Shown here: positions 1 through 64,000 of the stretch, one piece after another
How the letters are laid out: every line of letters begins with the position of its first letter
Position numbering within the stretch: position 1 is the first letter of the stretch
Origin: a virus
Length of the DNA stretch: 64,000 nucleotides
Direction: 5' to 3' (one strand)
IMG/VR virus record: IMGVR_UViG_3300042890_005336
Coordinates: 1-64,000 of that record
Program-made: the position numbers and the translations under genes
Notes under the pieces: generated by a model
What the model was told of the DNA's origin: nothing
What the model saw: only the letters and a program-made list of their open reading frames with translations
The model's database searches: none

Positions 1-1512
1 CGGTGCATCAGGCACTAGAGCAGGTCTTATTGCAGCACTTGCTGCACTATTAGGTGAATTACCAACACTATTTGTTGCATATACAACAAAAGTATAACTT
101 GTTCCTTGTGTTAACCCCGATACAACTATAGTACCACTACTTGCTTGTGATAATGTTCCTGTTATAGATCCAGGCGTACTAACCGCTGTGTAACTCGTAA
201 TTGCGTTACCACCATTACTTGATGATGCAGTATATGGTACATTAATTGAAGTACCACTGCCACTAACATTAGTTGGTGTTCCAATAGTTGGCGCAGTTGG
301 CACTACAGCAGGTGATATAGAATTACTTGCCGCACTATTAGGTGAATTACCAACGCTATTTGTTGCATATACAACAAACGTATAACTTGTTCCTTGTGTT
401 AACCCCGATACAACAATAGTACCACTACTTGCTTGCGACAATGTCCCTGTGATTGACCCAGGCGTACTTACCGCTGTATAACTTGTAATTGCGTTACCAC
501 CATTACTTGATGATGCAGTATATGGTACATTAATTGAAGTACCACTGCCACCCACTCTTGTCGCTGTACCGATTGTTGGAGCAGTTGGTACTACCGCAGG
601 TGCAATTGAATTACTTATAGCACTATTTGGTGAATCACCTACAGCATTAGTAGCTTTTACTACAAATGTATAACTAGTTCCTTGTGTCAAACCATTAACA
701 CGTATTGTTCCACTACTTGCTTGAGATAATGTCCCTGTTATAGACCCAGGTGTACTTGTAGCTGTGTAACTTGTAATTGGAGTACCACCATTACTTGATG
801 ATGCAGTATATGGAACATCAAGGGATGTACTACTACCACTTACACGTATAACTGTACCAATAGTAGGTGCTGTTGGTACAATACCTGCAACAATTGAACT
901 ACTTGCTGCACTATTTGGTGAATCACCTACCGTATTAGTTGCTTTTACTACAAATGTATAACTTGTTCCTTGTGTTAGTCCACTTACACGTATTGTTCCA
1001 CTACTTGCTTGTGATATAGTTCCTGTAATAGACCCAGGCGTACTTGTCGCTGTATAACTTGTAATAGGTAATCCACCATTACTTGATGATGCTGTGTATG
1101 GAACATCTATTTGGGTACCACTACCACTTACATTTAATGGTGTACCAATTGTTGGAGCAGTTGGTAATGTAGCAGGAATGACTGAATTACTTGCAGCACT
1201 ATTTGGTGAATTACCTACTGCATTTGTTGCATAAACAACAAAAGTATAAGATGTTCCTGCTGTTAATCCACTAACACGAATGGTTCCACTGCTTGCTTGT
1301 GATAATGTTCCTGTTATATTATCAGGTGTGCTTACCGCTGTATAACTTGTAATAGGTAATCCACCATTGCTTGATGATGCGGTATAAGGTACATCTATTT
1401 GGGTACTACTTCCACTAACACGTGCTGCTGTACCAATTGTTGGTGCTGTAGGTACAAATACACTTTCTACAGTAAGTCCTGAGAATGTCATTCCATTGAA
1501 AGTTAAGCCCAT
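1..1512 (-). CDS. FN3-repeat fibre/adhesin protein, 3' end outside window
   Basis: The gene begins at ATG 1512 after an AAGGTAA ribosome site and runs off the left edge without a stop. After a short N-terminus (MGLTFNGMTFSG) it consists of about five tandem repeats of roughly 92 residues, each starting near APTIGT and containing ITSYTA.STP, QASSG and SYTFVV.ATN. This is the pattern of phage fibronectin-type-III/Ig-like domains. Its N-terminus and repeats match the complete adhesin at 17932-21642, so the two are paralogues. Such domains usually decorate phage fibres and help surface binding. Whether this copy also ends in glycine-rich modules cannot be seen. Confidence 0.8.
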   Translation of the reverse strand, partial: MGLTFNGMTFSGLTVESVFVPTAPTIGTAARVSGSSTQIDVPYTASSSNGGLPITSYTAVSTPDNITGTLSQASSGTIRVSGLTAGTSYTFVVYATNAVGNSPNSAASNSVIPATLPTAPTIGTPLNVSGSGTQIDVPYTASSSNGGLPITSYTATSTPGSITGTISQASSGTIRVSGLTQGTSYTFVVKATNTVGDSPNSAASSSIVAGIVPTAPTIGTVIRVSGSSTSLDVPYTASSSNGGTPITSYTATSTPGSITGTLSQASSGTIRVNGLTQGTSYTFVVKATNAVGDSPNSAISNSIAPAVVPTAPTIGTATRVGGSGTSINVPYTASSSNGGNAITSYTAVSTPGSITGTLSQASSGTIVVSGLTQGTSYTFVVYATNSVGNSPNSAASNSISPAVVPTAPTIGTPTNVSGSGTSINVPYTASSSNGGNAITSYTAVSTPGSITGTLSQASSGTIVVSGLTQGTSYTFVVYATNSVGNSPNSAASAAIRPALVPDAP

Positions 1513-1523
1513 AATTTGTTACC

Positions 1524-2141
1524 TTATGATCTAGAACCTGTTGAAGGTCTTGGTGGTCTTGTTATTGTGGTCATGGGACTTTTATTTCCCATCGTAGACA
1601 TAAATTTTTTCTGATCAAAAGGGTCAAAAGCAGGTTTAGTTCTATCTCCTGCATAGGGCATTTCAATCTTATCTTTTTGTTCAGCATTGCGAATACGTGA
1701 CATATATTGCTCACCATACTCCTTACTAGCTTCTTTACCATCATCTTCTAATTCTGTGTGATCTAATAAAGGCGTATGACTAGCTTGATTTGCATATTGT
1801 TCAGCTTCATGTGTCACACTATCATCATATCCTGCTTGAATCATACGAACCATATTCTCATCATAATTTAGTAAACGTGCAATTTGCTTTACCATAGGTT
1901 CAGTACATGGATATCTAAATTCAACATCTATAATCCATATCGATTGATTTTGTAAGTTTGGAAACCCATATGGGTCTTTTTGTATCGGTGTGCTCTTAGG
2001 TTCACTGATTTTGACAGGGTCAAATTTCTGTAAGTTAAACATAAACATGTCTAACCAATTTTTATTACAGTCTCCTGCAACTTTAATTTTGTAATTGTAA
2101 GTGCGTACACTCTCTGTTAAATATTGGCGAAAAGTTTTCAT
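1524..2141 (-). CDS. Putative internal/structural head protein with a T4-type capsid-targeting N-terminus
   Basis: This 205-residue protein opens with MKTFRQYLTES. T4 internal proteins IPI-IPIII open with MKTYQEFIAE, a capsid-targeting peptide cut by gp21 after the (I/L)xE motif; here LTE ends at residue 10. The rest has a mixed alpha/beta N-terminal part (a PIQKDPYGFPNL segment), a charged middle, and a Pro/Arg/Ser-rich tail. It follows gp16 and has its own GATAAATA late promoter 20 bp upstream plus an AGGAA ribosome site. The family looks like a conserved structural protein of marine T4-like phages, but I cannot name it. Packaging inside the head is inferred from the N-terminus only. Confidence 0.55.
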   Translation of the reverse strand: MKTFRQYLTESVRTYNYKIKVAGDCNKNWLDMFMFNLQKFDPVKISEPKSTPIQKDPYGFPNLQNQSIWIIDVEFRYPCTEPMVKQIARLLNYDENMVRMIQAGYDDSVTHEAEQYANQASHTPLLDHTELEDDGKEASKEYGEQYMSRIRNAEQKDKIEMPYAGDRTKPAFDPFDQKKFMSTMGNKSPMTTITRPPRPSTGSRS

Positions 2142-2161
2142 AAACTAAATTCCTGTTAAAT

Positions 2162-2169
2162 TATTTATC
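2162..2169 (-). promoter_or_regulatory. T4-type late promoter (GATAAATA)
   Basis: On the minus strand GATAAATA follows the TGA stop of the small terminase directly and lies 20 bp before ATG 2141. It matches the gp55-dependent consensus TATAAATA at 7 of 8 positions. Confidence 0.65.
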
Positions 2170-2691
2170 TCAATCGGGTTTTTTGTCTTGGCTGTTTTTA
2201 TCAAGTAAAGTCTTTAATAACTCATTTCTATCTAGTACTCTACCTTCTCCAAGATCTTGTTTTTTCAAATTATTTTCTTCTTTTGAATTAACAATGCTTA
2301 ATTTTCTATCAAGCTCAGCTTTTTTTAACTGCAAATCAATCATTTTTAGTTTTTTGTTGACTTTAGCAGTCTTGGCTGTGATAGCATGACCCAACATAGA
2401 ACTAGCCACAGCAAAAATTTCAGCACTAAATCTACTGTCAACTTGCATACCTAAATTGCTTAAATCATGGAAACTTTCTACTGCTAATTTAGATATTTCA
2501 TCTAGTTCACCATCACTTGCATCTAACCCTTTTACTTGAGGTAATGCATTTTCTACTTTTTCAATCGTGTTCAAAGTATCCTCAGAAATGAGTTCTTTAG
2601 GTACAATTTGTGTTTCTTTAATATCATGTTCAGATTCTTCAGGTTTTTCCTGCGAATCTAATTCAAATAAATCAATAAGACTTTTAGTAAT
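2170..2691 (-). CDS. 16: Terminase small subunit gp16, likely AUU start
   Basis: gp16 recognises phage DNA and stimulates the large terminase during head filling. The central helical segment (SAEIFAVASSMLGHAITAK followed by a Lys-rich coiled coil) matches the T4 gp16 oligomerisation core in spacing and character. The frame has no ATG at its 5' end. A TTG at 2574 would give only 134 residues and has no ribosome site. The frame stays open upstream to an ATT at 2691, preceded by GGAG with a 7-nt spacer, giving 173 residues against 164 in T4. The extension (TKSLIDLFELDSQEKPEES) resembles the acidic gp16 N-terminus. I therefore choose the ATT start. The gene sits between gp4 and a putative head protein. 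Confidence 0.65.
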   Translation of the reverse strand: MTKSLIDLFELDSQEKPEESEHDIKETQIVPKELISEDTLNTIEKVENALPQVKGLDASDGELDEISKLAVESFHDLSNLGMQVDSRFSAEIFAVASSMLGHAITAKTAKVNKKLKMIDLQLKKAELDRKLSIVNSKEENNLKKQDLGEGRVLDRNELLKTLLDKNSQDKKPD

Positions 2692-2724
2692 TTTAACTCT
2701 CCAATATAAAATATTTAGTTAAAA

Positions 2725-3156
2725 CTACTTTGTACCGTTATGAAATATATCAGACTCAGTAACTACTCTAAATTTTAAACCTTTACTTTTACACCAAGCA
2801 TTTGCTGCTTGCCACTTTGCTGTATTTAAAGCTACAGCTAATTTATCTTTTCGTGACTTTGCTTCTGTTATGTAAGCTTGTTTTTTGGGTTTAATTTCAA
2901 CTACTTCTCCAACAGTTTGCCCATGTTTGTTTTTATATACAATGAATACATCAGGTACATAAATTGTTTGTTTACCTGTTAATGGGTTACGATATGGAAT
3001 TTGTATTGCTTCACTTGCCCATTGTAGTACAGCAGGATTGTTGTCACAAAACATAAAAAAAGTCATTTCCCATCCACTTCGATATTTCGGCTTACCATTG
3101 CCTACATATTTTTGTGGATTTCTTACTTCATAAATGCCTTGTGCATATTTTGCCAT
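2725..3156 (-). CDS. 4: Head completion protein gp4 (TnsA-like nuclease fold)
   Basis: The 143-residue protein opens with MAKYAQGIYEVRNPQKYVGN, followed by YRSGWE, WASEAIQIPYRNP and VPDVFIV....EVVEIKPKK. These are characteristic of T4 gp4 (also called gp50/65), which completes filled heads before tail joining. E30, D69 and E87-x-K89 form the acidic/lysine pattern of TnsA/PD-(D/E)XK-like nucleases, so a nuclease role on the packaged DNA end is plausible. The length is close to T4 gp4. It lies 3 bp after the upstream gene, so the two are probably co-transcribed. Confidence 0.85.
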   Translation of the reverse strand: MAKYAQGIYEVRNPQKYVGNGKPKYRSGWEMTFFMFCDNNPAVLQWASEAIQIPYRNPLTGKQTIYVPDVFIVYKNKHGQTVGEVVEIKPKKQAYITEAKSRKDKLAVALNTAKWQAANAWCKSKGLKFRVVTESDIFHNGTK

Positions 3157-3159
3157 GCT

Positions 3160-3522
3160 CTACTGTACAACATTTCTTTGCACCGATTGCACAGGACTTA
3201 ACACATTATTATATCCAAACATTATTGCTTTGTTATCATTGATACTATTAAGATAATAAGCCATGGTTAAGTTAATCTGCATGGTTGATGTTGAACTCTT
3301 AAAACTTTCTAGCAATGTTAAAACATTGACACCTGTTAAAGTAGCAATTCTAAATAAATTTACTGTAAATGCTTCACTAGTTTGTTGATCATTAGTAAAT
3401 TTATTGAAAAAAGAATTGACAATTTCATATTGACCTGCAGGTGGTTCAATTTGAAAATCATAAAACGCATCATAGATGACGTTTGTTATATCTTGAGTTT
3501 GATTGGATACACTTATTGGCAT
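3160..3522 (-). CDS. Unknown 120-aa protein in the tail/head-completion cluster
   Basis: I do not recognise this family. It looks mostly helical and soluble (YDAFYDFQIEPPAGQYEIVN, then an NLFRIATLTGVNVLTLLESF helix), with no Cys pairs or membrane segment. It lies between the second tube-like protein and gp4, with gaps of 15 and 3 bp, so a structural or assembly role is likely by position. A TCTAAATA octamer lies 7 bp before its ATG and could serve as a weak late promoter. Confidence 0.6.
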   Translation of the reverse strand: MPISVSNQTQDITNVIYDAFYDFQIEPPAGQYEIVNSFFNKFTNDQQTSEAFTVNLFRIATLTGVNVLTLLESFKSSTSTMQINLTMAYYLNSINDNKAIMFGYNNVLSPVQSVQRNVVQ

Positions 3523-3529
3523 AATATAC

Positions 3530-3537
3530 TATTTAGA
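3530..3537 (-). promoter_or_regulatory. Possible weak late promoter (TCTAAATA)
   Basis: One mismatch from TATAAATA, located 7 bp before ATG 3522. If used, transcription would start at or next to the start codon. Confidence 0.35.
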
Positions 3538-4644
3538 TCAACCACCAGGTAGCCCTGAAGCATTTGTTGGTGTAGTTATATTATTTGCGTTTGATGTGCT
3601 TGTGTTTTGAGTTGGCTTAAACGTAGGGAACTTAAAATTAGATGCTGTATTTACAGCAATTTGCCCTAACCCTGCTGTTAATTCTGCTTTAGCAGCAGCT
3701 TTTAAACCTGCTTTACTTAAATTCTTTGATGCAGTAATACCTTTAATCGCTGCACCAACAATATTTCCTGCACTTAAATCTTGTTGTATACCTAAAGCAG
3801 CATCAATTAATCCACCTTGACCTAATATCGTATTACGTGTACCTGCTTTTGTAATAGGACTCTTTTCTAAATCATAGTGAGATGCTTGTCCAAAACCTTG
3901 TACTATTTGATCAGGACTATTACCATTTAATGCACCATCATAATACTTAACATACTCATATCGTATAGACATACGATTTTCCATGGTTGCGTTTGTTTGA
4001 TAATAATCATAAGTATCATGCTGCCATGAATCAATAATTGGATTAACTAATTGATATAAAGCAAAGTTATGTTGGTTAAATCCATAGATGTTAATATTTC
4101 TAAAGAATGGAACTTTACCTGTAGTCAATGATACAGTTTGGGGTGTTGGATTTAATTCTACTCCACTGTATCCCCATTGATCAGGAGGTAATTCAGGTGT
4201 ATATTGATTGGCTGTTGCTGCTGCACTATTATTTTCATTATTAGGGTCACCAATATTATAGCTATAATATGCATACCAAAGTTTACGAACTAAGTTACTG
4301 TTGTCATCGTGAAATGTAATTTGTACAGGATCATATTTGATTTTTGTTTGCACAAAACGATGATGGTTATATTGATTTAAATCATGTACATCAAAAGAAT
4401 ATTTTGGCAAATCAACACTTTTTACAGCTAAACCAAAGTTTTTATCTGTTGGAAAAAGTGATGCTGTGTTAACAAATTGTTCGTTTATATCAAAGTATAC
4501 ATGAAACAGCCACTTAAATTTTGGTGAATAGCCAAAAGCATTTGTTACAAATGTTTTTGAAGCATGTGTATAATCTTTTAAAAACTTACGACCGAAGAGT
4601 TCCTCGGTCGCACCTTGCAACACCTGTTGAAAGAATCCTGCCAT
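3538..4644 (-). CDS. Second tube-like protein, possibly gp54-type tail tube initiator
   Basis: This 368-residue protein has the segment VKSVDLPKYSFDVHDLNQYN followed by a TKIKYDPVQITFHDD strand. It resembles the strand order of T4 tube-fold proteins (gp19, gp48, gp54), in which a Pro-x-hydrophobic strand precedes (V/I)T(I/F)xDD. The C-terminal 120 residues are Ala/Asn/Thr-rich and low complexity. It starts 14 bp after the stop of gp19. T4 gp54 (320 aa) caps the baseplate and starts the tube, so a tube initiator or tube-interacting baseplate protein is the best guess. A neck or tail-terminator role is possible. Confidence 0.5.
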   Translation of the reverse strand: MAGFFQQVLQGATEELFGRKFLKDYTHASKTFVTNAFGYSPKFKWLFHVYFDINEQFVNTASLFPTDKNFGLAVKSVDLPKYSFDVHDLNQYNHHRFVQTKIKYDPVQITFHDDNSNLVRKLWYAYYSYNIGDPNNENNSAAATANQYTPELPPDQWGYSGVELNPTPQTVSLTTGKVPFFRNINIYGFNQHNFALYQLVNPIIDSWQHDTYDYYQTNATMENRMSIRYEYVKYYDGALNGNSPDQIVQGFGQASHYDLEKSPITKAGTRNTILGQGGLIDAALGIQQDLSAGNIVGAAIKGITASKNLSKAGLKAAAKAELTAGLGQIAVNTASNFKFPTFKPTQNTSTSNANNITTPTNASGLPGG

Positions 4645-4657
4645 AATACTAAACTAA

Positions 4658-5296
4658 TTAACCGCCAACGCCACTTACATTAGTTAATATTTGTCTTGCT
4701 ACTGCTGCACCAACACCTTGTTGAATACCACTATCAGTTGGTGTTTGTACTGCATTATCATAACGAATTGTTAATGAAATTGTAACAGGTTCATTTGTTC
4801 CATAATTTAAAGTGTTATAGTTTGCATTTTGAATAAAGCAACCATAAAGTTCCCAAGTTTCCAAAACTGTTGGAATATGAATACCACCACCTCCATCAAG
4901 AATTTGGATGGTAGTTTGAAACTTATAACTGCTACCTGCTGCTGCACTTGCTTGTTCTTCAAAATCAAATTGCTTTTGAATTTGTTCACCAACACGCATC
5001 GCTACAGCACCCGTTGCATCATCACGTAAGTTCAATGTAATTGCTTGCCACTCAGGTTTACCTGCCAAATATACACGACTATTATAAATTTCTAAAGGAA
5101 TCTCAGGAAAACTTACTTGCGGACGTGATACGTCAATAACCTGTTTAGTAAGTTCAGTAGTAGCTTTGTCAACACCAATATTTTGAAACAATACACGAAA
5201 ACGATATTGTAACTTTGGCATTAACAAACCTTGACTATCACCTCCTACATCACTGCCTACAGGCACTGTCATTTTTGAGATTGAAGTAAAACTCAT
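4658..5296 (-). CDS. 19: Tail tube protein gp19
   Basis: The tube is the inner channel through which DNA passes during injection. The 212-residue protein has MPKLQYRFRVLF, then SRPQVSFPEIPLEIYNSR and WQAITLNLRDD, then ELYGCFIQNANYN and TISLTIRYDNA. These strands are typical of gp19-fold tube subunits. It is slightly longer than T4 gp19 (163 aa). It lies directly downstream of the sheath gene, as in T4. It has its own GATAAATA promoter and a strong AGGAG ribosome site, which fits high late expression. Confidence 0.85.
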   Translation of the reverse strand: MSFTSISKMTVPVGSDVGGDSQGLLMPKLQYRFRVLFQNIGVDKATTELTKQVIDVSRPQVSFPEIPLEIYNSRVYLAGKPEWQAITLNLRDDATGAVAMRVGEQIQKQFDFEEQASAAAGSSYKFQTTIQILDGGGGIHIPTVLETWELYGCFIQNANYNTLNYGTNEPVTISLTIRYDNAVQTPTDSGIQQGVGAAVARQILTNVSGVGG

Positions 5297-5316
5297 TTTT
5301 ATTTCTCCTATACTTT

Positions 5317-5324
5317 TATTTATC
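5317..5324 (-). promoter_or_regulatory. T4-type late promoter (GATAAATA) for gp19
   Basis: The octamer lies 20 bp upstream of ATG 5296, and the leader carries TAGGAG. It gives the tube gene a transcript independent of the sheath gene. Confidence 0.7.
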
Positions 5325-5328
5325 TTAA

Positions 5329-5357
5329 ATTAGGAACCCAAAATATGGGTTCCTAAT
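5329..5357. terminator. 12-bp perfect hairpin between sheath and tube genes
   Basis: ATTAGGAACCCA pairs perfectly with TGGGTTCCTAAT around a 5-nt loop. On the minus strand it follows the sheath stop by about 10 nt but lacks a T-run; on the plus strand it is followed by CTTTTTT. It could be a terminator for antisense transcription, a weak terminator for gp18, or an mRNA 3'-end stabiliser. Confidence 0.6.
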
Positions 5358-5366
5358 CTTTTTTCA

Positions 5367-8300
5367 TTAAACACCTGCTGCAATTTCGCCTGTGTTCAAT
5401 ATACGAACAGGAATGTAAATGAATTCCACTGCCTTGACAGGTTCAATCGCTATATCAATCCATAATTGATTAGCATCAATTCTAGCAGGTGTGTTATTAC
5501 TTTCATCACATACTACGAGATAATCGTAAAGACCACGCTTTGACTGAACATCTGCTAACAATGTTTGTACGACAGCTTTTGCCTGTGAACGTGTAATCAC
5601 ATCATTAGGTTCGAAGATAAATGGACGAACTGCCTGTTGTAAACGCTCACGTAGGTAACATATCAAACGTGCAACATTCGTACGATCAAGTGAACTTTGA
5701 CTATCAAAGCTATTCTTATTACCAAAGTTGAGTAAACCAATATTGGTAAAGAATGCTACAGGATTAATAAAGTTTGTGTACTCAATATTACGTAATGCTA
5801 AACGGTTCTTTGTTACTACAAATTCGCCTGTTGCTGCATCAATGTAACCAATATTTGTTGCATTGTCTACAACACCTCGACGTTGACCTGCAGGAGCAAA
5901 CCATGGATAAGCAATTGTATCGTTACGTAAAATAGTACGTAATAACATATAGCTTGGTGGTAAAGCAACTGCTGCACCTGTTAAGTCACTGCCAATACAA
6001 CTTGGATAATATAATCCCATGTATGTATCACGTGTAACTAATCCATCTTCACCTGTTGATGTTGCTCCTGCTGCATTAGTTGCCCATGCAGAAATAGCGT
6101 TAGCATCATCAGCAAGACGCATTGGTGTATCACCAACAATGTATCCTGTTTGACCACGATCATTATTTAATGTGACCATGTTTGGCTGAAGCTCAGGATA
6201 ATTTGGTGTAGCAATCAAGTTAAAGTATGTGTCTTCTTCACGAACTGATTGGTTTGTATCAATTGCTGCTTTCATAGCAGATACAACCATTGCACGTTGT
6301 GCTTTACGACCCATATATGGAGCACCATTAGTCATATTTCCACTTGTTGTAACCCATGTATAACTAAACTCAGGTAAACTTCCAGGCGTTGTCGTTGGAC
6401 TAATATATGAACTTGCATTTGGATAATTTGTTTGTGTAAAATAATTAGTTCTAAATTGTTTTACGTTATAACCACTTCTACGTGTGTTGAATAACAATGT
6501 ACCACGTGGATATAGTGAATAACTTGGAGCATCCAAATCAATATAGTTACTTGATAACAAGCTCACAATTGTTGGGATTGCATCATTGACAGGGTCTACG
6601 CCACTGTTTGGTGCCCAACGTGCATCAGCAAATACTACACCATTTTCTGTAACTTGGTCAGTATTGTCAAGTAATACCCATTGTGCTAAACCACTAACTA
6701 ATTGCCAACGGTTAATTACAGGATAATTTTCAAGATCACTTGTATCAATCCAAATATCACCATATACTAAAGGTGTACCATCACTTTGTACTGTTGGTTC
6801 ACTTGCACTGATGATTGGACCTGCAGGGTCGGTTGTACCTGTTGCAGTAGTTGACCACAAACCATTTGTACCATAAGTTGCGTTACGATATCCAACCCAC
6901 TGTGTACCTGTGTTGACCATGATATCAACTTCATCAACAACACTGTAATACCAATTTGTATTATTTGTTGGTAGCGTTACAGGACGAATATCATTTGACT
7001 CATAACTAAATTCTTGCCAATTACTTAATGCAGTCATGTAGGAAGGTGTCATTTGTCCACCATAAGGTAACAATGAAACAATTGCTCCACCTGCTGCTGT
7101 TACATAAGCTGTTATTGTACTTGTTACGTATGGAGTTAATGATGAACCACCTAAGGTAACAATATCACCTGTTACATAACCTGTACCACCTGATACACTG
7201 ATTGAGCTAATTGTATAACCTGTGTAAACAATACCTGTTACAGTTGCTCCTGTACCTGTACCACCTGTTACAGTAAACGTACCTGCTGTAGGTCCTGATG
7301 TTTGTAAGGTTACTTGAGACATTGGGCCTGGTTTGCTGCCTGTAGGTGCTCCTGTTGTTGCACTTAAAGACAAACCTGCGATATCAATTGCACTGTTTGA
7401 ATATGCATTATCATCTAGAAGAATTTGACCACCCTCAGTATGAGTCAATACAATTGCTCCTGTGCCTGATACTGATGCTGTGGTATAAGGTATATTTGCT
7501 GCTGACCATGCAGCAACAAAATCTGATGCACCTTTAGCTGCTACAGTAGCAGGTAATGAAACTACATAACGTGGTGATAACGATGAACTACCAGGCATAC
7601 TCACATACACACCAAAAGTTGATGCCCCTGTGCTAAAATTAGGACTTGTATTTGTACCTGTGAATGTTGATGCACCTGTTGCACTTCTACGGAATAATTG
7701 AATAGGTGCTGCGTTATCTGTTGCACCGAATGAATATTGTGCATATAGTGTGTTTACTGCAATATTTTTACCACCTGCTGAGTCTAAATCAGCACTTGCG
7801 CTTGCATCATCCAAATATAATGGGCATGCTAGTGAAACAAAAGTATCAGTTGCTGCCACATAACGACTTGTTACTAAATTTGTACCTAAGTTGGCACTAT
7901 TAGTTTTAATCCACAAGCTTCCTGTTGGACGTGCTGTAGCACTTGCTCTCCAATTTGGTTGTTGAGCGTTTGTACCATAAAATACTGTAGGAGCATTATA
8001 TGTACCAACTTGGAAACCAAATTGTGCCCAATGTGTTCCGCTTGCACCATCTGATAAAGTGATGGTTGAATCATATAATGAACGTTGGAAAATATTAACA
8101 CGATTGTTTACAACAACAGCTTTTAATAATGGCACATCAGGAATTGCATTAATTGCTGCTGCCAATGTTGAGGCATCAATACCTGAAGCAAAAGTTTCAG
8201 TAAATGTTTTTGCACCACGTGTTACAGAAATTGTAAGATTGTAAGATGTGCCTGGGGTGACTGCGCTACCTTGTAATATAGGCACTGAGCTTAACCAATC

Positions 8301-8987
8301 TTGACTACCAACTGCAACCCAACTATTATAAAGTGAATCACCTGTACTTAAGAATTGACCTGCTTTGTACCAATATGTATGGAACATGTCAGGATCACCG
8401 TAATCAGTAACACCTGTTACAACAGCATAGTCACCAATATTTCCAATATAAGACTGTGGTTCTTGTGATGAATTTACAGTATCTGCACTACTATCAATAA
8501 CGATTGGAGTTTGTACATCAAAATCAAGTGTTGATTGATTGAATTGGAACATACCCCATGTACTATTTGTTGTATCTAACCAAAATGTTCCATCTGCGGG
8601 ATTTCCTGCAGGGCGACCAATTTGACCAACTAAACTAGCTAAATCAATATCTGCACGTAAAACATAACAAAGATTGGTTGCACCAAGTACACTGTATGCG
8701 GTCATTAAACCATACTCATTTAATTCATAACCTTGAATAGGTGTACCATTGGTGGTTTTATAGAAAAATGGATTTCCATAAAGTGTAACAAGATCACGCT
8801 GACTTGTCACACGGTATAATTTATTTGCATTTGCTGCGGTAGTTGCTACAGCGACCCCTGTGCCCGAAGCATTTGCCTTGTTTTGTGCTGTAGCTACTAA
8901 CAGCATTGGAACTGAATTTGAACCTGCGGGTAAGTACTGACTCTGATCGATGATCGTTACTTCCACGCCTGGGCTAACAAGTGCCAT
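5367..8987 (-). CDS. 18: Tail sheath protein gp18, greatly enlarged
   Basis: The sheath contracts to drive the tube through the cell envelope. The N-terminus (MALVSPGVEVTIIDQSQYLP) and C-terminus (LLADVQSKRGLYDYLVVCDE, then an IDIAIEPVKAVEFIYIPVRI strand) are classic sheath signatures. The C-terminal 350 residues hold the conserved core (PWFAPAGQRRGVV, NPVAFFTNIGLLNFGNK, QQAVRPFIFEPND). The protein has 1206 residues against 659 in T4 gp18. The extra length lies between about residues 120 and 780 and contains three tail-fibre-like motifs (DGTFWLDT near 131, TGSLWIKT near 354, YGDIWIDT near 741) and a Gly/Thr-rich segment near 600. A TTAGGAG ribosome site precedes the ATG. Confidence 0.92.
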   Translation of the reverse strand: MALVSPGVEVTIIDQSQYLPAGSNSVPMLLVATAQNKANASGTGVAVATTAANANKLYRVTSQRDLVTLYGNPFFYKTTNGTPIQGYELNEYGLMTAYSVLGATNLCYVLRADIDLASLVGQIGRPAGNPADGTFWLDTTNSTWGMFQFNQSTLDFDVQTPIVIDSSADTVNSSQEPQSYIGNIGDYAVVTGVTDYGDPDMFHTYWYKAGQFLSTGDSLYNSWVAVGSQDWLSSVPILQGSAVTPGTSYNLTISVTRGAKTFTETFASGIDASTLAAAINAIPDVPLLKAVVVNNRVNIFQRSLYDSTITLSDGASGTHWAQFGFQVGTYNAPTVFYGTNAQQPNWRASATARPTGSLWIKTNSANLGTNLVTSRYVAATDTFVSLACPLYLDDASASADLDSAGGKNIAVNTLYAQYSFGATDNAAPIQLFRRSATGASTFTGTNTSPNFSTGASTFGVYVSMPGSSSLSPRYVVSLPATVAAKGASDFVAAWSAANIPYTTASVSGTGAIVLTHTEGGQILLDDNAYSNSAIDIAGLSLSATTGAPTGSKPGPMSQVTLQTSGPTAGTFTVTGGTGTGATVTGIVYTGYTISSISVSGGTGYVTGDIVTLGGSSLTPYVTSTITAYVTAAGGAIVSLLPYGGQMTPSYMTALSNWQEFSYESNDIRPVTLPTNNTNWYYSVVDEVDIMVNTGTQWVGYRNATYGTNGLWSTTATGTTDPAGPIISASEPTVQSDGTPLVYGDIWIDTSDLENYPVINRWQLVSGLAQWVLLDNTDQVTENGVVFADARWAPNSGVDPVNDAIPTIVSLLSSNYIDLDAPSYSLYPRGTLLFNTRRSGYNVKQFRTNYFTQTNYPNASSYISPTTTPGSLPEFSYTWVTTSGNMTNGAPYMGRKAQRAMVVSAMKAAIDTNQSVREEDTYFNLIATPNYPELQPNMVTLNNDRGQTGYIVGDTPMRLADDANAISAWATNAAGATSTGEDGLVTRDTYMGLYYPSCIGSDLTGAAVALPPSYMLLRTILRNDTIAYPWFAPAGQRRGVVDNATNIGYIDAATGEFVVTKNRLALRNIEYTNFINPVAFFTNIGLLNFGNKNSFDSQSSLDRTNVARLICYLRERLQQAVRPFIFEPNDVITRSQAKAVVQTLLADVQSKRGLYDYLVVCDESNNTPARIDANQLWIDIAIEPVKAVEFIYIPVRILNTGEIAAGV

Positions 8988-9091
8988 ATTATTTCTCCTA
9001 ATGAATAAAAATGAAGCTATACCTCATTAATATTATTTAGGAAATTTACTGAAAAAGACCCTGTAATACACTCTACTAGTAGAGTTGCGCT

Positions 9092-9099
9092 TATAAATA
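9092..9099 (+). promoter_or_regulatory. Perfect T4 late promoter TATAAATA
   Basis: An exact TATAAATA lies 5 bp before ATG 9105. In T4 this element spans about -13 to -6, so transcription would begin at the A of the start codon. The mRNA is predicted to be leaderless. Confidence 0.75.
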
Positions 9100-9104
9100 G
9101 GCAA

Positions 9105-9449
9105 ATGAGACCTATTTGCAAAGTTTGTAACAAAAACCCACGTGCCCCTGCTTATTATAGGAATGGTAAAAGATATTTTAGAGCACGATGTTCTACTTGT
9201 ATTTCAGCTAACAAACAATTACCAAAATCCAAACCTAAATGGGAACTTAAAGGTTATAAAAAGAAAGTAATTTGTGATGTATGTGGGTTTCGTTCGCAAT
9301 ATAATTCACAAATCACAGTATGGCATATTGATGGCAACTTAAACAATACTGAATTAATAAACTTACGCAGTGTATGCTTAAATTGCGTTGAAGTAATTAA
9401 GAGAAAGCAGACACTATGGAAAGTTGGCGATCTTCAAGTAGATTATTAA
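9105..9449 (+). CDS. Zinc-ribbon protein with degenerate HNH-like motif
   Basis: This 114-residue basic protein stands alone on the plus strand among minus-strand genes. C5/C8 with C29/C32 form one zinc ribbon, and C57/C60 with C91/C94 a second. Between the second set lies H74-I-D-G-N followed by N-x-x-x-x-N-L-R, the arrangement of HNH nucleases such as recombination endonuclease VII-like or homing enzymes. The final His of HNH is absent (CLNCVE), so cleavage activity is doubtful. A paralogue of the same length lies at 44302-44646. Its 3' end overlaps the 3' end of the convergent dNMP kinase gene by 53 bp. A DNA-binding or decayed mobile-nuclease role is inferred. Confidence 0.7.
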   Translation: MRPICKVCNKNPRAPAYYRNGKRYFRARCSTCISANKQLPKSKPKWELKGYKKKVICDVCGFRSQYNSQITVWHIDGNLNNTELINLRSVCLNCVEVIKRKQTLWKVGDLQVDY

Positions 9450-10059
9450 TTTTTTGGTGTAATTCATCTATTGTACTATCATTTTCTATAACAACATCAA
9501 AATTTAAACCACAATGACTGTATTCACTAGCATGTACTTTTGCATCTTCTAATTCACGCCTAGCTAATGCCCAACCCATGTGCTTTGGTCCTGAGTTATA
9601 GGCAACGGCTGCTTCATACCATGATGGATCTTGACCACGTTTAACACGTACGACAATACCACCTGATTTATGTATAGCATCTACTTCATTTGCAAATCTA
9701 CAATCAGTGATAACAATACTGTCTTGAGTTTTACTTAATTTACGTTCGACACTAGCAACCCATATTTCATCATGAAAATGATTTCGAAATAATTCTGTGC
9801 CCCAATTTTGTAATATCATTCTTGGTGTAAGATTAGGTATGTTTAAACGGGTTGCCCACCATGGATCAACTTCCTCTCGCCATGCTCTACTTGATTTAGT
9901 AACACCATCAAGCATTTCACGATCCCATCCAAATACTGCTGCTACGGTATCTTTTAAACTTTCAGCAAATGATAAACGTCTAAATCCATGTTCATCAATA
10001 AGATAACTTGCTATGGTGTCTTTACCACTACCAATTAATCCGCATATACCTACAATCAT
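9397..10059 (-). CDS. 1: Deoxynucleoside monophosphate kinase gp1
   Basis: It phosphorylates dNMPs to dNDPs for phage DNA synthesis. The protein begins MIVGICGLIGSGKDT, with a P-loop at residues 7-14, then LSFAESLKDTVAAVFGWDRE, LTPRMILQNWGTELFR and ITDCRFANEVDAI (the TDxR nucleotide-kinase motif). These match T4 gp1-type dNMP kinases. An ATG also exists four codons upstream at 10071, but GGAGGG lies between the two and is well placed for ATG 10059, so I choose the shorter form of 220 residues. The gene end overlaps the convergent zinc-ribbon gene. Confidence 0.85.
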   Translation of the reverse strand: MIVGICGLIGSGKDTIASYLIDEHGFRRLSFAESLKDTVAAVFGWDREMLDGVTKSSRAWREEVDPWWATRLNIPNLTPRMILQNWGTELFRNHFHDEIWVASVERKLSKTQDSIVITDCRFANEVDAIHKSGGIVVRVKRGQDPSWYEAAVAYNSGPKHMGWALARRELEDAKVHASEYSHCGLNFDVVIENDSTIDELHQKINNLLEDRQLSIVSAFS

Positions 10060-10121
10060 AATACCCTCCACATAAACGTATTATGACATATATATTGCAA
10101 AAATAAAGTATATTTGGATTT

Positions 10122-10895
10122 TTATCCTTGTACCCAAGTTAAAGGTTGTGACCAATCAACATAACGCTTGAGTTCGTCGATCAATTCAGCAAAACCTTCC
10201 TTAGCCTCAGCTTTCATTGCTGTGCCATTTAATGTGGTGCCACCCGTAGGTCCTGCAATAGTGCCAAACTTTTCACGTGCTTCACCAATAATCATCTTAC
10301 ACTGACACAGTGTCCAACTAGTTATCCAATTGGCAATAGATGGATCCTTTAACAATGTAATTTCAGGTTTCATATTGTATGTCCATAACAATAACTGTTC
10401 ACCACTGCCCTTAAAATTACGAACAAAACTAATTTCTTTTGTTACAGGATTAAACGTAAAAATAACATAACCACCAAACATACGTGCAGCTAACTCAATA
10501 TAACCTGCATAAAAATCATAAGTAGCTAAACCCCCTGCATAGTTATAATTTAACAAATAAGTATTTAAAATTGCACTAGAAAATGGATCAAATGAAGAAG
10601 CTGCGGGTCCTGTTTCCAACCCAACTGTTCTGCGAAATACTTCACGAACTATAGTAACTTCTTGTGGTAATATGTAAGTATATTGATTATTTTCTACAGT
10701 AAGTAAACTGTATGATTCTTCATACGCATTAGTGGCACGTTGTCTATATGTTGCAATTGCATATTGATATGCTGCTTCATAATGTGCAGGATCAAGTTCT
10801 AAATCAATGATTCCTCCACCTAAACGTAAACGAACATTATTAAATAATGCTTCTTTTTGATCTTGTAATGGAGGTAGTACAGGTGTAACTGACAT
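10122..10895 (-). CDS. 13: Neck protein, gp13-like
   Basis: The 257-residue protein starts with a helical segment (NNVRLRLGGGIIDLELDPAHY then EAAYQYAIATYRQRATNAYE), followed by TYILPQEVTIVREVFRR and a C-terminal helix pair ending in WVQG. This layout is typical of the neck/connector family annotated as gp13 in marine T4-like phages, which sits under the portal and joins head to tail. Length is near T4 gp13/gp14 (309/256 aa). Assignment to gp13 rather than another connector is a family-level judgement. The gene follows a 58-aa zinc-ribbon gene and has an AATAAATA site upstream. Confidence 0.6.
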   Translation of the reverse strand: MSVTPVLPPLQDQKEALFNNVRLRLGGGIIDLELDPAHYEAAYQYAIATYRQRATNAYEESYSLLTVENNQYTYILPQEVTIVREVFRRTVGLETGPAASSFDPFSSAILNTYLLNYNYAGGLATYDFYAGYIELAARMFGGYVIFTFNPVTKEISFVRNFKGSGEQLLLWTYNMKPEITLLKDPSIANWITSWTLCQCKMIIGEAREKFGTIAGPTGGTTLNGTAMKAEAKEGFAELIDELKRYVDWSQPLTWVQG

Positions 10896-10918
10896 AATTT
10901 ACTCTCAGGTTATGAAAG

Positions 10919-10926
10919 TATTTATT
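10919..10926 (-). promoter_or_regulatory. Possible late promoter (AATAAATA)
   Basis: Seven of eight positions match TATAAATA. It overlaps the stop codon of the 58-aa gene and lies 23 bp before ATG 10895 of the neck gene. Confidence 0.45.
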
Positions 10927-11098
10927 CAGTTTCATCCTGTATTTCATATTGATTGCCACAATCAGGACAAATAAAACAACATGCTTGTGAAACATATACA
11001 AATCCATGTATATGTCCACAATCACCTTTTAGTATATCAAATGTAGACCGTTCATTGGTAGTTTGCATAACTTCAATAGATTTTGTAAATAAATTCAC
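10922..11098 (-). CDS. 58-aa zinc-ribbon protein
   Basis: This small gene starts at GTG 11098, which overlaps the TGA stop of the MazG gene in a GTGA arrangement with AAGGTGA upstream, so the two are translationally coupled. The protein starts MNLFTKSIEVMQTTNE and carries C27-G-H29-I-H31, then C40, C41, C44 and C47 (CFICPDCGNQYE). The CPDCG knuckle is a typical zinc ribbon. Function is unknown; a small nucleic-acid-binding or redox role would fit. Confidence 0.7.
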   Translation of the reverse strand: MNLFTKSIEVMQTTNERSTFDILKGDCGHIHGFVYVSQACCFICPDCGNQYEIQDETE

Positions 11099-11535
11099 AG
11101 ATCACCTTCTTTACGATTTTCGCTATACCATGGATCAAATGAACCACTTGGATAACGAGATTGTAATTTAGTAACATTTTCAGCAATTACGTCATTAGGA
11201 TCAAGGTTTAAAGCACGACACATATTAACCCAATACCATATAATATCACCTAATTCACGTTTCATGTGAAATAAATTTTCTTCATTAAGTGGTTTACCCT
11301 GAAAACACATCTTTTTTACAATTTCCATTAACTCACCTGATTCACTACATAGTCCCATTGCTCCTGTAAGCATAAGTGGCACATTTACATCAGGCCCATG
11401 TTGGTTATTTGCAAAATCATAATTACCATCAAGAACATCTAGTCTATTCATAAATGTACTAAGATCATTACTTCCTGCGCTTGTTACTGCTTGAACAAAC
11501 TCGGTATATTTTTTTAAATCAATTTGTTTATTCAT
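11095..11535 (-). CDS. mazG: MazG-like nucleotide pyrophosphohydrolase
   Basis: MazG proteins hydrolyse (d)NTPs, and in phages are linked to nucleotide recycling and ppGpp-related control. The protein has the SESGELMEIVKK helix (E65, E68) and ELGDIIWYW (E94, D97), the metal-binding pattern of the all-alpha NTP pyrophosphatase superfamily. I take the ATG at 11535, since GGAG lies just upstream. An in-frame ATG at 11547 is possible but overlaps the upstream gene further. The start overlaps the 2OG oxygenase gene by 8 bp, so they are one transcription unit. Confidence 0.85.
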   Translation of the reverse strand: MNKQIDLKKYTEFVQAVTSAGSNDLSTFMNRLDVLDGNYDFANNQHGPDVNVPLMLTGAMGLCSESGELMEIVKKMCFQGKPLNEENLFHMKRELGDIIWYWVNMCRALNLDPNDVIAENVTKLQSRYPSGSFDPWYSENRKEGDL

Positions 11536-12139
11536 TCCATGCTCCATACTTAAGCCCCTCTGTACCTAAAGAATTTCTACCGTCCAACATATATTTTGGA
11601 TAAAAAATATTATTTTTATCAATATAGTGTAAAAAAAATTGTGTATGCTGTTTACCAAAGTATTCATTTCTCCAATGCTTCATTTTAGTTCCTTGATAAA
11701 TTAAAGCATCTCCATCATTTAATTCAATTGAAAGAATATCATCTTGTAAGGTATGGAGGTATAAAGGCCAATCAATATCTTCTTTGTTAATACAAACTGA
11801 AACTGAATATTCACAACTTTTACGATCTATGTGTGGCATTAATTTACTGCCATGATAATAAGTCCTATGATAACTATATGACTCAGCTAAGTCTTTTTTT
11901 ACTATTTTTGCAACTTTATCTCGATACGACATTAATAAACTATCAGTGTGAAACCCACCGTACCAAGAAAAACATCGGTCAACTAAGTCATCTTGAAAGG
12001 GGTATGGTTTTTCTTTTGTTATCGGTTTTTCTTTGTACAATCGATCTTCAAAAAGCTTAACGTAATTTTTTAAAAAAATAATCATTTCTTTATTTAAGAA
12101 GTTTCTTACAATTTTATATTTCTGTTCACTGAAAGACAC
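11528..12139 (-). CDS. 2-oxoglutarate/Fe(II)-dependent oxygenase
   Basis: The 203-residue protein shows the HxD iron motif MPHIDR (H103, D105) followed by SVSVCIN. About 50 residues later come GDALIYQGTKMKHW (distal H155) and HTQFFLHYID. This is the double-stranded beta-helix of 2OG-Fe(II) oxygenases, common in marine T4-like phages. The substrate is unknown; protein or nucleobase hydroxylation is possible. The start is a GTG at 12139 with AAAGG upstream, one base past the stop of the preceding gene, which implies translational coupling. Confidence 0.8.
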   Translation of the reverse strand: MSFSEQKYKIVRNFLNKEMIIFLKNYVKLFEDRLYKEKPITKEKPYPFQDDLVDRCFSWYGGFHTDSLLMSYRDKVAKIVKKDLAESYSYHRTYYHGSKLMPHIDRKSCEYSVSVCINKEDIDWPLYLHTLQDDILSIELNDGDALIYQGTKMKHWRNEYFGKQHTQFFLHYIDKNNIFYPKYMLDGRNSLGTEGLKYGAWNE

Positions 12140-12140
12140 G

Positions 12141-13301
12141 TTAAAAAACCTTTAAAATAATTATAGTTTCGCCCATTCTACCACTTGGTTGTGTAAGTAA
12201 CGTTTTAATATCTTTAAAAAACTTTCTAGCTGCAGGTTTTCCGCTACTCATTAACTCTTTCAGTTGTTCTTCAGGTTTACGTAAAGTTTTTGTCCCACTT
12301 TGTACTACATCAAACCCTAGTATCGTATTTCCTTTTACAGTCATTACTTGTGAATGAGCGTCTGCAATGTAATAAGACAATCTACGTTTGGCAGTATCAT
12401 ATACCCATATTTCTGTTGCACCAATTAATTTAGATGGCAAAATGCTGCGTAATCCTAATTTTTCATCTTTTAATTGAAATTTTATATTTTTAGTTTGTTG
12501 TTCAGGACTGAGTATTTTCTTCTTGCGTATTGGTTGCTGTGATTTTTTAATATTAACATAACCATTAATTTCATGAATAATGCTTTCGCAAAACTTAACT
12601 AAATTTTTAATTTGTGTTTTAGTCAAATGTGAATAACCTAGCACTAAATCTTTATCTTTACTATTATAAACAGATTGAAATTCTTCCATTTTTTTCTGCC
12701 ATGTTTCAAGCAGAATCGAGGTATGTTGAGGCAAGATATTTTTTTCAGTCAAAATTCCAACAACATCGGGCAAATTTTGTTTTTTAGTTCTACTTATTAA
12801 GTAATCATCAAATGCACCTTCTAATTCACCACATACTTCATGTGCACGTGTACGCATAATTTCTTGTACATTAGGTTTTACAGCGGTATCTTCTTTTTTA
12901 ATAACTTCAGGTTTAGCAGTAGTTTCTAATAACCGTGTTACTTCATTACTTAATATATGAGATTCGTGTTCTGTTAATTCTAAGCCACGCATGTTCATTC
13001 GTGCTAACCAACATAAGGTTACCATAAATTCATTGTCATGTACACGCCTCATTAGTTTAGCGTGTGAATCTTGCTTCAACCATTCTAAATATTGTGCCAT
13101 CATTTCTTTGGCATCTTTCTTATCAAAGAACCTTGAATACCAAGTAAATGATTTTGCTAATGCACCATCCCGTACATCATCTTCAGGTTGCATAATAAAA
13201 TTTGGTTCATAACCATAATACTTAAGATCTGTATCCTTTGGAACTAAATCTTTAATATTTGAATTTTCGTTTTGTTTCTTGTCTTTCTTAGCCATATCCA
13301 T
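12141..13301 (-). CDS. Unknown 386-aa conserved T4-like phage protein
   Basis: I recognise the general type but no function. It has a Lys-rich N-terminus, an acidic WYSRFFDKKDAKEMMAQYLE helix, a FMVTLCWLARMNMRGLELTE helix, a central helical part, and a basic C-terminal domain with KLGLRSILPSKLIGATEIWV and SYYIADAHSQ strands. There are no catalytic motifs, signal peptide or membrane spans. It heads the operon with the 2OG oxygenase, MazG and neck genes. The alternative start two codons downstream (MAKKDKKQ) is equally plausible. Confidence 0.65.
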   Translation of the reverse strand: MDMAKKDKKQNENSNIKDLVPKDTDLKYYGYEPNFIMQPEDDVRDGALAKSFTWYSRFFDKKDAKEMMAQYLEWLKQDSHAKLMRRVHDNEFMVTLCWLARMNMRGLELTEHESHILSNEVTRLLETTAKPEVIKKEDTAVKPNVQEIMRTRAHEVCGELEGAFDDYLISRTKKQNLPDVVGILTEKNILPQHTSILLETWQKKMEEFQSVYNSKDKDLVLGYSHLTKTQIKNLVKFCESIIHEINGYVNIKKSQQPIRKKKILSPEQQTKNIKFQLKDEKLGLRSILPSKLIGATEIWVYDTAKRRLSYYIADAHSQVMTVKGNTILGFDVVQSGTKTLRKPEEQLKELMSSGKPAARKFFKDIKTLLTQPSGRMGETIIILKVF

Positions 13302-13345
13302 AACCCAACTGTACCTTATTTACAATAGAACCACAAAAACTTTCA

Positions 13346-13353
13346 GATAAATA
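13346..13353 (+). promoter_or_regulatory. T4-type late promoter (GATAAATA)
   Basis: It lies 8 bp before ATG 13362 and would give an mRNA with about 3 nt of leader. A second, imperfect TATAAATC follows directly. Confidence 0.65.
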
Positions 13354-13361
13354 TATAAATC

Positions 13362-15227
13362 ATGCCAAAATTAAGTCTGTGGAGATCACAAAAATCTAAC
13401 GATTACCGTTTCTTTGATAAAACAATCAGAGAAATGTATACCGTTGGTGCAACTGATATATATGTTCACAAATACATTGGATCAAATAATACACCAAATA
13501 ATGACCTTACCACACCTGTTTATGATCAGTTAAACCCAACCAATATACAAGATTTAATGTGGTTGGAAAATCGTGACAGAAAATATGATCCTAACATATA
13601 TCGCATCAGAATGCATTATAATGTTTCTAATATTGATTTTGATTTAAGTCAATTTGGTTTATTCTTAAGTAATGACACCATATTTTTAACGGTTCACTAC
13701 AATGATATGATTGACATATTAGGTAGAAAATTAATGGTAGGTGATGTTTTAGAACTACCTCATTTACTTGATTATCATCCATTAAATGAATCAATACCTA
13801 CTGCACTACGTCGATTTTATCAAGTTACTGATGGTAACTTTGCTAGTGAAGGATTTAGTCAAACATGGTTTCCTCACTTATGGCGATTAAAAGCTGAACC
13901 GCTTGTTGACAGTCAAGAATTTGCTGATATTTTACGTCAACCTACTAATACAGATAATTACTTAGGTGATTGGGATCCTACCCAATCCTACGAACCAGGC
14001 TACACTGTTCTTTATGGCGATAAAATTTATACACCTAAACAACCTGTGCCACCAAATATAGCACCACCTGACCCTGCATATTGGGAACTAAGTACACAAC
14101 AACAATTAAATGACATTTTGAGCACATACAACAAAAATATTGAAATTAATAACACTAATCTTGCAGAAGCAGCAAGACTTGTACCTAAAGGTGGGTACAA
14201 TCATGATCAGCTATATGTCGTGCCAACCACCAATGACGGACAACCTGCACCACCTGTAAATATTATTGTTGGTGCTGATTCTCCAACACCGCTTAGAGGA
14301 ACAATCAGTTATATAACTAACAATCCCGTTGTTATTATTGGTGCTGCAGCACGTGAGGCTATGAAAAAGTTTGCACTTGATGCTAGTATGGATATAACGC
14401 TTGACCAATTTATCAGTATGTCATTGCAAGCTGTTGAATTAGAGCCTGAAAGAACTGACAATCAAAGTGGTCCTATGGTAGGAGAAGTAATTCTTACCGC
14501 ACAATCCCTAGGACCTGTTACAGGACCGTATGGAACTGCAGACAATACCTATGCTAACGCAGATCAATACGTGTGGTTTAATGTTAAGGCATTAGGTCCA
14601 ACTAACGTGCGTGGTTCCTATATATTGACCATTGAAAATACTGAACGTGATTTAAATGATTTATTATTAATGAGTGCTGAGGGTGCTTTAGTAAACCCAT
14701 TTTTACCAAATACTAGAATTACAAATGTGATTAGTACATCAATGGTTGAACTAAATCAACCTATACAAAATGAAATTGCAGACGGACAGATTATTGTAGT
14801 GTCGAGTAATTTTGATCGTATTATAACCCAAGAAATGGATTATCGTGCTGACGCAGATCCTAGATTTCATTTTATTAGACGCACATCACCAAAATCTTTT
14901 GGGTATATTAGTGGTTATTTAGCGGGTGATGGTACAGCACCTAATGGTGAAGCCACACAAGCGGGTATTATGTTCCCTGCAAGTCCCAATGTTGGTGATT
15001 ATTTTCTTAGAATTGATTATCTACCACAAAAATTATTCAGATTTGATGGGGTATTATGGGTTGAAATTAGTCAAAACGTACGTACTGCAACAGGATTTAC
15101 ATTAGATGATCGTTCACAATTAAGTTCGTTTATAAATAACGATTCAGTAGTACAAACAACTGATGGAACGTTGATACCAAGTCGCCAATCATTAAGTAAT
15201 GCGCTTAGTATACAACCTGATCAATAG
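13362..15227 (+). CDS. Neck protein gp14-like, with C-terminal extension
   Basis: The first 195 residues resemble the gp14 neck family: LDKTI-type start (NDYRFFDKTIREMYTVGATD), LSQFGLFLSNDTIFLTVH, GDVLELPHLLDY, a TALRRFYQVTD strand, then FPHLWRLKAEPLVDSQEF. This is followed near residues 205-245 by WDPTQSYEPGYTVLYGDK and a closing YWEL, similar to the chitin-binding type 3 (CBM5/12) module. A further 370-residue region ends with the fibre-like QKLFRFDGVLWVEI. At 621 residues it far exceeds T4 gp14 (256). It begins a plus-strand operon with the gp15-like protein, supporting a neck role. Confidence 0.55.
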   Translation: MPKLSLWRSQKSNDYRFFDKTIREMYTVGATDIYVHKYIGSNNTPNNDLTTPVYDQLNPTNIQDLMWLENRDRKYDPNIYRIRMHYNVSNIDFDLSQFGLFLSNDTIFLTVHYNDMIDILGRKLMVGDVLELPHLLDYHPLNESIPTALRRFYQVTDGNFASEGFSQTWFPHLWRLKAEPLVDSQEFADILRQPTNTDNYLGDWDPTQSYEPGYTVLYGDKIYTPKQPVPPNIAPPDPAYWELSTQQQLNDILSTYNKNIEINNTNLAEAARLVPKGGYNHDQLYVVPTTNDGQPAPPVNIIVGADSPTPLRGTISYITNNPVVIIGAAAREAMKKFALDASMDITLDQFISMSLQAVELEPERTDNQSGPMVGEVILTAQSLGPVTGPYGTADNTYANADQYVWFNVKALGPTNVRGSYILTIENTERDLNDLLLMSAEGALVNPFLPNTRITNVISTSMVELNQPIQNEIADGQIIVVSSNFDRIITQEMDYRADADPRFHFIRRTSPKSFGYISGYLAGDGTAPNGEATQAGIMFPASPNVGDYFLRIDYLPQKLFRFDGVLWVEISQNVRTATGFTLDDRSQLSSFINNDSVVQTTDGTLIPSRQSLSNALSIQPDQ

Positions 15228-15236
15228 GATTTAAAC

Positions 15237-16859
15237 GTGGCACAATTTTTTTATGATAAACAAGTCCGTAGATTTTTAATACAGTTTGCAAAAATCTTAT
15301 CTAATTGGTACGTAGAAGATGGTACTGACCCTAACGGTAACCCCATTTTAAAACGTGTCCCCGTCATGTATGGTGATCAAAGTAGAAATGTTGCAAATAT
15401 TATAAACAATAACAGTCCTAGTAATCTACCAACTGTTCCGCAAATTACCTATTATGTCAATGGGTTAACATACGAACAAAATAGAACACAAGACCCGTAT
15501 TTTGTTGATAATCTTGCTGTACGTCAACGAACATATAACGAAGAAACACAAGAATATGAAACAACACAGGGCAATGCATTCAGTGTAAAACGTTTGATGC
15601 CTGTACCATATCGATTAAGTGTAACAGTTGATTTTTGGACAAGTAATTATAACCAAAAAATGCAATTGTTTGAACAACTTGGTGTATTGTTTAATCCATC
15701 ATTGGAAATACAAAGTACAGATAATTTTATTGATTGGACTTCACTAAGTGTAGTTTATCAAGAAAGTTTAAATTGGACAAGTAGATCCATACCTGTTGGC
15801 ACTAGTAATCCTATCGATATTATGACTTGGAAATTCTATATGCCAATATGGATATCAAGTCCAATAAAGGTTCAAAAACTTGGTATCATATATAAGGTTA
15901 TTAATAGTATATACAAAGGTACTGCCTTAAGTGATATGCAAAATGATGACCTATTGTTAGGAACAAGACAAAAAGTAAGTCCATATGGTTATCAAACTTT
16001 ATTATTAGGCAATACGTTACAAATTTTACCTGCAAATCAACCTGAATATTTAAGCAATGATGACTTAGAATTACCATCAAGTCCAAATACATCATTAAGT
16101 TGGCATGCAGTACTCAATGCTTATGGCACCATCCGCCCAGGCATCTCTATGATTACTCTTGAAAATCCATACATGGATACAGAAATTATGGGAACTATAT
16201 CCTATGATCCATTGGATGATCGATTATTGAGTTATACAATTGACCCTGATACTATTCCATCAAACACATTACAACCAATTGATCGTGTTATAGACCCGCT
16301 AAGTCAAGGTCCTAACGTAGGACTACCTGCCGCAACCACAGGAACACGTTATTTGATTACTAATGATATAGGTGATCCTAATACGATAAGTTTAGTGTGT
16401 AGTGAATCTGCGCCATTAGCTGCGGGTGCTACAACCATCACAGTTAGTGGTTTGAATTTAGCTGCAAGTAACACTTGGGTTGGCAGTGTTTTAAGTGCAA
16501 GAAATGCTAGTGGACAATCAATATTTTCAAATGGTACAGAAATAGTATCAATAAATTTAATTGCAAATACGATAACAATAGACAATCCTACTATTGCAAT
16601 AATTAATAACGGTGATAAAATAGTCACAACTACAAGAAATACTGCTAGTGCTTGGGGGGATGTTGTCGCATATCAAAATGACATTATAGAATATAATGGA
16701 ACAAAATGGGTTGTATCATTTAATAGTCGCACATCAACTACCCCACAATGGGTTGTTAACTTAAGAACAAGTGTACAGTATAGATATAGTCAAACTAATG
16801 GTTGGACTAAATCGTTTGAAGGTTTTTATGACCAAGGATCATGGAACATCGTAATATAA
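15237..16859 (+). CDS. 15: Tail completion / proximal sheath stabiliser gp15-like
   Basis: gp15 caps the tail and joins it to the neck. The start FFYDKQVRRFLIQFAKILSN and KRVPVMYGD closely parallel T4 gp15 (FYNSSFRRYATLMGDLFSN, RVPITY). YRLSVTVDFWTSNYNQKMQL and QESLNWTSRSIP match the gp15 core. At 540 residues it is about twice T4 gp15 (272), with a beta-rich C-terminal part of some 270 residues. The start is GTG 15237 with AGGA upstream, 9 bp after the preceding stop. The last 19 bp overlap the Nudix gene. Confidence 0.75.
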   Translation: MAQFFYDKQVRRFLIQFAKILSNWYVEDGTDPNGNPILKRVPVMYGDQSRNVANIINNNSPSNLPTVPQITYYVNGLTYEQNRTQDPYFVDNLAVRQRTYNEETQEYETTQGNAFSVKRLMPVPYRLSVTVDFWTSNYNQKMQLFEQLGVLFNPSLEIQSTDNFIDWTSLSVVYQESLNWTSRSIPVGTSNPIDIMTWKFYMPIWISSPIKVQKLGIIYKVINSIYKGTALSDMQNDDLLLGTRQKVSPYGYQTLLLGNTLQILPANQPEYLSNDDLELPSSPNTSLSWHAVLNAYGTIRPGISMITLENPYMDTEIMGTISYDPLDDRLLSYTIDPDTIPSNTLQPIDRVIDPLSQGPNVGLPAATTGTRYLITNDIGDPNTISLVCSESAPLAAGATTITVSGLNLAASNTWVGSVLSARNASGQSIFSNGTEIVSINLIANTITIDNPTIAIINNGDKIVTTTRNTASAWGDVVAYQNDIIEYNGTKWVVSFNSRTSTTPQWVVNLRTSVQYRYSQTNGWTKSFEGFYDQGSWNIVI

Positions 16860-17281
16860 ATCGTTTAAACAATAGTGTTGGTATCCTATTTTGCGCTCTC
16901 AATACCAATCGACACTTGTTTTTACTTAGAAACGATAAAAAAATAAACACATGGGGATTGCCTGGTGGTAAGGTAGAGCGTGGTGAAAGTTTAAAAGAAG
17001 CATTACAAAGAGAATGCATTGAAGAAATACAATTTTGGAATCATGGATTAAAACTATTTCCTATTGAACAATTTACAAGTGAAGATAAACGATTTGTTTA
17101 TCATACTTTTTATTCTTTTGTAGAAAACGAATTTGTACCTATTTTAAACAATGAACATCTTGGTTATTGTTGGATAGATTCTAATATATACCCACGTCCT
17201 TTGCATCGTGGTTTATTTAATACATTAAATTATAAAATAATTCAACAAAAAATTGCATTAATACATGATGCTATAAAATAA
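16841..17281 (+). CDS. Nudix hydrolase
   Basis: The Nudix box spans residues 43-64 (G43-x5-E49-x7-R57-E58-C-I-E61-E62), which binds Mg2+ and cleaves nucleoside diphosphates linked to another group. The 146-residue length fits a single-domain enzyme. T4 encodes NudE, acting on ADP-ribose, NADH and ApnA, and a similar nucleotide clean-up role is plausible, though the substrate cannot be read from the sequence. The ATG lies within the gp15-like gene, 19 bp before its stop, so translation is coupled. A strong bidirectional terminator follows. Confidence 0.88.
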   Translation: MEHRNINRLNNSVGILFCALNTNRHLFLLRNDKKINTWGLPGGKVERGESLKEALQRECIEEIQFWNHGLKLFPIEQFTSEDKRFVYHTFYSFVENEFVPILNNEHLGYCWIDSNIYPRPLHRGLFNTLNYKIIQQKIALIHDAIK

Positions 17282-17303
17282 AAAACCCACTATAAAGTGG
17301 GTT
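17282..17303. terminator. Bidirectional rho-independent terminator
   Basis: AAACCCACT and AGTGGGTTT form a 9-bp perfect stem with an ATAA loop, followed by TCTTTTT on the plus strand. On the minus strand the hairpin is followed by a T-rich run. It lies between the convergent Nudix gene and the 173-aa gene. Confidence 0.9.
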
Positions 17304-17322
17304 TCTTTTTAAAATTACATGT

Positions 17323-17844
17323 TTACTGACTTGGAATTTGAAGAATTGCCAAATTAGAACCAGGTTGTAGTGTTGCGTTAGCTGCAACAAATGAAACGTG
17401 ATATGCTGTAGCATTTGCCATGTTACCAATACTATTTGCGTTAGCATAATCAGGAGCAAATCCTTCAGCGTGTGAATTAATAATACTGAAAATTGCAACA
17501 TTTGCGTTAGATGCATCAACACCTTGAATAGCCATTTGACCTGCTGATAAATTAGCTACGTTACCATCATCGACATTTGACAAAATGCAAACTTGTGTAC
17601 GTGATGTATTAGCTAAATTTGCGACTAAAAACTTTGATTTACCTTTTTGACGTACAATAAAAGCATCACCTGCTGCATATGAACTTGTAGCATATTGAAT
17701 ATTAGCGATACAAGCAATTGTGTTACCACCGCTTACTGCACCTAAACCATTAGCACCACCAACGACACCAATATTACCAACTTCTGTTTGTGCGGGAATA
17801 CCAACATCGATATTTCCTGTTTTTTGAATTTTAAGCTTTGCCAT
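17323..17844 (-). CDS. Putative small virion structural protein
   Basis: The 173-residue protein is rich in Ala, Asn, Gly and Val and predicted to be all-beta. It contains KSKFLVANLANTSRTQVCIL and GDAFIVRQKGKSK strands. It has no enzymatic motif, signal peptide or membrane segment. It has its own late promoter (GATAAATA at 17916-17923) and an AAAGGAAAT ribosome site. Placement next to adhesin and fibre genes suggests a decoration or fibre-tip component; this is inference. Confidence 0.55.
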   Translation of the reverse strand: MAKLKIQKTGNIDVGIPAQTEVGNIGVVGGANGLGAVSGGNTIACIANIQYATSSYAAGDAFIVRQKGKSKFLVANLANTSRTQVCILSNVDDGNVANLSAGQMAIQGVDASNANVAIFSIINSHAEGFAPDYANANSIGNMANATAYHVSFVAANATLQPGSNLAILQIPSQ

Positions 17845-17915
17845 TATAATTTCCTTTAGCTCGTTCTAGGAGCCATAACTACCCCATGTAATTATGAGTT
17901 CGCTTGGAACAATTG

Positions 17916-17923
17916 TATTTATC
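17916..17923 (-). promoter_or_regulatory. T4-type late promoter (GATAAATA)
   Basis: Located in the 87-bp gap upstream of ATG 17844, giving a leader of about 65 nt. Confidence 0.6.
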
Positions 17924-17931
17924 TTAATTTA

Positions 17932-20900
17932 TTATATAGTTGTATTAGCAGTATTTGTAGATGGGAATGATCTACCTGTTCCCCATATAATACGTACTGC
18001 ACCATTTCCACCTCTTTGGAAAGGAACTGCGAGATTTGGTTGTCCTCCACCCGAACCTCCTCCATAATCACCACCTATACCTGCATTATTTGGTCCAGGA
18101 TTGCCGCCGTTTGCTCCTCCTGAACCTCCACCTCCACCAACATTTTGACCTGCCCCTGCACCTGATGGTCCTGATCCATATAAACTTACACCTCCACCAC
18201 CAGCACCGCTAAACCAACTAGAACCTGCTCCACCACCACCGCCACCGCCACCTGAGCCTGCAGTGCCATTAGCGGATGGGTTAGCCACACCACCTGAACC
18301 ACCTGTTCCGCTGTAGCCACCTGCTCCACCTCCACCGCCACCTTTTTTATCCGATGGTCCTCCACTATATCCTGCACCACCTACACCCCCATTACCTCCA
18401 CCATCTCCTGTATATGTACCCGCATTAGTTGTGCATTGAGCAAATCCACCGCCACCTCTTACAATACATGTTGAATTAAAATAACTATCTCCACCTGATC
18501 CTCCTATAGGAGCAGCCCCTGCAACTACTGTATAACTATTACCTGCAGTTACAGAAATATTATTTTTATAACCTAATCCTCCGCCTGATCCCCCAGGAAT
18601 ACCACAGTATGCATATGAAGTCGCCCCACCACCGCCACCAACTGCAACTACACTAACACTTGAAACACCAACGGGTGCAACCCAAGTATAAGTTCCAGGT
18701 GTTGTGTATTCAGCTTGTGCATTAGCACCACTATATGTAATTGAATTACTTGCAGGACTTTGCGGTCCTGCTCCCGCCCCATTAATTGCATACACCTTAA
18801 ATGTATAGGATGTTCCTGCAGTAAGTAAAAAGTTATTGCTATAAACGATATTACCACTACTTGCTTGATTTACACTTGCTATAACATTACCAGGTGTCGA
18901 TATCGCTCTATGTTGAGTTATTGTACCTCCATTAGCACATGCTGCAGTAAAAGGTACTGTCACCGTACCCGTAGAAGTTGTTACTGTTCCTACAGTAGTT
19001 TGTAGTGGGTAATTTATTGGTGCACCTGTCACGTTTGTTGATGGAAAAGCACGTCCTGCTCCCCATAAAATACGTACTGCCCCGTTTCCACCTCTACCAT
19101 GCTCACCTATACTATTCGTGCATGTACCACCACCGCCACCACCATATAAACCACCCATAGCGTACGATGTACCAGGTGAACCCCCTGATCCTCCATTACC
19201 AACCGTGTTATATCCTCCCGAAGGACTTCCGTTTACATGTATGCCACCTGCCCCACTTGGTCCTTCACCATAAATTCCTGTACCTCCGCCTGGCTGACCC
19301 GCTCCATTACCCGCAGGTGGTGATGCAGTATAACCACCACCACCGCCACCACCACCGCCACCTGCACCACTACCACCATTACCAAACATACCGCCACCTT
19401 GACCGCCTGAGCCTGTATAACCTCCTGCACCACCACCACCTGCTGATTGTCTATCGGCTGATAATCCTGGTGAACCACCTCCATTACCACCACCTGATGT
19501 GCCATATGAAGTTGATACAACGTACGATCCACCTTGTGAACCTAATCCGTTAGCAAATCCCCTCACTCCACCACCTGCACCAGCAGTAGGTATGTTAACA
19601 AAGTGACTACACCCACCAGGTGAAGCTGAACCGCCGTTCGTACCGCCTCCCCCCACAACAACAGTATAGGAAGAATTTGCTGTAACAGGATATCCATTTA
19701 ACCATACAAGTCCACCCCCGCCTCCGCCACCACCTCTTCTTAATCCAACACACAGTCTTCCATTACCACCTCCACCCCCACCTATGGCAACTACACTTAT
19801 GTTAGATACCCCTACAGGCGCAACCCATGAATAGGTACCAGGTGTTGTATATGTTGCATCATCGTAATTCGGAGCACCTGCGGTTACGGTATTACTATTA
19901 GCTGAAATTGGACTATTTCCTATGACATTAGTTGCATATACAGTGAAAGTATATGCTTGACCTGTAATAAATCCTGAAGAAATTACAATATTTCCACTAC
20001 TTGCTTGACTTACAGAGGCAGTCAAATTATCAGGATAACTAACTGCAGTATGTGATGTGATTGGAGGTCCACCATTTGATGGTGCAGTAAATGGTATAGT
20101 TGCTACGTTTGCTGAAAAAGATGCTGTTCCTATAGTTGGCTGCGATGGAACCGTTCCAGGTATTGCACTATTTGATGCGGCACTATTTGGTGAATTACCT
20201 ACACTATTTGTTGCATATACCACAAAAGTATAGCTTGTTCCTTGAGTAAGACCTGTTACAGTAATTGTTCCACTACTTGCTTGTGACACTGTTCCTGTTA
20301 TTGACCCAGGCGTACTTACCGCTGTATAACTTGTTATTGCATTACCACCGTTACTTGACGATGCTGTATAGGTCACAGTTGCAGTTGTCGTATTAATTGG
20401 GGTTGCAGTGCCAATTGTTGGAGCAGTTGGTACCACTGCAGGTATAATAGAATTACTTGCTGCACTATTTGGCGAATCACCTACGCTATTTGTTGCTTTT
20501 ACTACAAATGTATAGGAGGTTCCTGCTGTTAATCCACTTACACGTATAGTTCCACTGCTTGCTTGTGATATAGTTCCTGTAATAGAGCCAGGAGTGCTTG
20601 TCGCTGTATAACTTGTTATTGCATTGCCACCATCACTTGACGATGCTGTATATGTAACATCAATTTGTGTATTACTTCCGCTTACACGTGATGCTGTTCC
20701 AATTGTTGGAGCAGTTGGTACTACTGCAGGTGCGATTGAGTTACTTGCTGCACTATTAGGCGAATCGCCTACTGAATTAGTTGCTTTTACAATAAAAGTA
20801 TAACTTGTTCCTTGTGTCAATCCACTTACACGTATTGTTCCACTGCTTGCTTGTGATATAGTTCCCGTAATTGATCCAGGTGTACTTGTGGCTGTATAAC

Positions 20901-21642
20901 TTGTTATTGCATTACCACCATTACTTGATGAAGCCGTATATGGCACATCAATTTGAGTGCCACTTCCACTTACACGTATTGCTGTACCAATTGTTGGAGC
21001 AGTTGGTACTATAGCAGGTGATATAGAATTACTTGCTGCACTATTTGGTGAATCACCTATCGCATTTGTTGCTTTTACTACAAATGTATAATTTGTACCT
21101 GATGTAAGCCCACTTACACGAATCGTTCCACTACTAGCTTGTGATATAGTTCCCGTTATTGAGTCAGGTGTACTCGTAGCCGTATAACTTGTTATAGGAA
21201 GACCACCATTGTCAACAGGTGCAGTGTAAGTAATATCAAGTTGAGTGTTACTTCCACTAACACGTGAAGCAGTGCCAATTGTTGGTGCACTTGGTACGAC
21301 TGCAGGTATAATAGAATTACTAGCAGCACTATTTGCTGAATTACCTATACTACTTGTTGCATATACAACAAATGTATAACTTGTCCCTTGTGTTAGTCCA
21401 CTAACACGAATAGTTCCACTACTTGCTTGTGATATAGAACCTGTAATATTATCAGGTGTACTTACTGCTGTATAACTTGTAATAGGTAACCCACCATTAC
21501 TTGATGATGCAGTATAAGTGATATCAATTTGACTATTACTACCACTTACACGTGATGCTGTTCCAATAGTTGGTTCAGATGGAAGATAAAAAACTTCCAT
21601 CTGCACAGCACCAATAGTTACGTTATTAAATGTTATACCCAT
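17932..21642 (-). CDS. Large adhesin with FN3 repeats and two poly-glycine modules
   Basis: The 1236-residue protein starts MGITFNNVTIGAVQMEVF. Six FN3-like repeats of about 93 residues fill residues 25-580. A glycine-rich module follows (about 590-860), starting YTTPGTYSWVAPVGVSNISV with many runs of 4-10 glycines; then a seventh FN3 repeat, and a second glycine-rich module (about 960-1236). Each glycine module ends NGAVRI(L/I)WG.GR.FPSTN. T-even gp38 adhesins use packed polyglycine-II helices as the receptor-binding tip, so these may be host-recognition heads. The gene starts 27 bp after the preceding stop. It is a paralogue of the truncated gene at 1-1512. Confidence 0.75.
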   Translation of the reverse strand: MGITFNNVTIGAVQMEVFYLPSEPTIGTASRVSGSNSQIDITYTASSSNGGLPITSYTAVSTPDNITGSISQASSGTIRVSGLTQGTSYTFVVYATSSIGNSANSAASNSIIPAVVPSAPTIGTASRVSGSNTQLDITYTAPVDNGGLPITSYTATSTPDSITGTISQASSGTIRVSGLTSGTNYTFVVKATNAIGDSPNSAASNSISPAIVPTAPTIGTAIRVSGSGTQIDVPYTASSSNGGNAITSYTATSTPGSITGTISQASSGTIRVSGLTQGTSYTFIVKATNSVGDSPNSAASNSIAPAVVPTAPTIGTASRVSGSNTQIDVTYTASSSDGGNAITSYTATSTPGSITGTISQASSGTIRVSGLTAGTSYTFVVKATNSVGDSPNSAASNSIIPAVVPTAPTIGTATPINTTTATVTYTASSSNGGNAITSYTAVSTPGSITGTVSQASSGTITVTGLTQGTSYTFVVYATNSVGNSPNSAASNSAIPGTVPSQPTIGTASFSANVATIPFTAPSNGGPPITSHTAVSYPDNLTASVSQASSGNIVISSGFITGQAYTFTVYATNVIGNSPISANSNTVTAGAPNYDDATYTTPGTYSWVAPVGVSNISVVAIGGGGGGNGRLCVGLRRGGGGGGGGLVWLNGYPVTANSSYTVVVGGGGTNGGSASPGGCSHFVNIPTAGAGGGVRGFANGLGSQGGSYVVSTSYGTSGGGNGGGSPGLSADRQSAGGGGAGGYTGSGGQGGGMFGNGGSGAGGGGGGGGGGYTASPPAGNGAGQPGGGTGIYGEGPSGAGGIHVNGSPSGGYNTVGNGGSGGSPGTSYAMGGLYGGGGGGTCTNSIGEHGRGGNGAVRILWGAGRAFPSTNVTGAPINYPLQTTVGTVTTSTGTVTVPFTAACANGGTITQHRAISTPGNVIASVNQASSGNIVYSNNFLLTAGTSYTFKVYAINGAGAGPQSPASNSITYSGANAQAEYTTPGTYTWVAPVGVSSVSVVAVGGGGGATSYAYCGIPGGSGGGLGYKNNISVTAGNSYTVVAGAAPIGGSGGDSYFNSTCIVRGGGGFAQCTTNAGTYTGDGGGNGGVGGAGYSGGPSDKKGGGGGGAGGYSGTGGSGGVANPSANGTAGSGGGGGGGGAGSSWFSGAGGGGVSLYGSGPSGAGAGQNVGGGGGSGGANGGNPGPNNAGIGGDYGGGSGGGQPNLAVPFQRGGNGAVRIIWGTGRSFPSTNTANTTI
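20150..21580 (-). repeat. Tandem FN3-encoding repeats, about 280 bp unit
   Basis: Six units of about 280 bp encode APTIGTA-type FN3 modules. The nucleotide sequence is conserved enough for recombination between units and with the similar array at 1-1500. Confidence 0.8.
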
Positions 21643-21668
21643 AATAGATTTTAGATATTAAAAATTTT

Positions 21669-22121
21669 TTATGGATTTTGATTTTGCATTGAAGGTAATA
21701 AATATTCTGCTTCAGAACGATGAACCCACTTCTGCAATGATTCATCCCACAAATATATCTCACCATCTGTAGGATAAGGAATAGGTGGATCAAAAGAACA
21801 TGTTGCTTCGTTGAATGTCCATGATTGATAGTTAGGAGCAATAGCAAATTGAGCTTTAATAAAATTTTGTTTATCGATTTTTTCTTGTTCAGTAAATTGT
21901 CTTATATCCCATACGTCTTTAACGATACCATCTACCCATTGATATGATAATCCTGTAATTTCTTCATAAGGACCTTCTGTAGGGCGAGCCACACGTTCAA
22001 AACGTGCAAATTCAGGTGGTAAATTGTTTACATCAACATTTGGAAATGCACTAACAAAATTGTCTAATAAAATTGGGTGTTCGTATGGTTGCCCATCTCT
22101 GATTTGAATAATTAAATTCAT
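21669..22121 (-). CDS. Fibre-associated protein, possibly fibre assembly chaperone
   Basis: The 150-residue protein begins MNLIIQIRDGQPYEHPILLD, followed by a FERV segment, YQWVDGIVKDVWDIRQFTEQ and IYLWDESLQKWVH. Small proteins of this kind accompany tail-fibre genes in many T4-like phages and may be fibre assembly factors or fibre-bound subunits; I cannot decide between these. The gene lies between the adhesin and the 1495-aa fibre. It has a late promoter and an AAGGAG ribosome site. Confidence 0.5.
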   Translation of the reverse strand: MNLIIQIRDGQPYEHPILLDNFVSAFPNVDVNNLPPEFARFERVARPTEGPYEEITGLSYQWVDGIVKDVWDIRQFTEQEKIDKQNFIKAQFAIAPNYQSWTFNEATCSFDPPIPYPTDGEIYLWDESLQKWVHRSEAEYLLPSMQNQNP

Positions 22122-22150
22122 ACTAACTCCTTAAGTTTAAATTTATATCG

Positions 22151-22158
22151 TATTTATC
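22151..22158 (-). promoter_or_regulatory. T4-type late promoter (GATAAATA)
   Basis: Located 29 bp before ATG 22121; the leader contains AAGGAG. Confidence 0.65.
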
Positions 22159-22241
22159 TTAATAATTTATTAATTAAAAACGATTGTCAGTGTAGATTTA
22201 GGGTGTTTCTCAATAAACGTATATACTTAATAACAAAATTT

Positions 22242-25200
22242 TTATGAATTTACACCTTTGATTACAGCAAATTGAAGCACAGGAGCTTCTGTTGTAGTCC
22301 CACCTGTTGTGTAAAAAGTAATATCAAAACTACTCGCCGCAACATTAGTAACAAAAGTTAAATATTTGTCAGTTCCCGATTTTTGATTTACAATAACTAC
22401 ATCAGTAGCAGCAACGGTATTATTAGTAACAGTAAATGTATTTGGAGTGGTTGATCCTGCAGCAGAAAATAAAGTAATTGCTCCTGTAATTTTATTTAAT
22501 GTGACCCCGTTAGCTCTTGAAGTAATTTGACCTATTGTTCCACCTGCACCTGTTACGTATCCAATTTGACTAGTAGCATTAAATATGTTCGCACTAATTA
22601 CATTAGCACCGCTAATATTTCCACCTGATCCTGCCCCTGTCACAAGATTTGATGCAGTTAATGTACCTGAAACATTAACACCTGTGCCTGTAACTACAAC
22701 CACATTAGCATTACCTGCTGCACTTAAATTAATATTTCCATTAGCCGCAGGTATTGATACATTACTATTGCCATTGCTGATACTACTTGTGCTAATTGTT
22801 GTCCAACTTAAATTACCACTGCCATTTGTTGTTAAAATTTGACCATTACTACCGCCTGTAATAATGACATTACCAACTGCACCAAGATTTGATATTCCTG
22901 CTACACTTATACCCGCACCTGAAACAACTAATACATTAGCATTACCTGCTGCACTTAAATTAATATTTCCATTAGCCGCAGGTATTGATACATTACTATT
23001 GCCATTACTAATACTACTTGTGCTAATTGTTGTCCAACTTAAATTACCGCTACCATTGGTGCTAAGTACTTGACCATCACTGCCCCCTGTGATAATGACA
23101 TTACCTACAGCACCAAGGTTTGATACCCCTGCTACACTTATACCCGCACCTGAAACAACTAATACGTTAGCATTACCTGCTGAACTAATATTAACGTTGC
23201 CATTGGCTGCAGGTATTGATACGTTACTATTGCCATTACTAATACTACTTGTGCTAATTGTTGTCCAACTTAAATTACCGCTACCATTGGTGCTAAGTAC
23301 TTGACCATTACTACCACCTGTAATAATAACATTACCTACTGCACCAAGATTTGATACACCTGCTACATTCAGTGTAATCGCAACATTCATCGTATTAGCA
23401 CTAATTATATTAGCACCGCTAATATTTCCACCTGATCCTGCACCTGTCACTAGATTTGATGCAGTTAATGTACCTGCGACATTAACGCCTGTACCTGATA
23501 CAACAACCACGTTGGCATTGCCTGATGCACTTAAATTAATATTTCCATCTGCAGTAGGTATCGATACGTTACTATTGCCATTATTAATACTTGATGAACT
23601 AAATGATACCCAGCTTAAATTTCCGCTGCCATTTGTACTAAGAACTTGACCATTACTGCCACCTGTAATAATTACATTGCCTACTGCACCAAGATTTGAT
23701 ACACCTGCCACATTTAACGCAGTTGCTGCATTTACTGTATTGGCACTGAGAACATTTACCCCTGAAACATTACCGCCTGTTCCACCACCTGCTACAATAC
23801 TTAATGCAGTTAATGTACCTGAGACATTTACACCTGTACCTGTTACAACAACAACATTAGCGTTACCTGCTGAACTAATATTAACGTTCCCATTAGCAGC
23901 AGGTATAGACACATTACTATTGCCATTACTAATACTTGATGAACTAATTGATACCCAACTTAAATTTCCACTTCCATTTGTGCTTAATACCTGTCCATTA
24001 CTACCACCTGTAATAATGACATTGCCTACTGAACCAAGGTTTGATACACCCGTGGCTATAAGTCCTGTAGTGCCAATATTACCTACATTTGCGTTACCTG
24101 AAACATTTAATGTTCCTGTAACATTTGTTCCTGTGCCAGTTATTACAACTACATTAGCGTTTCCTTCCGCACTTAAATTAATATTTCCATTAGCAGCAGG
24201 TATAGACACATTACTATTGCCATTACTAATACTTGATGAACTAATTGATACCCAACTTAAGTTTCCACTACCATTGGTGCTTAGAACTTGACCATTACTA
24301 CCACCTGTAATAATGACATTGCCTACTGAACCAAGGTTTGATACACCTGCTATATTCAGTGTAGTAGAAACATTCAATGTATTAGCACTAATTACATTTG
24401 CACCACTAATATTTCCACCTGATCCTGCCCCTGCAGTTATTCCTGAAGTAGTAACAACTATTACATTTGCAGTACCCCCAACTGACATAGTAATATTTCC
24501 ATTTGCAGCAGGTATGCTGACATTGCTATTGCCATTACTAATACTACTTGTGTTAATTGTTGTCCAACTTAAATTACCACTACCATTTGTACTGAGTACT
24601 TGACCGTTACTGCCCCCCGTAATAATTACATTACCCACTGCACCAAGATTTGATACTCCTGATACACTTAAAGAACCTACTGCCAACGGAGCTAAAGTTG
24701 CATTAGCAAAGTCAATAATAGTATTTGGTTGTACAGCTAAATCTGTAAATAATTTCCATGTACGGTTAGCGTCACTAGCATCTCGTGCAAATCCTGTGAA
24801 TTTTTCAGCACCATCATTATATTCGCCAACAAATCCTAAATCTACAGTATCACCTGAATTATTAGCACCAATAAATATCAACGGATCGCCAACAACTAAA
24901 TCAGTTACATTAGAATAATTTAAATTACCACTAATAGTCATATTACCTGTTATTGATACATTTCCTGTTATATTGGCACCACCTGCTGATATTGTAAATC
25001 CATTACCTACAACTATATTACCTGTTGTTGTTAAATTTGATAATATTCCAATACTTGTTATATTTGGTTGAGAAGCAGTAGTCAATGTGCCTGTTAAATA
25101 ATTAGCTGTTACCGTATTGCCTAAGTTAGCATTAGATGCAGTAATCGTACCTGCAATATTTGCACCAATTCCTGTAACAACTAATATGTTAGAATTACCC

Positions 25201-26729
25201 GCTACGCTAATATTAACATTACCATTAGCTGCAGGTATATTTACATTACTATTACCATTTGAAACACTTGTTCCACTTGGCAAACCCGTTAATTGACTAC
25301 CATTACCTAAGAAATATGAAGCAGTTACGTTTGCACTGAAATTACCTGTATTAGCACTAACTACATTAGCACCGCTAATATTTCCACCTGATCCTGCTCC
25401 CGCAGTTATTCCTGAAGTAGTAACAACTATGACATTTGCAGTACCCCCTACTGACATAGTAATATTACCGTTAGCAGCAGGTATGCTGACATTACTGTTG
25501 CCATTGCTAATACCACTTGCACTTAAGGTAACCCAACTTAAGTTTCCACTACCATTAGTGGATAAAAATTGTCCATTACTTCCACCTGTAATAATTACGT
25601 TAGCATTAGAGCCAAGATTAGATACACCTGCTACATTTAAAGCTACCGCAGCATTAACAGTATTGGCACTGAGAACATTAACCCCTGTAATATTACCGCC
25701 TGAACCCCCGCCTGTAACAATACTTGTTGCATTTAACGTACCTGTAACATTTACACCATTGCCTGTAACAACAACTACATTGGCATTACCCGCTGAACTA
25801 ATGTTTACATTACCATTTGCAGCAGGTATAGACACATTACTATTACCATTACTAATACTTGAGGAACTAAATGATACCCAACTTAAATTTCCACTTCCAT
25901 TTGTACTAAGAACTTGACCATTACTGCCACCTGTAATAATTACGTTGCCAACAGGTCCTAAGTTCGATACGCCTGTAGCTATAAGTCCTGTAGTACCAAT
26001 ATTTCCTACATTTGCGTTACCTGAAACATTTAATGTTCCTGTAACATTAGCACCCGTACCTGTTACAACAACAATATTAGCATTACCTGCTGAACTAATA
26101 TTAACGTTGCCATTGGCTGCAGGTATTGATACGTTACTATTGCCATTACTAATACTTGATGAACTAATTGATACCCAACTTAAATTTCCACTTCCATTTG
26201 TACTAAGAACTTGACCATCACTGCCCCCCGTAATAATTACATTACCCACCGCACCAAGATTTGATACACCTGCTACATTCAGTGTAGTAGCAACATTCAT
26301 CGTATTAGCACTAATTATATTAGCACCTGTAATATTTCCACCTGATCCTGCACCTGCTACAATATTTGTTGCATTTAACGTACCTGCGACATTAACGCCT
26401 GTACCTGTTACAACAACAACATTGGCATTACCTGCTGAACTAATATTAACGTTCCCATTAGCCGCAGGTATTGATACGTTACTATTACCATTGCTAATAC
26501 TTGATGAACTAATTGATACCCAACTTAAGTTTCCACTGCCATTTGTGCTAAGTACCTGTCCATTACTACCACCCGTTATTATAACGTTTGCGTTTGACCC
26601 TAAGTTTGCAGTGCTATTTACAACAAGATTACCAAAATATGTATGTGCTTGAACATTACTATTACTAGCAGTAAGTATAATGTTACCTGTTGTTAATCCG
26701 TTCTTTACGTTAAAATTTTTTATTGGCAC
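22242..26729 (-). CDS. Giant repetitive tail-fibre-like protein (1495 aa)
   Basis: It starts at GTG 26729. The N-terminus PIKNFNVKNGLTTGN is a common anchor of marine T4-like fibre proteins. About eleven copies of a module containing VIITGGSNGQ, STNGSGNLSW and ISNGNSNVSIPAANGN follow, punctuated by SGGNISGAN and ANTMNVA segments. A DLVVGDPLIFIGANNSGDTV domain occurs near residue 640. The C-terminal 100 residues (VTGAGGTIGQITSRANGVTL then TFTVTNNTVAATDVVIVNQK) form a domain common at phage fibre ends. The composition, Asn/Ser/Gly/Val with almost no charge or Cys, fits trimeric beta-helical shafts. Host binding is inferred. Confidence 0.75.
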   Translation of the reverse strand: MPIKNFNVKNGLTTGNIILTASNSNVQAHTYFGNLVVNSTANLGSNANVIITGGSNGQVLSTNGSGNLSWVSISSSSISNGNSNVSIPAANGNVNISSAGNANVVVVTGTGVNVAGTLNATNIVAGAGSGGNITGANIISANTMNVATTLNVAGVSNLGAVGNVIITGGSDGQVLSTNGSGNLSWVSISSSSISNGNSNVSIPAANGNVNISSAGNANIVVVTGTGANVTGTLNVSGNANVGNIGTTGLIATGVSNLGPVGNVIITGGSNGQVLSTNGSGNLSWVSFSSSSISNGNSNVSIPAANGNVNISSAGNANVVVVTGNGVNVTGTLNATSIVTGGGSGGNITGVNVLSANTVNAAVALNVAGVSNLGSNANVIITGGSNGQFLSTNGSGNLSWVTLSASGISNGNSNVSIPAANGNITMSVGGTANVIVVTTSGITAGAGSGGNISGANVVSANTGNFSANVTASYFLGNGSQLTGLPSGTSVSNGNSNVNIPAANGNVNISVAGNSNILVVTGIGANIAGTITASNANLGNTVTANYLTGTLTTASQPNITSIGILSNLTTTGNIVVGNGFTISAGGANITGNVSITGNMTISGNLNYSNVTDLVVGDPLIFIGANNSGDTVDLGFVGEYNDGAEKFTGFARDASDANRTWKLFTDLAVQPNTIIDFANATLAPLAVGSLSVSGVSNLGAVGNVIITGGSNGQVLSTNGSGNLSWTTINTSSISNGNSNVSIPAANGNITMSVGGTANVIVVTTSGITAGAGSGGNISGANVISANTLNVSTTLNIAGVSNLGSVGNVIITGGSNGQVLSTNGSGNLSWVSISSSSISNGNSNVSIPAANGNINLSAEGNANVVVITGTGTNVTGTLNVSGNANVGNIGTTGLIATGVSNLGSVGNVIITGGSNGQVLSTNGSGNLSWVSISSSSISNGNSNVSIPAANGNVNISSAGNANVVVVTGTGVNVSGTLTALSIVAGGGTGGNVSGVNVLSANTVNAATALNVAGVSNLGAVGNVIITGGSNGQVLSTNGSGNLSWVSFSSSSINNGNSNVSIPTADGNINLSASGNANVVVVSGTGVNVAGTLTASNLVTGAGSGGNISGANIISANTMNVAITLNVAGVSNLGAVGNVIITGGSNGQVLSTNGSGNLSWTTISTSSISNGNSNVSIPAANGNVNISSAGNANVLVVSGAGISVAGVSNLGAVGNVIITGGSDGQVLSTNGSGNLSWTTISTSSISNGNSNVSIPAANGNINLSAAGNANVLVVSGAGISVAGISNLGAVGNVIITGGSNGQILTTNGSGNLSWTTISTSSISNGNSNVSIPAANGNINLSAAGNANVVVVTGTGVNVSGTLTASNLVTGAGSGGNISGANVISANIFNATSQIGYVTGAGGTIGQITSRANGVTLNKITGAITLFSAAGSTTPNTFTVTNNTVAATDVVIVNQKSGTDKYLTFVTNVAASSFDITFYTTGGTTTEAPVLQFAVIKGVNS

Positions 26730-26762
26730 AGTTCCATATTCCCTGTTGTTATAATTAGTTTA

Positions 26763-29700
26763 TTACGGACTTAAATAAGTCGCTACAACTTGTACTTTAG
26801 CATTTGCACTAGATGATGTTGCATATAAAGTAACGTTACCTGTTGTACCATTTACATTACTTGTTAAATCAACAATATCCGAAGATGAATTACTGCAAAC
26901 ACTTCCATAAATTGTAACAAACGAATTTGTTCCATCATGAACTAAAAGTGTTTCAACTGATTGATATCCGTCATCACCTGAAGCACTTATAATATATTTA
27001 GCGGATCTGTAGGTTACAGGGTTGAACTGATCAATAGTGGTATTTGTAGTAACTGCAACGTTAGAGCGACCTGCACTAAAGCTATTGGCACCTAGTATAT
27101 TAACACCTGTAATATTACCACCTGAACCACCGCCCGTTACAATACTTGTAGCATTTAAAACACCTGTAACATTAACACCTGTGCCTGAAACCACAACTAC
27201 ATTAGCATTACCCGCTGAACTAATGTTTACATTACCATTTGCAGCAGGTATAGACACATTACTATTACCATTACTAATACTTGAGGAACTAAATGATACC
27301 CAACTTAAATTTCCACTTCCATTTGTACTAAGAACTTGACCATTACTGCCCCCTGTGATAATGACATTACCTACAGCACCAAGGTTTGATACCCCTGCTA
27401 CGTTTAATCCTATAGAAGCATTTACAGTGTTAGCTGATATAACATTAGCACCTGTAAGGTTACCACCTGTTCCTGCACCTGCAACAAATTGATTTGCAGT
27501 TAATGAGCCTGTAACATTTACACCGTTGCCTGTAACAACAACTACATTAGCATTACCCGCTGAACTAATATTAACGTTACCGTTTGCTGCAGGTATACTT
27601 ACATTACTATTGCCATTACTAATACTTGATGAACTAATTGATACCCAACTTAAATTTCCACTTCCATTTGTACTAAGAACTTGACCATTACTACCACCTG
27701 TAATAATGACATTACCAACTGCTCCAAGATTGGAAACACCCGCAATCGTAATATTATTTGCTGTTACTAAATTGCCTAAATTAGCATTTAGCGAAGTTAT
27801 ATTCCCTGAAAAATTACCTGTTCCCGTTGCAATTAAATTACCAACTTTAACAGATGGGTATGTTGCATTAGCCCAATCTATTGTTGTAGTAGGTTCCGCC
27901 ACGACACCATCAAAGAATGTCCAAGTATCATTGGCAGCATTTCTTGCAATACCCGTGTGTACATATCCACCTTGATTATAACTTGCAACTATACCTAAAT
28001 CATACAAATCACCTGTATTATTTGCACCAACGTAGATTAATGGGTCGCCAACAACAAGATCGGTTACATTACTATAGTTTACGTTACCCGTTACATTGAG
28101 ATTACCCGTTACATTAAGATTACCATTCAGTACACTTAAAGCACCTGTTGTGACTTGTAAACCATTTCCTGCAGTAACTTGACTAGTGGTTGATATATTT
28201 CCTGTAACATTAACGCCTGTACCTGTAACTACGACCACATTAGCATTACCTGCTGAACTAATATTAACGTCCCCATTTGCAGCAGGTATACTGACATTAC
28301 TGTTGCCATTGCTGATGCTGCTTGTGCTTACTGATACCCAACTTAGGTTTCCACTACCATTGGTGCTAAGAACTTGACCATTACTACCCCCTGTGATAAT
28401 TACATTACCTACTGCACCAAGATTTGATACACCTGTTACGTTTAACGCAGTTGCTGCATTTACCGTATTTGCACTAAGAACATTAACTCCTGAAACATTA
28501 CCGCCTGTTCCACCCCCTGCTACAATAGTTGAAGCTGTTAAGGTACCTGAAACGTTAACACCTGTTCCTGTAACAACAACTACGTTTGCATTACCTGCGG
28601 AACTAATATTAACGTTACCATTTGCTGCAGGTATTGATACGTTACTATTGCCATTACTAATACTACTTGTGCTAATTGTTGACCAACTTAAATTACCACT
28701 ACCATTGGTTGTTAATACTTGACCGTTACTACCACCTGTTATTAGTACATTGCTATTAGGTCCAAGATTTGTAACACCTGCAATAACTAAACCTGAAAGT
28801 GTTCCAATTGATGTAATATTTGGCTGAGCAGCAGTGGTTAAAGTGCCTGATACTAGGTTTGCAATAACATTACCATTAATGTTTAAATTACCTACAATGT
28901 TCGCACCAACCCCTGTCACCACTAATACGTTAGCATTACCTTCTGCACTTACATTGACATTACCATTAGCAGTTGGTATTGAGACATTACTATTGCCATT
29001 ACTGATACTACTTGTATTAATTGAAGACCAACTTAAGTTTCCACTGCCATTAGTAGATAAGAATTGTCCACTACTTCCACCTGTAATGATTACATTACCA
29101 TTAGAGCCAAGATTGGACACACCTGCTACATTTAAAGCTACCGCAGCATTAACTGTATTAGCACTAAGAACATTTACCCCGGTAATGTTACCGCCTGAGC
29201 CTCCACCTGTAACAATACTCGTCGCATTTAGTGTACCTGTAACATTTACACCATTGCCTGTAACAACAACTACATTGGCATTACCCGCTGAGCTAATGTT
29301 TACATTTCCATTAGCCGCAGGTATTGATACGTTACTATTGCCATTACTGATACTTGATGAACTAATTGATACCCAACTTAAGTTTCCACTACCATTTGTT
29401 GTTAGTACCTGACCGTTACTTCCACCTGTAATAATAACGTTGCCAACAGGTCCCAAATTTGATACACCTGTGACATTAAATGAAGTAGCAACATTTACAG
29501 TATTTGAGCTTATTAAATTAGCCCCTGTAATTTCCCCACCGTTACCGTTCCCTGTAATCAAATTTCCTACAGTTACGTTACCTGTAAAATTACCTGAACC
29601 TGCAACATTAATGCCTGTGCCTGTTATAACGACTACATTAGCGTTACCTATTGCACTAATGTTTACATTACCATTTGCAGAAGGTATACTGACATTGCTA

Positions 29701-31616
29701 TTGCCATTACTTATACTACTCGTACTAATAGTTGTCCAACTTAAATTTCCACTACCATTAGTACTTAATACTTGACCATTGCTTCCACCTGTAATAATGA
29801 CATTACCATTAGATCCTAAGTTTGATATTCCTGCAACATTTAATGCTGTAGCAGCATTTACTGTATTAGCTGATATAACATTAGCACCCGTAAGGTTTCC
29901 ACCTGTACCTGCACCTGCAACAAATTGATTTGCAGTTAATGACCCTGAAACATTTGCGTTACCATTGACAACTAATCCTGTACCTGTTACCACAACTACG
30001 TTGGCATTACCTTCTGCGCTAATATTAACGTTCCCATTAGCAGCAGGTATAGATACATTACTATTGCCATTACTGATACTTGATGAACTAATTGATACCC
30101 AACTTAAATTTCCACTTCCATTTGTGCTTAATACCTGACCATTACTCCCACCTGTAATAATAACGTTACCATTAGCACCAAGGTTTGATACACCTGATAC
30201 ATTTAAATTTACCGATACATTTACATTGTTTGCTGTAGCTGTATTACCAAGTTGAGCATTACCTGATCGTATATTTGCTAATTGTGTAAAAGTAACAACT
30301 TCGCTAGAAATAGATACGTTAGAACCAAAAGCAAATTCAGCATTGCTTACGTCCCAACCCATAAATGCAATTTTTGCAGCAGTATCATAATAATTTAATG
30401 CTGTACCAACGTCTTTACCACTATTTGCATTAGGTGCAGCACCGTTAGGTCCTGTCTGAAGTTGAATGATTGGGTCTTGTACTGATAAATCAGTTACATT
30501 AACGTATATTAAATTACCATTTACAGTAAGATTACCACTAATTATAGCGTTACCACTTACACCTAAATTACCTGTTGTATTAAGTGAACTACTAAAATTG
30601 CCTGTTCCTGTGACATTGACTCCTGTACCCGAAACGACTATTACGTTAGAATTTCCTGATACATTAAAAGTTACATCACCATTTGCTGCAGGTATTGATA
30701 CATTACTATTGCCATTACTAATACTACTTGTACTTACCGTAGTCCAACTTAAATTACCACTGCCGTTTGTTGTTAAAAATTGACCATCACTACCGCCTGT
30801 AATAATTACATTACCGTTTGAGCCAAGATTTGATATACCTGCTACGTTTAACGTAGTTGCAACATTTACAGTGTTTGCACTGATTACGTTGGCACCTGAT
30901 AAATTACCACCTGTACCCGCACCTGCTACAAACTCGTTTGCAGTAAGAGAACCCGTAACATTTGCATTACCATTAACTCTTAAACCTGTACCCGTTACAA
31001 TTGCTACGTTAGCATTACCTGCTACACTAAAATTAATATTTCCATTTGCAGACGGTATAGCAATATTACTGTTACCATTACTTAAATACTTGACATCAGC
31101 ATCAAATCGAATATATTTGTATAATTGAGAAGGTGGATTAGGTGTGTTGCTTGTGGTAATAACAAGATTATTACCTGCAATAAATTGAACAGTATCTTCA
31201 GCTTGTGCTACTAAATTTGGTTGTCCATCAACAACCCAAGTCTTAAAAGTACTACCTAAAGAAACTAGAACATTACCATTGCCTACGTTAGATACACTAA
31301 AACCTGAGTCTTTATCAAAAAGAATGCCCGAAACATTTGATGTACTATTAGTTATATTACCTGCATTAGCATTACTTTCATATACAGATAAAGTTGCAGC
31401 AGGTGCTGTCCATGTTAGATTACCATTACCATCAGTTTTTAATATGTAATTAGCAGTGCCGCCTGTTATGATGACATTACCAACATTACCCAAATTAGCT
31501 TGGTTACTTACAACTATTTTACTAGTGTTAATGTCTCCATTAGCTTCTATTACATTTGATATCGGATCTGTACCTACAGAGAACCCGCTTATTGAATTAA
31601 ATGGTCTTATTGGCAT
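26763..31616 (-). CDS. Giant repetitive tail-fibre-like protein (1617 aa)
   Basis: The N-terminus MPIRPFNSISGFSVGTDPIS shares an anchor motif with the 746-aa and 1495-aa proteins. Nine NGSGNLSW modules follow, with two interruptions resembling a 'DPI(I/Y)' fibre domain (DLSVQDPIIQLQTGPNGAAP near 370; DLVVGDPLIYVGANNTGDLY near 1190). The C-terminal 105 residues (DQFNPVTYRSAKYIISASGD, then VETLLVHDGTNSFVTIYGSV) are a known type of phage fibre end domain, different from that of the 1495-aa neighbour. Thus the shaft is shared while the tip differs. It begins 42 bp after the upstream gene. Confidence 0.75.
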   Translation of the reverse strand: MPIRPFNSISGFSVGTDPISNVIEANGDINTSKIVVSNQANLGNVGNVIITGGTANYILKTDGNGNLTWTAPAATLSVYESNANAGNITNSTSNVSGILFDKDSGFSVSNVGNGNVLVSLGSTFKTWVVDGQPNLVAQAEDTVQFIAGNNLVITTSNTPNPPSQLYKYIRFDADVKYLSNGNSNIAIPSANGNINFSVAGNANVAIVTGTGLRVNGNANVTGSLTANEFVAGAGTGGNLSGANVISANTVNVATTLNVAGISNLGSNGNVIITGGSDGQFLTTNGSGNLSWTTVSTSSISNGNSNVSIPAANGDVTFNVSGNSNVIVVSGTGVNVTGTGNFSSSLNTTGNLGVSGNAIISGNLTVNGNLIYVNVTDLSVQDPIIQLQTGPNGAAPNANSGKDVGTALNYYDTAAKIAFMGWDVSNAEFAFGSNVSISSEVVTFTQLANIRSGNAQLGNTATANNVNVSVNLNVSGVSNLGANGNVIITGGSNGQVLSTNGSGNLSWVSISSSSISNGNSNVSIPAANGNVNISAEGNANVVVVTGTGLVVNGNANVSGSLTANQFVAGAGTGGNLTGANVISANTVNAATALNVAGISNLGSNGNVIITGGSNGQVLSTNGSGNLSWTTISTSSISNGNSNVSIPSANGNVNISAIGNANVVVITGTGINVAGSGNFTGNVTVGNLITGNGNGGEITGANLISSNTVNVATSFNVTGVSNLGPVGNVIITGGSNGQVLTTNGSGNLSWVSISSSSISNGNSNVSIPAANGNVNISSAGNANVVVVTGNGVNVTGTLNATSIVTGGGSGGNITGVNVLSANTVNAAVALNVAGVSNLGSNGNVIITGGSSGQFLSTNGSGNLSWSSINTSSISNGNSNVSIPTANGNVNVSAEGNANVLVVTGVGANIVGNLNINGNVIANLVSGTLTTAAQPNITSIGTLSGLVIAGVTNLGPNSNVLITGGSNGQVLTTNGSGNLSWSTISTSSISNGNSNVSIPAANGNVNISSAGNANVVVVTGTGVNVSGTLTASTIVAGGGTGGNVSGVNVLSANTVNAATALNVTGVSNLGAVGNVIITGGSNGQVLSTNGSGNLSWVSVSTSSISNGNSNVSIPAANGDVNISSAGNANVVVVTGTGVNVTGNISTTSQVTAGNGLQVTTGALSVLNGNLNVTGNLNVTGNVNYSNVTDLVVGDPLIYVGANNTGDLYDLGIVASYNQGGYVHTGIARNAANDTWTFFDGVVAEPTTTIDWANATYPSVKVGNLIATGTGNFSGNITSLNANLGNLVTANNITIAGVSNLGAVGNVIITGGSNGQVLSTNGSGNLSWVSISSSSISNGNSNVSIPAANGNVNISSAGNANVVVVTGNGVNVTGSLTANQFVAGAGTGGNLTGANVISANTVNASIGLNVAGVSNLGAVGNVIITGGSNGQVLSTNGSGNLSWVSFSSSSISNGNSNVSIPAANGNVNISSAGNANVVVVSGTGVNVTGVLNATSIVTGGGSGGNITGVNILGANSFSAGRSNVAVTTNTTIDQFNPVTYRSAKYIISASGDDGYQSVETLLVHDGTNSFVTIYGSVCSNSSSDIVDLTSNVNGTTGNVTLYATSSSANAKVQVVATYLSP

Positions 31617-31637
31617 CTAAATTTACTCTTATTATAA

Positions 31638-31645
31638 TATTTAGT
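31638..31645 (-). promoter_or_regulatory. Possible weak late promoter (ACTAAATA)
   Basis: Two mismatches from TATAAATA; 21 bp before ATG 31616, with AAGAG in the leader. Confidence 0.35.
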
Positions 31646-31657
31646 CCTACAAATCTC

Positions 31658-34600
31658 TTATACCAAACGGTACTGTGTTGTCCAAGTAGTAGAATTACTA
31701 CTTGCAGGAGTTACTTGTAAGGCTATATTAGATCCCGATATATTCACCGCTAATAATCCTGTTGTACCACCTATTCCAACACTACCAAATGTGGCATAAT
31801 CAACTGTAGTACCATCTGTAACCGCTTGTACGGTAGCAACACTGTACTTTGAACCTACAGAATCTACTCCACGTACTAAAAATTGTACGCCAACAAAACC
31901 ACTTACAGGGAATTGAGCAATTGTTTGATTAGCTGAAGTTGCCGTAGTTACCGTATTACCCCAAGTGACCAATGTAGTACCCATTTCTAGATTACTTGAA
32001 ACTAGTTTTGTGTTAGCTACGACATTGTCGCCCGTTATAGTTGTTGATGCTCCTATAGTTCCTGATACAACTAAACCTGATTGAGTAAATGTCGCAACAT
32101 TTGCAGTACCTGTTACACTCACTGTAACGTTACTATTAGCAAGAACAACTACATTAGAGTTACCATTTTGTATTTGGTAAGTATCAATGGTTGTCCAACT
32201 TAAATTACCACTGCCGTTTGTTGTTAATACTTGTCCATTACTTCCTGCGTTGGCAGGTAAGTTTAATGTATAATTTGCTGTGGCACCTGACCCTGTCAGT
32301 GTGGCTGTATATACACCGTTTAAGAAATTAAACTTCGTGCCCGTTACTTCATTAGTAAGAATATTTCCACTACTTGCATTGACAACTGTTCCTGTACCTG
32401 CTAAAATTATATTGTTAGCATTAACATTTTTTGTAACATTGGCATTACCTGTTACAGTAAGCTCACCACCTGTAGATAAATTACCACCACTGATATTACC
32501 CGATGCAAGAATCGCTACTGTTTCAATATTCCCAATATTTGCATTACCAAGTATATTGGCTGAACTTATATTAGCAATTGCTTTGTTTGAAAAATCAGTA
32601 ATCCCTGTACCTTGTGGTGCAATGATAATATTAGCGTTTGCCCCTAATACACCAATTGTTAAATCACTTCCTGTTCTAGCACTATATCCGTCTGCTAAAA
32701 CGGTACTTGCAACGATAAGATTACTTAATACACCAAGTGATGTAACATTTGGTTGAGCATTAGTAGTCAATGTACCTGTTACAAAATTTGCTGTAACTAA
32801 ATTGCCACCTGCTACATTACCTGCGCTTAAATTACCCGTAAAGTTAGCTGTGTTACCACTAAGTGCTAAATTTACTGTTACATTATTGCTTGTTACATTA
32901 GATGATACTTCAACTAAATTAGCCGTTACTTTACTATTTGCGTTAATATTATTAGCTAAAACATTACCTGTAACAGATAAACTTGTACCTGTAGCATTAT
33001 CTATATTTGGAGATGTAAGTTGTGCGCTTGACTTTACTACAACATTACCACTTACTATAGCCGTAGTAACGTTATCAACATTTACAGAAAATACTGTACC
33101 TGTTAAGGTTAAACCTGCTCCCGCTTGATATGTTCCTGCTCCACTAAATTGTACCCATGTTATAGGATCTGTACCAACAACAGTAACAGGATCAGTCATT
33201 ACCCATCCTGTATCATTGTATATGTTACCTTGTTGAACAAAAGTAAAATCACCACCTAACATTTCTGTAGGTGTATCAAAATCAAGTGCTCGTACAATGG
33301 TAGATGCATTTGCCCATGTGTAAATACCATTATGTGCTGAGTTAGCCTCATTTTTAACAAGGATACGTGTTCCTACTGTTTGAACATTCACCGTATCAAT
33401 TAAATTAAACGCACCTGTTGTTACAAGATTTGCTCCAACACCACTTGCACCGTTATTATAGGTTATTGTTCCACCTGTAATATTTGCCAAAGTATCAGGG
33501 GTTGCTGCTTGAGCGGGAGCATGAACGTGCAAACCTTGTGCAACATCATCAACGTATTGTTTTGTAGCTGCATCTGAAGCTGCGTTAGGTGTAGCTACAG
33601 AGGTAATTCTAAAATTAGCTACATCAACCGTACCATTACCAAATGGTTTTAATTCAATGAAACTATTACCTGTTTGTTCAGATAATAATTGTAAGTTTGC
33701 ACTTAAAGCTGTTACGGAGTTACTTTTTACAGCACCAAATATACCATTACCATTGGCATAAACATTACCTACTACGTTGGCACCTATACCTGATACAACA
33801 ACCACGTTGGCATTGCCTGATGCACTTAAATTAATATTTCCATCTGCAGTAGGTATCGATACATTACTATTACCATTGCTAATACTCGATGAACTAATTG
33901 ATACCCAACTTAAATTACCGCTACCATTTGTGCTTAATACTTGACCATTACTGCCACCTGTTATGATTACATTACCAACAGGTCCTAAATTAGATACCCC
34001 CGTTGCAATTAAACCTGTTGTGCCAATATTACCTACATTTGCATTACCTGATACATTTAACGTACCTGTGACGTTTACACCTGTACCTGACACCTCAACA
34101 ATGTTTGCATTGCCCGCTGCGCTAATAGTAATATTACCATTTGCCGTGGGTATTGAAACATTACTATTACCGTTACTAATATTACTAATATTTGATGAAC
34201 TAACAGATACCCAACTTAAACCACCACTTCCATTGGTGCTTAATACTTGCCCATTGCTACCACCAAGAATGGTAACATTAGCCACATTACCTAAATTAGC
34301 AGAATTTGCTATAGTAATAGCACTGAAGTTAGCTGTATTACCTGCTAATTCTAAATTTACTGTAGCATTGCCAACTGTAATACCACTACCATAAAAATTA
34401 GTACCTGTAAAAGATGCGGTAGTTGTTACTTGTCCTGTACCATTTGGAGCAAATATTAAATTGGCATTTGTTAAAGTAGTTGAAATAGTGGTGTTTGATA
34501 TATCTAAATTACCAAGCTGTGTATTAGCAGGTAAATTTTGTACACCAATAATACCAATATAACGGTAACCTACTGCATATAATACTTTACCTGATGTTAG

Positions 34601-35074
34601 AGCAGCAGGTATCGTTTCACCAATAAAGTTTAATACGCCTGATTGATAGTTATAGTAAAACTCACCTGTACCACCGCTACCTGCAGCAAATATTTGTGTA
34701 CCTGTTGACGTTGGATTAGCCGCCCCAGGATTATCCACATAAATCTTTATAGCATAAGTTGCACCAAATTCTTGTGGAATCCAATAAGTTAAGTTTGTTT
34801 TCCAAGTTGGATAAATTCCACCTACAGGTACTGTAGTATTATCTGCAACCATTTGTACAGCACTAGCACCTGTGTAAGCTTGAACAACATTGGGGACTGC
34901 TGCAGCAGTAGCAGGTATCTGACTTGACTGAACCCATTGAGTATCGCCACGTATTAATAGTGGGCTAGGAATTGATTCGTTACTAGGACTTTTATTATTA
35001 GCCGTATCGGTTTTTGTAACACCGAAGGCTTGTTTATATAGTAAGTCAACTTGTTGTGCTATAGATACTGACAT
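31658..35074 (-). CDS. Tail-fibre-like protein (1138 aa) with large N-terminal domain
   Basis: Residues 1-200 (VDLLYKQAFGVTKTDTANNK, SIPSPLLIRGDTQWVQSSQI, then YWIPQEFGATYAIKIYVDNP) form a domain seen at the start of long fibre-like proteins in marine T4-like phages. Three NGSG(N/G)LSW modules follow. A non-repetitive fibre domain lies near residues 500-640 (ATKQYVDDVAQGLHVHAP, then RILVKNEANSAHNGIYTW). A divergent C-terminal tip ends TWTTQYRLV. The start lies 2 bp after the stop of the 746-aa gene, implying translational coupling. Role as an attachment fibre or baseplate-linked fibre is inferred. Confidence 0.72.
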   Translation of the reverse strand: MSVSIAQQVDLLYKQAFGVTKTDTANNKSPSNESIPSPLLIRGDTQWVQSSQIPATAAAVPNVVQAYTGASAVQMVADNTTVPVGGIYPTWKTNLTYWIPQEFGATYAIKIYVDNPGAANPTSTGTQIFAAGSGGTGEFYYNYQSGVLNFIGETIPAALTSGKVLYAVGYRYIGIIGVQNLPANTQLGNLDISNTTISTTLTNANLIFAPNGTGQVTTTASFTGTNFYGSGITVGNATVNLELAGNTANFSAITIANSANLGNVANVTILGGSNGQVLSTNGSGGLSWVSVSSSNISNISNGNSNVSIPTANGNITISAAGNANIVEVSGTGVNVTGTLNVSGNANVGNIGTTGLIATGVSNLGPVGNVIITGGSNGQVLSTNGSGNLSWVSISSSSISNGNSNVSIPTADGNINLSASGNANVVVVSGIGANVVGNVYANGNGIFGAVKSNSVTALSANLQLLSEQTGNSFIELKPFGNGTVDVANFRITSVATPNAASDAATKQYVDDVAQGLHVHAPAQAATPDTLANITGGTITYNNGASGVGANLVTTGAFNLIDTVNVQTVGTRILVKNEANSAHNGIYTWANASTIVRALDFDTPTEMLGGDFTFVQQGNIYNDTGWVMTDPVTVVGTDPITWVQFSGAGTYQAGAGLTLTGTVFSVNVDNVTTAIVSGNVVVKSSAQLTSPNIDNATGTSLSVTGNVLANNINANSKVTANLVEVSSNVTSNNVTVNLALSGNTANFTGNLSAGNVAGGNLVTANFVTGTLTTNAQPNVTSLGVLSNLIVASTVLADGYSARTGSDLTIGVLGANANIIIAPQGTGITDFSNKAIANISSANILGNANIGNIETVAILASGNISGGNLSTGGELTVTGNANVTKNVNANNIILAGTGTVVNASSGNILTNEVTGTKFNFLNGVYTATLTGSGATANYTLNLPANAGSNGQVLTTNGSGNLSWTTIDTYQIQNGNSNVVVLANSNVTVSVTGTANVATFTQSGLVVSGTIGASTTITGDNVVANTKLVSSNLEMGTTLVTWGNTVTTATSANQTIAQFPVSGFVGVQFLVRGVDSVGSKYSVATVQAVTDGTTVDYATFGSVGIGGTTGLLAVNISGSNIALQVTPASSNSTTWTTQYRLV

Positions 35075-35076
35075 AA

Positions 35077-37317
35077 TTAGTTACTCGCTGGTTGTAATGA
35101 TAAAGCTGTGATTGACTGCCCCGAAGTCAATTTAATTCGAACATAAATCTCGTTGGTAGCAGTGCTTGAACTACTAACCGTTCCAAATGTTGCCGTAATT
35201 GATCTAGCCACTTGTGCTGAGTTTAATGGAGCAACTGTACCTAAAGCACAACCATTACTACCATTACCACCTGCACCTGTGTTTGCACCTGGGACACCTG
35301 CGCCACCATACGCTACACTCATATCAAGCCAACCATTTAATGTTGAGGTACTGTCGATGGTGCTACCTGGTAGGGCTACCCATAATCCTGCAAGCGTACC
35401 TGTCCAACGTACATCAAACTTTGAAACAGATGTTCTTACAAATTTAAAGGTAAAATATTGTGAACCACTTCTACCTGCACTTAAATCAGGACCAACAGGT
35501 AAATAACCTGTTGAATAATTTGTTTGATCATGCTTAAGAATCGCAGCTACAATTGTCGCATCATATGTTTGTAATGTAGAACTTTGACTATTAAAAGCAG
35601 CAGCACTTGCTGTATAGGCAGGAGTATCCGTTGAGCCAGGATTTATTATCCTAAACGCCAACCCACTTCCACTACCAATTGTTCCACCAATTACAACGTT
35701 AGCTTCTTCCATCGTAGAAGCTGTACCCGTTTTATATAAAACATTCGCACTAGGACTAAACGAACCTGTGCCTGTTAAATAACTGTTCAAAACAGATATT
35801 GATGGTGAACCTGTACTTGCACCAAAACCTGATATAATATTTGAAGTGGTTGTTGTTGACAATGTGCCACTAGATACATATAAGTTTCTTGCTAATGGCG
35901 TAGTGACACCCGCTGTTGCATAAGTTAAAGTAACAGGAGCACTAAATGCTCCACCTGCTGTGCCTGTAATAAAACTATCACTAGTTGGGTACATATCACC
36001 ACTTAAACGGTTTACTTCAAAAGCAAGCGTAAATTGATTTGAATTATTGTAATGAGCAACTGTACTAGAATATGTGTACGATGGAGACCCAGGCGCTGTA
36101 ATCGACACATTTGACACCACAGGCTGTCCAGGCGAACTTGCATCATAATACCAATATGGTTGATTAGTATTTGAAGTTGCACTTTGTCCAATCTTTACTT
36201 CATTCCAACCCTCTGTTACAGTACCTGCAGCATATGATGTAAATACTGACCAAAAACCTGCTGCAATATTTGCGTTAACATTTCGATAATCAAAGTTATT
36301 TGTAATTACTAGGTTACTATATGTTCCGTTACCATTTAAGCTATTAGTTAATGTTCTATTACCTGCATCTGAACCATTCAAATATACGGTTACGGTTCCT
36401 TGATTACCTGGTCCCACATTTGCAACAGTGTTAGTAGCATAAGAAGATGATCGACGTACTGTAGTAACTGTTGTACCACCTGCTACATTTTTGTTTGCAC
36501 TTGGGGTGTTGTCTGTTTGCGTGAAGTTTGCCATACGATATGATGACAATGAGTTTACTGATAGGGTGGTAGCACCTGGAAAATTTGTTGGTGCAGGAGG
36601 AACTAACTTGCCTAAAATATCATTTAATTGTGCTATTGCATTAGACACTGATGAGGAATTTGTTAATGTTATAGCATTACTAATCAAGTTTCCTGCTGTA
36701 GGATCACCCAATGCAATACCTGTTGCACCCCCTGCTGTGTTAGCTACAACTAATATACCTGTACCATCAGGTTCAATGGTAATATTTCCATTACTTGAAG
36801 AAACAATTGCTCCATTTAAATTTAAGTTACCTGTTAATCCTAATACACTAGTGGTTTGATCGAATGTAAAATTAGCACTAGCACCTAGTGTGTTTGAATT
36901 ATTGTATTGAATTTGTGTATTTGAACCTGCAGGTGTTACATTTCCTGAAATATTTCCTGAAATGTTACCAATTATTGTTCCACCTACTGTCAGATTTCCT
37001 GTAATGTTTGCCGCATTTGCAAGTACATTACCTATAACAGTTAAAACATTGTTGCTATTATCAAAAGTAAAATTGGCACTTGCTGCAAAATTTCCATTAC
37101 TGTTGAATTGAACGTAACCATTAGACCCTGAAGCTTCTTGTAAATCCCATGGAGCACCGTTAGCATAAAGTAAGTTGTTTGTTTTAACGTTACCTGCAGC
37201 AATATCACCTGTAAGTGTTACATTTCCTGTTGTTATATCGCCATTACCTAAAATGACGTTAGCAGGTACTTCTCCTACTGAGAAACCTGCTACAGAATTA
37301 AAAGGTTTTAGTGCCAT
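35077..37317 (-). CDS. Tail-fibre-like protein (746 aa) with unique C-terminal half
   Basis: The N-terminus MALKPFNSVAGFSVGEVPAN carries the shared anchor. A short shaft has two PAGSNTQIQYN/NGYVQFN-type segments (NFTFD). From residue 230 (LNDILGKLVPPAPTNFPGAT) to the end the sequence is non-repetitive and beta-rich, with GWNEVKIGQSA, LSGDMYPTSDSFITG and a final VRIKLTSGQSITALSLQ strand. Such a unique C-terminal half is the expected place for a receptor-binding or capping domain. It has a late promoter (37340-37347) and a TAGGAAA ribosome site. Confidence 0.72.
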   Translation of the reverse strand: MALKPFNSVAGFSVGEVPANVILGNGDITTGNVTLTGDIAAGNVKTNNLLYANGAPWDLQEASGSNGYVQFNSNGNFAASANFTFDNSNNVLTVIGNVLANAANITGNLTVGGTIIGNISGNISGNVTPAGSNTQIQYNNSNTLGASANFTFDQTTSVLGLTGNLNLNGAIVSSSNGNITIEPDGTGILVVANTAGGATGIALGDPTAGNLISNAITLTNSSSVSNAIAQLNDILGKLVPPAPTNFPGATTLSVNSLSSYRMANFTQTDNTPSANKNVAGGTTVTTVRRSSSYATNTVANVGPGNQGTVTVYLNGSDAGNRTLTNSLNGNGTYSNLVITNNFDYRNVNANIAAGFWSVFTSYAAGTVTEGWNEVKIGQSATSNTNQPYWYYDASSPGQPVVSNVSITAPGSPSYTYSSTVAHYNNSNQFTLAFEVNRLSGDMYPTSDSFITGTAGGAFSAPVTLTYATAGVTTPLARNLYVSSGTLSTTTTSNIISGFGASTGSPSISVLNSYLTGTGSFSPSANVLYKTGTASTMEEANVVIGGTIGSGSGLAFRIINPGSTDTPAYTASAAAFNSQSSTLQTYDATIVAAILKHDQTNYSTGYLPVGPDLSAGRSGSQYFTFKFVRTSVSKFDVRWTGTLAGLWVALPGSTIDSTSTLNGWLDMSVAYGGAGVPGANTGAGGNGSNGCALGTVAPLNSAQVARSITATFGTVSSSSTATNEIYVRIKLTSGQSITALSLQPASN

Positions 37318-37339
37318 GTTTGAAATTTCCTATCTAATT

Positions 37340-37347
37340 TATTTATC
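37340..37347 (-). promoter_or_regulatory. T4-type late promoter (GATAAATA)
   Basis: Located 22 bp upstream of ATG 37317. It would drive the 746-aa fibre gene and the coupled 1138-aa gene. Confidence 0.65.
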
Positions 37348-37378
37348 TAAAGTCTATCCTCTAATCCCGCCATAAAAC

Positions 37379-40300
37379 CTAAGCATAATACGATGTTATA
37401 AGCATTTTGTGGTTCATCGTATTTGAACTTTGTGGCGAAAAATTAAGTACAACTTGAGCATTTTGAGTCATATTTGCGGCTTGGTAATCAACTGAAAAGT
37501 CGCCTGTATAACCATTAATTGCCAAGGTGCTTGTCTCGTTATAATTAACTGTATTACCTAATACAATCGCAGATATTTTTGCTATATTTCTTATATTACC
37601 TGATGAATCATCACTGATAATTGTAAAATCTATACCTGCTAAGTTTGGCGTAGGTAGTGCAAACAATGTTTGGTTAGCAGTTGCACTAAATGTTGTAGCA
37701 AAATATACATTTGATGTGCTAAAATGGTACATTCCTGAACCAAGCATAAACATATTTGCTGACAAATTACCTGCTAAAGCAGCAGTATTACTTGTCTTAT
37801 TAAATGTAAATGCAGCACTGCCACCAAATGACCCATTATCATTAAACTGTATTTGAGTGTTAGAGCCACCTGGGGTGCCGTTACCACCGCCGCCACCACC
37901 TGCTGCAGCCCATTGTAAGTTTCCTGTACCATCTGTTTGTAAGAAATATCCGTTAATACCACCTGTAATCTTTACATTTGATACATTACCCAATGAAACA
38001 TTTGCTGTATTTGCAAAATTTACATTACCAAATGTTCTTAAAGTACTAGTTAAACCTAAGCTTAAAAGCCCTGTCACTCCTAAATTATTTGCAGTAGTAT
38101 TACCTGTAGCTGATAAGTTAGATGTACCAATGTTGGTTGTTACAGAAATATTTCCACTTGATAATAAGTTTGATACAGTTAAGTCTGTCAATGTTCCTAG
38201 ACTTGTAATATTTGGTTGAGCGTTTGCTGACACTGTAACTGCAACATTAGCTGTATTTGCTACGTTTGCATTACCTGCGGTGTTAGCATAAGTAGAATTT
38301 GCTGCAAAACTTGTATTTCCTGCATAAGCAGCATAGTTAGCATTGGCAACAACACCTGTTACATTAGCACCTGCCACCGTTGCTGCTGAATTTGCCACAT
38401 TTGAGAATGCTGCATAGTTTGCATTGGCTACAATACCTGTTACATTTGCTCCTGATACTGCATAAGCTGTTCCTGCAAAGTTTGAATAATTTGCATTAGC
38501 AACAGACCCACTTACGTTACCACCGCTTACACTATAAGCTGTTCCTGCGTAAGTAGCATAATTGGCATTGGCAACTTCACCACTTACATTTGATCCACTT
38601 ACACTATATGCGGTTCCTGAAAAAGTTGCATAGTTTGCATTTGCTACTTCACTTGTAACATTAGCACCGCTGACAGAGTAAGCAACCCCTGCAAAAGCTG
38701 CATAGTTTGCATTAGCTACTGTACCAACAACATTTGCCCCTGAAACTGAGTTTGCATTAGCAGCTAATACTGCGAAATTAGCATTAGCTACAGTTCCTGT
38801 AACATTTGCACCATCAACTGAATAAGCTATTCCCGCAAATGATGCATAATTAGCATTGGCTACAATACCTACAATATTAGACGCAGGTACTGAGTTTACA
38901 TTACCTGCATATGCTGCAAAATTAGCATTGGCTACAGCACCAACAACATTAGCACCTGCTATAATATAAGCAACATTGGCGAATGACGCATAATTAGCAT
39001 TAGCCACATTACCTGTTACATTAGCTCCTGCAACACTATTTGCTGTATTAGCAACTGTTGCTACTGTAGCAGTACCACTTAAATTACCGATGAACGTACT
39101 TGCACGAACATTGCCTAGTGAGTTAAAAGTTATAACATCGTTAGCATTTGTTACGTTACTACCGAAAGCAAATTCTCCATTGCTATTATCCCAACCCATA
39201 AATGCATCAACAGGCTGTGTTGTATAATAATGCAATAACGTGCCACGATCTTTACCATCATTTGTGGTTAATGGAGCACCATTAGGTCCACCCCCTAAAT
39301 TAATAATAGGATCTTGTACGTTTAAACTTGTAGTATTTGTATATACTAGATTTCCACCAACAACTAAGTTTCCTGTAATTAATCCATTACCACTGACATT
39401 AAGTCCTGTTAAGTTACCTAACGTTGTAATATTTGGTTGGTTTGATGATACAACAACATTGGCGAATGCTGCATAATTAGCATTTGCAACAATACCTGTA
39501 ACATTAGCACCCGCAACGCTTGTTGCATTACCTGCGTAGGATGCATAATTAGCATTTGCTACTTCACCTAATACGTTAGCACCATTAATATGTTGTGTTT
39601 GGAACGATAATGCTGCAAAGTTAGCATTTGCCACAGTACCAATAACATTTGCAGCAGCAACAGAAACTGCATTACCTGCAAATGCAGCAAAGTTTGCATT
39701 TGCTACCGTTCCTGTAACATTTGCTCCTGTAATATTGAATGCTGTACCTGCAAATGCAGCGTAGTTAGCATTTGCTACTGTGCCTGTAACATTAGCACCT
39801 GCTACTGTGTTAGCAGTATTTGCTGTGTTTGTAAAACTTGCATAATTGGCATTAGCTACAGTACCTGTTACGTTAGCACCTGCGACTGAGAATGCTGTAC
39901 CTGCAAATGCGGCATAATTAGCATTTGCTACTGTCCCCGTGACGTTAGAACCTTGTATATTAGATAATCGGTTACCTGATCCTTGGAAGAAGTTGGCAGT
40001 AGCTAAGTTTCCTAACGAAGCATTACCACTATAAAAGTTAGCATTAACATATAATAAGTTTGAATTGAATACGTTAGAATCAATATTACCATTGACAGTT
40101 AATGTATTAGAAATTGCATCATAAGTAAATCCACTGTCACCTGCAAAGTTTCCATTATTATTGAATTGTACTTGAGTGTTAGAGCCACCTGGGGTGCCTC
40201 CGCCACCATTACTTACTGCTGCCCATGTTAGGTTACCTAATCCGTCTGTACGTAAGAAAAATCCATTTGAACCACCACCAATTCTTACACTAGAATTAGT

Positions 40301-43300
40301 ACCTAGTGCAACATTAGTTGCATTAGTAAAATCAATGGCACCATAAGATATAATATTTGAGTTAGCATTAGCAATAATATTGCTACCAACCCTTAATTGA
40401 TCTACAACCTGTAAATTACCATATGAACCATTACCAACAATAGAAGAAGTGTTAGCAAATAACCCTCCATCAATTGTTAAATTAGTTAAATTACCAACAG
40501 ACGTAATATTTGGTTGTGCACTTGCGCTTACTGTAATTGCTAAATTAGCCTGTGTTGCATTAGCGGCAAAGTTAGCATTTGTAGCACTAGTAGCAAAATT
40601 AGCGTTGGTAGCAAAGTTTGCATTAGCTGATAAAGTTGCAAAATTAGCATTTGCAACAGCACCTACTACATTTGCACCTGTGATGTTTGCTAATCTAAAA
40701 CCTGAACCTTCAAAGAAATTAGCGATTACTACATTACCTAAATTAGCATTACCTGCTGTTAAATTACCTGATAAACCAAGTTGTATAGCACTCATTACTC
40801 CATTCAGAGTAAGAATATTTGCTGTTTTATTAAATGTTAATGCACCGCTACCACCAAAACTACCACCATCATTAAATTGTATTTCGGTGTTTGCACCGCC
40901 TGGAACCGTGTTGCTACCACCACCATTACTGACTGCTGCCCAACTTAAATTACCTGCGCCATCTGTACGCAAGAAATAACCATTTGAGCCACCTGCAATG
41001 TGTAATTCAGTGACTTCACCAAGATTAACATCCGTAGCGTTAAAGAAATCAACATTACCATATGCTATTAAATTTGAACCAAAATTAGCAATAATTTCAC
41101 TACCAACTCTAATTTGATTGACAACTTGTAAATTACCGTACGAACCATTACCATATACATTAGAAGTATTTGCCCATAACCCACCATCAATTTGTAAGTT
41201 AGTCAAGTTACCTAGCGATGTAATATTAGGTTGTGCATTAGTTGTTAATGTACCTGTTAATAATGTGGCACTGACATTACCTGCACTGACATTACCTGTA
41301 ACTGCTAAGGATGTTAATGTACCAACACTTGTAATATTCGGTTGAGCATTTTCTGTAACATTACCTGCAAAATTAGCTACATTAGAACTTAATGCATAAG
41401 TTGCATTTGCTACAGTACCGCTAACATTCGCACCTGATACTGCATAAGCTACGTTTGCTGCAGGTACATTTCCTGTTACATTAGCACCACTTATGCTGCT
41501 TAAGAAATAACCATTTCCAACAAATACATTTGCGTCAACACGGTTACTTGTTAGTGTTCCTGTAGCAGGATTAAATTGTAAATGATCATCGCCATCGACT
41601 TGTAAATGATTGCCGCCAGGATTTTGAATCAATACAACATGGTAACTAAAATTATTTGTAGTTGATTCAACATCTACAAAATTTGCGAAAACTGCGTTTG
41701 CTACAGGTCCAACTACATTTGAACCTGATACTGAGTAAGCTACATTAGCAAATGCTGCGTAGTTTGCATTAGCTACAGTGCCTATAACATTTGCACCCTC
41801 AATATTAGATAGTCTATTACCTGAACCTTGGAAAAAGTTAGCAGTTACTAAGTTACCTAGACCTGCATTTTCTGCTCCAATATTACCTGTAATACTTAAA
41901 GATGTACCACTGATTGAACCATTAACCGCTAAAGCATTAGTACTAGTATCAAAAGTAAAACCTGCACTTGCGCCAAAATTTCCTGCATCATTAAATTGTA
42001 CTTGTGTATTTGATCCTGCAGGACTTGTATTGACAACATTACTTGTTATTGCCGCCCAACTTAAATTACCTGCACCATCTGTACGAAGGAAGTAATTAGC
42101 TGAACCCCCTGTTATATGTAAGATTGATAAATTACCAAGATTTATATCAGTAGCATTATTAAAGGCAACATTACCATATGCTACTAAATTAGATCCAACG
42201 TTAGTAATTAATTCATTACCAATCCGTGCCTGATTAATAACGCTTAAGTTACCAACAGAAACATTTCCATAAATGTTTGCGGTGTTTGCCCATATACCAC
42301 CATCCACTGTAAGATTAGTAAGATTACCAACGCTTGTAATGTTAGGTTGTGCACTTGCGCTCACGGTAACTGCTACGTTAGCTACAGTAGAATTTAGCGC
42401 AAAGTTTGATGTATTAGCAACGTTTGCTAAATCAGCATTACCTGCATATGTTGCAAAGTTAGCATTTGATACTGTACCAATGACATTAGCAGCAGCAACG
42501 GAAAATGCTGTACCTGCAAATGATGCATAATTTGCATTGGATACAGCAGGTAAATTAGTTAAGTTTGAACCATCACCATATACATAATTACCGTAAACTA
42601 CATTAGCAGTGACATCCCAATTTACAACAATGTAATTAGCGGTTACATTACCTAGGCTAGCATTACCTGCTGTCAGGTTACCTGTTACATCAGCACTAGC
42701 AGCAGTTATGTTATTACTAACAGTTTGAGTCGTTGAAGTTATTGTGTTTACAGTTAAAACGTTGGTGACGTAATCATATGTAAACCCAGGATCTCCACCA
42801 AAATTACCCGCATCGTTATATTGTATTTGAGTATTTGCTCCTGCAGGTGTTCCATTACCACCTCCACCATTACCTGCGGGTGCCCATGTTAAATTACCTG
42901 TGCCATCCGTTTGTAAGAAGTAACCATTGTTACCACCTAATATTTTTACATTACTAACGCTACCTAAATTAGATAAACCTACAATATTTAAAGTTGTTAT
43001 GTTTGCCAATGATGCTGATAAATTTGCTACAGTGGCTACGTTTATATCTGATGTAGTAAAAAAAGCTGTATTAATACGATTGTTTGATGTACCAAATCTT
43101 ACTGATGCATTAGTTTGTGGTATAATGTTTGCATTGAGTAAAATATTCGAATTTGGTTGATCATATAAGAAATTTACATTACCTTCCGTTCTAGTAGGTA
43201 AGCTTACATTACTCCAAGCGTTTGATTCATCAGCCAAGTTAACAACAGTGCTTGTCTGACCTACAGCAACAAATGCGTTAGTACTTCTAACAATACTTGT

Positions 43301-44218
43301 TAAATTATTAGTAAGTGGATCAGTGATACCTGTCCACGTTACTGCATTGCCATCTACACTTTTATATGTTTGTCCGTTAGCACCAACTGCCACTAATGTT
43401 AATACATTAGAAATTGTAGCATATGCAATACTATTGATGTTTAGATTTATGTTTGCGCTACTTGTTCTATTAGCCCAAGCAGTTAAATTTGGACTGTTTA
43501 TTACTGTACCACTGTCACCAACTGCTGTAAAGTTATCACCATCAAATACTATGTCTCGTAATGTAGTAGATACAGTACTATTACCACTTGTCCAAGCAAT
43601 CGCATTAGAACTATAGATTAATGTTCCATTAGCACCAACTGCAACATATCCAACATTAGGAGATAGTGCTACACTGTGTAAGTTTTCTGATGTACCCGTT
43701 GTACGTGTTGTCCACGTCACACCATTACCACTTGTCAATAACTTACCACTGTCACCTACAGTTACAAATAATGTATTTGCACTATCGAAAATTACTGCAT
43801 TAAGGTTGACGTTGCTTGCTGTTATGGCATTAGCCCAAATAGCTCCATTATTGCTAGTAACAACAGTGCCATTGGCACCAACACCCCAAAAATTACCATT
43901 TGCAACAATAATATCATTGATTGTATTATTTGTTGGTAATGTTTGCTCTACCCAATTAGCTGTGGCTAAATTACCAATTGATGTATAGGCACGTGCAGGG
44001 AATCCTACTGCTAATGTTACATTACCTTTTACAGCAACTGCCTGTAAATCATTTGTTCTTTTATATTGTACACTGTCCTCAGGACCATATACATAGCTAA
44101 AAGTATTACCACTTTGTACTTCTGCAAAATTAAAATTAATTTTCTCAAAAGCAACACGAATTGGATCACCTGTTCCATCGTTTGGCAATTCGCCAATTTT
44201 AATAATTTCTAATGCCAT
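37379..44218 (-). CDS. Giant tail-fibre-like protein (2279 aa) with gp10-like start and beta-propeller
   Basis: Residues 1-35 (IGELPNDGTGDPIRVAFEKI then NFNFAEV) match the DDGTGD..R....KIN.NF motif that opens T4 baseplate protein gp10 and many fibre proteins. Residues about 45-345 hold repeated blades of the form F.AVG..GT...S.N...W (for example FTAVGDSGTVINS), a BNR/Ycf48-like beta-propeller. The remainder is shaft: five GGSNGYFLRTDG-type modules, three INLG/ANIYGN cassettes, and long runs of a 20-residue repeat (GANVTGTVANANYAAFAGTA). The last 110 residues form a unique tip. It is the longest protein in the window and first in the fibre cluster. Confidence 0.75.
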   Translation of the reverse strand: MALEIIKIGELPNDGTGDPIRVAFEKINFNFAEVQSGNTFSYVYGPEDSVQYKRTNDLQAVAVKGNVTLAVGFPARAYTSIGNLATANWVEQTLPTNNTINDIIVANGNFWGVGANGTVVTSNNGAIWANAITASNVNLNAVIFDSANTLFVTVGDSGKLLTSGNGVTWTTRTTGTSENLHSVALSPNVGYVAVGANGTLIYSSNAIAWTSGNSTVSTTLRDIVFDGDNFTAVGDSGTVINSPNLTAWANRTSSANINLNINSIAYATISNVLTLVAVGANGQTYKSVDGNAVTWTGITDPLTNNLTSIVRSTNAFVAVGQTSTVVNLADESNAWSNVSLPTRTEGNVNFLYDQPNSNILLNANIIPQTNASVRFGTSNNRINTAFFTTSDINVATVANLSASLANITTLNIVGLSNLGSVSNVKILGGNNGYFLQTDGTGNLTWAPAGNGGGGNGTPAGANTQIQYNDAGNFGGDPGFTYDYVTNVLTVNTITSTTQTVSNNITAASADVTGNLTAGNASLGNVTANYIVVNWDVTANVVYGNYVYGDGSNLTNLPAVSNANYASFAGTAFSVAAANVIGTVSNANFATYAGNADLANVANTSNFALNSTVANVAVTVSASAQPNITSVGNLTNLTVDGGIWANTANIYGNVSVGNLSVINQARIGNELITNVGSNLVAYGNVAFNNATDINLGNLSILHITGGSANYFLRTDGAGNLSWAAITSNVVNTSPAGSNTQVQFNDAGNFGASAGFTFDTSTNALAVNGSISGTSLSITGNIGAENAGLGNLVTANFFQGSGNRLSNIEGANVIGTVANANYAAFANVAYSVSGSNVVGPVANAVFANFVDVESTTNNFSYHVVLIQNPGGNHLQVDGDDHLQFNPATGTLTSNRVDANVFVGNGYFLSSISGANVTGNVPAANVAYAVSGANVSGTVANATYALSSNVANFAGNVTENAQPNITSVGTLTSLAVTGNVSAGNVSATLLTGTLTTNAQPNITSLGNLTNLQIDGGLWANTSNVYGNGSYGNLQVVNQIRVGSEIIANFGSNLIAYGNVDFFNATDVNLGEVTELHIAGGSNGYFLRTDGAGNLSWAAVSNGGGSNTVPGGANTEIQFNDGGSFGGSGALTFNKTANILTLNGVMSAIQLGLSGNLTAGNANLGNVVIANFFEGSGFRLANITGANVVGAVANANFATLSANANFATNANFATSATNANFAANATQANLAITVSASAQPNITSVGNLTNLTIDGGLFANTSSIVGNGSYGNLQVVDQLRVGSNIIANANSNIISYGAIDFTNATNVALGTNSSVRIGGGSNGFFLRTDGLGNLTWAAVSNGGGGTPGGSNTQVQFNNNGNFAGDSGFTYDAISNTLTVNGNIDSNVFNSNLLYVNANFYSGNASLGNLATANFFQGSGNRLSNIQGSNVTGTVANANYAAFAGTAFSVAGANVTGTVANANYASFTNTANTANTVAGANVTGTVANANYAAFAGTAFNITGANVTGTVANANFAAFAGNAVSVAAANVIGTVANANFAALSFQTQHINGANVLGEVANANYASYAGNATSVAGANVTGIVANANYAAFANVVVSSNQPNITTLGNLTGLNVSGNGLITGNLVVGGNLVYTNTTSLNVQDPIINLGGGPNGAPLTTNDGKDRGTLLHYYTTQPVDAFMGWDNSNGEFAFGSNVTNANDVITFNSLGNVRASTFIGNLSGTATVATVANTANSVAGANVTGNVANANYASFANVAYIIAGANVVGAVANANFAAYAGNVNSVPASNIVGIVANANYASFAGIAYSVDGANVTGTVANANFAVLAANANSVSGANVVGTVANANYAAFAGVAYSVSGANVTSEVANANYATFSGTAYSVSGSNVSGEVANANYATYAGTAYSVSGGNVSGSVANANYSNFAGTAYAVSGANVTGIVANANYAAFSNVANSAATVAGANVTGVVANANYAAYAGNTSFAANSTYANTAGNANVANTANVAVTVSANAQPNITSLGTLTDLTVSNLLSSGNISVTTNIGTSNLSATGNTTANNLGVTGLLSLGLTSTLRTFGNVNFANTANVSLGNVSNVKITGGINGYFLQTDGTGNLQWAAAGGGGGGNGTPGGSNTQIQFNDNGSFGGSAAFTFNKTSNTAALAGNLSANMFMLGSGMYHFSTSNVYFATTFSATANQTLFALPTPNLAGIDFTIISDDSSGNIRNIAKISAIVLGNTVNYNETSTLAINGYTGDFSVDYQAANMTQNAQVVLNFSPQSSNTMNHKMLITSYYA
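38300..42560 (-). repeat. Short tandem repeats in the 2279-aa fibre gene
   Basis: A 60-75 bp unit encoding GANV(T/S)G.VANANYA(A/S)FAG.A(Y/F)(S/N)V is repeated over 25 times, with a dense block around 38.3-39.0 kb and another around 39.5-39.95 kb. The unit is degenerate but in frame throughout. Confidence 0.8.
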
Positions 44219-44249
44219 CTTGTTTATCCAAATTTATAGGGGTTTATCT

Positions 44250-44257
44250 TATTTATT
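44250..44257 (-). promoter_or_regulatory. Late promoter (AATAAATA) for the 2279-aa fibre gene
   Basis: Seven of eight positions match the consensus. It lies 31 bp before ATG 44218. A TATAAATT lies closer at 44231-44238. Confidence 0.5.
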
Positions 44258-44287
44258 TTTTCTTTGCGTCTTTTGTGGTACTGAAGA

Positions 44288-44295
44288 CATAAATA
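44288..44295 (+). promoter_or_regulatory. T4-type late promoter (CATAAATA)
   Basis: It lies 6 bp before ATG 44302, the same arrangement as TATAAATA before the paralogue at 9105. It predicts a leaderless or 1-nt-leader mRNA. Confidence 0.65.
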
Positions 44296-44301
44296 TCAAA
44301 T

Positions 44302-44646
44302 ATGTTATCTAAAACAATAAAACGCCCTATGTGCAAGGAGTGTAAGGTAAGACCTGCCCGAAAGTGTAGGATAAGTTCCCAAGGATTTACCACGTGGAGA
44401 AAATTTTGCAGTAGTTGTGATAGCAAAAAGTACAGGAAAAAAGTTATTAAAAATATTGTATGTGAAACGTGTAACTTTGTTGCAAGTCATTCATGTCAGT
44501 TAGACTTAGTCAACTTAGATGGTGAATATAAAACTTATTGTGCAAATTGCAATCGTTTACGAATACAAAATTTAAAACAAAAGGCATATGATCAATATGA
44601 AATCACAGTTGATGCTACGGTTGATATCAGTCAAATAACTATATAA
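44302..44646 (+). CDS. Zinc-ribbon protein, paralogue of the 9105 gene
   Basis: The 114-residue basic protein carries C11/C14 with C36/C39 and C54/C57 with C80/C83, in the same order and spacing as the 9105 gene. Shared features include a (K)KKVI.(N/C)..C(D/E).C linker before the third knuckle and the [L/W].[N/H][L/I]DG turn. The HNH-type His is replaced by Asn71 (LVNLDGEY), so nuclease activity is unlikely. Like its paralogue it is a single plus-strand gene among minus-strand structural genes, with its own late promoter abutting the start. Function unknown; nucleic-acid binding is likely. Confidence 0.7.
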   Translation: MLSKTIKRPMCKECKVRPARKCRISSQGFTTWRKFCSSCDSKKYRKKVIKNIVCETCNFVASHSCQLDLVNLDGEYKTYCANCNRLRIQNLKQKAYDQYEITVDATVDISQITI

Positions 44647-44654
44647 ACAAAAAA

Positions 44655-44672
44655 GGAATCACGAATGATTCC
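44655..44672 (-). terminator. Rho-independent terminator
   Basis: On the minus strand GGAATCA-TTCG-TGATTCC forms a 7-bp stem with a UUCG loop, followed by TTTTTTGTTT. It ends the transcript of the desaturase and 54-aa genes and protects the plus-strand zinc-ribbon gene from antisense read-through. Confidence 0.85.
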
Positions 44673-44706
44673 CTAATTGCTCCCATCCCGATTGAGATAA
44701 TAGTAT

Positions 44707-44871
44707 TTATTTTGTTTTTTCATTTTCTTTGACTTGTTTTTTAGTATTTTCTATTTCGGTAGAATAATTTTGACTGATTACTCCAATTGGATCTTCATGA
44801 TATCTATTTGCGCTTTGGCGATAAATCCATGGTGGTGTTTTTGAATTTGGTTTTTTATTTGTCCAACTCAT
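44707..44871 (-). CDS. 54-aa hypothetical protein
   Basis: The gene starts at ATG 44871 with GGAG 6 nt upstream, beginning at the stop of the desaturase. The protein (MSWTNKKPNSKTPPWIYRQS at its start) is basic and Lys/Asn-rich with a charged C-terminal helix. I do not recognise it. The strong ribosome site and tight coupling to the desaturase gene support it as real. Confidence 0.6.
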   Translation of the reverse strand: MSWTNKKPNSKTPPWIYRQSANRYHEDPIGVISQNYSTEIENTKKQVKENEKTK

Positions 44872-44880
44872 ACTATTCTC

Positions 44881-45582
44881 CTATTTGCATTTGGCTAACC
44901 TTAAAAACATTAATAAATTAATCCAAGCATAACCATAGTCAAATTCGTACCATTTTTGACTTAGTTTTATACTTGCAGGGTCATTATGATGATTATTGTG
45001 TAATTCTTCTCCCCCAATTAAAATAGCAATTGGGAATATATTTTTGGATTTGTCATTGGTATTGTTGTTACGATAACCCACGTAGTGCCCAACACCGTTA
45101 ATAACACCAGCAGCCCAAAAAGGAATCCATGCCATTTGGATGAGCCAAATAACAATACCCCAACCGTTAAAAATAAGGGTATTAATAATAAGAAGTAATA
45201 TGATGCCATGTGTTGTATATTTACTATAAAGGTTATTCTCAATCCAATCATTAGGTGAACCTACACCATACTGATTTAACATTTTTTTATCTTTTGATGC
45301 TTCGTTATATAACCATGCACCTAAAAATAAAACTTTTAATATACCAAAAACATGTGGACTATGTGGGTCACCTTCTTTTTCTGTATATCGATGGTGTTTA
45401 CGATGTATAGCTACCCATTCTTTTGTAATCATACTTGTGGTCAACCATAACCAAAAACGCATAAAGTGAGTAATAACAGGATGGAAAGTTACACCACGAT
45501 GTGCTTGACCACGATGAAGATAAAGTGTTACACAAAGTATTGTTATATGGGTTGCTATTAGAGTATAGATTAATTCTACCAT
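44881..45582 (-). CDS. Membrane fatty acid desaturase
   Basis: The 233-residue protein contains the three histidine boxes of the acyl-lipid/acyl-CoA delta-9 desaturase family: HRGQAH (23-28), HRKHH (60-64) and HNNHH (195-199), plus H166. Hydrophobic spans flank them (about 3-20, 40-52, 125-140, 142-160). These enzymes use a di-iron centre and O2 to add a double bond in fatty acyl chains in the inner membrane. Host-derived desaturase genes occur in some marine T4-like phages. It sits between the fibre cluster and the protease and could alter host membrane fluidity during infection (inference). An AGTAAATA octamer lies 7 bp before the ATG. Confidence 0.88.
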   Translation of the reverse strand: MVELIYTLIATHITILCVTLYLHRGQAHRGVTFHPVITHFMRFWLWLTTSMITKEWVAIHRKHHRYTEKEGDPHSPHVFGILKVLFLGAWLYNEASKDKKMLNQYGVGSPNDWIENNLYSKYTTHGIILLLIINTLIFNGWGIVIWLIQMAWIPFWAAGVINGVGHYVGYRNNNTNDKSKNIFPIAILIGGEELHNNHHNDPASIKLSQKWYEFDYGYAWINLLMFLRLAKCK

Positions 45583-45624
45583 GCTCTAGTATTTACTCTT
45601 AATGAAATTTAAATATATATGACT

Positions 45625-47241
45625 TTAGGATAAGGTTATTGCGCCATTTGTGACGCTTAAACCATTTGAAATATAGCCATCAGTAGCTACATTGTATGGA
45701 TTATAGATGATTCTGTTATTGCCACCAACTAACGAATAAGGAGTGTTATAACTTGTAGCGTTTCCAACATCATACATATTGTTTGTTGTACAATTTTGTA
45801 TTAAAAAGTTTTTTGCCTGTGTTGGTGTTAAGTTAGGGTATGCTTCTAGTATGCAAGCCAATAATCCCGTAACTTGAGGTGCAGCCATTGAAGTACCCGA
45901 AATTTTCATTAAATTATTATTTGAATTGTAAGGCGAGGGAACTACAGGAACACCTGAATTAGCAATATCATTTGATCCATTATTATCTTTAGATGACACA
46001 CCCATTATAAAGGTTCCAGGCGCATAAACATGCACCCCAGGCCCTTGCTCACTGCTTGTATTTCTACGTTCTATATTAGTTTCATATGCTGTTGATAGGT
46101 TACCTGCAACGATTGCGTAACGGGCACCTGGGCAACCACCACGGTGATATTGCGAATCAGAATAACCACCCCATGTATTGTTATAATCAGGACCGCCAAA
46201 TACTTCAATTTTAGAATTGTTATTACCCGCTGCAACTACAACATGGATACCTGCATTAACCATATCTAAAACTTCAGCCTCGTAAGTAGCTGAATAATAA
46301 GAATGGTAATACAATCCACCAATAACAAAACCCATCCAACCATAATTAGTTTTCATTTCATTTAGCGTTGTATAATCAGTTCCACGATAATATGTTGTGC
46401 CACGATAAAAAATTTGTGAGGGTAAAAGTGAACTACCTTCAGTTACATATGATCCCCAACTCATATTAACAACTGTGGGTCTTTTAAATCCTGTAGCAGG
46501 GTCAATTGGTTTATTAATATGCCATAATCGAATAACATCAAAAATATCTGTACCTGATATACCACCACCTTCACTACCTGCTAAAGCATCAAACTTAACT
46601 GCATAAATTCGTGCGTTTTTACCCCAACCTTGCGTCAATCCTGAAGCAGTGCTTGCAACATGCGAACCATGTCCATCATAATCTAAGTAAAAATTTGCGC
46701 TTTGAGTGCCTGGTAAACCGCTTGCAGTATACCAATTGATTTGTTGTAATCTAGAATTTCCGTTACTATCTAACCATTCATAATGCGTAGGGGTAATTCC
46801 TGAATCTTGTATAACGATATCCACTCCACGACCTGTTAACGTGTAGTCATAAGTGCTATTAATTGATGTTAAGTTGTTTGCAGCTAACCATGGGTCTGCT
46901 CGTCTAATACATCTTGCAAAAGCCCAATTCATATCTGACGATGTAATGTTAGATGTTTTAGTAAATGTATGTTGCTCAGATGTAGTTCTTCTAATAATAA
47001 CGTTTGGATTTAGGTGAGGTGGAATTTCAACAGATTCTACTCGTGGGTCATTTTTAAGTTTTTCTGCTTCTTCATCAGTAAGTGCATAATGAGTAATTCG
47101 TTCACTCATTGGACGATAGTTAGCAATATCTACCGATCTATCAGGAATTGTTTCGCTGCCATTTTGACTTAAAAGTTCATCATGTAAACTGTCAAAATCT
47201 GCAGCATCTTTTATAACGACAGCATACTCTTTTTGTTCCAT
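45625..47241 (-). CDS. Subtilisin-like serine protease (S8), fibre-linked
   Basis: The 538-residue protein has the complete S8 triad: D146 (VIQDSG), H191 (DGHGSHVAS) and S451 (GTSMAAP), with oxyanion N340 (AAGNN). Residues 5-75 resemble an I9-type propeptide (YAVVIKDAADFDSLHDELL then DPRVESVEIPP). No signal peptide is visible. The last 30 residues (DGYISNGLSVTNGAITLS) look like the start of a fibre module, suggesting attachment to the virion. It lies between mini-fibre genes and the desaturase. Possible roles are degrading host surface protein or processing phage fibres. Confidence 0.85.
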   Translation of the reverse strand: MEQKEYAVVIKDAADFDSLHDELLSQNGSETIPDRSVDIANYRPMSERITHYALTDEEAEKLKNDPRVESVEIPPHLNPNVIIRRTTSEQHTFTKTSNITSSDMNWAFARCIRRADPWLAANNLTSINSTYDYTLTGRGVDIVIQDSGITPTHYEWLDSNGNSRLQQINWYTASGLPGTQSANFYLDYDGHGSHVASTASGLTQGWGKNARIYAVKFDALAGSEGGGISGTDIFDVIRLWHINKPIDPATGFKRPTVVNMSWGSYVTEGSSLLPSQIFYRGTTYYRGTDYTTLNEMKTNYGWMGFVIGGLYYHSYYSATYEAEVLDMVNAGIHVVVAAGNNNSKIEVFGGPDYNNTWGGYSDSQYHRGGCPGARYAIVAGNLSTAYETNIERRNTSSEQGPGVHVYAPGTFIMGVSSKDNNGSNDIANSGVPVVPSPYNSNNNLMKISGTSMAAPQVTGLLACILEAYPNLTPTQAKNFLIQNCTTNNMYDVGNATSYNTPYSLVGGNNRIIYNPYNVATDGYISNGLSVTNGAITLS

Positions 47242-47249
47242 AATTTACC

Positions 47250-47600
47250 TTATACTATGTTGCCATTTAAATTAACCCAATTATTGTTGGCGTAACCTTG
47301 AAATTGGTTGGTAGTGCTGTTATATACTAAGTCGCCATTCATTGGAGTAAGGTTCGCAATTTGTGCAGTTGTAAAACTTCTTAATCTTAGAGGAGAGTTT
47401 GTTACAACAACTGCAGCACCTGCAGTGAGGTTTATATTTGTATTGGAAGATAAAGTTGGGACACCATTACCTGTACTTGCAAAATTAGCTGCCAATACAT
47501 TACCTGTAAAATTTATGTGCGGTGAACTCATATCAATGTTACCTGAGTTATCCGCAGTAAAAAATAATCCGTTACTATTTGCTGTAATTGTGCTTGCCAT
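47250..47600 (-). CDS. Mini-fibre protein (116 aa)
   Basis: The protein starts MASTITANSNGLFFTADNSG and ends with TPMNGDLVYNSTTNQFQGYA and NNWVNL, a common C-terminal fibre segment in phages. It resembles a short excerpt of the long fibres, including DMSSPHINFTGNVLAANF. It may trimerise as a small spike or act with the downstream protease, from which it is separated by 8 bp. Confidence 0.6.
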   Translation of the reverse strand: MASTITANSNGLFFTADNSGNIDMSSPHINFTGNVLAANFASTGNGVPTLSSNTNINLTAGAAVVVTNSPLRLRSFTTAQIANLTPMNGDLVYNSTTNQFQGYANNNWVNLNGNIV

Positions 47601-47612
47601 AATATTTCTACT

Positions 47613-47804
47613 TTAAGGTGGAGTTATTCCCCATGATGAATTACTTAATATGCTTATTGTAACATTAGCGTTTACAGTTACAGGACTACTTTGAGTTTCT
47701 AACCCCGAATTAATAGTATAGTTACTAGTATAGGGATTAGGCAAAGTAATTTCATCTTGTACTCTAAGTCCACCTGTTATTGTTAAGCCTGCTTTTACTA
47801 ACAT
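47613..47804 (-). CDS. Mini-fibre protein (63 aa)
   Basis: The protein starts MLVKAGLTITGGLRVQDEIT and resembles the N-terminal anchor and first strands of fibre proteins (KxGLTxTGGL). It is followed after 12 bp by the 116-aa mini-fibre. There is no ribosome site; instead GATAAATA ends 5 bp before the ATG, so leaderless translation is predicted. Confidence 0.6.
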   Translation of the reverse strand: MLVKAGLTITGGLRVQDEITLPNPYTSNYTINSGLETQSSPVTVNANVTISILSNSSWGITPP

Positions 47805-47809
47805 GATAA

Positions 47810-47817
47810 TATTTATC
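47810..47817 (-). promoter_or_regulatory. T4-type late promoter (GATAAATA), leaderless type
   Basis: It lies 5 bp before ATG 47804 and just downstream of the gp23 terminator. It would start a transcript for the mini-fibres, protease and desaturase. Confidence 0.7.
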
Positions 47818-47832
47818 TAAGATATAATTAAA

Positions 47833-47858
47833 AAAAGGGTACTAAAAAGTACCCTTTT
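47833..47858 (-). terminator. Terminator after major capsid gene
   Basis: AAAAGGGTACT pairs with AGTACCCTTTT, an 11-bp stem including A/T pairs, followed on the minus strand by further T residues. It lies 25 bp past the gp23 stop. Confidence 0.88.
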
Positions 47859-47882
47859 AAACTTAAGATTCCAAATGTTTGA

Positions 47883-49094
47883 TTATTGGAAGCTAACGTT
47901 TTGAACTGCAATCTCACCAACGTAGTCAGCAGCATTACCAAAAGATGATGCTGTATTTGTTAACTCGATATATCCATAGCGAGTCATAAAGCTAACTACA
48001 GGCTCGAATGTTGTTGGATCTAGAACAACGCCACTGCTCATCAATGGAATGTATGGGCAATAGAACGCTGCTGCATCGGTCTCACTTGAACCTTTGTATC
48101 CAACTAATACTGATGTACCTGTTGGTGCATAGCTATCAACGAACACACGCATTGCGTTATTCAATGTACCAACAAGCTTTGTATTTGTTGGTGCTTCGAA
48201 TGTACCTTCTGTGGTACGTGCAAATGCTGATGTTGTAGCACTTTGGAGAATTGTCAAGCTCTCGCTTGAAACAACTGCCCAATTACCTGCGCCACGGCGT
48301 GTACGCTGAGCGATCAAGTTTGCAACACGGTTGATTAATACTGCAAGAGCAGCATGCTCGTCACCGACGAATGTTGCTGTACCTGATACGGTAGCTTGGT
48401 TGTATGTAAACTCAGTTGCTGCAAGACTGCGTAATGATAAGAGAATTTCCTGATCAATTTCAGCAGTAATTTCTTGTGCAAGTGCTGCCATGATTTCAGC
48501 TTCAACATCGATACCGTGTTGTGACTGTGCATCTTGTGCAGCTTCAAATGTCCAACGTGCTTGCAACTTACGTGACTTAGCTTCAACAGCCTGACGTAAG
48601 ATCTGTACGCTGATTTGACGGCCACCACTACCTTCAAGAACGCTTGTATCAGCAGCTACGTAACGTGTTTGGTTTGTGTTAACAACACCTGCTGTTACGC
48701 TACTTGCTGATGAGTAAGCTTGTGCAATCTTGAATGGTGATAATGCTTCTTCACCTGCTACTGTGCTTGTTGCTGCAGCACTTGTATCGTTCATGTTATT
48801 AGCATAACGAACACGCAATGTATGGATCTGACCAACAGGTCCTGTCATTGGCTGTACACCAACTAACTCGTTAGCAATAACGGTTGGCATAACACGGCGA
48901 ATAACGGGAAGAATTACACGGTTAAGTGTAGCAATGTTACCTGCTGTAGTTGTTCCTGCACTGCTTTCCTGAAGCAACTGCTTGCGGGTGTTTTCTAAGA
49001 TTACACCCATTGTTGAACGGCGAGTTCCTTTGAGACCTTCTAGAAGGGCTTCTTTTGTCTCACCCCAACGGCTTTCTAATAGTACTTTAGACAT
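47883..49094 (-). CDS. 23: Major capsid protein gp23
   Basis: gp23 forms the hexamers of the head. The protein starts MSKVLLESRWGETKEALLEG; the ATG at 49094 follows AGGAGATAAAATAGAA. An in-frame start at 49151 would overlap the scaffold gene and has no ribosome site. The N-terminal part carries LLQE (residues 40-43) followed by SSAG, a probable gp21 cleavage site of the (I/L)xE type. LPVIRRVMPTVIANELVGVQ, VGQIHTLRVRY and AERTRRGAGNWAVVS-like core motifs are typical of gp23. At 403 residues it is shorter than T4 gp23 (521). No gp24 vertex paralogue is present in the window. Confidence 0.93.
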   Translation of the reverse strand: MSKVLLESRWGETKEALLEGLKGTRRSTMGVILENTRKQLLQESSAGTTTAGNIATLNRVILPVIRRVMPTVIANELVGVQPMTGPVGQIHTLRVRYANNMNDTSAAATSTVAGEEALSPFKIAQAYSSASSVTAGVVNTNQTRYVAADTSVLEGSGGRQISVQILRQAVEAKSRKLQARWTFEAAQDAQSQHGIDVEAEIMAALAQEITAEIDQEILLSLRSLAATEFTYNQATVSGTATFVGDEHAALAVLINRVANLIAQRTRRGAGNWAVVSSESLTILQSATTSAFARTTEGTFEAPTNTKLVGTLNNAMRVFVDSYAPTGTSVLVGYKGSSETDAAAFYCPYIPLMSSGVVLDPTTFEPVVSFMTRYGYIELTNTASSFGNAADYVGEIAVQNVSFQ

Positions 49095-49122
49095 TTCTAT
49101 TTTATCTCCTGTATATGTCAAA

Positions 49123-50226
49123 TTAAAGCCCTGCCAAACGTTTGATCGCAATCACGTTATCACGCTCTTCCTCGACTTCAACATCTTTCTTAACGGCAGA
49201 TTTATCACCTGTTACTGCAACACTTTCAGCAATCATTTGCTTTTTAGGAGCAGGTTTATCTGCACCTTGGTTTAGTACGGCAGGTAGATACTTATCATAT
49301 GCAGACTTTAACTTTCCTGTCTGCACACTTTCGAGCAAGCCCTTCATTACCACGGCTTTTTCTTCATTTAATGTACCTAGCAATTCTGCCATGGTTTTTT
49401 CACGAAGATTACTTTCCTTAATAATTCGAACTTCACGCTCTTTACTTTCAACTAAAGTTTTAGCTTTCTTTACTTCAGTAATGGATTCAGCCAATTTCTT
49501 GTCTTTATCAGCTAATTGCACTAATAATTTACGTGTTTCAGCTTTCTCATTGAGATGCGTTGCACTAAATTCTGTAGCAAATGCTTCAAATAAACGACGA
49601 CCAAAGGTGTTTTCACGTGCAACCTTAATGTCTTCTTTTAATTGACTTAATTCACCCTTAAGATGTTTAGTAACACTTTCGTTTAGACGTTTAGCACTTT
49701 CAGCAATAAATTTTGCCTTAAGTGTTTCTAATTGTGTACGTGCCTCAGCTACAAGTTTTACTTTAGCCTCAACAACTGCTTTCTTGTCCTCTGAGAATTC
49801 TTTAATCTCACGTGCAAGTGCATGTACAACGAACTGTTCTAATTTTTCACGACCTTCCATCTGCGCTTGACGATCACTACGCAATTCTTTAATTTCTTCT
49901 GCTAACTTAGTTACCATGAAATCATTGAATTTGCGAGCATTCTCACGTAGCGCAACTTTAGCTTTAACACGGTCTTCATTCATTGCTTTACGCTCTTCAT
50001 GAAATTCCGAAATCTCAGCCTCAAGTCCTGCTGATACCATCTTATCAAGGGCTTCCACCATTACATTTTTGTCATGCTCGTACTTACTTGCGTATTCTTC
50101 ACGCAATTCAGCACGTACTTGCTCACGTGCTTCATTCAACTTTGACTCCCAAGCCTCGTTAATTGCTCGACCTGTGTCTTCGTTGATGATGCCGTTATCA
50201 AGCAATGGCTTAATAGCATCAAACAT
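49123..50226 (-). CDS. 22: Prohead scaffold protein gp22
   Basis: The 367-residue protein is almost entirely charged alpha-helix with long coiled coils rich in Glu, Lys and Ala (EEYASKYEHDKNVMVEALDK and similar). It lies between gp21 and gp23 as in T4. It forms the internal core around which the shell assembles and is then degraded by gp21. Several (I/L)xE motifs such as MIAES (near residue 335) are potential cleavage sites. The ribosome site is AGGGGAA. Confidence 0.9.
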   Translation of the reverse strand: MFDAIKPLLDNGIINEDTGRAINEAWESKLNEAREQVRAELREEYASKYEHDKNVMVEALDKMVSAGLEAEISEFHEERKAMNEDRVKAKVALRENARKFNDFMVTKLAEEIKELRSDRQAQMEGREKLEQFVVHALAREIKEFSEDKKAVVEAKVKLVAEARTQLETLKAKFIAESAKRLNESVTKHLKGELSQLKEDIKVARENTFGRRLFEAFATEFSATHLNEKAETRKLLVQLADKDKKLAESITEVKKAKTLVESKEREVRIIKESNLREKTMAELLGTLNEEKAVVMKGLLESVQTGKLKSAYDKYLPAVLNQGADKPAPKKQMIAESVAVTGDKSAVKKDVEVEEERDNVIAIKRLAGL

Positions 50227-50292
50227 TTGTATGTTCCCCTATAGTGGTTAGTCCGTATAACCCCGAACTGACGGGTATTAGTAAAGTTGAAA

Positions 50293-50937
50293 TCATTTTA
50301 ATTTCAACTCCTTAATTAAGTTAACAACAGATTCTTTTAGATATTTTTGAACTTGTGAATCCTTATCTAATTTACTATTCTTTAAGTTTTCTAGCACACG
50401 ATGACCACCTTTCATGTTCATCAGACCTTCATAGATAGCTTTAGGATAAGCATTTGGTGCACTTGGTTGTGCTACAATGTCAACCGTTACAATTTCAAAA
50501 TCGCTTACACGACCATTCATATCATTGACATTGCCACTACCACGACTAGAAACACCTAACTTTACGCCACTCTCTAACATGGTTGAAACTAAATTTCCCA
50601 TTGGTGTAGGTAATATTTTTAACTTACCATAACCATTAGGACCATCCATCCACATGTTAACAATCATATGGGATACACGATCTAAGTTAATCTTTAAATC
50701 ATCAGGATGATCGACTTCACCTAGTACGCTATATCCCTCTGTGATTTGAGCATTAAGTGTTTCCACCGCACGTTCAATTTCATCAACAGGATAAACACGC
50801 TCATTTGCATTTTTTACACCACCTTGTATGAAAATACCTTTCATATAAAGTGCTTTGGTTTTTTCATCACCTTCTTTGACAGATTCAAGAATTAATCCTG
50901 CTCTGTCAAATGTAAGGTGTTCACGCAAATATGCCAT
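50293..50937 (-). CDS. 21: Prohead maturation protease gp21
   Basis: It cleaves head proteins after (I/L)xE during maturation. The 214-residue protein contains GEVDHPD (catalytic H77), LGVSSRGSG (catalytic Ser 130 or 131) and FEIVTVDIVAQPSAPNA (D153), the conserved triad region of the T4 gp21/HK97-type serine protease fold. Length equals T4 gp21 (212). An AAGGAT ribosome site precedes the ATG, and it lies 15 bp after the acidic core protein. Confidence 0.93.
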   Translation of the reverse strand: MAYLREHLTFDRAGLILESVKEGDEKTKALYMKGIFIQGGVKNANERVYPVDEIERAVETLNAQITEGYSVLGEVDHPDDLKINLDRVSHMIVNMWMDGPNGYGKLKILPTPMGNLVSTMLESGVKLGVSSRGSGNVNDMNGRVSDFEIVTVDIVAQPSAPNAYPKAIYEGLMNMKGGHRVLENLKNSKLDKDSQVQKYLKESVVNLIKELKLK

Positions 50938-50951
50938 TATCTAAATTATCC

Positions 50952-51794
50952 TTATCGTACAATCTTCTTAACAGATTTTTTACTTTCTGCTACAGGACTG
51001 TGCTTATCTGATGCTGCATCTTTTGTTACAGGTTTTGGTGTTGACTCACCTTTTTCATTGAAGGTGCTGCCTGGGGCATTTTTTGCACCACTCATCAAAT
51101 CACCACCCTGCTTTAAATAACCTGTGTTTGCTTTAGGACTTGTTGGTACACTCTCAGGATTACCTGAAAAATTTACAGGATTTGCACCTGTTTGTACAAC
51201 TTTAGGCTTTGTCAATGCAGGACTCTTTCTGTTAGCACCATGGTCACCACCTTTTGCAAATTTGTCATATGTCTGACCACCAACTTGCTTAAGGTCTACA
51301 GCTTCAGCAACCATGCTTTCACCTTCTTCCTCTTCTTCTTCGCCTTCTTCTTCCTCTTCCTCGCCCATGTCACCCATCATTGCTTCAAATTCAGCCATGA
51401 GTTCATCAAGCTTATCTTCTAAATCTTGGATGTCGCCTTTAGTTGCAGGTGCTTCATCATCACCACCCATATCATCATCCATATCCATGTCAGCAGCATC
51501 TGCGTCCATATCAGCAACATCAGCATCCATATCAGCAGCATCAGTATCGAAATCCATATCCTCGATTTCATCTTCTTCTTCATCTGCTTCCATCATGCCA
51601 TGCATACCTGCTTCTTCATTTTCAATCTCATCTAAGAGATCAGTTGACATGTCTTCGTTAACTTCTTCGTCCATAAGACTTTCGTAAATTTCACGTGACT
51701 TCTCAACTACAATCTCGTGAAACAATTGTTCTGCACGCTCTTGATCCTCATTGATAATAAGATCAATTAGCTTTTCAAATTTTGCTGTAGACAT
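50952..51794 (-). CDS. 68: Acidic prohead core protein, gp68-like
   Basis: The N-terminus (FEKLIDLIINEDQERAEQLF then EIVVEKSREIYESLMDEE) is helical and resembles T4 gp68, a minor prohead core protein. Residues 50-165 are extremely acidic, with a tandem DMDADAAD-type repeat (about residues 78-110) and a run of Glu (about 145-160). The C-terminal half is Lys/Gly/Pro-rich and disordered. At 280 residues it is twice T4 gp68 (141). The order gp20, small protein, this gene, gp21 matches T4 20-67-68-21. Confidence 0.7.
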   Translation of the reverse strand: MSTAKFEKLIDLIINEDQERAEQLFHEIVVEKSREIYESLMDEEVNEDMSTDLLDEIENEEAGMHGMMEADEEEDEIEDMDFDTDAADMDADVADMDADAADMDMDDDMGGDDEAPATKGDIQDLEDKLDELMAEFEAMMGDMGEEEEEEGEEEEEEGESMVAEAVDLKQVGGQTYDKFAKGGDHGANRKSPALTKPKVVQTGANPVNFSGNPESVPTSPKANTGYLKQGGDLMSGAKNAPGSTFNEKGESTPKPVTKDAASDKHSPVAESKKSVKKIVR

Positions 51795-51945
51795 TTAATA
51801 TATTCTCCTTAGGTAAATGGCTTGTGCTAGATTTATTTACCTCATATCCTAAAAAACATAGCTAAATGTGCTATTTTTTTACGTTTTTTATGAAAATATA
51901 CAAATTGTAATAGAAATTAATACGATTGTATTAATTATAATAATT

Positions 51946-52170
51946 TTATAAACCACCCTCAGGAGCAGGAGGTGAGTATTGTTTTCTTATTTTTTTCAAA
52001 CTTTCAGCACGTTCATACGTTCTAACTTCTTTAAAACGTCTAATTTTATTGATGGCAGCAAACGTTAAACCTTTAGTTTTACGTGACTCACCCCAACGTG
52101 GTTGACTATGATCATCTTCCACATCTTGCATGCCCTTTGGCGCAGCGTTATAAAATTCCATTAAGTACAT
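51946..52170 (-). CDS. Small basic protein at the gp67 position
   Basis: The 74-residue protein (MYLMEFYNAAPKGMQDVEDD at its start) contains SQPRWGESRKTKGLTFAAIN and IRRFKEVRTYERAESLKKIR, a motif found next to portal genes in many marine T4-like phages. T4 gp67 sits here but is acidic, so equivalence is uncertain. I choose ATG 52170 because GATAAATA ends 5 bp upstream; a second ATG at 52161 is possible. An upstream reading to 52278 runs back into the portal gene and past the promoter, so I reject it. Confidence 0.65.
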   Translation of the reverse strand: MYLMEFYNAAPKGMQDVEDDHSQPRWGESRKTKGLTFAAINKIRRFKEVRTYERAESLKKIRKQYSPPAPEGGL

Positions 52171-52175
52171 AACTT

Positions 52176-52183
52176 TATTTATC
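52176..52183 (-). promoter_or_regulatory. T4-type late promoter (GATAAATA), leaderless type
   Basis: It follows the portal TGA stop directly and ends 5 bp before ATG 52170. The same TGA-GATAAATA junction occurs after gp16 at 2162-2172. Confidence 0.7.
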
Positions 52184-53935
52184 TCATACTGTTGGAGGAA
52201 TATTAGCCCCCGCTTCAGGAGCTGCCACAGGTGCTGTAACTTCAGCAGGTGGTGCACCTTCAGGTGCTTCTTCTTCACCCTCTAAGTTATCTGCAGTTTC
52301 CAAATCTTGTTCAATATCACTTGTCGATATGCCAACGCTACGTAAATCACTACCTTTTGCAGGCATTTCTTCAGGATCTGAACGTTCTTCATGCCATAAC
52401 TCTTGGTTTTTCTTGATTTCTTCTTGCGATAAACCAAGAAAACGTTCTAAACAAAAACGTGTACTCATATATGGCAAAGCTGCCATAGTATTAAATGTAT
52501 TCACTCGTGCTGTATCTAACTCAGCTTGACGATAACTAGCAAAATTTTGTGGCTCATTCATTCTTAAATCAAACAAACCACCATCTATGTTGAAACCACG
52601 CCAACGTAAAAATAACTTAAATTCTTCATTTAACTTACGTGCTACATAGCCTTGCAAACGTTCGCAATACTTATTAAAACGAAACTCTTGAATCATAGCT
52701 GTACCAACACGACCATCATTTAATGGCGTAGTTTGATCATCAGGACCCGTAGGCAAATATGAACTTGGAATACGTAAACCACGTGCTAAACGATTATTAA
52801 AATACTTTAAGTCATCAATTTCACCAAGGTTTTGTCCGCCTGGGAGTACTTCGACGCTACTACCACGACCTTCAGCAGTAGTTGGGAAGAAGTAATCCTC
52901 ATTAATTGACAATGGGTTATACGTAGCATCAAGCACATTACTACCACCATGTACGCTAGGTATTCTACGTTGATGTATCTCATCTTTGATACGATTAACA
53001 AATTGCATAGCCATATGAGATGGCATATTACCTACATCAATTTTAAAAACTCTACGTTCAGGTGCACGTTGAACACGATAAATCAATATCGCATCTTCTA
53101 ATAACTCTTTTTGCTTATATACTTTAAATATATTTTCTAGTATACTTTGTCCAAAAGGCCAATAACGATCTAAACCTTCAGTCAATGACAAATGCACAAT
53201 GTGCTTAGCATCAATTGCACTTTCATTAATACCTAAACTAAAACGTGTTCCCGTTGTCCCATAAGGCTCATTGGGTACAGTATAAGAATATGGAGCACTA
53301 TATCCTGCTGTGGGAGGTTGTGCTTGAAAATCAGTGGTTGTTTTTTCAGCAATAGTTAAATTTTGTAAGTTTGGGTTGATATCTTTGATAACATATTGCT
53401 CAGGTTTTTTACCCTCAGTTTCATTAACAATGACTTTAACAACTTTAGTCATGTCAATCCAATATAACTTAAAGTTCTCAGGATCACGCACAAAAACTTG
53501 ATCTCCATACTTCACTGTATTTCGAAATATTTTAAATGCACGTGTATCAAATTCGTTTAATTTACACCATTGTTGTAACTGCTTTTTTAACAAATCTACT
53601 TCAACATCAGTGGGATCATCGTTAAAAATAATCTCAAAAGGTGTGCCATTTTGCTGATTACTTTGCGTACTAAACTCACTAAGAATATCTAAACAAGCAT
53701 TAATTTCAGGATCAACGTCCATCATTTCATATTGATTATAACGTTCTATACGGTTTGGGTGCCCTGTATATACTTCAGGTAATCGACTTTGATAATTGCG
53801 AAAAGCAAAATCATTGTTCCAAGCACCCGTAGGTTCTTGTCCTGCACCTGCATTCCATGCACCTGCGTTACTGTTACCCCCGCTTATTGGTGATAGTGAA
53901 CCGTGAAAGTTAGAGAATTTCTTTTTTAATGGCAT
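52184..53935 (-). CDS. 20: Portal vertex protein gp20
   Basis: The portal forms the dodecameric DNA channel of the head and docks the terminase and neck. The protein has ERYNQYEMMDVDPEINACLD, FRNTVKYGDQVFVRDPENFK, GRGSSVEVLPGGQNLGEIDD and PSSYLP, all hallmarks of gp20. Length of 583 is near T4 gp20 (524), with an acidic Pro/Ala-rich C-terminal tail of about 60 residues. No ribosome site is visible. TATAAATA ends only 4 bp before the ATG. Confidence 0.95.
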   Translation of the reverse strand: MPLKKKFSNFHGSLSPISGGNSNAGAWNAGAGQEPTGAWNNDFAFRNYQSRLPEVYTGHPNRIERYNQYEMMDVDPEINACLDILSEFSTQSNQQNGTPFEIIFNDDPTDVEVDLLKKQLQQWCKLNEFDTRAFKIFRNTVKYGDQVFVRDPENFKLYWIDMTKVVKVIVNETEGKKPEQYVIKDINPNLQNLTIAEKTTTDFQAQPPTAGYSAPYSYTVPNEPYGTTGTRFSLGINESAIDAKHIVHLSLTEGLDRYWPFGQSILENIFKVYKQKELLEDAILIYRVQRAPERRVFKIDVGNMPSHMAMQFVNRIKDEIHQRRIPSVHGGSNVLDATYNPLSINEDYFFPTTAEGRGSSVEVLPGGQNLGEIDDLKYFNNRLARGLRIPSSYLPTGPDDQTTPLNDGRVGTAMIQEFRFNKYCERLQGYVARKLNEEFKLFLRWRGFNIDGGLFDLRMNEPQNFASYRQAELDTARVNTFNTMAALPYMSTRFCLERFLGLSQEEIKKNQELWHEERSDPEEMPAKGSDLRSVGISTSDIEQDLETADNLEGEEEAPEGAPPAEVTAPVAAPEAGANIPPTV

Positions 53936-53939
53936 TTTG

Positions 53940-53947
53940 TATTTATA
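53940..53947 (-). promoter_or_regulatory. Perfect late promoter TATAAATA before portal gene
   Basis: An exact consensus ends 4 bp before ATG 53935, inside the 14-bp gap after the tape-measure gene. Transcripts from here would have essentially no 5' leader. Confidence 0.7.
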
Positions 53948-53949
53948 AT

Positions 53950-56900
53950 TTAGTTCTGCATATACAATAATTGGTCACTTACCATGCTATTATTTTCAGC
54001 TAATTTGTCCGTCATGCTCTCAAAACCTTTGGTTAACATGGCTGTTTGACGTTCTATAGCATCAACTAATGACTTAATAGGTATTAACTCTGCTAATTTA
54101 TTCAATGGAATGACTGCTTCATCTTGTCCACCGTCACGTAAACGTGTGGTTAAAGGCTCAGTGACTACGCCACCATCGAACATTTTGCCTGGCTCGGTGC
54201 CTAAGCCTTGATTAATAGTAGCTAATTTTTGCCCATAACGTGGGTCAGTGGCATAACCTGTTAAACTTTGAGCTAAAATAGCATCATCAATAGTCTTAGC
54301 TTGTAATACTTCCTTATATCGTTGATTTTCTTTTAAGAATTTAATATAATCAGCAGCACTTTCTTCCATACTGCTATACTTTTTAAAGGCAGCTTGCTGT
54401 TTAACCATTACACCTTTAGCAACATCAAATTCTTCAGTTTCTGCCATTACACTAGGCTGACCTTTACCTGCCTTTATACCAAAGAAATTTTGACCACCTG
54501 AAGTGGATTTACCATACCCTGTTTCTAAAGCTGATTGCGCTACGCCTAACCTAGCAATAACCTCAGGATTTGCAACACCTTGTTTCTTAGCTTGCTCAAG
54601 CAAGGTGTTATACATTTTATCAACAAATTCTTTACGATCTTGTGTTGTTGCAACAGGTGTCGCAGTTTCTGTTTTCTTTTCTAGCTGTTTTTTTCTTTCT
54701 TCAGTTTTTTTGATATTTTCTTCTGCTTCTTTTACTTCTTGTTCTGCTAGTTCTCTTAATCGAGTAAGATGCTTTAATCGATTTTCATTTTCTACTTTAG
54801 CAAAACCTGTTGATTTTTTAAGTTCTAACTGTAATTCAACTTGATCTTTTGAAAAAGAATCAATTTTCATATTGTTCACAATAATTGAATCTTTATAAAA
54901 TTTGATTTTATCATCAAGTTGGTTTACTTCACGTGTATCTTTTTTACGTTGCTCTGATGCGTCAAAAGCAGCTTTTGATTGATCACGTGAAGCATTCATT
55001 AGTTCTTGTTCAGCTTTTATACGATCATCCGTTAACTTTTGTAACTCAACTTTTTTAGCTTCAACTCCTGCAATGTCACCTGCCCGATATAATGCAGCTA
55101 ATTGTTTTTTAGCTTGGTCTTCAGCAATTGACGCAGCAGTTGCTTTTTCAGTAGCTATATCAGTAATTTTTTTCTTTTCTTCTACTTTAGCTTCTGCTTT
55201 TTTAGTTGCTTCAGTTTTTTCTACCTTCGTAGGATCTTTTATACCTAATAGTTGTCTAACGTATTTTCCAAAGTCTGAAACATTTGCCCCAAAACCTTTA
55301 GCAGCATTATTGAATAAATCGGTTGCACTTTTAATACCACCTCCTGCTTCTTCTTTGGCTATAGCTTCTTTTCTCTGTTGATTTATTAAATCAGTCACTG
55401 CTTTAGTAGCAGGATCACTAACTTTACGCATTTCATCGATAATTTGTGGTAAAGTTTTGTCAGGAAATTGTTTTTGTAAATCAGCAATCTTATCTAATTT
55501 TGGTATAAAATCAAAGAATTTTGCATAGTCAACTGCTGCTATTTCCTTACCAATATCACCTGATACTTTTACTGCGCTTGATAATTGTGTTAATGTTTGT
55601 TTAGTTTCTCTACCAAACAACTGCAAATTATCCGTAACACTGCCAACACCTTGCATCATATTCTGTAAAAATTGTGGTGCAGTTTGTAATAATTTAGCAT
55701 CTTCAGCCCTTGTTACACCACCCGCAGCAAGTGTTCTAGCTAATGAAGCACCCGCATCCTTCATACCTTCAGCACTCAATAACGTAGCAACTTGTATGCC
55801 ATCTTGTAATACTTTTAAACGATCTTTATCTGCAGCATCACCTTTTGCAGTTTCCTCTATTAACGCAGCACGTAATTCTTCAATAGCCATAATTTGTTCA
55901 CGGGCTTGTTCTTGTTCTTGACGTGTTGTACCTGTTAGAGCAGCTAATTGATCTAATTCTGATATATATTTTCCTGCAGCTTGTGATAACTTTTTAATAT
56001 CTTTTTCTTGTTGCATGCCTAATCTTGCTTGCAAACTTAAGAACTTTAATGTTCCTTTCATTTGTTCTTCACGATCAAGCCCCATATATTGTAATTCTTT
56101 ACCCAACTGACTTTCATATAAGTCAGCAGAAGTTTCAATAAATTTTTCTAAACCTTTAATAGTTGTAGGACCAATTTGGGCTAATTCTTTACCTGCGCCT
56201 TTGATAATTCCTGCAAATTGTCCTGCTTCAGACATAGCAAATGAAAGTTTTTTCATTTGCTCACGTAAGGTTGTCATGCCACCCGCACTAGTTAACGCAG
56301 AATTACTTAAATCTTTGAAAGTATCAAAAAGCTTATCTTTCAATTGTGCAAGCATAGTTGCAATTTCTAATTGTGCATCACGTGCTTTAGCCTCATATTG
56401 AGCAAATAACCCTAACCCAACTGCTGCTGCACCTGCAATACGACCAATCATACCAAGCGGACCCATCACCACCATGAGACCGCCAATAGTCATACTCAGA
56501 TTACCAAAATCTCTTATAACTTGGTTGACTGCTTTACCAACTGTTTCTTGTTGCTTTGCCTCTAGTGCTAAGCCACGTTCACCTGAAATTAAAGCTTTAG
56601 TATATGCAATTTGTGCATCAATCATTGCATCAAAGACACGTTTTGCACCCATTGCAGCAGTTGTCAATATGTCTAAACCAACTGATGATGCAGATAAACG
56701 GTTATTTTGCTCACGATGCGCTTTAGCTGCAGCAGCATCAATATCTGCCATAGCTTGTTGATTAGCTTGATACGCCCTATATTGATTGTCTAGTTGTTGA
56801 TTTAAACGATTAAACGTTGATTGTGTACTATTAACAGCATTACTTTGATTTTTTACTGCCTTACTCGATTCTTCAATTGCATCTAAATTTCTTCGCTGAG

Positions 56901-57045
56901 CACGTTCTTGTGCATTATTACTAGCCCTATTTACTCGATTAGTAGCAACACCAATAGCAGTGTTTACATTATTAATAGAGTTTGCTAACTCAGTGAACTT
57001 CTCATTGAGTTTATACATCAATTCAGGATCAAGTTGGTCTGCCAT
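53950..57045 (-). CDS. Tape-measure-like tail protein with glucosaminidase domain
   Basis: The 1031-residue protein is mainly long coiled coils. It has a hydrophobic segment near residues 180-217 (IGGLMVVMGPLGMIGRIAGA), the pattern of tape-measure proteins that set tail length and exit at injection. Residues about 800-950 form a FlgJ/LytE-type glucosaminidase (PF01832-like): LGVAQSALETGYGKSTSGGQ with Glu near 838 as probable acid, then NFFGIKAGKG and a YATDPRYGQKLATI end. This would cut peptidoglycan during entry. The C-terminus has the FDGGVVTEPLTTRLRDGG motif common in tape-measure ends. T4 gp29 is only 590 residues. It lies next to gp20 and divergent from gp26. Confidence 0.8.
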   Translation of the reverse strand: MADQLDPELMYKLNEKFTELANSINNVNTAIGVATNRVNRASNNAQERAQRRNLDAIEESSKAVKNQSNAVNSTQSTFNRLNQQLDNQYRAYQANQQAMADIDAAAAKAHREQNNRLSASSVGLDILTTAAMGAKRVFDAMIDAQIAYTKALISGERGLALEAKQQETVGKAVNQVIRDFGNLSMTIGGLMVVMGPLGMIGRIAGAAAVGLGLFAQYEAKARDAQLEIATMLAQLKDKLFDTFKDLSNSALTSAGGMTTLREQMKKLSFAMSEAGQFAGIIKGAGKELAQIGPTTIKGLEKFIETSADLYESQLGKELQYMGLDREEQMKGTLKFLSLQARLGMQQEKDIKKLSQAAGKYISELDQLAALTGTTRQEQEQAREQIMAIEELRAALIEETAKGDAADKDRLKVLQDGIQVATLLSAEGMKDAGASLARTLAAGGVTRAEDAKLLQTAPQFLQNMMQGVGSVTDNLQLFGRETKQTLTQLSSAVKVSGDIGKEIAAVDYAKFFDFIPKLDKIADLQKQFPDKTLPQIIDEMRKVSDPATKAVTDLINQQRKEAIAKEEAGGGIKSATDLFNNAAKGFGANVSDFGKYVRQLLGIKDPTKVEKTEATKKAEAKVEEKKKITDIATEKATAASIAEDQAKKQLAALYRAGDIAGVEAKKVELQKLTDDRIKAEQELMNASRDQSKAAFDASEQRKKDTREVNQLDDKIKFYKDSIIVNNMKIDSFSKDQVELQLELKKSTGFAKVENENRLKHLTRLRELAEQEVKEAEENIKKTEERKKQLEKKTETATPVATTQDRKEFVDKMYNTLLEQAKKQGVANPEVIARLGVAQSALETGYGKSTSGGQNFFGIKAGKGQPSVMAETEEFDVAKGVMVKQQAAFKKYSSMEESAADYIKFLKENQRYKEVLQAKTIDDAILAQSLTGYATDPRYGQKLATINQGLGTEPGKMFDGGVVTEPLTTRLRDGGQDEAVIPLNKLAELIPIKSLVDAIERQTAMLTKGFESMTDKLAENNSMVSDQLLYMQN

Positions 57046-57076
57046 TTTTTATATGCCAAAATTATAGGATTAAATA

Positions 57077-57084
57077 TATTTATC
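57077..57084 (-). promoter_or_regulatory. T4-type late promoter (GATAAATA)
   Basis: Located 31 bp before ATG 57045 in the 69-bp divergent gap with gp26. No clear ribosome site is seen in the leader. Confidence 0.65.
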
Positions 57085-57114
57085 TAATATTATATACGGA
57101 GATTTAACTTCACT

Positions 57115-57936
57115 ATGGAAAACAACCCACTAAAGCAGTATTTTAGAAGACCTGCTATACATATTCGTTTGCCAAGCAATCATCAATACACATCTGACGT
57201 GGTTGATTTTCCACCAACAGGAGAGTTACCTGTATACCCAATGACAGCAAATGATGAAATTACAGCACGTACACCTGATGCCTTATATAATGGTTCAGCA
57301 GTAGTTTCTATTGTCCAAAGCTGTGTTCCTTCTATTAAAAATCCTTGGGCTTTACTAAATTCTGACTTAGAAACCATACTAATTTCCATAAGAATTGCTA
57401 CTAACGGTGATGAAATGGATGTTGATACTACGTGCCCTAATTGTAAAAACTCTAATCGGTATGGTATCAACCTTAGTAAATTATTATCAACAATTACTAT
57501 TGGCAATTATAACGAAGAACTAGTAGTTGGAGATTTAGCAATAAAGTTTCGTTCTATTACCTATCAAGATAACAACACTGCAAGTGCTGAACAATTTGAA
57601 ATACAACGTGGACTAGCACAATTAGAAAACTTTGAAGATGGTGAGGCTAAGAATAAGGCAGCAAGTGAATTATTAGTACGTATGAACACACTTACACAGA
57701 AAATACTTGCTAGAAATATTGAATATATTAGAACACCTGAAACATCAGTAGCTAATCAACCATTTATTTTAGACTTTTTACAGAATTGTGATAAAAAAAT
57801 GTATGATTTAATACGTGATCACAATATTGAGTTACGTGAAAGTAGTCAATCTAAGCCACTAAGGTTTAAGTGTGTTAGTTGTCAACATGAATATGATCAA
57901 ACCATAACATTTAGTGTTACCGATTTTTTCGAATGA
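57115..57936 (+). CDS. 26: Baseplate hub protein gp26
   Basis: gp26 takes part in assembling the central baseplate hub. The start NPLKQYFRRPAIHIRLPSN, GELPVYPMTANDEI, RTPDALYNG and VVSIVQSCVPSIKNPW are characteristic of the gp26/T4 baseplate family. The protein has a zinc-binding pair of CxxC knuckles (C107/C110 and C253/C256), usual in the marine members. The 273-residue length is somewhat longer than T4 gp26 (208). The last bases overlap the next ATG by 4 bp. Confidence 0.85.
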   Translation: MENNPLKQYFRRPAIHIRLPSNHQYTSDVVDFPPTGELPVYPMTANDEITARTPDALYNGSAVVSIVQSCVPSIKNPWALLNSDLETILISIRIATNGDEMDVDTTCPNCKNSNRYGINLSKLLSTITIGNYNEELVVGDLAIKFRSITYQDNNTASAEQFEIQRGLAQLENFEDGEAKNKAASELLVRMNTLTQKILARNIEYIRTPETSVANQPFILDFLQNCDKKMYDLIRDHNIELRESSQSKPLRFKCVSCQHEYDQTITFSVTDFFE

Positions 57937-58160
57937 GGCTTCTCTATCTGTCTCAAGATGACATAGAGAAGCTAGTAAAAACCTACGAAGACGAAGTTAC
58001 TACCATCAAACGCAATGCATTAAAAGCTGCATGGTACATGCGTGGCTCATTATCATATGTTGATGCCATGAATCTTTCACCATCTGAGACTAGTATTATT
58101 AACAAGTTGATTGATGAAAATCTAGAAGTTACTAAGAAAAGTGGATTACCATTCTTTTAA
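57933..58160 (+). CDS. Small baseplate hub-associated protein
   Basis: The 75-residue helical protein contains AAWYMRGSLSYVDAMNLSPS and ends NLEVTKKSGLPFF, a sequence type that follows gp26 in many marine T4-like phages and is sometimes labelled gp51-like. It overlaps gp26 by 4 bp (ATGA), which implies coupled translation. A hub assembly role is inferred from position. Confidence 0.65.
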   Translation: MRLLYLSQDDIEKLVKTYEDEVTTIKRNALKAAWYMRGSLSYVDAMNLSPSETSIINKLIDENLEVTKKSGLPFF

Positions 58161-58178
58161 GATGACCTAACGGTCATC
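58161..58178. other. 7-bp hairpin directly after the hub gene stop
   Basis: GATGACC and GGTCATC pair perfectly with a TAAC loop, beginning on the base after the stop codon. No T-run follows, so it may stabilise the mRNA 3' end or begin the structured region. Confidence 0.6.
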
Positions 58179-58183
58179 TATTC

Positions 58184-58231
58184 GTGTACTAGCTTACGCT
58201 ATCGCTACAGCTACGTACACTCATTTTTTTC
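58184..58231 (+). terminator. Rho-independent terminator of the gp26 operon
   Basis: GTGTAC-TAGCT pairs with AGCTA-(C)-GTACAC, an 11-bp stem with one bulged C, followed by TCATTTTTTTC on the plus strand. It separates the hub genes from the non-coding island. Confidence 0.75.
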
Positions 58232-58750
58232 TATTATTATTTTTTTGCCTATTTCTTTTTTGCAAAAAGGTGGATAAATGTAAAGTTAATTGCATATATC
58301 CACGATTTATAATCTTTCTTCCCTGCCTACTTGCGTAGAAGGTGCTCACTTCGTGTATTTTACTCAGGTAGGTTTGACTATGTCACCCCGAAACTTGTTA
58401 ACAAGAAATACACCGCATACACTGTAAAGTTAATAACCGCAGTGAGTTAGTTATTAACACAGTCTCGACCCTTTTCCACTATCATCATGATCGAGCACTT
58501 GGTAAAAAAATAGTATCTTTACCCCAACCTACTTTACAGTAGATCCAACTATTACGACAATAGAAACGTGATATACCTTGGGTATCCGTTTAAGCGTCCT
58601 TGTAACCATAATGGTTTTTCGGATAGTCTATTGAAGATGCTGTAGAACTCAGCTAAGGCATTGACCAACTTTCATCAGTTTACCTACGTTGCGTTACTAG
58701 GTCATGCAACCGTACCCATTGTTCTATAAAACAGCCCTTAGTTTGAGACC
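58232..58750. ncRNA. Candidate large structured non-coding RNA
   Basis: About 510 bp without a convincing reading frame on either strand, about 40% G+C by my count over 58321-58740, above most neighbouring coding sequence. Perfect or near-perfect helices include GTGGATA/TATCCAC (58270-58303), ACTGTAAAGT/ACTTTACAGT (58421-58430 with 58531-58540, 10 bp), and inside this GTTAATAAC/GTTATTAAC (58429-58458), AGTCTCGA/TCGAG(C)ACT (58461-58499) and GGTAAA/TTTACC (58501-58523). Further helices are CTATT/AATAG (58549-58563), AAACG/CGTTT (58564-58591), AACCA/TGGTT near 58604-58616, and TAC-GTTGC/GCAAC-c-GTA (58685-58714). CTCA.CTAAGGC (58648-58659) pairs with GCCcTTAG..TGAG (58734-58747). Strand is unresolved: a GCAA tetraloop favours minus, while GATAAATG at 58273 and the upstream terminator could favour plus. 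Confidence 0.55.
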
Positions 58751-59250
58751 TGAGAATGTTTTTTGAATATACCTGAGTTGAGAGTGAAAAATGTGTCTAA
58801 TTCTGAGATAATCCATACACCGTAATCAGGACTTTTATATACCATATAACTTGGTACATCCCACTTTACAGTGTCTTGGACAGCAATGTAACGACCTTTA
58901 TGATTAAATTTCATAAACAGCACGTTTAAGTCATGCTCGTCGCTTACATCTAATAGTTGTTGTAACCAACCATTCAATACTTTGCAATTAGTTAGTAGTT
59001 GATGAAAAGGAAAGTCTCCATAGTTTTTGCATTCAATATTGAGCAATGGAAACGACACCCCAGGTATAATATCCCCCTTAAAGCTGCGTACCTGCCCTTC
59101 ATGCAATACTTCTTTACGTCCCTTATTTGATCCACCAACATATGCGCCACTATTTGGAACACGAATAAAAGATTCATTATACCTATCACTTAAGTATTTT
59201 GCAATCTCTCGTTCAAAACTACTTCCTTTAATTTTACTTGCTGATGGCAT
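58738..59250 (-). CDS. PD-(D/E)XK nuclease, Holliday-junction-resolvase-like
   Basis: The 170-residue protein has KGSSFEREIAKYL (E13), RVPNSGA, FKGDII (D60) and LNIECKNYG (E73-x-K75), the active-site pattern of archaeal Hjc-type resolvases in the PD-(D/E)XK superfamily. It could resolve recombination branches before packaging, a job done by gp49 (endonuclease VII) in T4. It lies 16 bp downstream of gp46, matching a recombination role. Its stop lies inside a predicted helix of the adjacent non-coding island. Confidence 0.75.
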   Translation of the reverse strand: MPSASKIKGSSFEREIAKYLSDRYNESFIRVPNSGAYVGGSNKGRKEVLHEGQVRSFKGDIIPGVSFPLLNIECKNYGDFPFHQLLTNCKVLNGWLQQLLDVSDEHDLNVLFMKFNHKGRYIAVQDTVKWDVPSYMVYKSPDYGVWIISELDTFFTLNSGIFKKHSQVSN

Positions 59251-59266
59251 AATCCCTACTTATACC

Positions 59267-61432
59267 CTATGCTGCCAAACTATTTTTTTCATTTGACAAC
59301 TGATAACTTGTAAACCCACCTTCTTTGACCACTTGTAGCACGTTAGTTACACGACTTACAAGCTCATCACGATGTGAGATTAACCAAACTGATTTGTCCC
59401 TGCGTCTGCCTAATTCTTTAAATAACATGACCGCATTTTCTACACCAACACTATCTAACCCATTATCAATCATTTCATCAACAAATAATAAGTTGATACC
59501 TTGGTATAAATTTTCCCATACATCCCTAAAAGCAAATGATAGGGATAGTATTAATCTTGTACTTTCACCACGACTAAAGTTACCATAACTTAGCTCACGA
59601 CCTAATTCAGTAATTTCTACCGATAAATCGTTTTGAAACTTCACACGATGTGGTAAACCCATCTTATCTAAATAATGACTCAAACGTGAATTCAAATAAT
59701 TTAGATTTTGGTCAATAATTTTCTTACGCAAAAAGCTTTTCTTATTGGTCAGTAAATCTAACAAATATTCTTGGTGCTTTAACATACGTGTTAAATCATT
59801 CAATTGATCATATGACACTACCGCAATACTATTAGTCATCATGTCATTAATTTGCTCTGCATAAGGATCAACTTCTTCAAAACGCTTTTCTAACGCTTGT
59901 TCCAACTTTTCAACAGTGCTTTGATGCTTTAAAGCTGCTTCTAAAGTACTGTATATGGTAGTAGGCTTATCACCTAACTCACCTACCTCTAACTTTACGT
60001 TGTCATATTGTTCGTTTAGTGCATCAATATCATTGTCATGAAGTGTTGTAGTTTGTTGAAAATCTTGCTGTAATTTCAATGTTTTTTCAGATAAAGAGTC
60101 AATAGTTGACTTATGATTTAACGCTTCTTCTAATGTTTTATAGTGTACAGCAGGAATTGTTGGTATATTACCAATATCTTTAAGTATAGTATTATATTCT
60201 TTTGCCTGATTTTCTGCTGTACTTAATTCAGTTTTCAGTTCAGCTAAACGATCTTCTTTGTTTTTTAGCGTAAGCTTATGTGTTTGATCATGATAATCTT
60301 GACCACATGCATAGCATTTATGATCATGTAACTTCACTAATTCTTCGTTAATAGTTGCAATTTCTTTATTCAACCGTGTACAAGTAGCATTGCTAGCATC
60401 AAATAATTTCTTAGTATTATCTCTTGTAAGAGTTTTATCCTTAATTTCAGAAATAATTTTTAAGTTTTTAATTTCGATATTAATATCAATATTTTTTAAC
60501 GCATTCATCTGCGTAACTATTGCTTCTTTATTTTTCTTGTAAGTTATTACCGCATCATTATATCGTTTGTTTAATTTTGCTGTTTCCGCAGTAAAATGAG
60601 TTTTGGCATTGGTTAGCTTAGTATAATTTTCATTATACTTTGATAGTGTGCGATGTGAGGCAAGTTCTTGTTGAATATCAATTTTGTATAATTCAACTAA
60701 TTGATTCGTATAATTGGCAACATCCTCATCTTTTTTGGTAATCCATAGTGCTTGTCTACGCTTAAGATTATCAATTTGTTCTTGTATTTTGGTGTTTGCG
60801 TCTTGCAACCCACGTATTTTAAATTCTTCTTGTTGAATTTGATCTTTTACTGAACGATTTAATTCTTTAATACTTTCTGCTTTTTCTGAAAGTATAGTAA
60901 TACCAAGTAATTGTTCAATAATTTCACGTTGGTCTGCTGCTTTAAGTGCTAAAAATGGTTCATTATAAGTGTTTAAGGCAACAGTATGCTTAAACATCTC
61001 AGAAGAAATTCCAACAACGGATTCAATTGCAAGCTGTGTTTCACGACTATCTCCTTGACTTTCATTTTCATCTTCTGAGAATTCTTGCTCAGCATTATCA
61101 ACATAAAATTTAAGTATATTTGGTTTACGACCACGTTCAATACGATATTCTGTGCCATTTACCTCAAAGTCTAAAGTAACTAACATATGTTTACCGTTAG
61201 TCAGGTTAATTAAATTATCTCTTTTAATATTATTAAGTACGCTACCATATAATACATAGCACAATGCTTGAATAATCGTTGATTTACCTGTGCCATTACG
61301 TGCACCATCACCGCCTAAGTCACGATTTTCACCAAGAATAAGTGTTAAATCGTTGCGAGCAAAGTTAATATACTGTGATACTGCACCAACAGATAAGAAG
61401 TTTTTAATCGATAGTTGTTTTATAATTATCAT
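59267..61432 (-). CDS. 46: Recombination exonuclease subunit gp46 (Rad50-like)
   Basis: gp46 is the SMC-type ATPase of the gp46/gp47 complex that resects DNA ends for recombination-dependent replication. The 721-residue protein has a Walker A GARNGTGKST (about 43-52), long coiled coils with a CYACG zinc hook near residue 372, an ABC signature FSRGESTRLILSLSF (about 618-632) and Walker B NLLFVDEMIDNG (about 645-656). The start overlaps gp47 by 4 bp. T4 gp46 is 560 residues, so the coiled coil here is longer. Confidence 0.95.
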   Translation of the reverse strand: MIIIKQLSIKNFLSVGAVSQYINFARNDLTLILGENRDLGGDGARNGTGKSTIIQALCYVLYGSVLNNIKRDNLINLTNGKHMLVTLDFEVNGTEYRIERGRKPNILKFYVDNAEQEFSEDENESQGDSRETQLAIESVVGISSEMFKHTVALNTYNEPFLALKAADQREIIEQLLGITILSEKAESIKELNRSVKDQIQQEEFKIRGLQDANTKIQEQIDNLKRRQALWITKKDEDVANYTNQLVELYKIDIQQELASHRTLSKYNENYTKLTNAKTHFTAETAKLNKRYNDAVITYKKNKEAIVTQMNALKNIDINIEIKNLKIISEIKDKTLTRDNTKKLFDASNATCTRLNKEIATINEELVKLHDHKCYACGQDYHDQTHKLTLKNKEDRLAELKTELSTAENQAKEYNTILKDIGNIPTIPAVHYKTLEEALNHKSTIDSLSEKTLKLQQDFQQTTTLHDNDIDALNEQYDNVKLEVGELGDKPTTIYSTLEAALKHQSTVEKLEQALEKRFEEVDPYAEQINDMMTNSIAVVSYDQLNDLTRMLKHQEYLLDLLTNKKSFLRKKIIDQNLNYLNSRLSHYLDKMGLPHRVKFQNDLSVEITELGRELSYGNFSRGESTRLILSLSFAFRDVWENLYQGINLLFVDEMIDNGLDSVGVENAVMLFKELGRRRDKSVWLISHRDELVSRVTNVLQVVKEGGFTSYQLSNEKNSLAA

Positions 61433-62445
61433 AGATTTTTATAGATATTGAGCAATAATTGCTTGTCAAACTTACCCTCATCAAGTTGTTCAATTTGGGA
61501 TAGTACTATAGCATCAACGGATTCAAATTGCAAATTGGCTTCAAAATTATTGTCAGTTTCAATATCCACTCGTTGTGGAATCATAGTCATTTCACGCAAT
61601 TTATATTCTTTCATAATTGTTTCCTTTATGCTGCTAGACTCCTCATAACTTATATCTGTATCAATAGTGATGCGTAAACACCCATTTTGAATCAGTAATG
61701 AGTCAGGGTTTTCTAAAATTTGTGTTAAATTATATGTACGAAATTTAGGTTGATTAGGCCACGAATGATAAGTTGGTTTATCGCCCCATGCTAGTATCAT
61801 CATGCCACGATCATCATCATTTACATCACTATAATTATGCGGAAATGCGTTACCAATATATGTGATGTTTCCTTTTGTTTGGCGTTTATGAAAATGTCCT
61901 GTAAAAACATGGTCAAAATGTTGTAGTTGATTACGATTGATTTCACCATGATCAGGCATTTCAACCATAGCATTCATATAGAATGATGGTAATTCAAAGT
62001 GACCAAACAAGTATTGTGCGTTTAACTTTTGTAATTTTTTATAATCTTCACCAATAAGCCATGGTGCAATGATGCAATCCCCATCAACAATCCAATCGTT
62101 ACAAATAATAATTCGATCAAGGTGTTTTGCCCATTCCATACTCTGTACATCACGACGATCTCTATAATACAAGTCATGATTACCCACGATGAAATATATT
62201 TTTTCAAAGTTTTCATTGAGTTTTTCTAGTGCCCGTAAACTATAATTTTGTGTTAGTACATTAATTGTTGCACGATTATGGTTCCAATCACCTAGAAAAA
62301 AACATGTTTCACACCCATGTTTTTTAGCGGTTGCTATAAACCATTCGACAAATTGTAAGCAGTCTTCGTTATGTTGTATACTATTGTTCTTTAGACCAAA
62401 GTGTATATCGGTAAAAACTGCTGCTTTTTTAAATAAATTAGTCAT
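61429..62445 (-). CDS. 47: Recombination exonuclease subunit gp47 (Mre11-like)
   Basis: gp47 is the metal-dependent nuclease partner of gp46. The 338-residue protein has phosphoesterase motifs: FTDIHFGL (D13, H15), FFLGDWNHN (D53, N55, H56), VGNHDLYY (N89, H90, D91), and later HFDHVFTGHFHKRQ. Length equals T4 gp47 (339). It overlaps gp46 by 4 bp. The C-terminal end (EQLDEGKFDKQLLLNIYKNL) would contact gp46. Confidence 0.95.
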   Translation of the reverse strand: MTNLFKKAAVFTDIHFGLKNNSIQHNEDCLQFVEWFIATAKKHGCETCFFLGDWNHNRATINVLTQNYSLRALEKLNENFEKIYFIVGNHDLYYRDRRDVQSMEWAKHLDRIIICNDWIVDGDCIIAPWLIGEDYKKLQKLNAQYLFGHFELPSFYMNAMVEMPDHGEINRNQLQHFDHVFTGHFHKRQTKGNITYIGNAFPHNYSDVNDDDRGMMILAWGDKPTYHSWPNQPKFRTYNLTQILENPDSLLIQNGCLRITIDTDISYEESSSIKETIMKEYKLREMTMIPQRVDIETDNNFEANLQFESVDAIVLSQIEQLDEGKFDKQLLLNIYKNL

Positions 62446-62484
62446 TCAAAGAATGTACTGTAGCTTGTATGACAAGTCAAAAAA

Positions 62485-63372
62485 TTAGGATTCCTCAGCA
62501 AATTGACGTGACCAACTTGGATTTAACCCGTTAGCCTCTAGTATGTCATCACGTATACCTTGATTTTTCTTTTCTGTGTTCAATACTCGACAGAAAGAAT
62601 TAGTAATGGCTGCGGTATAATACGCAAAAGGATTGCTAGATTTAGCTTCGTTAAATCGTAAACCAACATAAGTCAACTGTAAAATTGCTGCGCCACGCAT
62701 TTCATCATTATAGGTATAACCACGCCAATTAAACCTCATGGCATATTTTTCACACAGCATAAGATACATTTTTGCTAATTTGTTAGTAATTTGCCCTTTA
62801 TCTTTGTCAAAGTGCCCTGTATAGATATCTCCCTGCCAATGTGATTTACCAACACAATACATTTGGTTACCTGCTTCAGCATAGCGAAAATGTTGGAATG
62901 GTGGAAAATTAACACGAACATGACTCATATCGTTCATGCCCATTTCTTTGTTTAGTTTAGGATCATCTAAATCCTCGTAAGTTACTTCTTCATCCAAATC
63001 AAATTCAAATAATTCACGTGCTGATTTCTTTTTGTCTACTTTTCTAGCTTGTTTTGGTGCAAGTGGTATGTGATCCCATGTCATCACTCTGAAAACTAAA
63101 TCAATATGGTCAATAGTGCTTGGGTCAATTTTAGTACCACTTTCAACTCCTAAACGATACGCACGATTTTCTTTTGCTTTTTGGATAACTTCAGGACGTA
63201 ATGCAATGGCTAAGCTATTTTCAAGTGATACACCTTCTTCATAATCAATAATGTAATCATATTGATGGTCTTCAGGTTCTCGGTAACTGCAGTAAGTATT
63301 TTTGCTTAGGTGTATTTCTTTTAGTATGTCCTTATTATTAAGGTAGTTAAGGGGTTTTTTAATGACTGTCAT
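62485..63372 (-). CDS. 55: Late-transcription sigma factor gp55, with N-terminal extension
   Basis: gp55 directs host RNA polymerase to TATAAATA late promoters. Residues about 190-280 (NKLAKMYLMLCEKYAMRFNW, RGYTYNDEMRGAAILQ, NPFAYYTAAITNSFCRVLNT) match the sigma-region-2-like core of T4 gp55. About 190 extra residues precede it, making 295 against 185 in T4. I use ATG 63372 rather than the in-frame GTG 63408, because a sigma-70-like promoter would start transcription near 63381. The gene lies downstream of divergent late gene 63532. Confidence 0.82.
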   Translation of the reverse strand: MTVIKKPLNYLNNKDILKEIHLSKNTYCSYREPEDHQYDYIIDYEEGVSLENSLAIALRPEVIQKAKENRAYRLGVESGTKIDPSTIDHIDLVFRVMTWDHIPLAPKQARKVDKKKSARELFEFDLDEEVTYEDLDDPKLNKEMGMNDMSHVRVNFPPFQHFRYAEAGNQMYCVGKSHWQGDIYTGHFDKDKGQITNKLAKMYLMLCEKYAMRFNWRGYTYNDEMRGAAILQLTYVGLRFNEAKSSNPFAYYTAAITNSFCRVLNTEKKNQGIRDDILEANGLNPSWSRQFAEES

Positions 63373-63387
63373 AGGGTTCCAAATGTT

Positions 63388-63416
63388 ATAATACCTGTAT
63401 TGTTGCACAGTTACAA
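63388..63416 (-). promoter_or_regulatory. Host-type sigma-70 promoter for gp55
   Basis: On the minus strand TTGTAA (63416-63411) and TATTAT (63393-63388) are spaced by 17 bp. They match the -35 and -10 boxes at 4/6 and 5/6 positions. This fits gp55 being made before late transcription. Confidence 0.6.
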
Positions 63417-63504
63417 CAAAAAATCAAGAAATTTGGATTTATACAGGTGGATAGAGAATTATTTACTGCTATGAATTATAGATAAAAATACGACTTTTTA
63501 AAAT

Positions 63505-63512
63505 CATAAATA
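63505..63512 (+). promoter_or_regulatory. T4-type late promoter (CATAAATA)
   Basis: Located 19 bp before ATG 63532; the leader contains AGAAGGG as ribosome site. Confidence 0.6.
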
Positions 63513-63531
63513 TAAAAAGAAGGGTAGAATC

Positions 63532-64000
63532 ATGTCATCAAAAGTACCATCACAAGCAGATTTACAAGCTAATAGAACGGTTCTTGAAAATCGTAATGCT
63601 AATTTAGAAAAATTAAAAGCTAAAGCATTAGCTAATGGTAGTGCGAATACTGCGGCTGAATATCAGCGCATGATTAATGAGAATAATATTAAAATAAATG
63701 ATTATACTGCCAATATTAATAACTATACTAATTATTTTAAAGCAGAGACTGAGCAACTTAATTATGAAAAATGGGTTGAAGGTGGCACGAAAGGAACGGA
63801 AGCAAACCCTATACCATCAAGCATTAAAGCTCAGACTACAACCACTGTTACTGAAGTATCCACTGATTCAGGTGGCGGAACTTATACAGTTAGTAGGGCA
63901 AAAGATACACCCAATGCAACTAGTCAAGGTTTACAATCAAACGCTGATAAGTTAAAAGCACAGTCAGAATTGTATTTGGTTGATCCCAATACTACAGCAG
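63532..64000 (+). CDS. Coiled-coil protein, 3' end outside window
   Basis: The visible 156 residues begin MSSKVPSQADLQANRTVLEN and form a Lys/Asn-rich coiled coil (about residues 8-80), followed by a Thr/Ser-rich linker. No family is recognised. A late promoter and a good AAGGG ribosome site suggest a virion or late-stage protein. Confidence 0.6.
   Translation, partial: MSSKVPSQADLQANRTVLENRNANLEKLKAKALANGSANTAAEYQRMINENNIKINDYTANINNYTNYFKAETEQLNYEKWVEGGTKGTEANPIPSSIKAQTTTTVTEVSTDSGGGTYTVSRAKDTPNATSQGLQSNADKLKAQSELYLVDPNTTA

Follow-up and report, generated by a model that had tools for sequence, protein, structure and literature searches.

Large and complex RNAs of unknown function are rare, and three that have been solved—i.e. 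GOLLD, ROOL, and OLE—proved surprising. GOLLD, a noncoding RNA of large size and intricate fold whose function is unknown, occurs in phages and prophages, and ROOL is a large ornate phage RNA with no known protein partner; both form homo-oligomeric cages of RNA only. According to passages of one study, many GOLLD members exceed 800 nt, the ROOL studied measures 659 nt, both are often found near tRNA islands, and GOLLD, ROOL, and OLE form RNA-only assemblies (PMC12286853). The same passages put the abundance of ROOL in one strain on a par with that of 16S rRNA, and describe binding of GOLLD to ribosomes in pull-downs (PMC12286853). Among known RNAs, the element described here (type A) comes closest to GOLLD and ROOL in its size, complexity, and association with phages, and it shares with them its large and ornate structure. 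By contrast, type A is shorter, at ~466 nt as judged from its conservation and terminator-like end, and ARAGORN detects 0 tRNA genes in the window—i.e. the whole stretch of 64,000 nucleotides analyzed, from a virus record of 83,173 bases—although proximity to tRNA islands is no absolute criterion for these RNAs.

Searches with Rfam covariance models also separate type A from known families, as 0 of 4227 families reach their gathering score in the window and in ten related loci. Relaxed Rfam searches give only matches far below threshold and, for positions 58100–58850 at E ≤ 5, one unrelated match of 17 bits, which is at chance level. A more distant comparison is ColE1 RNA II, a structured RNA of ~550 nt that primes plasmid replication, and the origins of T4 likewise use R-loop transcripts as primers. 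The likeness of type A to RNA II, which lies beside an origin, is a functional analogy only; RNA II belongs to a plasmid origin, and any priming by type A would be hypothetical. Full-text searching of open-licence papers, judged by title and the start of the abstract, found none on the RNAs reported here. A passage of PMC13282480 treats the noncoding RNAs of PhiKZ, PMC6892783 and PMC7824862 gave no match for noncoding-RNA terms, and PMC13070987 yielded passages on terminal repeats only.

The window belongs to an uncultured, T4-like phage and is densely coding, with stop-free runs of 100 or more codons over 96% of its length. The largest stretch left uncovered by these runs is 57934–58740, inside which a conserved 75-aa gene lies, and the next largest measures 272 bases. 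The preliminary description had proposed a stretch without coding capacity at 58232–58750. We find that such a noncoding gap exists and holds no credible gene, but that it runs over 577 bases from 58161 to 58737, between a plus-strand and a minus-strand gene, and that the end first proposed overlaps the last 13 bases of the endonuclease. The features of the locus are as follows.

57115–57936, plus strand: gp26-like baseplate hub gene (Pfam T4_baseplate, E 2e-16)
57933–58160, plus strand: 75-aa gene, convergent with the RNA, with conserved synteny
58161–58220: two hairpins between the RNA and the convergent gene (58161–58178 and 58184–58220), from a fold of the gap
About 58264–58729, most likely minus strand: structured RNA gene, type A, ~466 nt, from a five-homolog alignment with 17 helices
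58738–59250, minus strand: PDDEXK_15 endonuclease gene (Pfam PF24608, E 3.3e-24), directly upstream of the RNA and on the same strand
59267–61432, minus strand: gp46-like recombination ATPase (SbcC type)
61429–62445, minus strand: gp47-like nuclease (SbcD type), by Pfam Metallophos (E 0.0001) and position beside gp46
62485–63408, minus strand: late-transcription sigma factor (phrog_12791, E 1e-66), upstream of gp47 and on the same strand

The two hairpins at 58161–58220 are probably terminators that lie outside the RNA, and a GATGACC/GGTCATC-type hairpin is visible in the aligned relatives.

Searches with gp46, the endonuclease, and gp26 gathered 140 loci, and the gap has homologs in four other phages (L016/L032, L004/L034, L003/L033, and L113), with blastn identities of 68–86% computed with L032–L034 and L113. 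The flanking genes stand in the same order at all four loci. A further contig (L002) carries a gap and genes identical to those of the window, and the type A set consists of five distinct sequences (the window, L016, L004, L003, and L113). The gap is 85.9% identical to that of L016/L032, and the endonuclease gene is 74% identical at the DNA level in the same comparison. Motif scans of IMG/VR returned the same five contigs and no further true members. Specifically, L143, L146, L149, L336, L338, and L339, as well as L333 from bacterial genomes, were rejected with similarity confined to the surroundings of the motif. A covariance model of the 3′ domain (R1) matches 6 of 6 type A sources among the 40 searched (E ≤ 1.2e-44) and nothing else below E 1, which is no independent test given that R1 was built from the same sequences. 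Type A occurs once per record searched, the records being fragments of 14–158 kb, and the best other match within them has 12.4 bits (E 0.13), or E 0.036 with blastn.

The conservation of the gap differs from that of its neighbor. On the RNA strand, the longest stop-free stretch among the five sequences is 55 codons. On the plus strand, one frame is open in all five (46, 81, 74, 67, and 58 codons), with ends that differ and no ATG near a common start. Amino-acid and nucleotide identities to the window in this shared frame are 72/90, 44/70, 55/68, and 34/62%—i.e. the amino-acid value is 13–28 points lower. By contrast, the two values are about equal in the endonuclease gene (76/74, 73/74, and 68/72%), and therefore the conservation of the gap is not that of a protein. 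A protein-coding gene in the gap was rejected on these grounds.

An RNAalifold consensus of the five sequences, from which one spurious 4-pair helix was removed before counting, holds 116 pairs in 17 helices, and 95.5% of its cells form standard pairs. Changes on both sides of the pair are seen in 27 of the 116 pairs (38 cells) against a shuffled mean of 11.4, a number reached by 0 of 500 shuffles, while the "further pair types" statistic is reached by 4 of 500. When the partner is slid by 1–3 columns, only 0–6 pairs show changes on both sides, in a comparison that favors the structure because the structure was derived from the same alignment. The consensus energy lies beyond that of 60 of 60 column-shuffled alignments on either strand (z −7.3 minus and −7.4 plus), and the region folds better than 100 of 100 dinucleotide shuffles on both strands (z −4.2 plus and −3.3 minus). 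At least two pairs with changes on both sides are found in helices 7–11, 13, and 17, and none in helices 1–3, 6, 12, and 15. The parts of the RNA, all on the minus strand and listed from its 5′ end, are given below.

58656–58710, minus strand: 5′ domain with helices 1–3 (58693–58710, 58656–58685, and 58664–58679); helices 1 and 2 are invariant and helix 3 varies on one side only, so the domain lacks support from changes on both sides
58638–58654, minus strand: helix 4, hairpin GCUG-AGUUCUA-CAGC; one pair exchanged between G-C and A-U on both sides, outermost pair failing in 2 of 5
58554–58637, minus strand: helix 5 (CAAUAGA/UCUAUUG, in relatives CAAUGGA/UCCAUUG), enclosing helices 6 and 7; one pair in helix 5 and three pairs in helix 7 changed on both sides
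58526–58545, minus strand: helix 8, hairpin with a UGUAAA loop; 3 pairs changed on both sides
58464–58495, minus strand: helix 9; 3 pairs changed on both sides, 100% of cells paired
58421–58463, minus strand: helices 10 and 11, a stacked hairpin; 6 pairs changed on both sides, 100% of cells paired
58344–58420, minus strand: helices 12–15, a long-range stem GUGUAUUU/AAAUACAC with inner hairpins; changes on both sides in three pairs of helix 13 and one of helix 14, none in helices 12 and 15
58326–58339, minus strand: helix 16, the CTAC-GCAA-GTAG hairpin; one pair changed on both sides
58264–58304, minus strand: helix 17 followed by UUUUU, a terminator-like 3′ end; 5 pairs changed on both sides, 78.5% of cells paired

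The region of helices 12–15 also contains a segment, GAYAUAGUCAAACCUACCUGA, that is common to 5 of 5 type A sequences. Taken from the alignment, it is highly probable, if short of certain, that the gap carries a conserved, covarying structured RNA.

This consensus bears on what the preliminary description had read from a single sequence. Its overall proposal, a large structured noncoding RNA that matches neither GOLLD nor ROOL and could be new, agrees with the covariation among homologs, the lack of any frame under amino-acid constraint, and the lack of an Rfam match at gathering score in the window. Neither of two refuting conditions that it had named, a lack of covariation and a conserved reading frame, applies. 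Its CTAC-GCAA-GTAG hairpin on the minus strand is likewise recovered, with a stem that pairs in 5 of 5 homologs and loops that differ and are not kept as GNRA. Where it had pointed to at least nine inverted repeats, a repeat finder lists 40 inverted pairs in 58100–59000, many of which are long-range and absent from the conserved structure. By contrast, its central architecture, a multibranch junction of three hairpins closed by a 10-bp helix (58421–58430 with 58531–58540), does not stand. The helix is perfect in the window, yet the number of its 10 pairs that can form is 9 in L016, 5 in L004, 4 in L003, and 5 in L113. Moreover, the arm at 58531–58540 belongs to helix 8, and that at 58421–58430 to helices 10 and 11. 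With the arms of this helix in other conserved helices and its pairing incomplete in relatives, the junction is most likely a chance pairing.

The RNA most likely lies on the minus strand, because G-U exceeds A-C among the 87 pairs predicted on both strands (26 versus 7 cells, read on the minus strand) and because helix 17 is followed by a U-rich run on that strand, a run that is interrupted in L003. Folding energy was set aside as a guide to the strand: the minus strand has the lower energy, but so do its shuffles, which shift by the same amount on each strand. Similarly, the alifold z-score does not separate the strands (−7.3 vs −7.4), and each strand's consensus has 29 pairs with changes on both sides. 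The 5′ end given above is a guess from the start of conservation, ~9 nt past the stop codon of the endonuclease, and the 3′ end is placed provisionally by the terminator-like hairpin of helix 17, which is absent from the output of a simple terminator scan. Visual inspection shows AT-rich sequence after this hairpin in 5 of 5 type A sequences. No promoter is recognized between the endonuclease and the start of the RNA, and a general promoter scan is uninformative either way (14 matches against 13.5 expected). The sequence TATAAATA, which we take to be that of the T4 late promoter, has 3 sites in the 64 kb and 0 at the RNA.

A pair of AGG(T/G)CT repeats lies just upstream of the RNA (58731–58751, minus strand). 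It is present in all five type A phages, with three repeats in L016, occurs as a pair nowhere else in the window, and partly overlaps the codons at the 3′ end of the endonuclease. A reading of these repeats as a phage promoter was set aside; the pair may possibly be a regulatory site.

Analysis of the gp46–gp26 interval in related phages also reveals that type A is one of several elements found there. From 141 loci, 125 spacers were kept, after dropping loci without both flanking genes or with a spacer of more than 1500 bases. By nhmmer matches above 30 bits anywhere in the locus, these divide into 13 of type A, 99 of type B, and 13 of neither, counts that include several loci from one contig. 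Removal of near-duplicates leaves 53 spacers: 5 of type A, 45 in a blastn cluster of type B and likely variants, some of whose links may run through coding sequence of long spacers, and 3 others.

Type B, from the corresponding interval of other IMG/VR phages, has the same flanking genes and strand as type A, and a strongly covarying core of 365 positions. Changes on both sides are seen in 39 of its 59 consensus pairs among 55 distinct sequences (alignment A3, i.e. 55 of the 58 type B references, with L166, L005, and L015 left out). In one domain, aligned from 31 of those 55 (alignment A5), 98.4% of cells are paired and 19 of 30 pairs change on both sides, which 0 of 500 shuffles reach. However, type B has no sequence or covariance-model match to type A, and the two form separate blastn clusters. 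For example, a type B model of a 151-position domain (R2), searched against 29 sources, has its best match in the window at 5255–5396, outside the RNA (14.8 bits, E 0.4). Type B occurs once in 13 of 14 long records, and the two short matches in the remaining one (G019), ~150 bases apart, are probably one copy; it is also single-copy in records of 352 and 364 kb. A CUCCUU segment is nearly invariant in type B (alignment A3, columns 45–50), where CUCC pairs with GGAG in the consensus; it presumably resembles the 3′ end of 16S rRNA.

Among the 13 spacers of neither type, L020, L029, and L030 are short or differently arranged, and the other ten are long, with an open frame of 142–154 codons. Six of these ten (type E; L009, L011, L017, L021, L023, and L138) were aligned at their 3′ ends, and 34 of 125 pairs show changes on both sides, in a set that is small and in which L138 aligns poorly. 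Beside type B, the interval in related phages carries a smaller RNA variant. By eye, the 5′ ends of types B and E resemble each other. Five of the six type E spacers share a GGGGGTACCGGTCAACCGCCTCC segment, and L138 has a diverged form of it. In L020 and L030, the endonuclease lies on the opposite strand. The spacer of these two phages opens with promoter-like sequence, after which comes a GGCATGGTAGACA(T/C)GCCCT segment common to both, possibly a short RNA.

Among cultured phages, those closest in gp46 and gp26 are jumbo phages, with protein identity below 60% in every record. In Sharanji (Asteriusvirus; L270, OR545507.1), the interval holds an 835-base gap. The core of this gap has matches in 41 phage records, and in 38 of these the match spans at least 25% of the query. 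When the ten nearest records are set aside, 31 remain: in 22 nothing is annotated under the match, in 7 hypothetical proteins are annotated there, and 2 records are unannotated. The element concerned (type C, of 121Q/GAP32/Munch-like phages) is a structured one of ~450 nt, in which 49 of 92 consensus pairs change on both sides and 17 fit poorly (25 copies from seven genomes, i.e. the nhmmer matches left after coverage and similarity cuts); its strands differ little in energy. Most of the copies shown have a TATAAT-like box ahead, and a terminator-like hairpin after.

Like type A, type C is found in the gp46–gp26 interval, as seen in Sharanji, Munch, and GAP32, and there it is on the gp46 strand as judged by its promoter- and terminator-like ends. 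Unlike type A, it is multicopy, has a promoter-like sequence ahead, shows no detectable homology to type A, and is parted from gp46 by an opposite-strand gene (annotated in Munch and GAP32 as recombination endonuclease or endonuclease VII), so that cotranscription with gp46 is not general. Searches of seven whole genomes (L270 and L271–L276), with neighboring matches grouped by the analyst, place type C at 4 sites in Sharanji, 5 each in Munch, GAP32, XaC1, XbC2, and Kaldavass, and at least 3 in RaK2, on one strand per genome. In each of the six genomes with 4–5 sites, the spacing is more even than random (CV 0.14–0.32, P 0.001 to 0.025), though these genomes are related and not independent.

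The interval of PA5oct holds another apparently noncoding stretch (type D; L269:4205–5450, about 75.7–76.9 kb of NC_071039.1), with TTGACA-17-TATAAT near its start. Four annotated ORFs of 38–50 aa overlap the stretch, and these may not be genes. Two shorter copies lie on the same strand, one within an unannotated gap at 12.9 kb and the other at 246 kb. No homology is detected across the types: the type A model finds only type A among 40 sources that include types B to E, the type B covariance model has no match in any of types A, C, D, and E, and nhmmer profile searches agree. The shared interval and the probable strand are the sole link of type A to the other types.

How might type A work? 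The reading we prefer, to which we give an even chance as a whole, is that of an RNA gene whose product is a trans-acting structural RNA, encoded as the last element of the late sigma-gp47-gp46-endonuclease run and ending in its own terminator. Transcription from the minus strand would reach the RNA at the end of this run, because its conserved part starts so close behind the endonuclease stop codon and no promoter is recognized there. Judged by promoter- and terminator-like sequence, the elements that cultured phages carry at the corresponding interval are likewise on the gp46 strand. It would then be released by its own terminator, perhaps with trimming by nucleases, and the released RNA would act in trans during infection as a large structural RNA (a scaffold, RNP, or RNA oligomer). 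The neighboring genes point to a possible role in replication, recombination, or the switch to late transcription. A riboswitch-type leader is disfavored, because no co-oriented gene follows type A; the next gene downstream is convergent in the window and at the type A loci.

The same short distance to the endonuclease, together with the terminator-like hairpin, would also suit the 3′ untranslated end of the gp46-endonuclease mRNA, a structure that stabilizes or terminates the operon transcript and has no role in trans. We consider this unlikely, given that 17 helices and long invariant unpaired segments exceed what a terminator needs, and that promoter-like sequence stands ahead of types C and D, with type C copies also far from gp46, although homology of these types to type A is undetected.

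We judge it rather improbable that type A is instead a replication-origin RNA—i.e. a structured primer that remains in a persistent hybrid and from which leading-strand synthesis starts in AT-rich DNA just downstream. The AT-rich stretch in all five sequences, the recombination and replication genes nearby, and the 4–5 evenly spaced same-strand copies of type C in 6 of 7 genomes, which would fit several origins, all speak for such a primer. However, cumulative GC skew does not turn at the element in the window, and of the five copies in GAP32 the syntenic one alone exceeds the 95% range for local changes in skew, in a stretch in which the skew as a whole turns around. Furthermore, type B is single-copy, type A has one copy per record (in fragments of 14–158 kb), the relatedness of the six type C genomes means that they do not count independently, and a terminator at the end of the RNA fits poorly with priming. 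The regular same-strand copies of type C are the one observation for a role at DNA, and no homology of type C to type A is detected.

A host-directed decoy, in which the RNA binds host RNA polymerase, the ribosome, or a defense protein, draws on the finding that phage RNAs of large size can reach high abundance or bind the machinery of the host, as reported for ROOL and GOLLD, respectively, in passages of PMC12286853. It also draws on the nearly invariant CUCCUU of type B. Type A, however, has no such conserved segment, and a decoy alone leaves the fixed genomic site unexplained, which makes this reading quite doubtful. A group I intron or other self-splicing element is extremely improbable, since the segments GACUA and UAGUC, which are conserved in 5 of 5 sequences and which we take to resemble the R and S core consensus (P7), include an R-like part that lies partly within covarying helix 5 and so does not qualify as P7, no Rfam intron matches up to E 5, and no gene is interrupted, as both the Pfam match of the endonuclease ORF and the length of this ORF in relatives suggest that it is complete.

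The locus very probably adds a new RNA family at one conserved interval, matched by no known family and apparently overlooked by annotation; the corresponding element in Sharanji also carries no annotated feature. As cultured relatives exist with hosts such as E. coli K-12 MG1655 (from the Sharanji record), expression and deletion tests are possible. We also propose, tentatively and as the less probable outcome, that types A, B, C, D, and E may all have diverged from a single ancient core RNA gene that evolves fast, belongs to a clade of large T4-like phages, and is needed for genome replication or for its coupling to late transcription. In one cultured lineage this gene would have multiplied to 4–5 regularly spaced copies on the same strand, which is what one would expect if the RNA acts on the DNA close to its site of synthesis. 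If the types do share a role, this clade would depend on an RNA gene that protein-centered annotation has missed.
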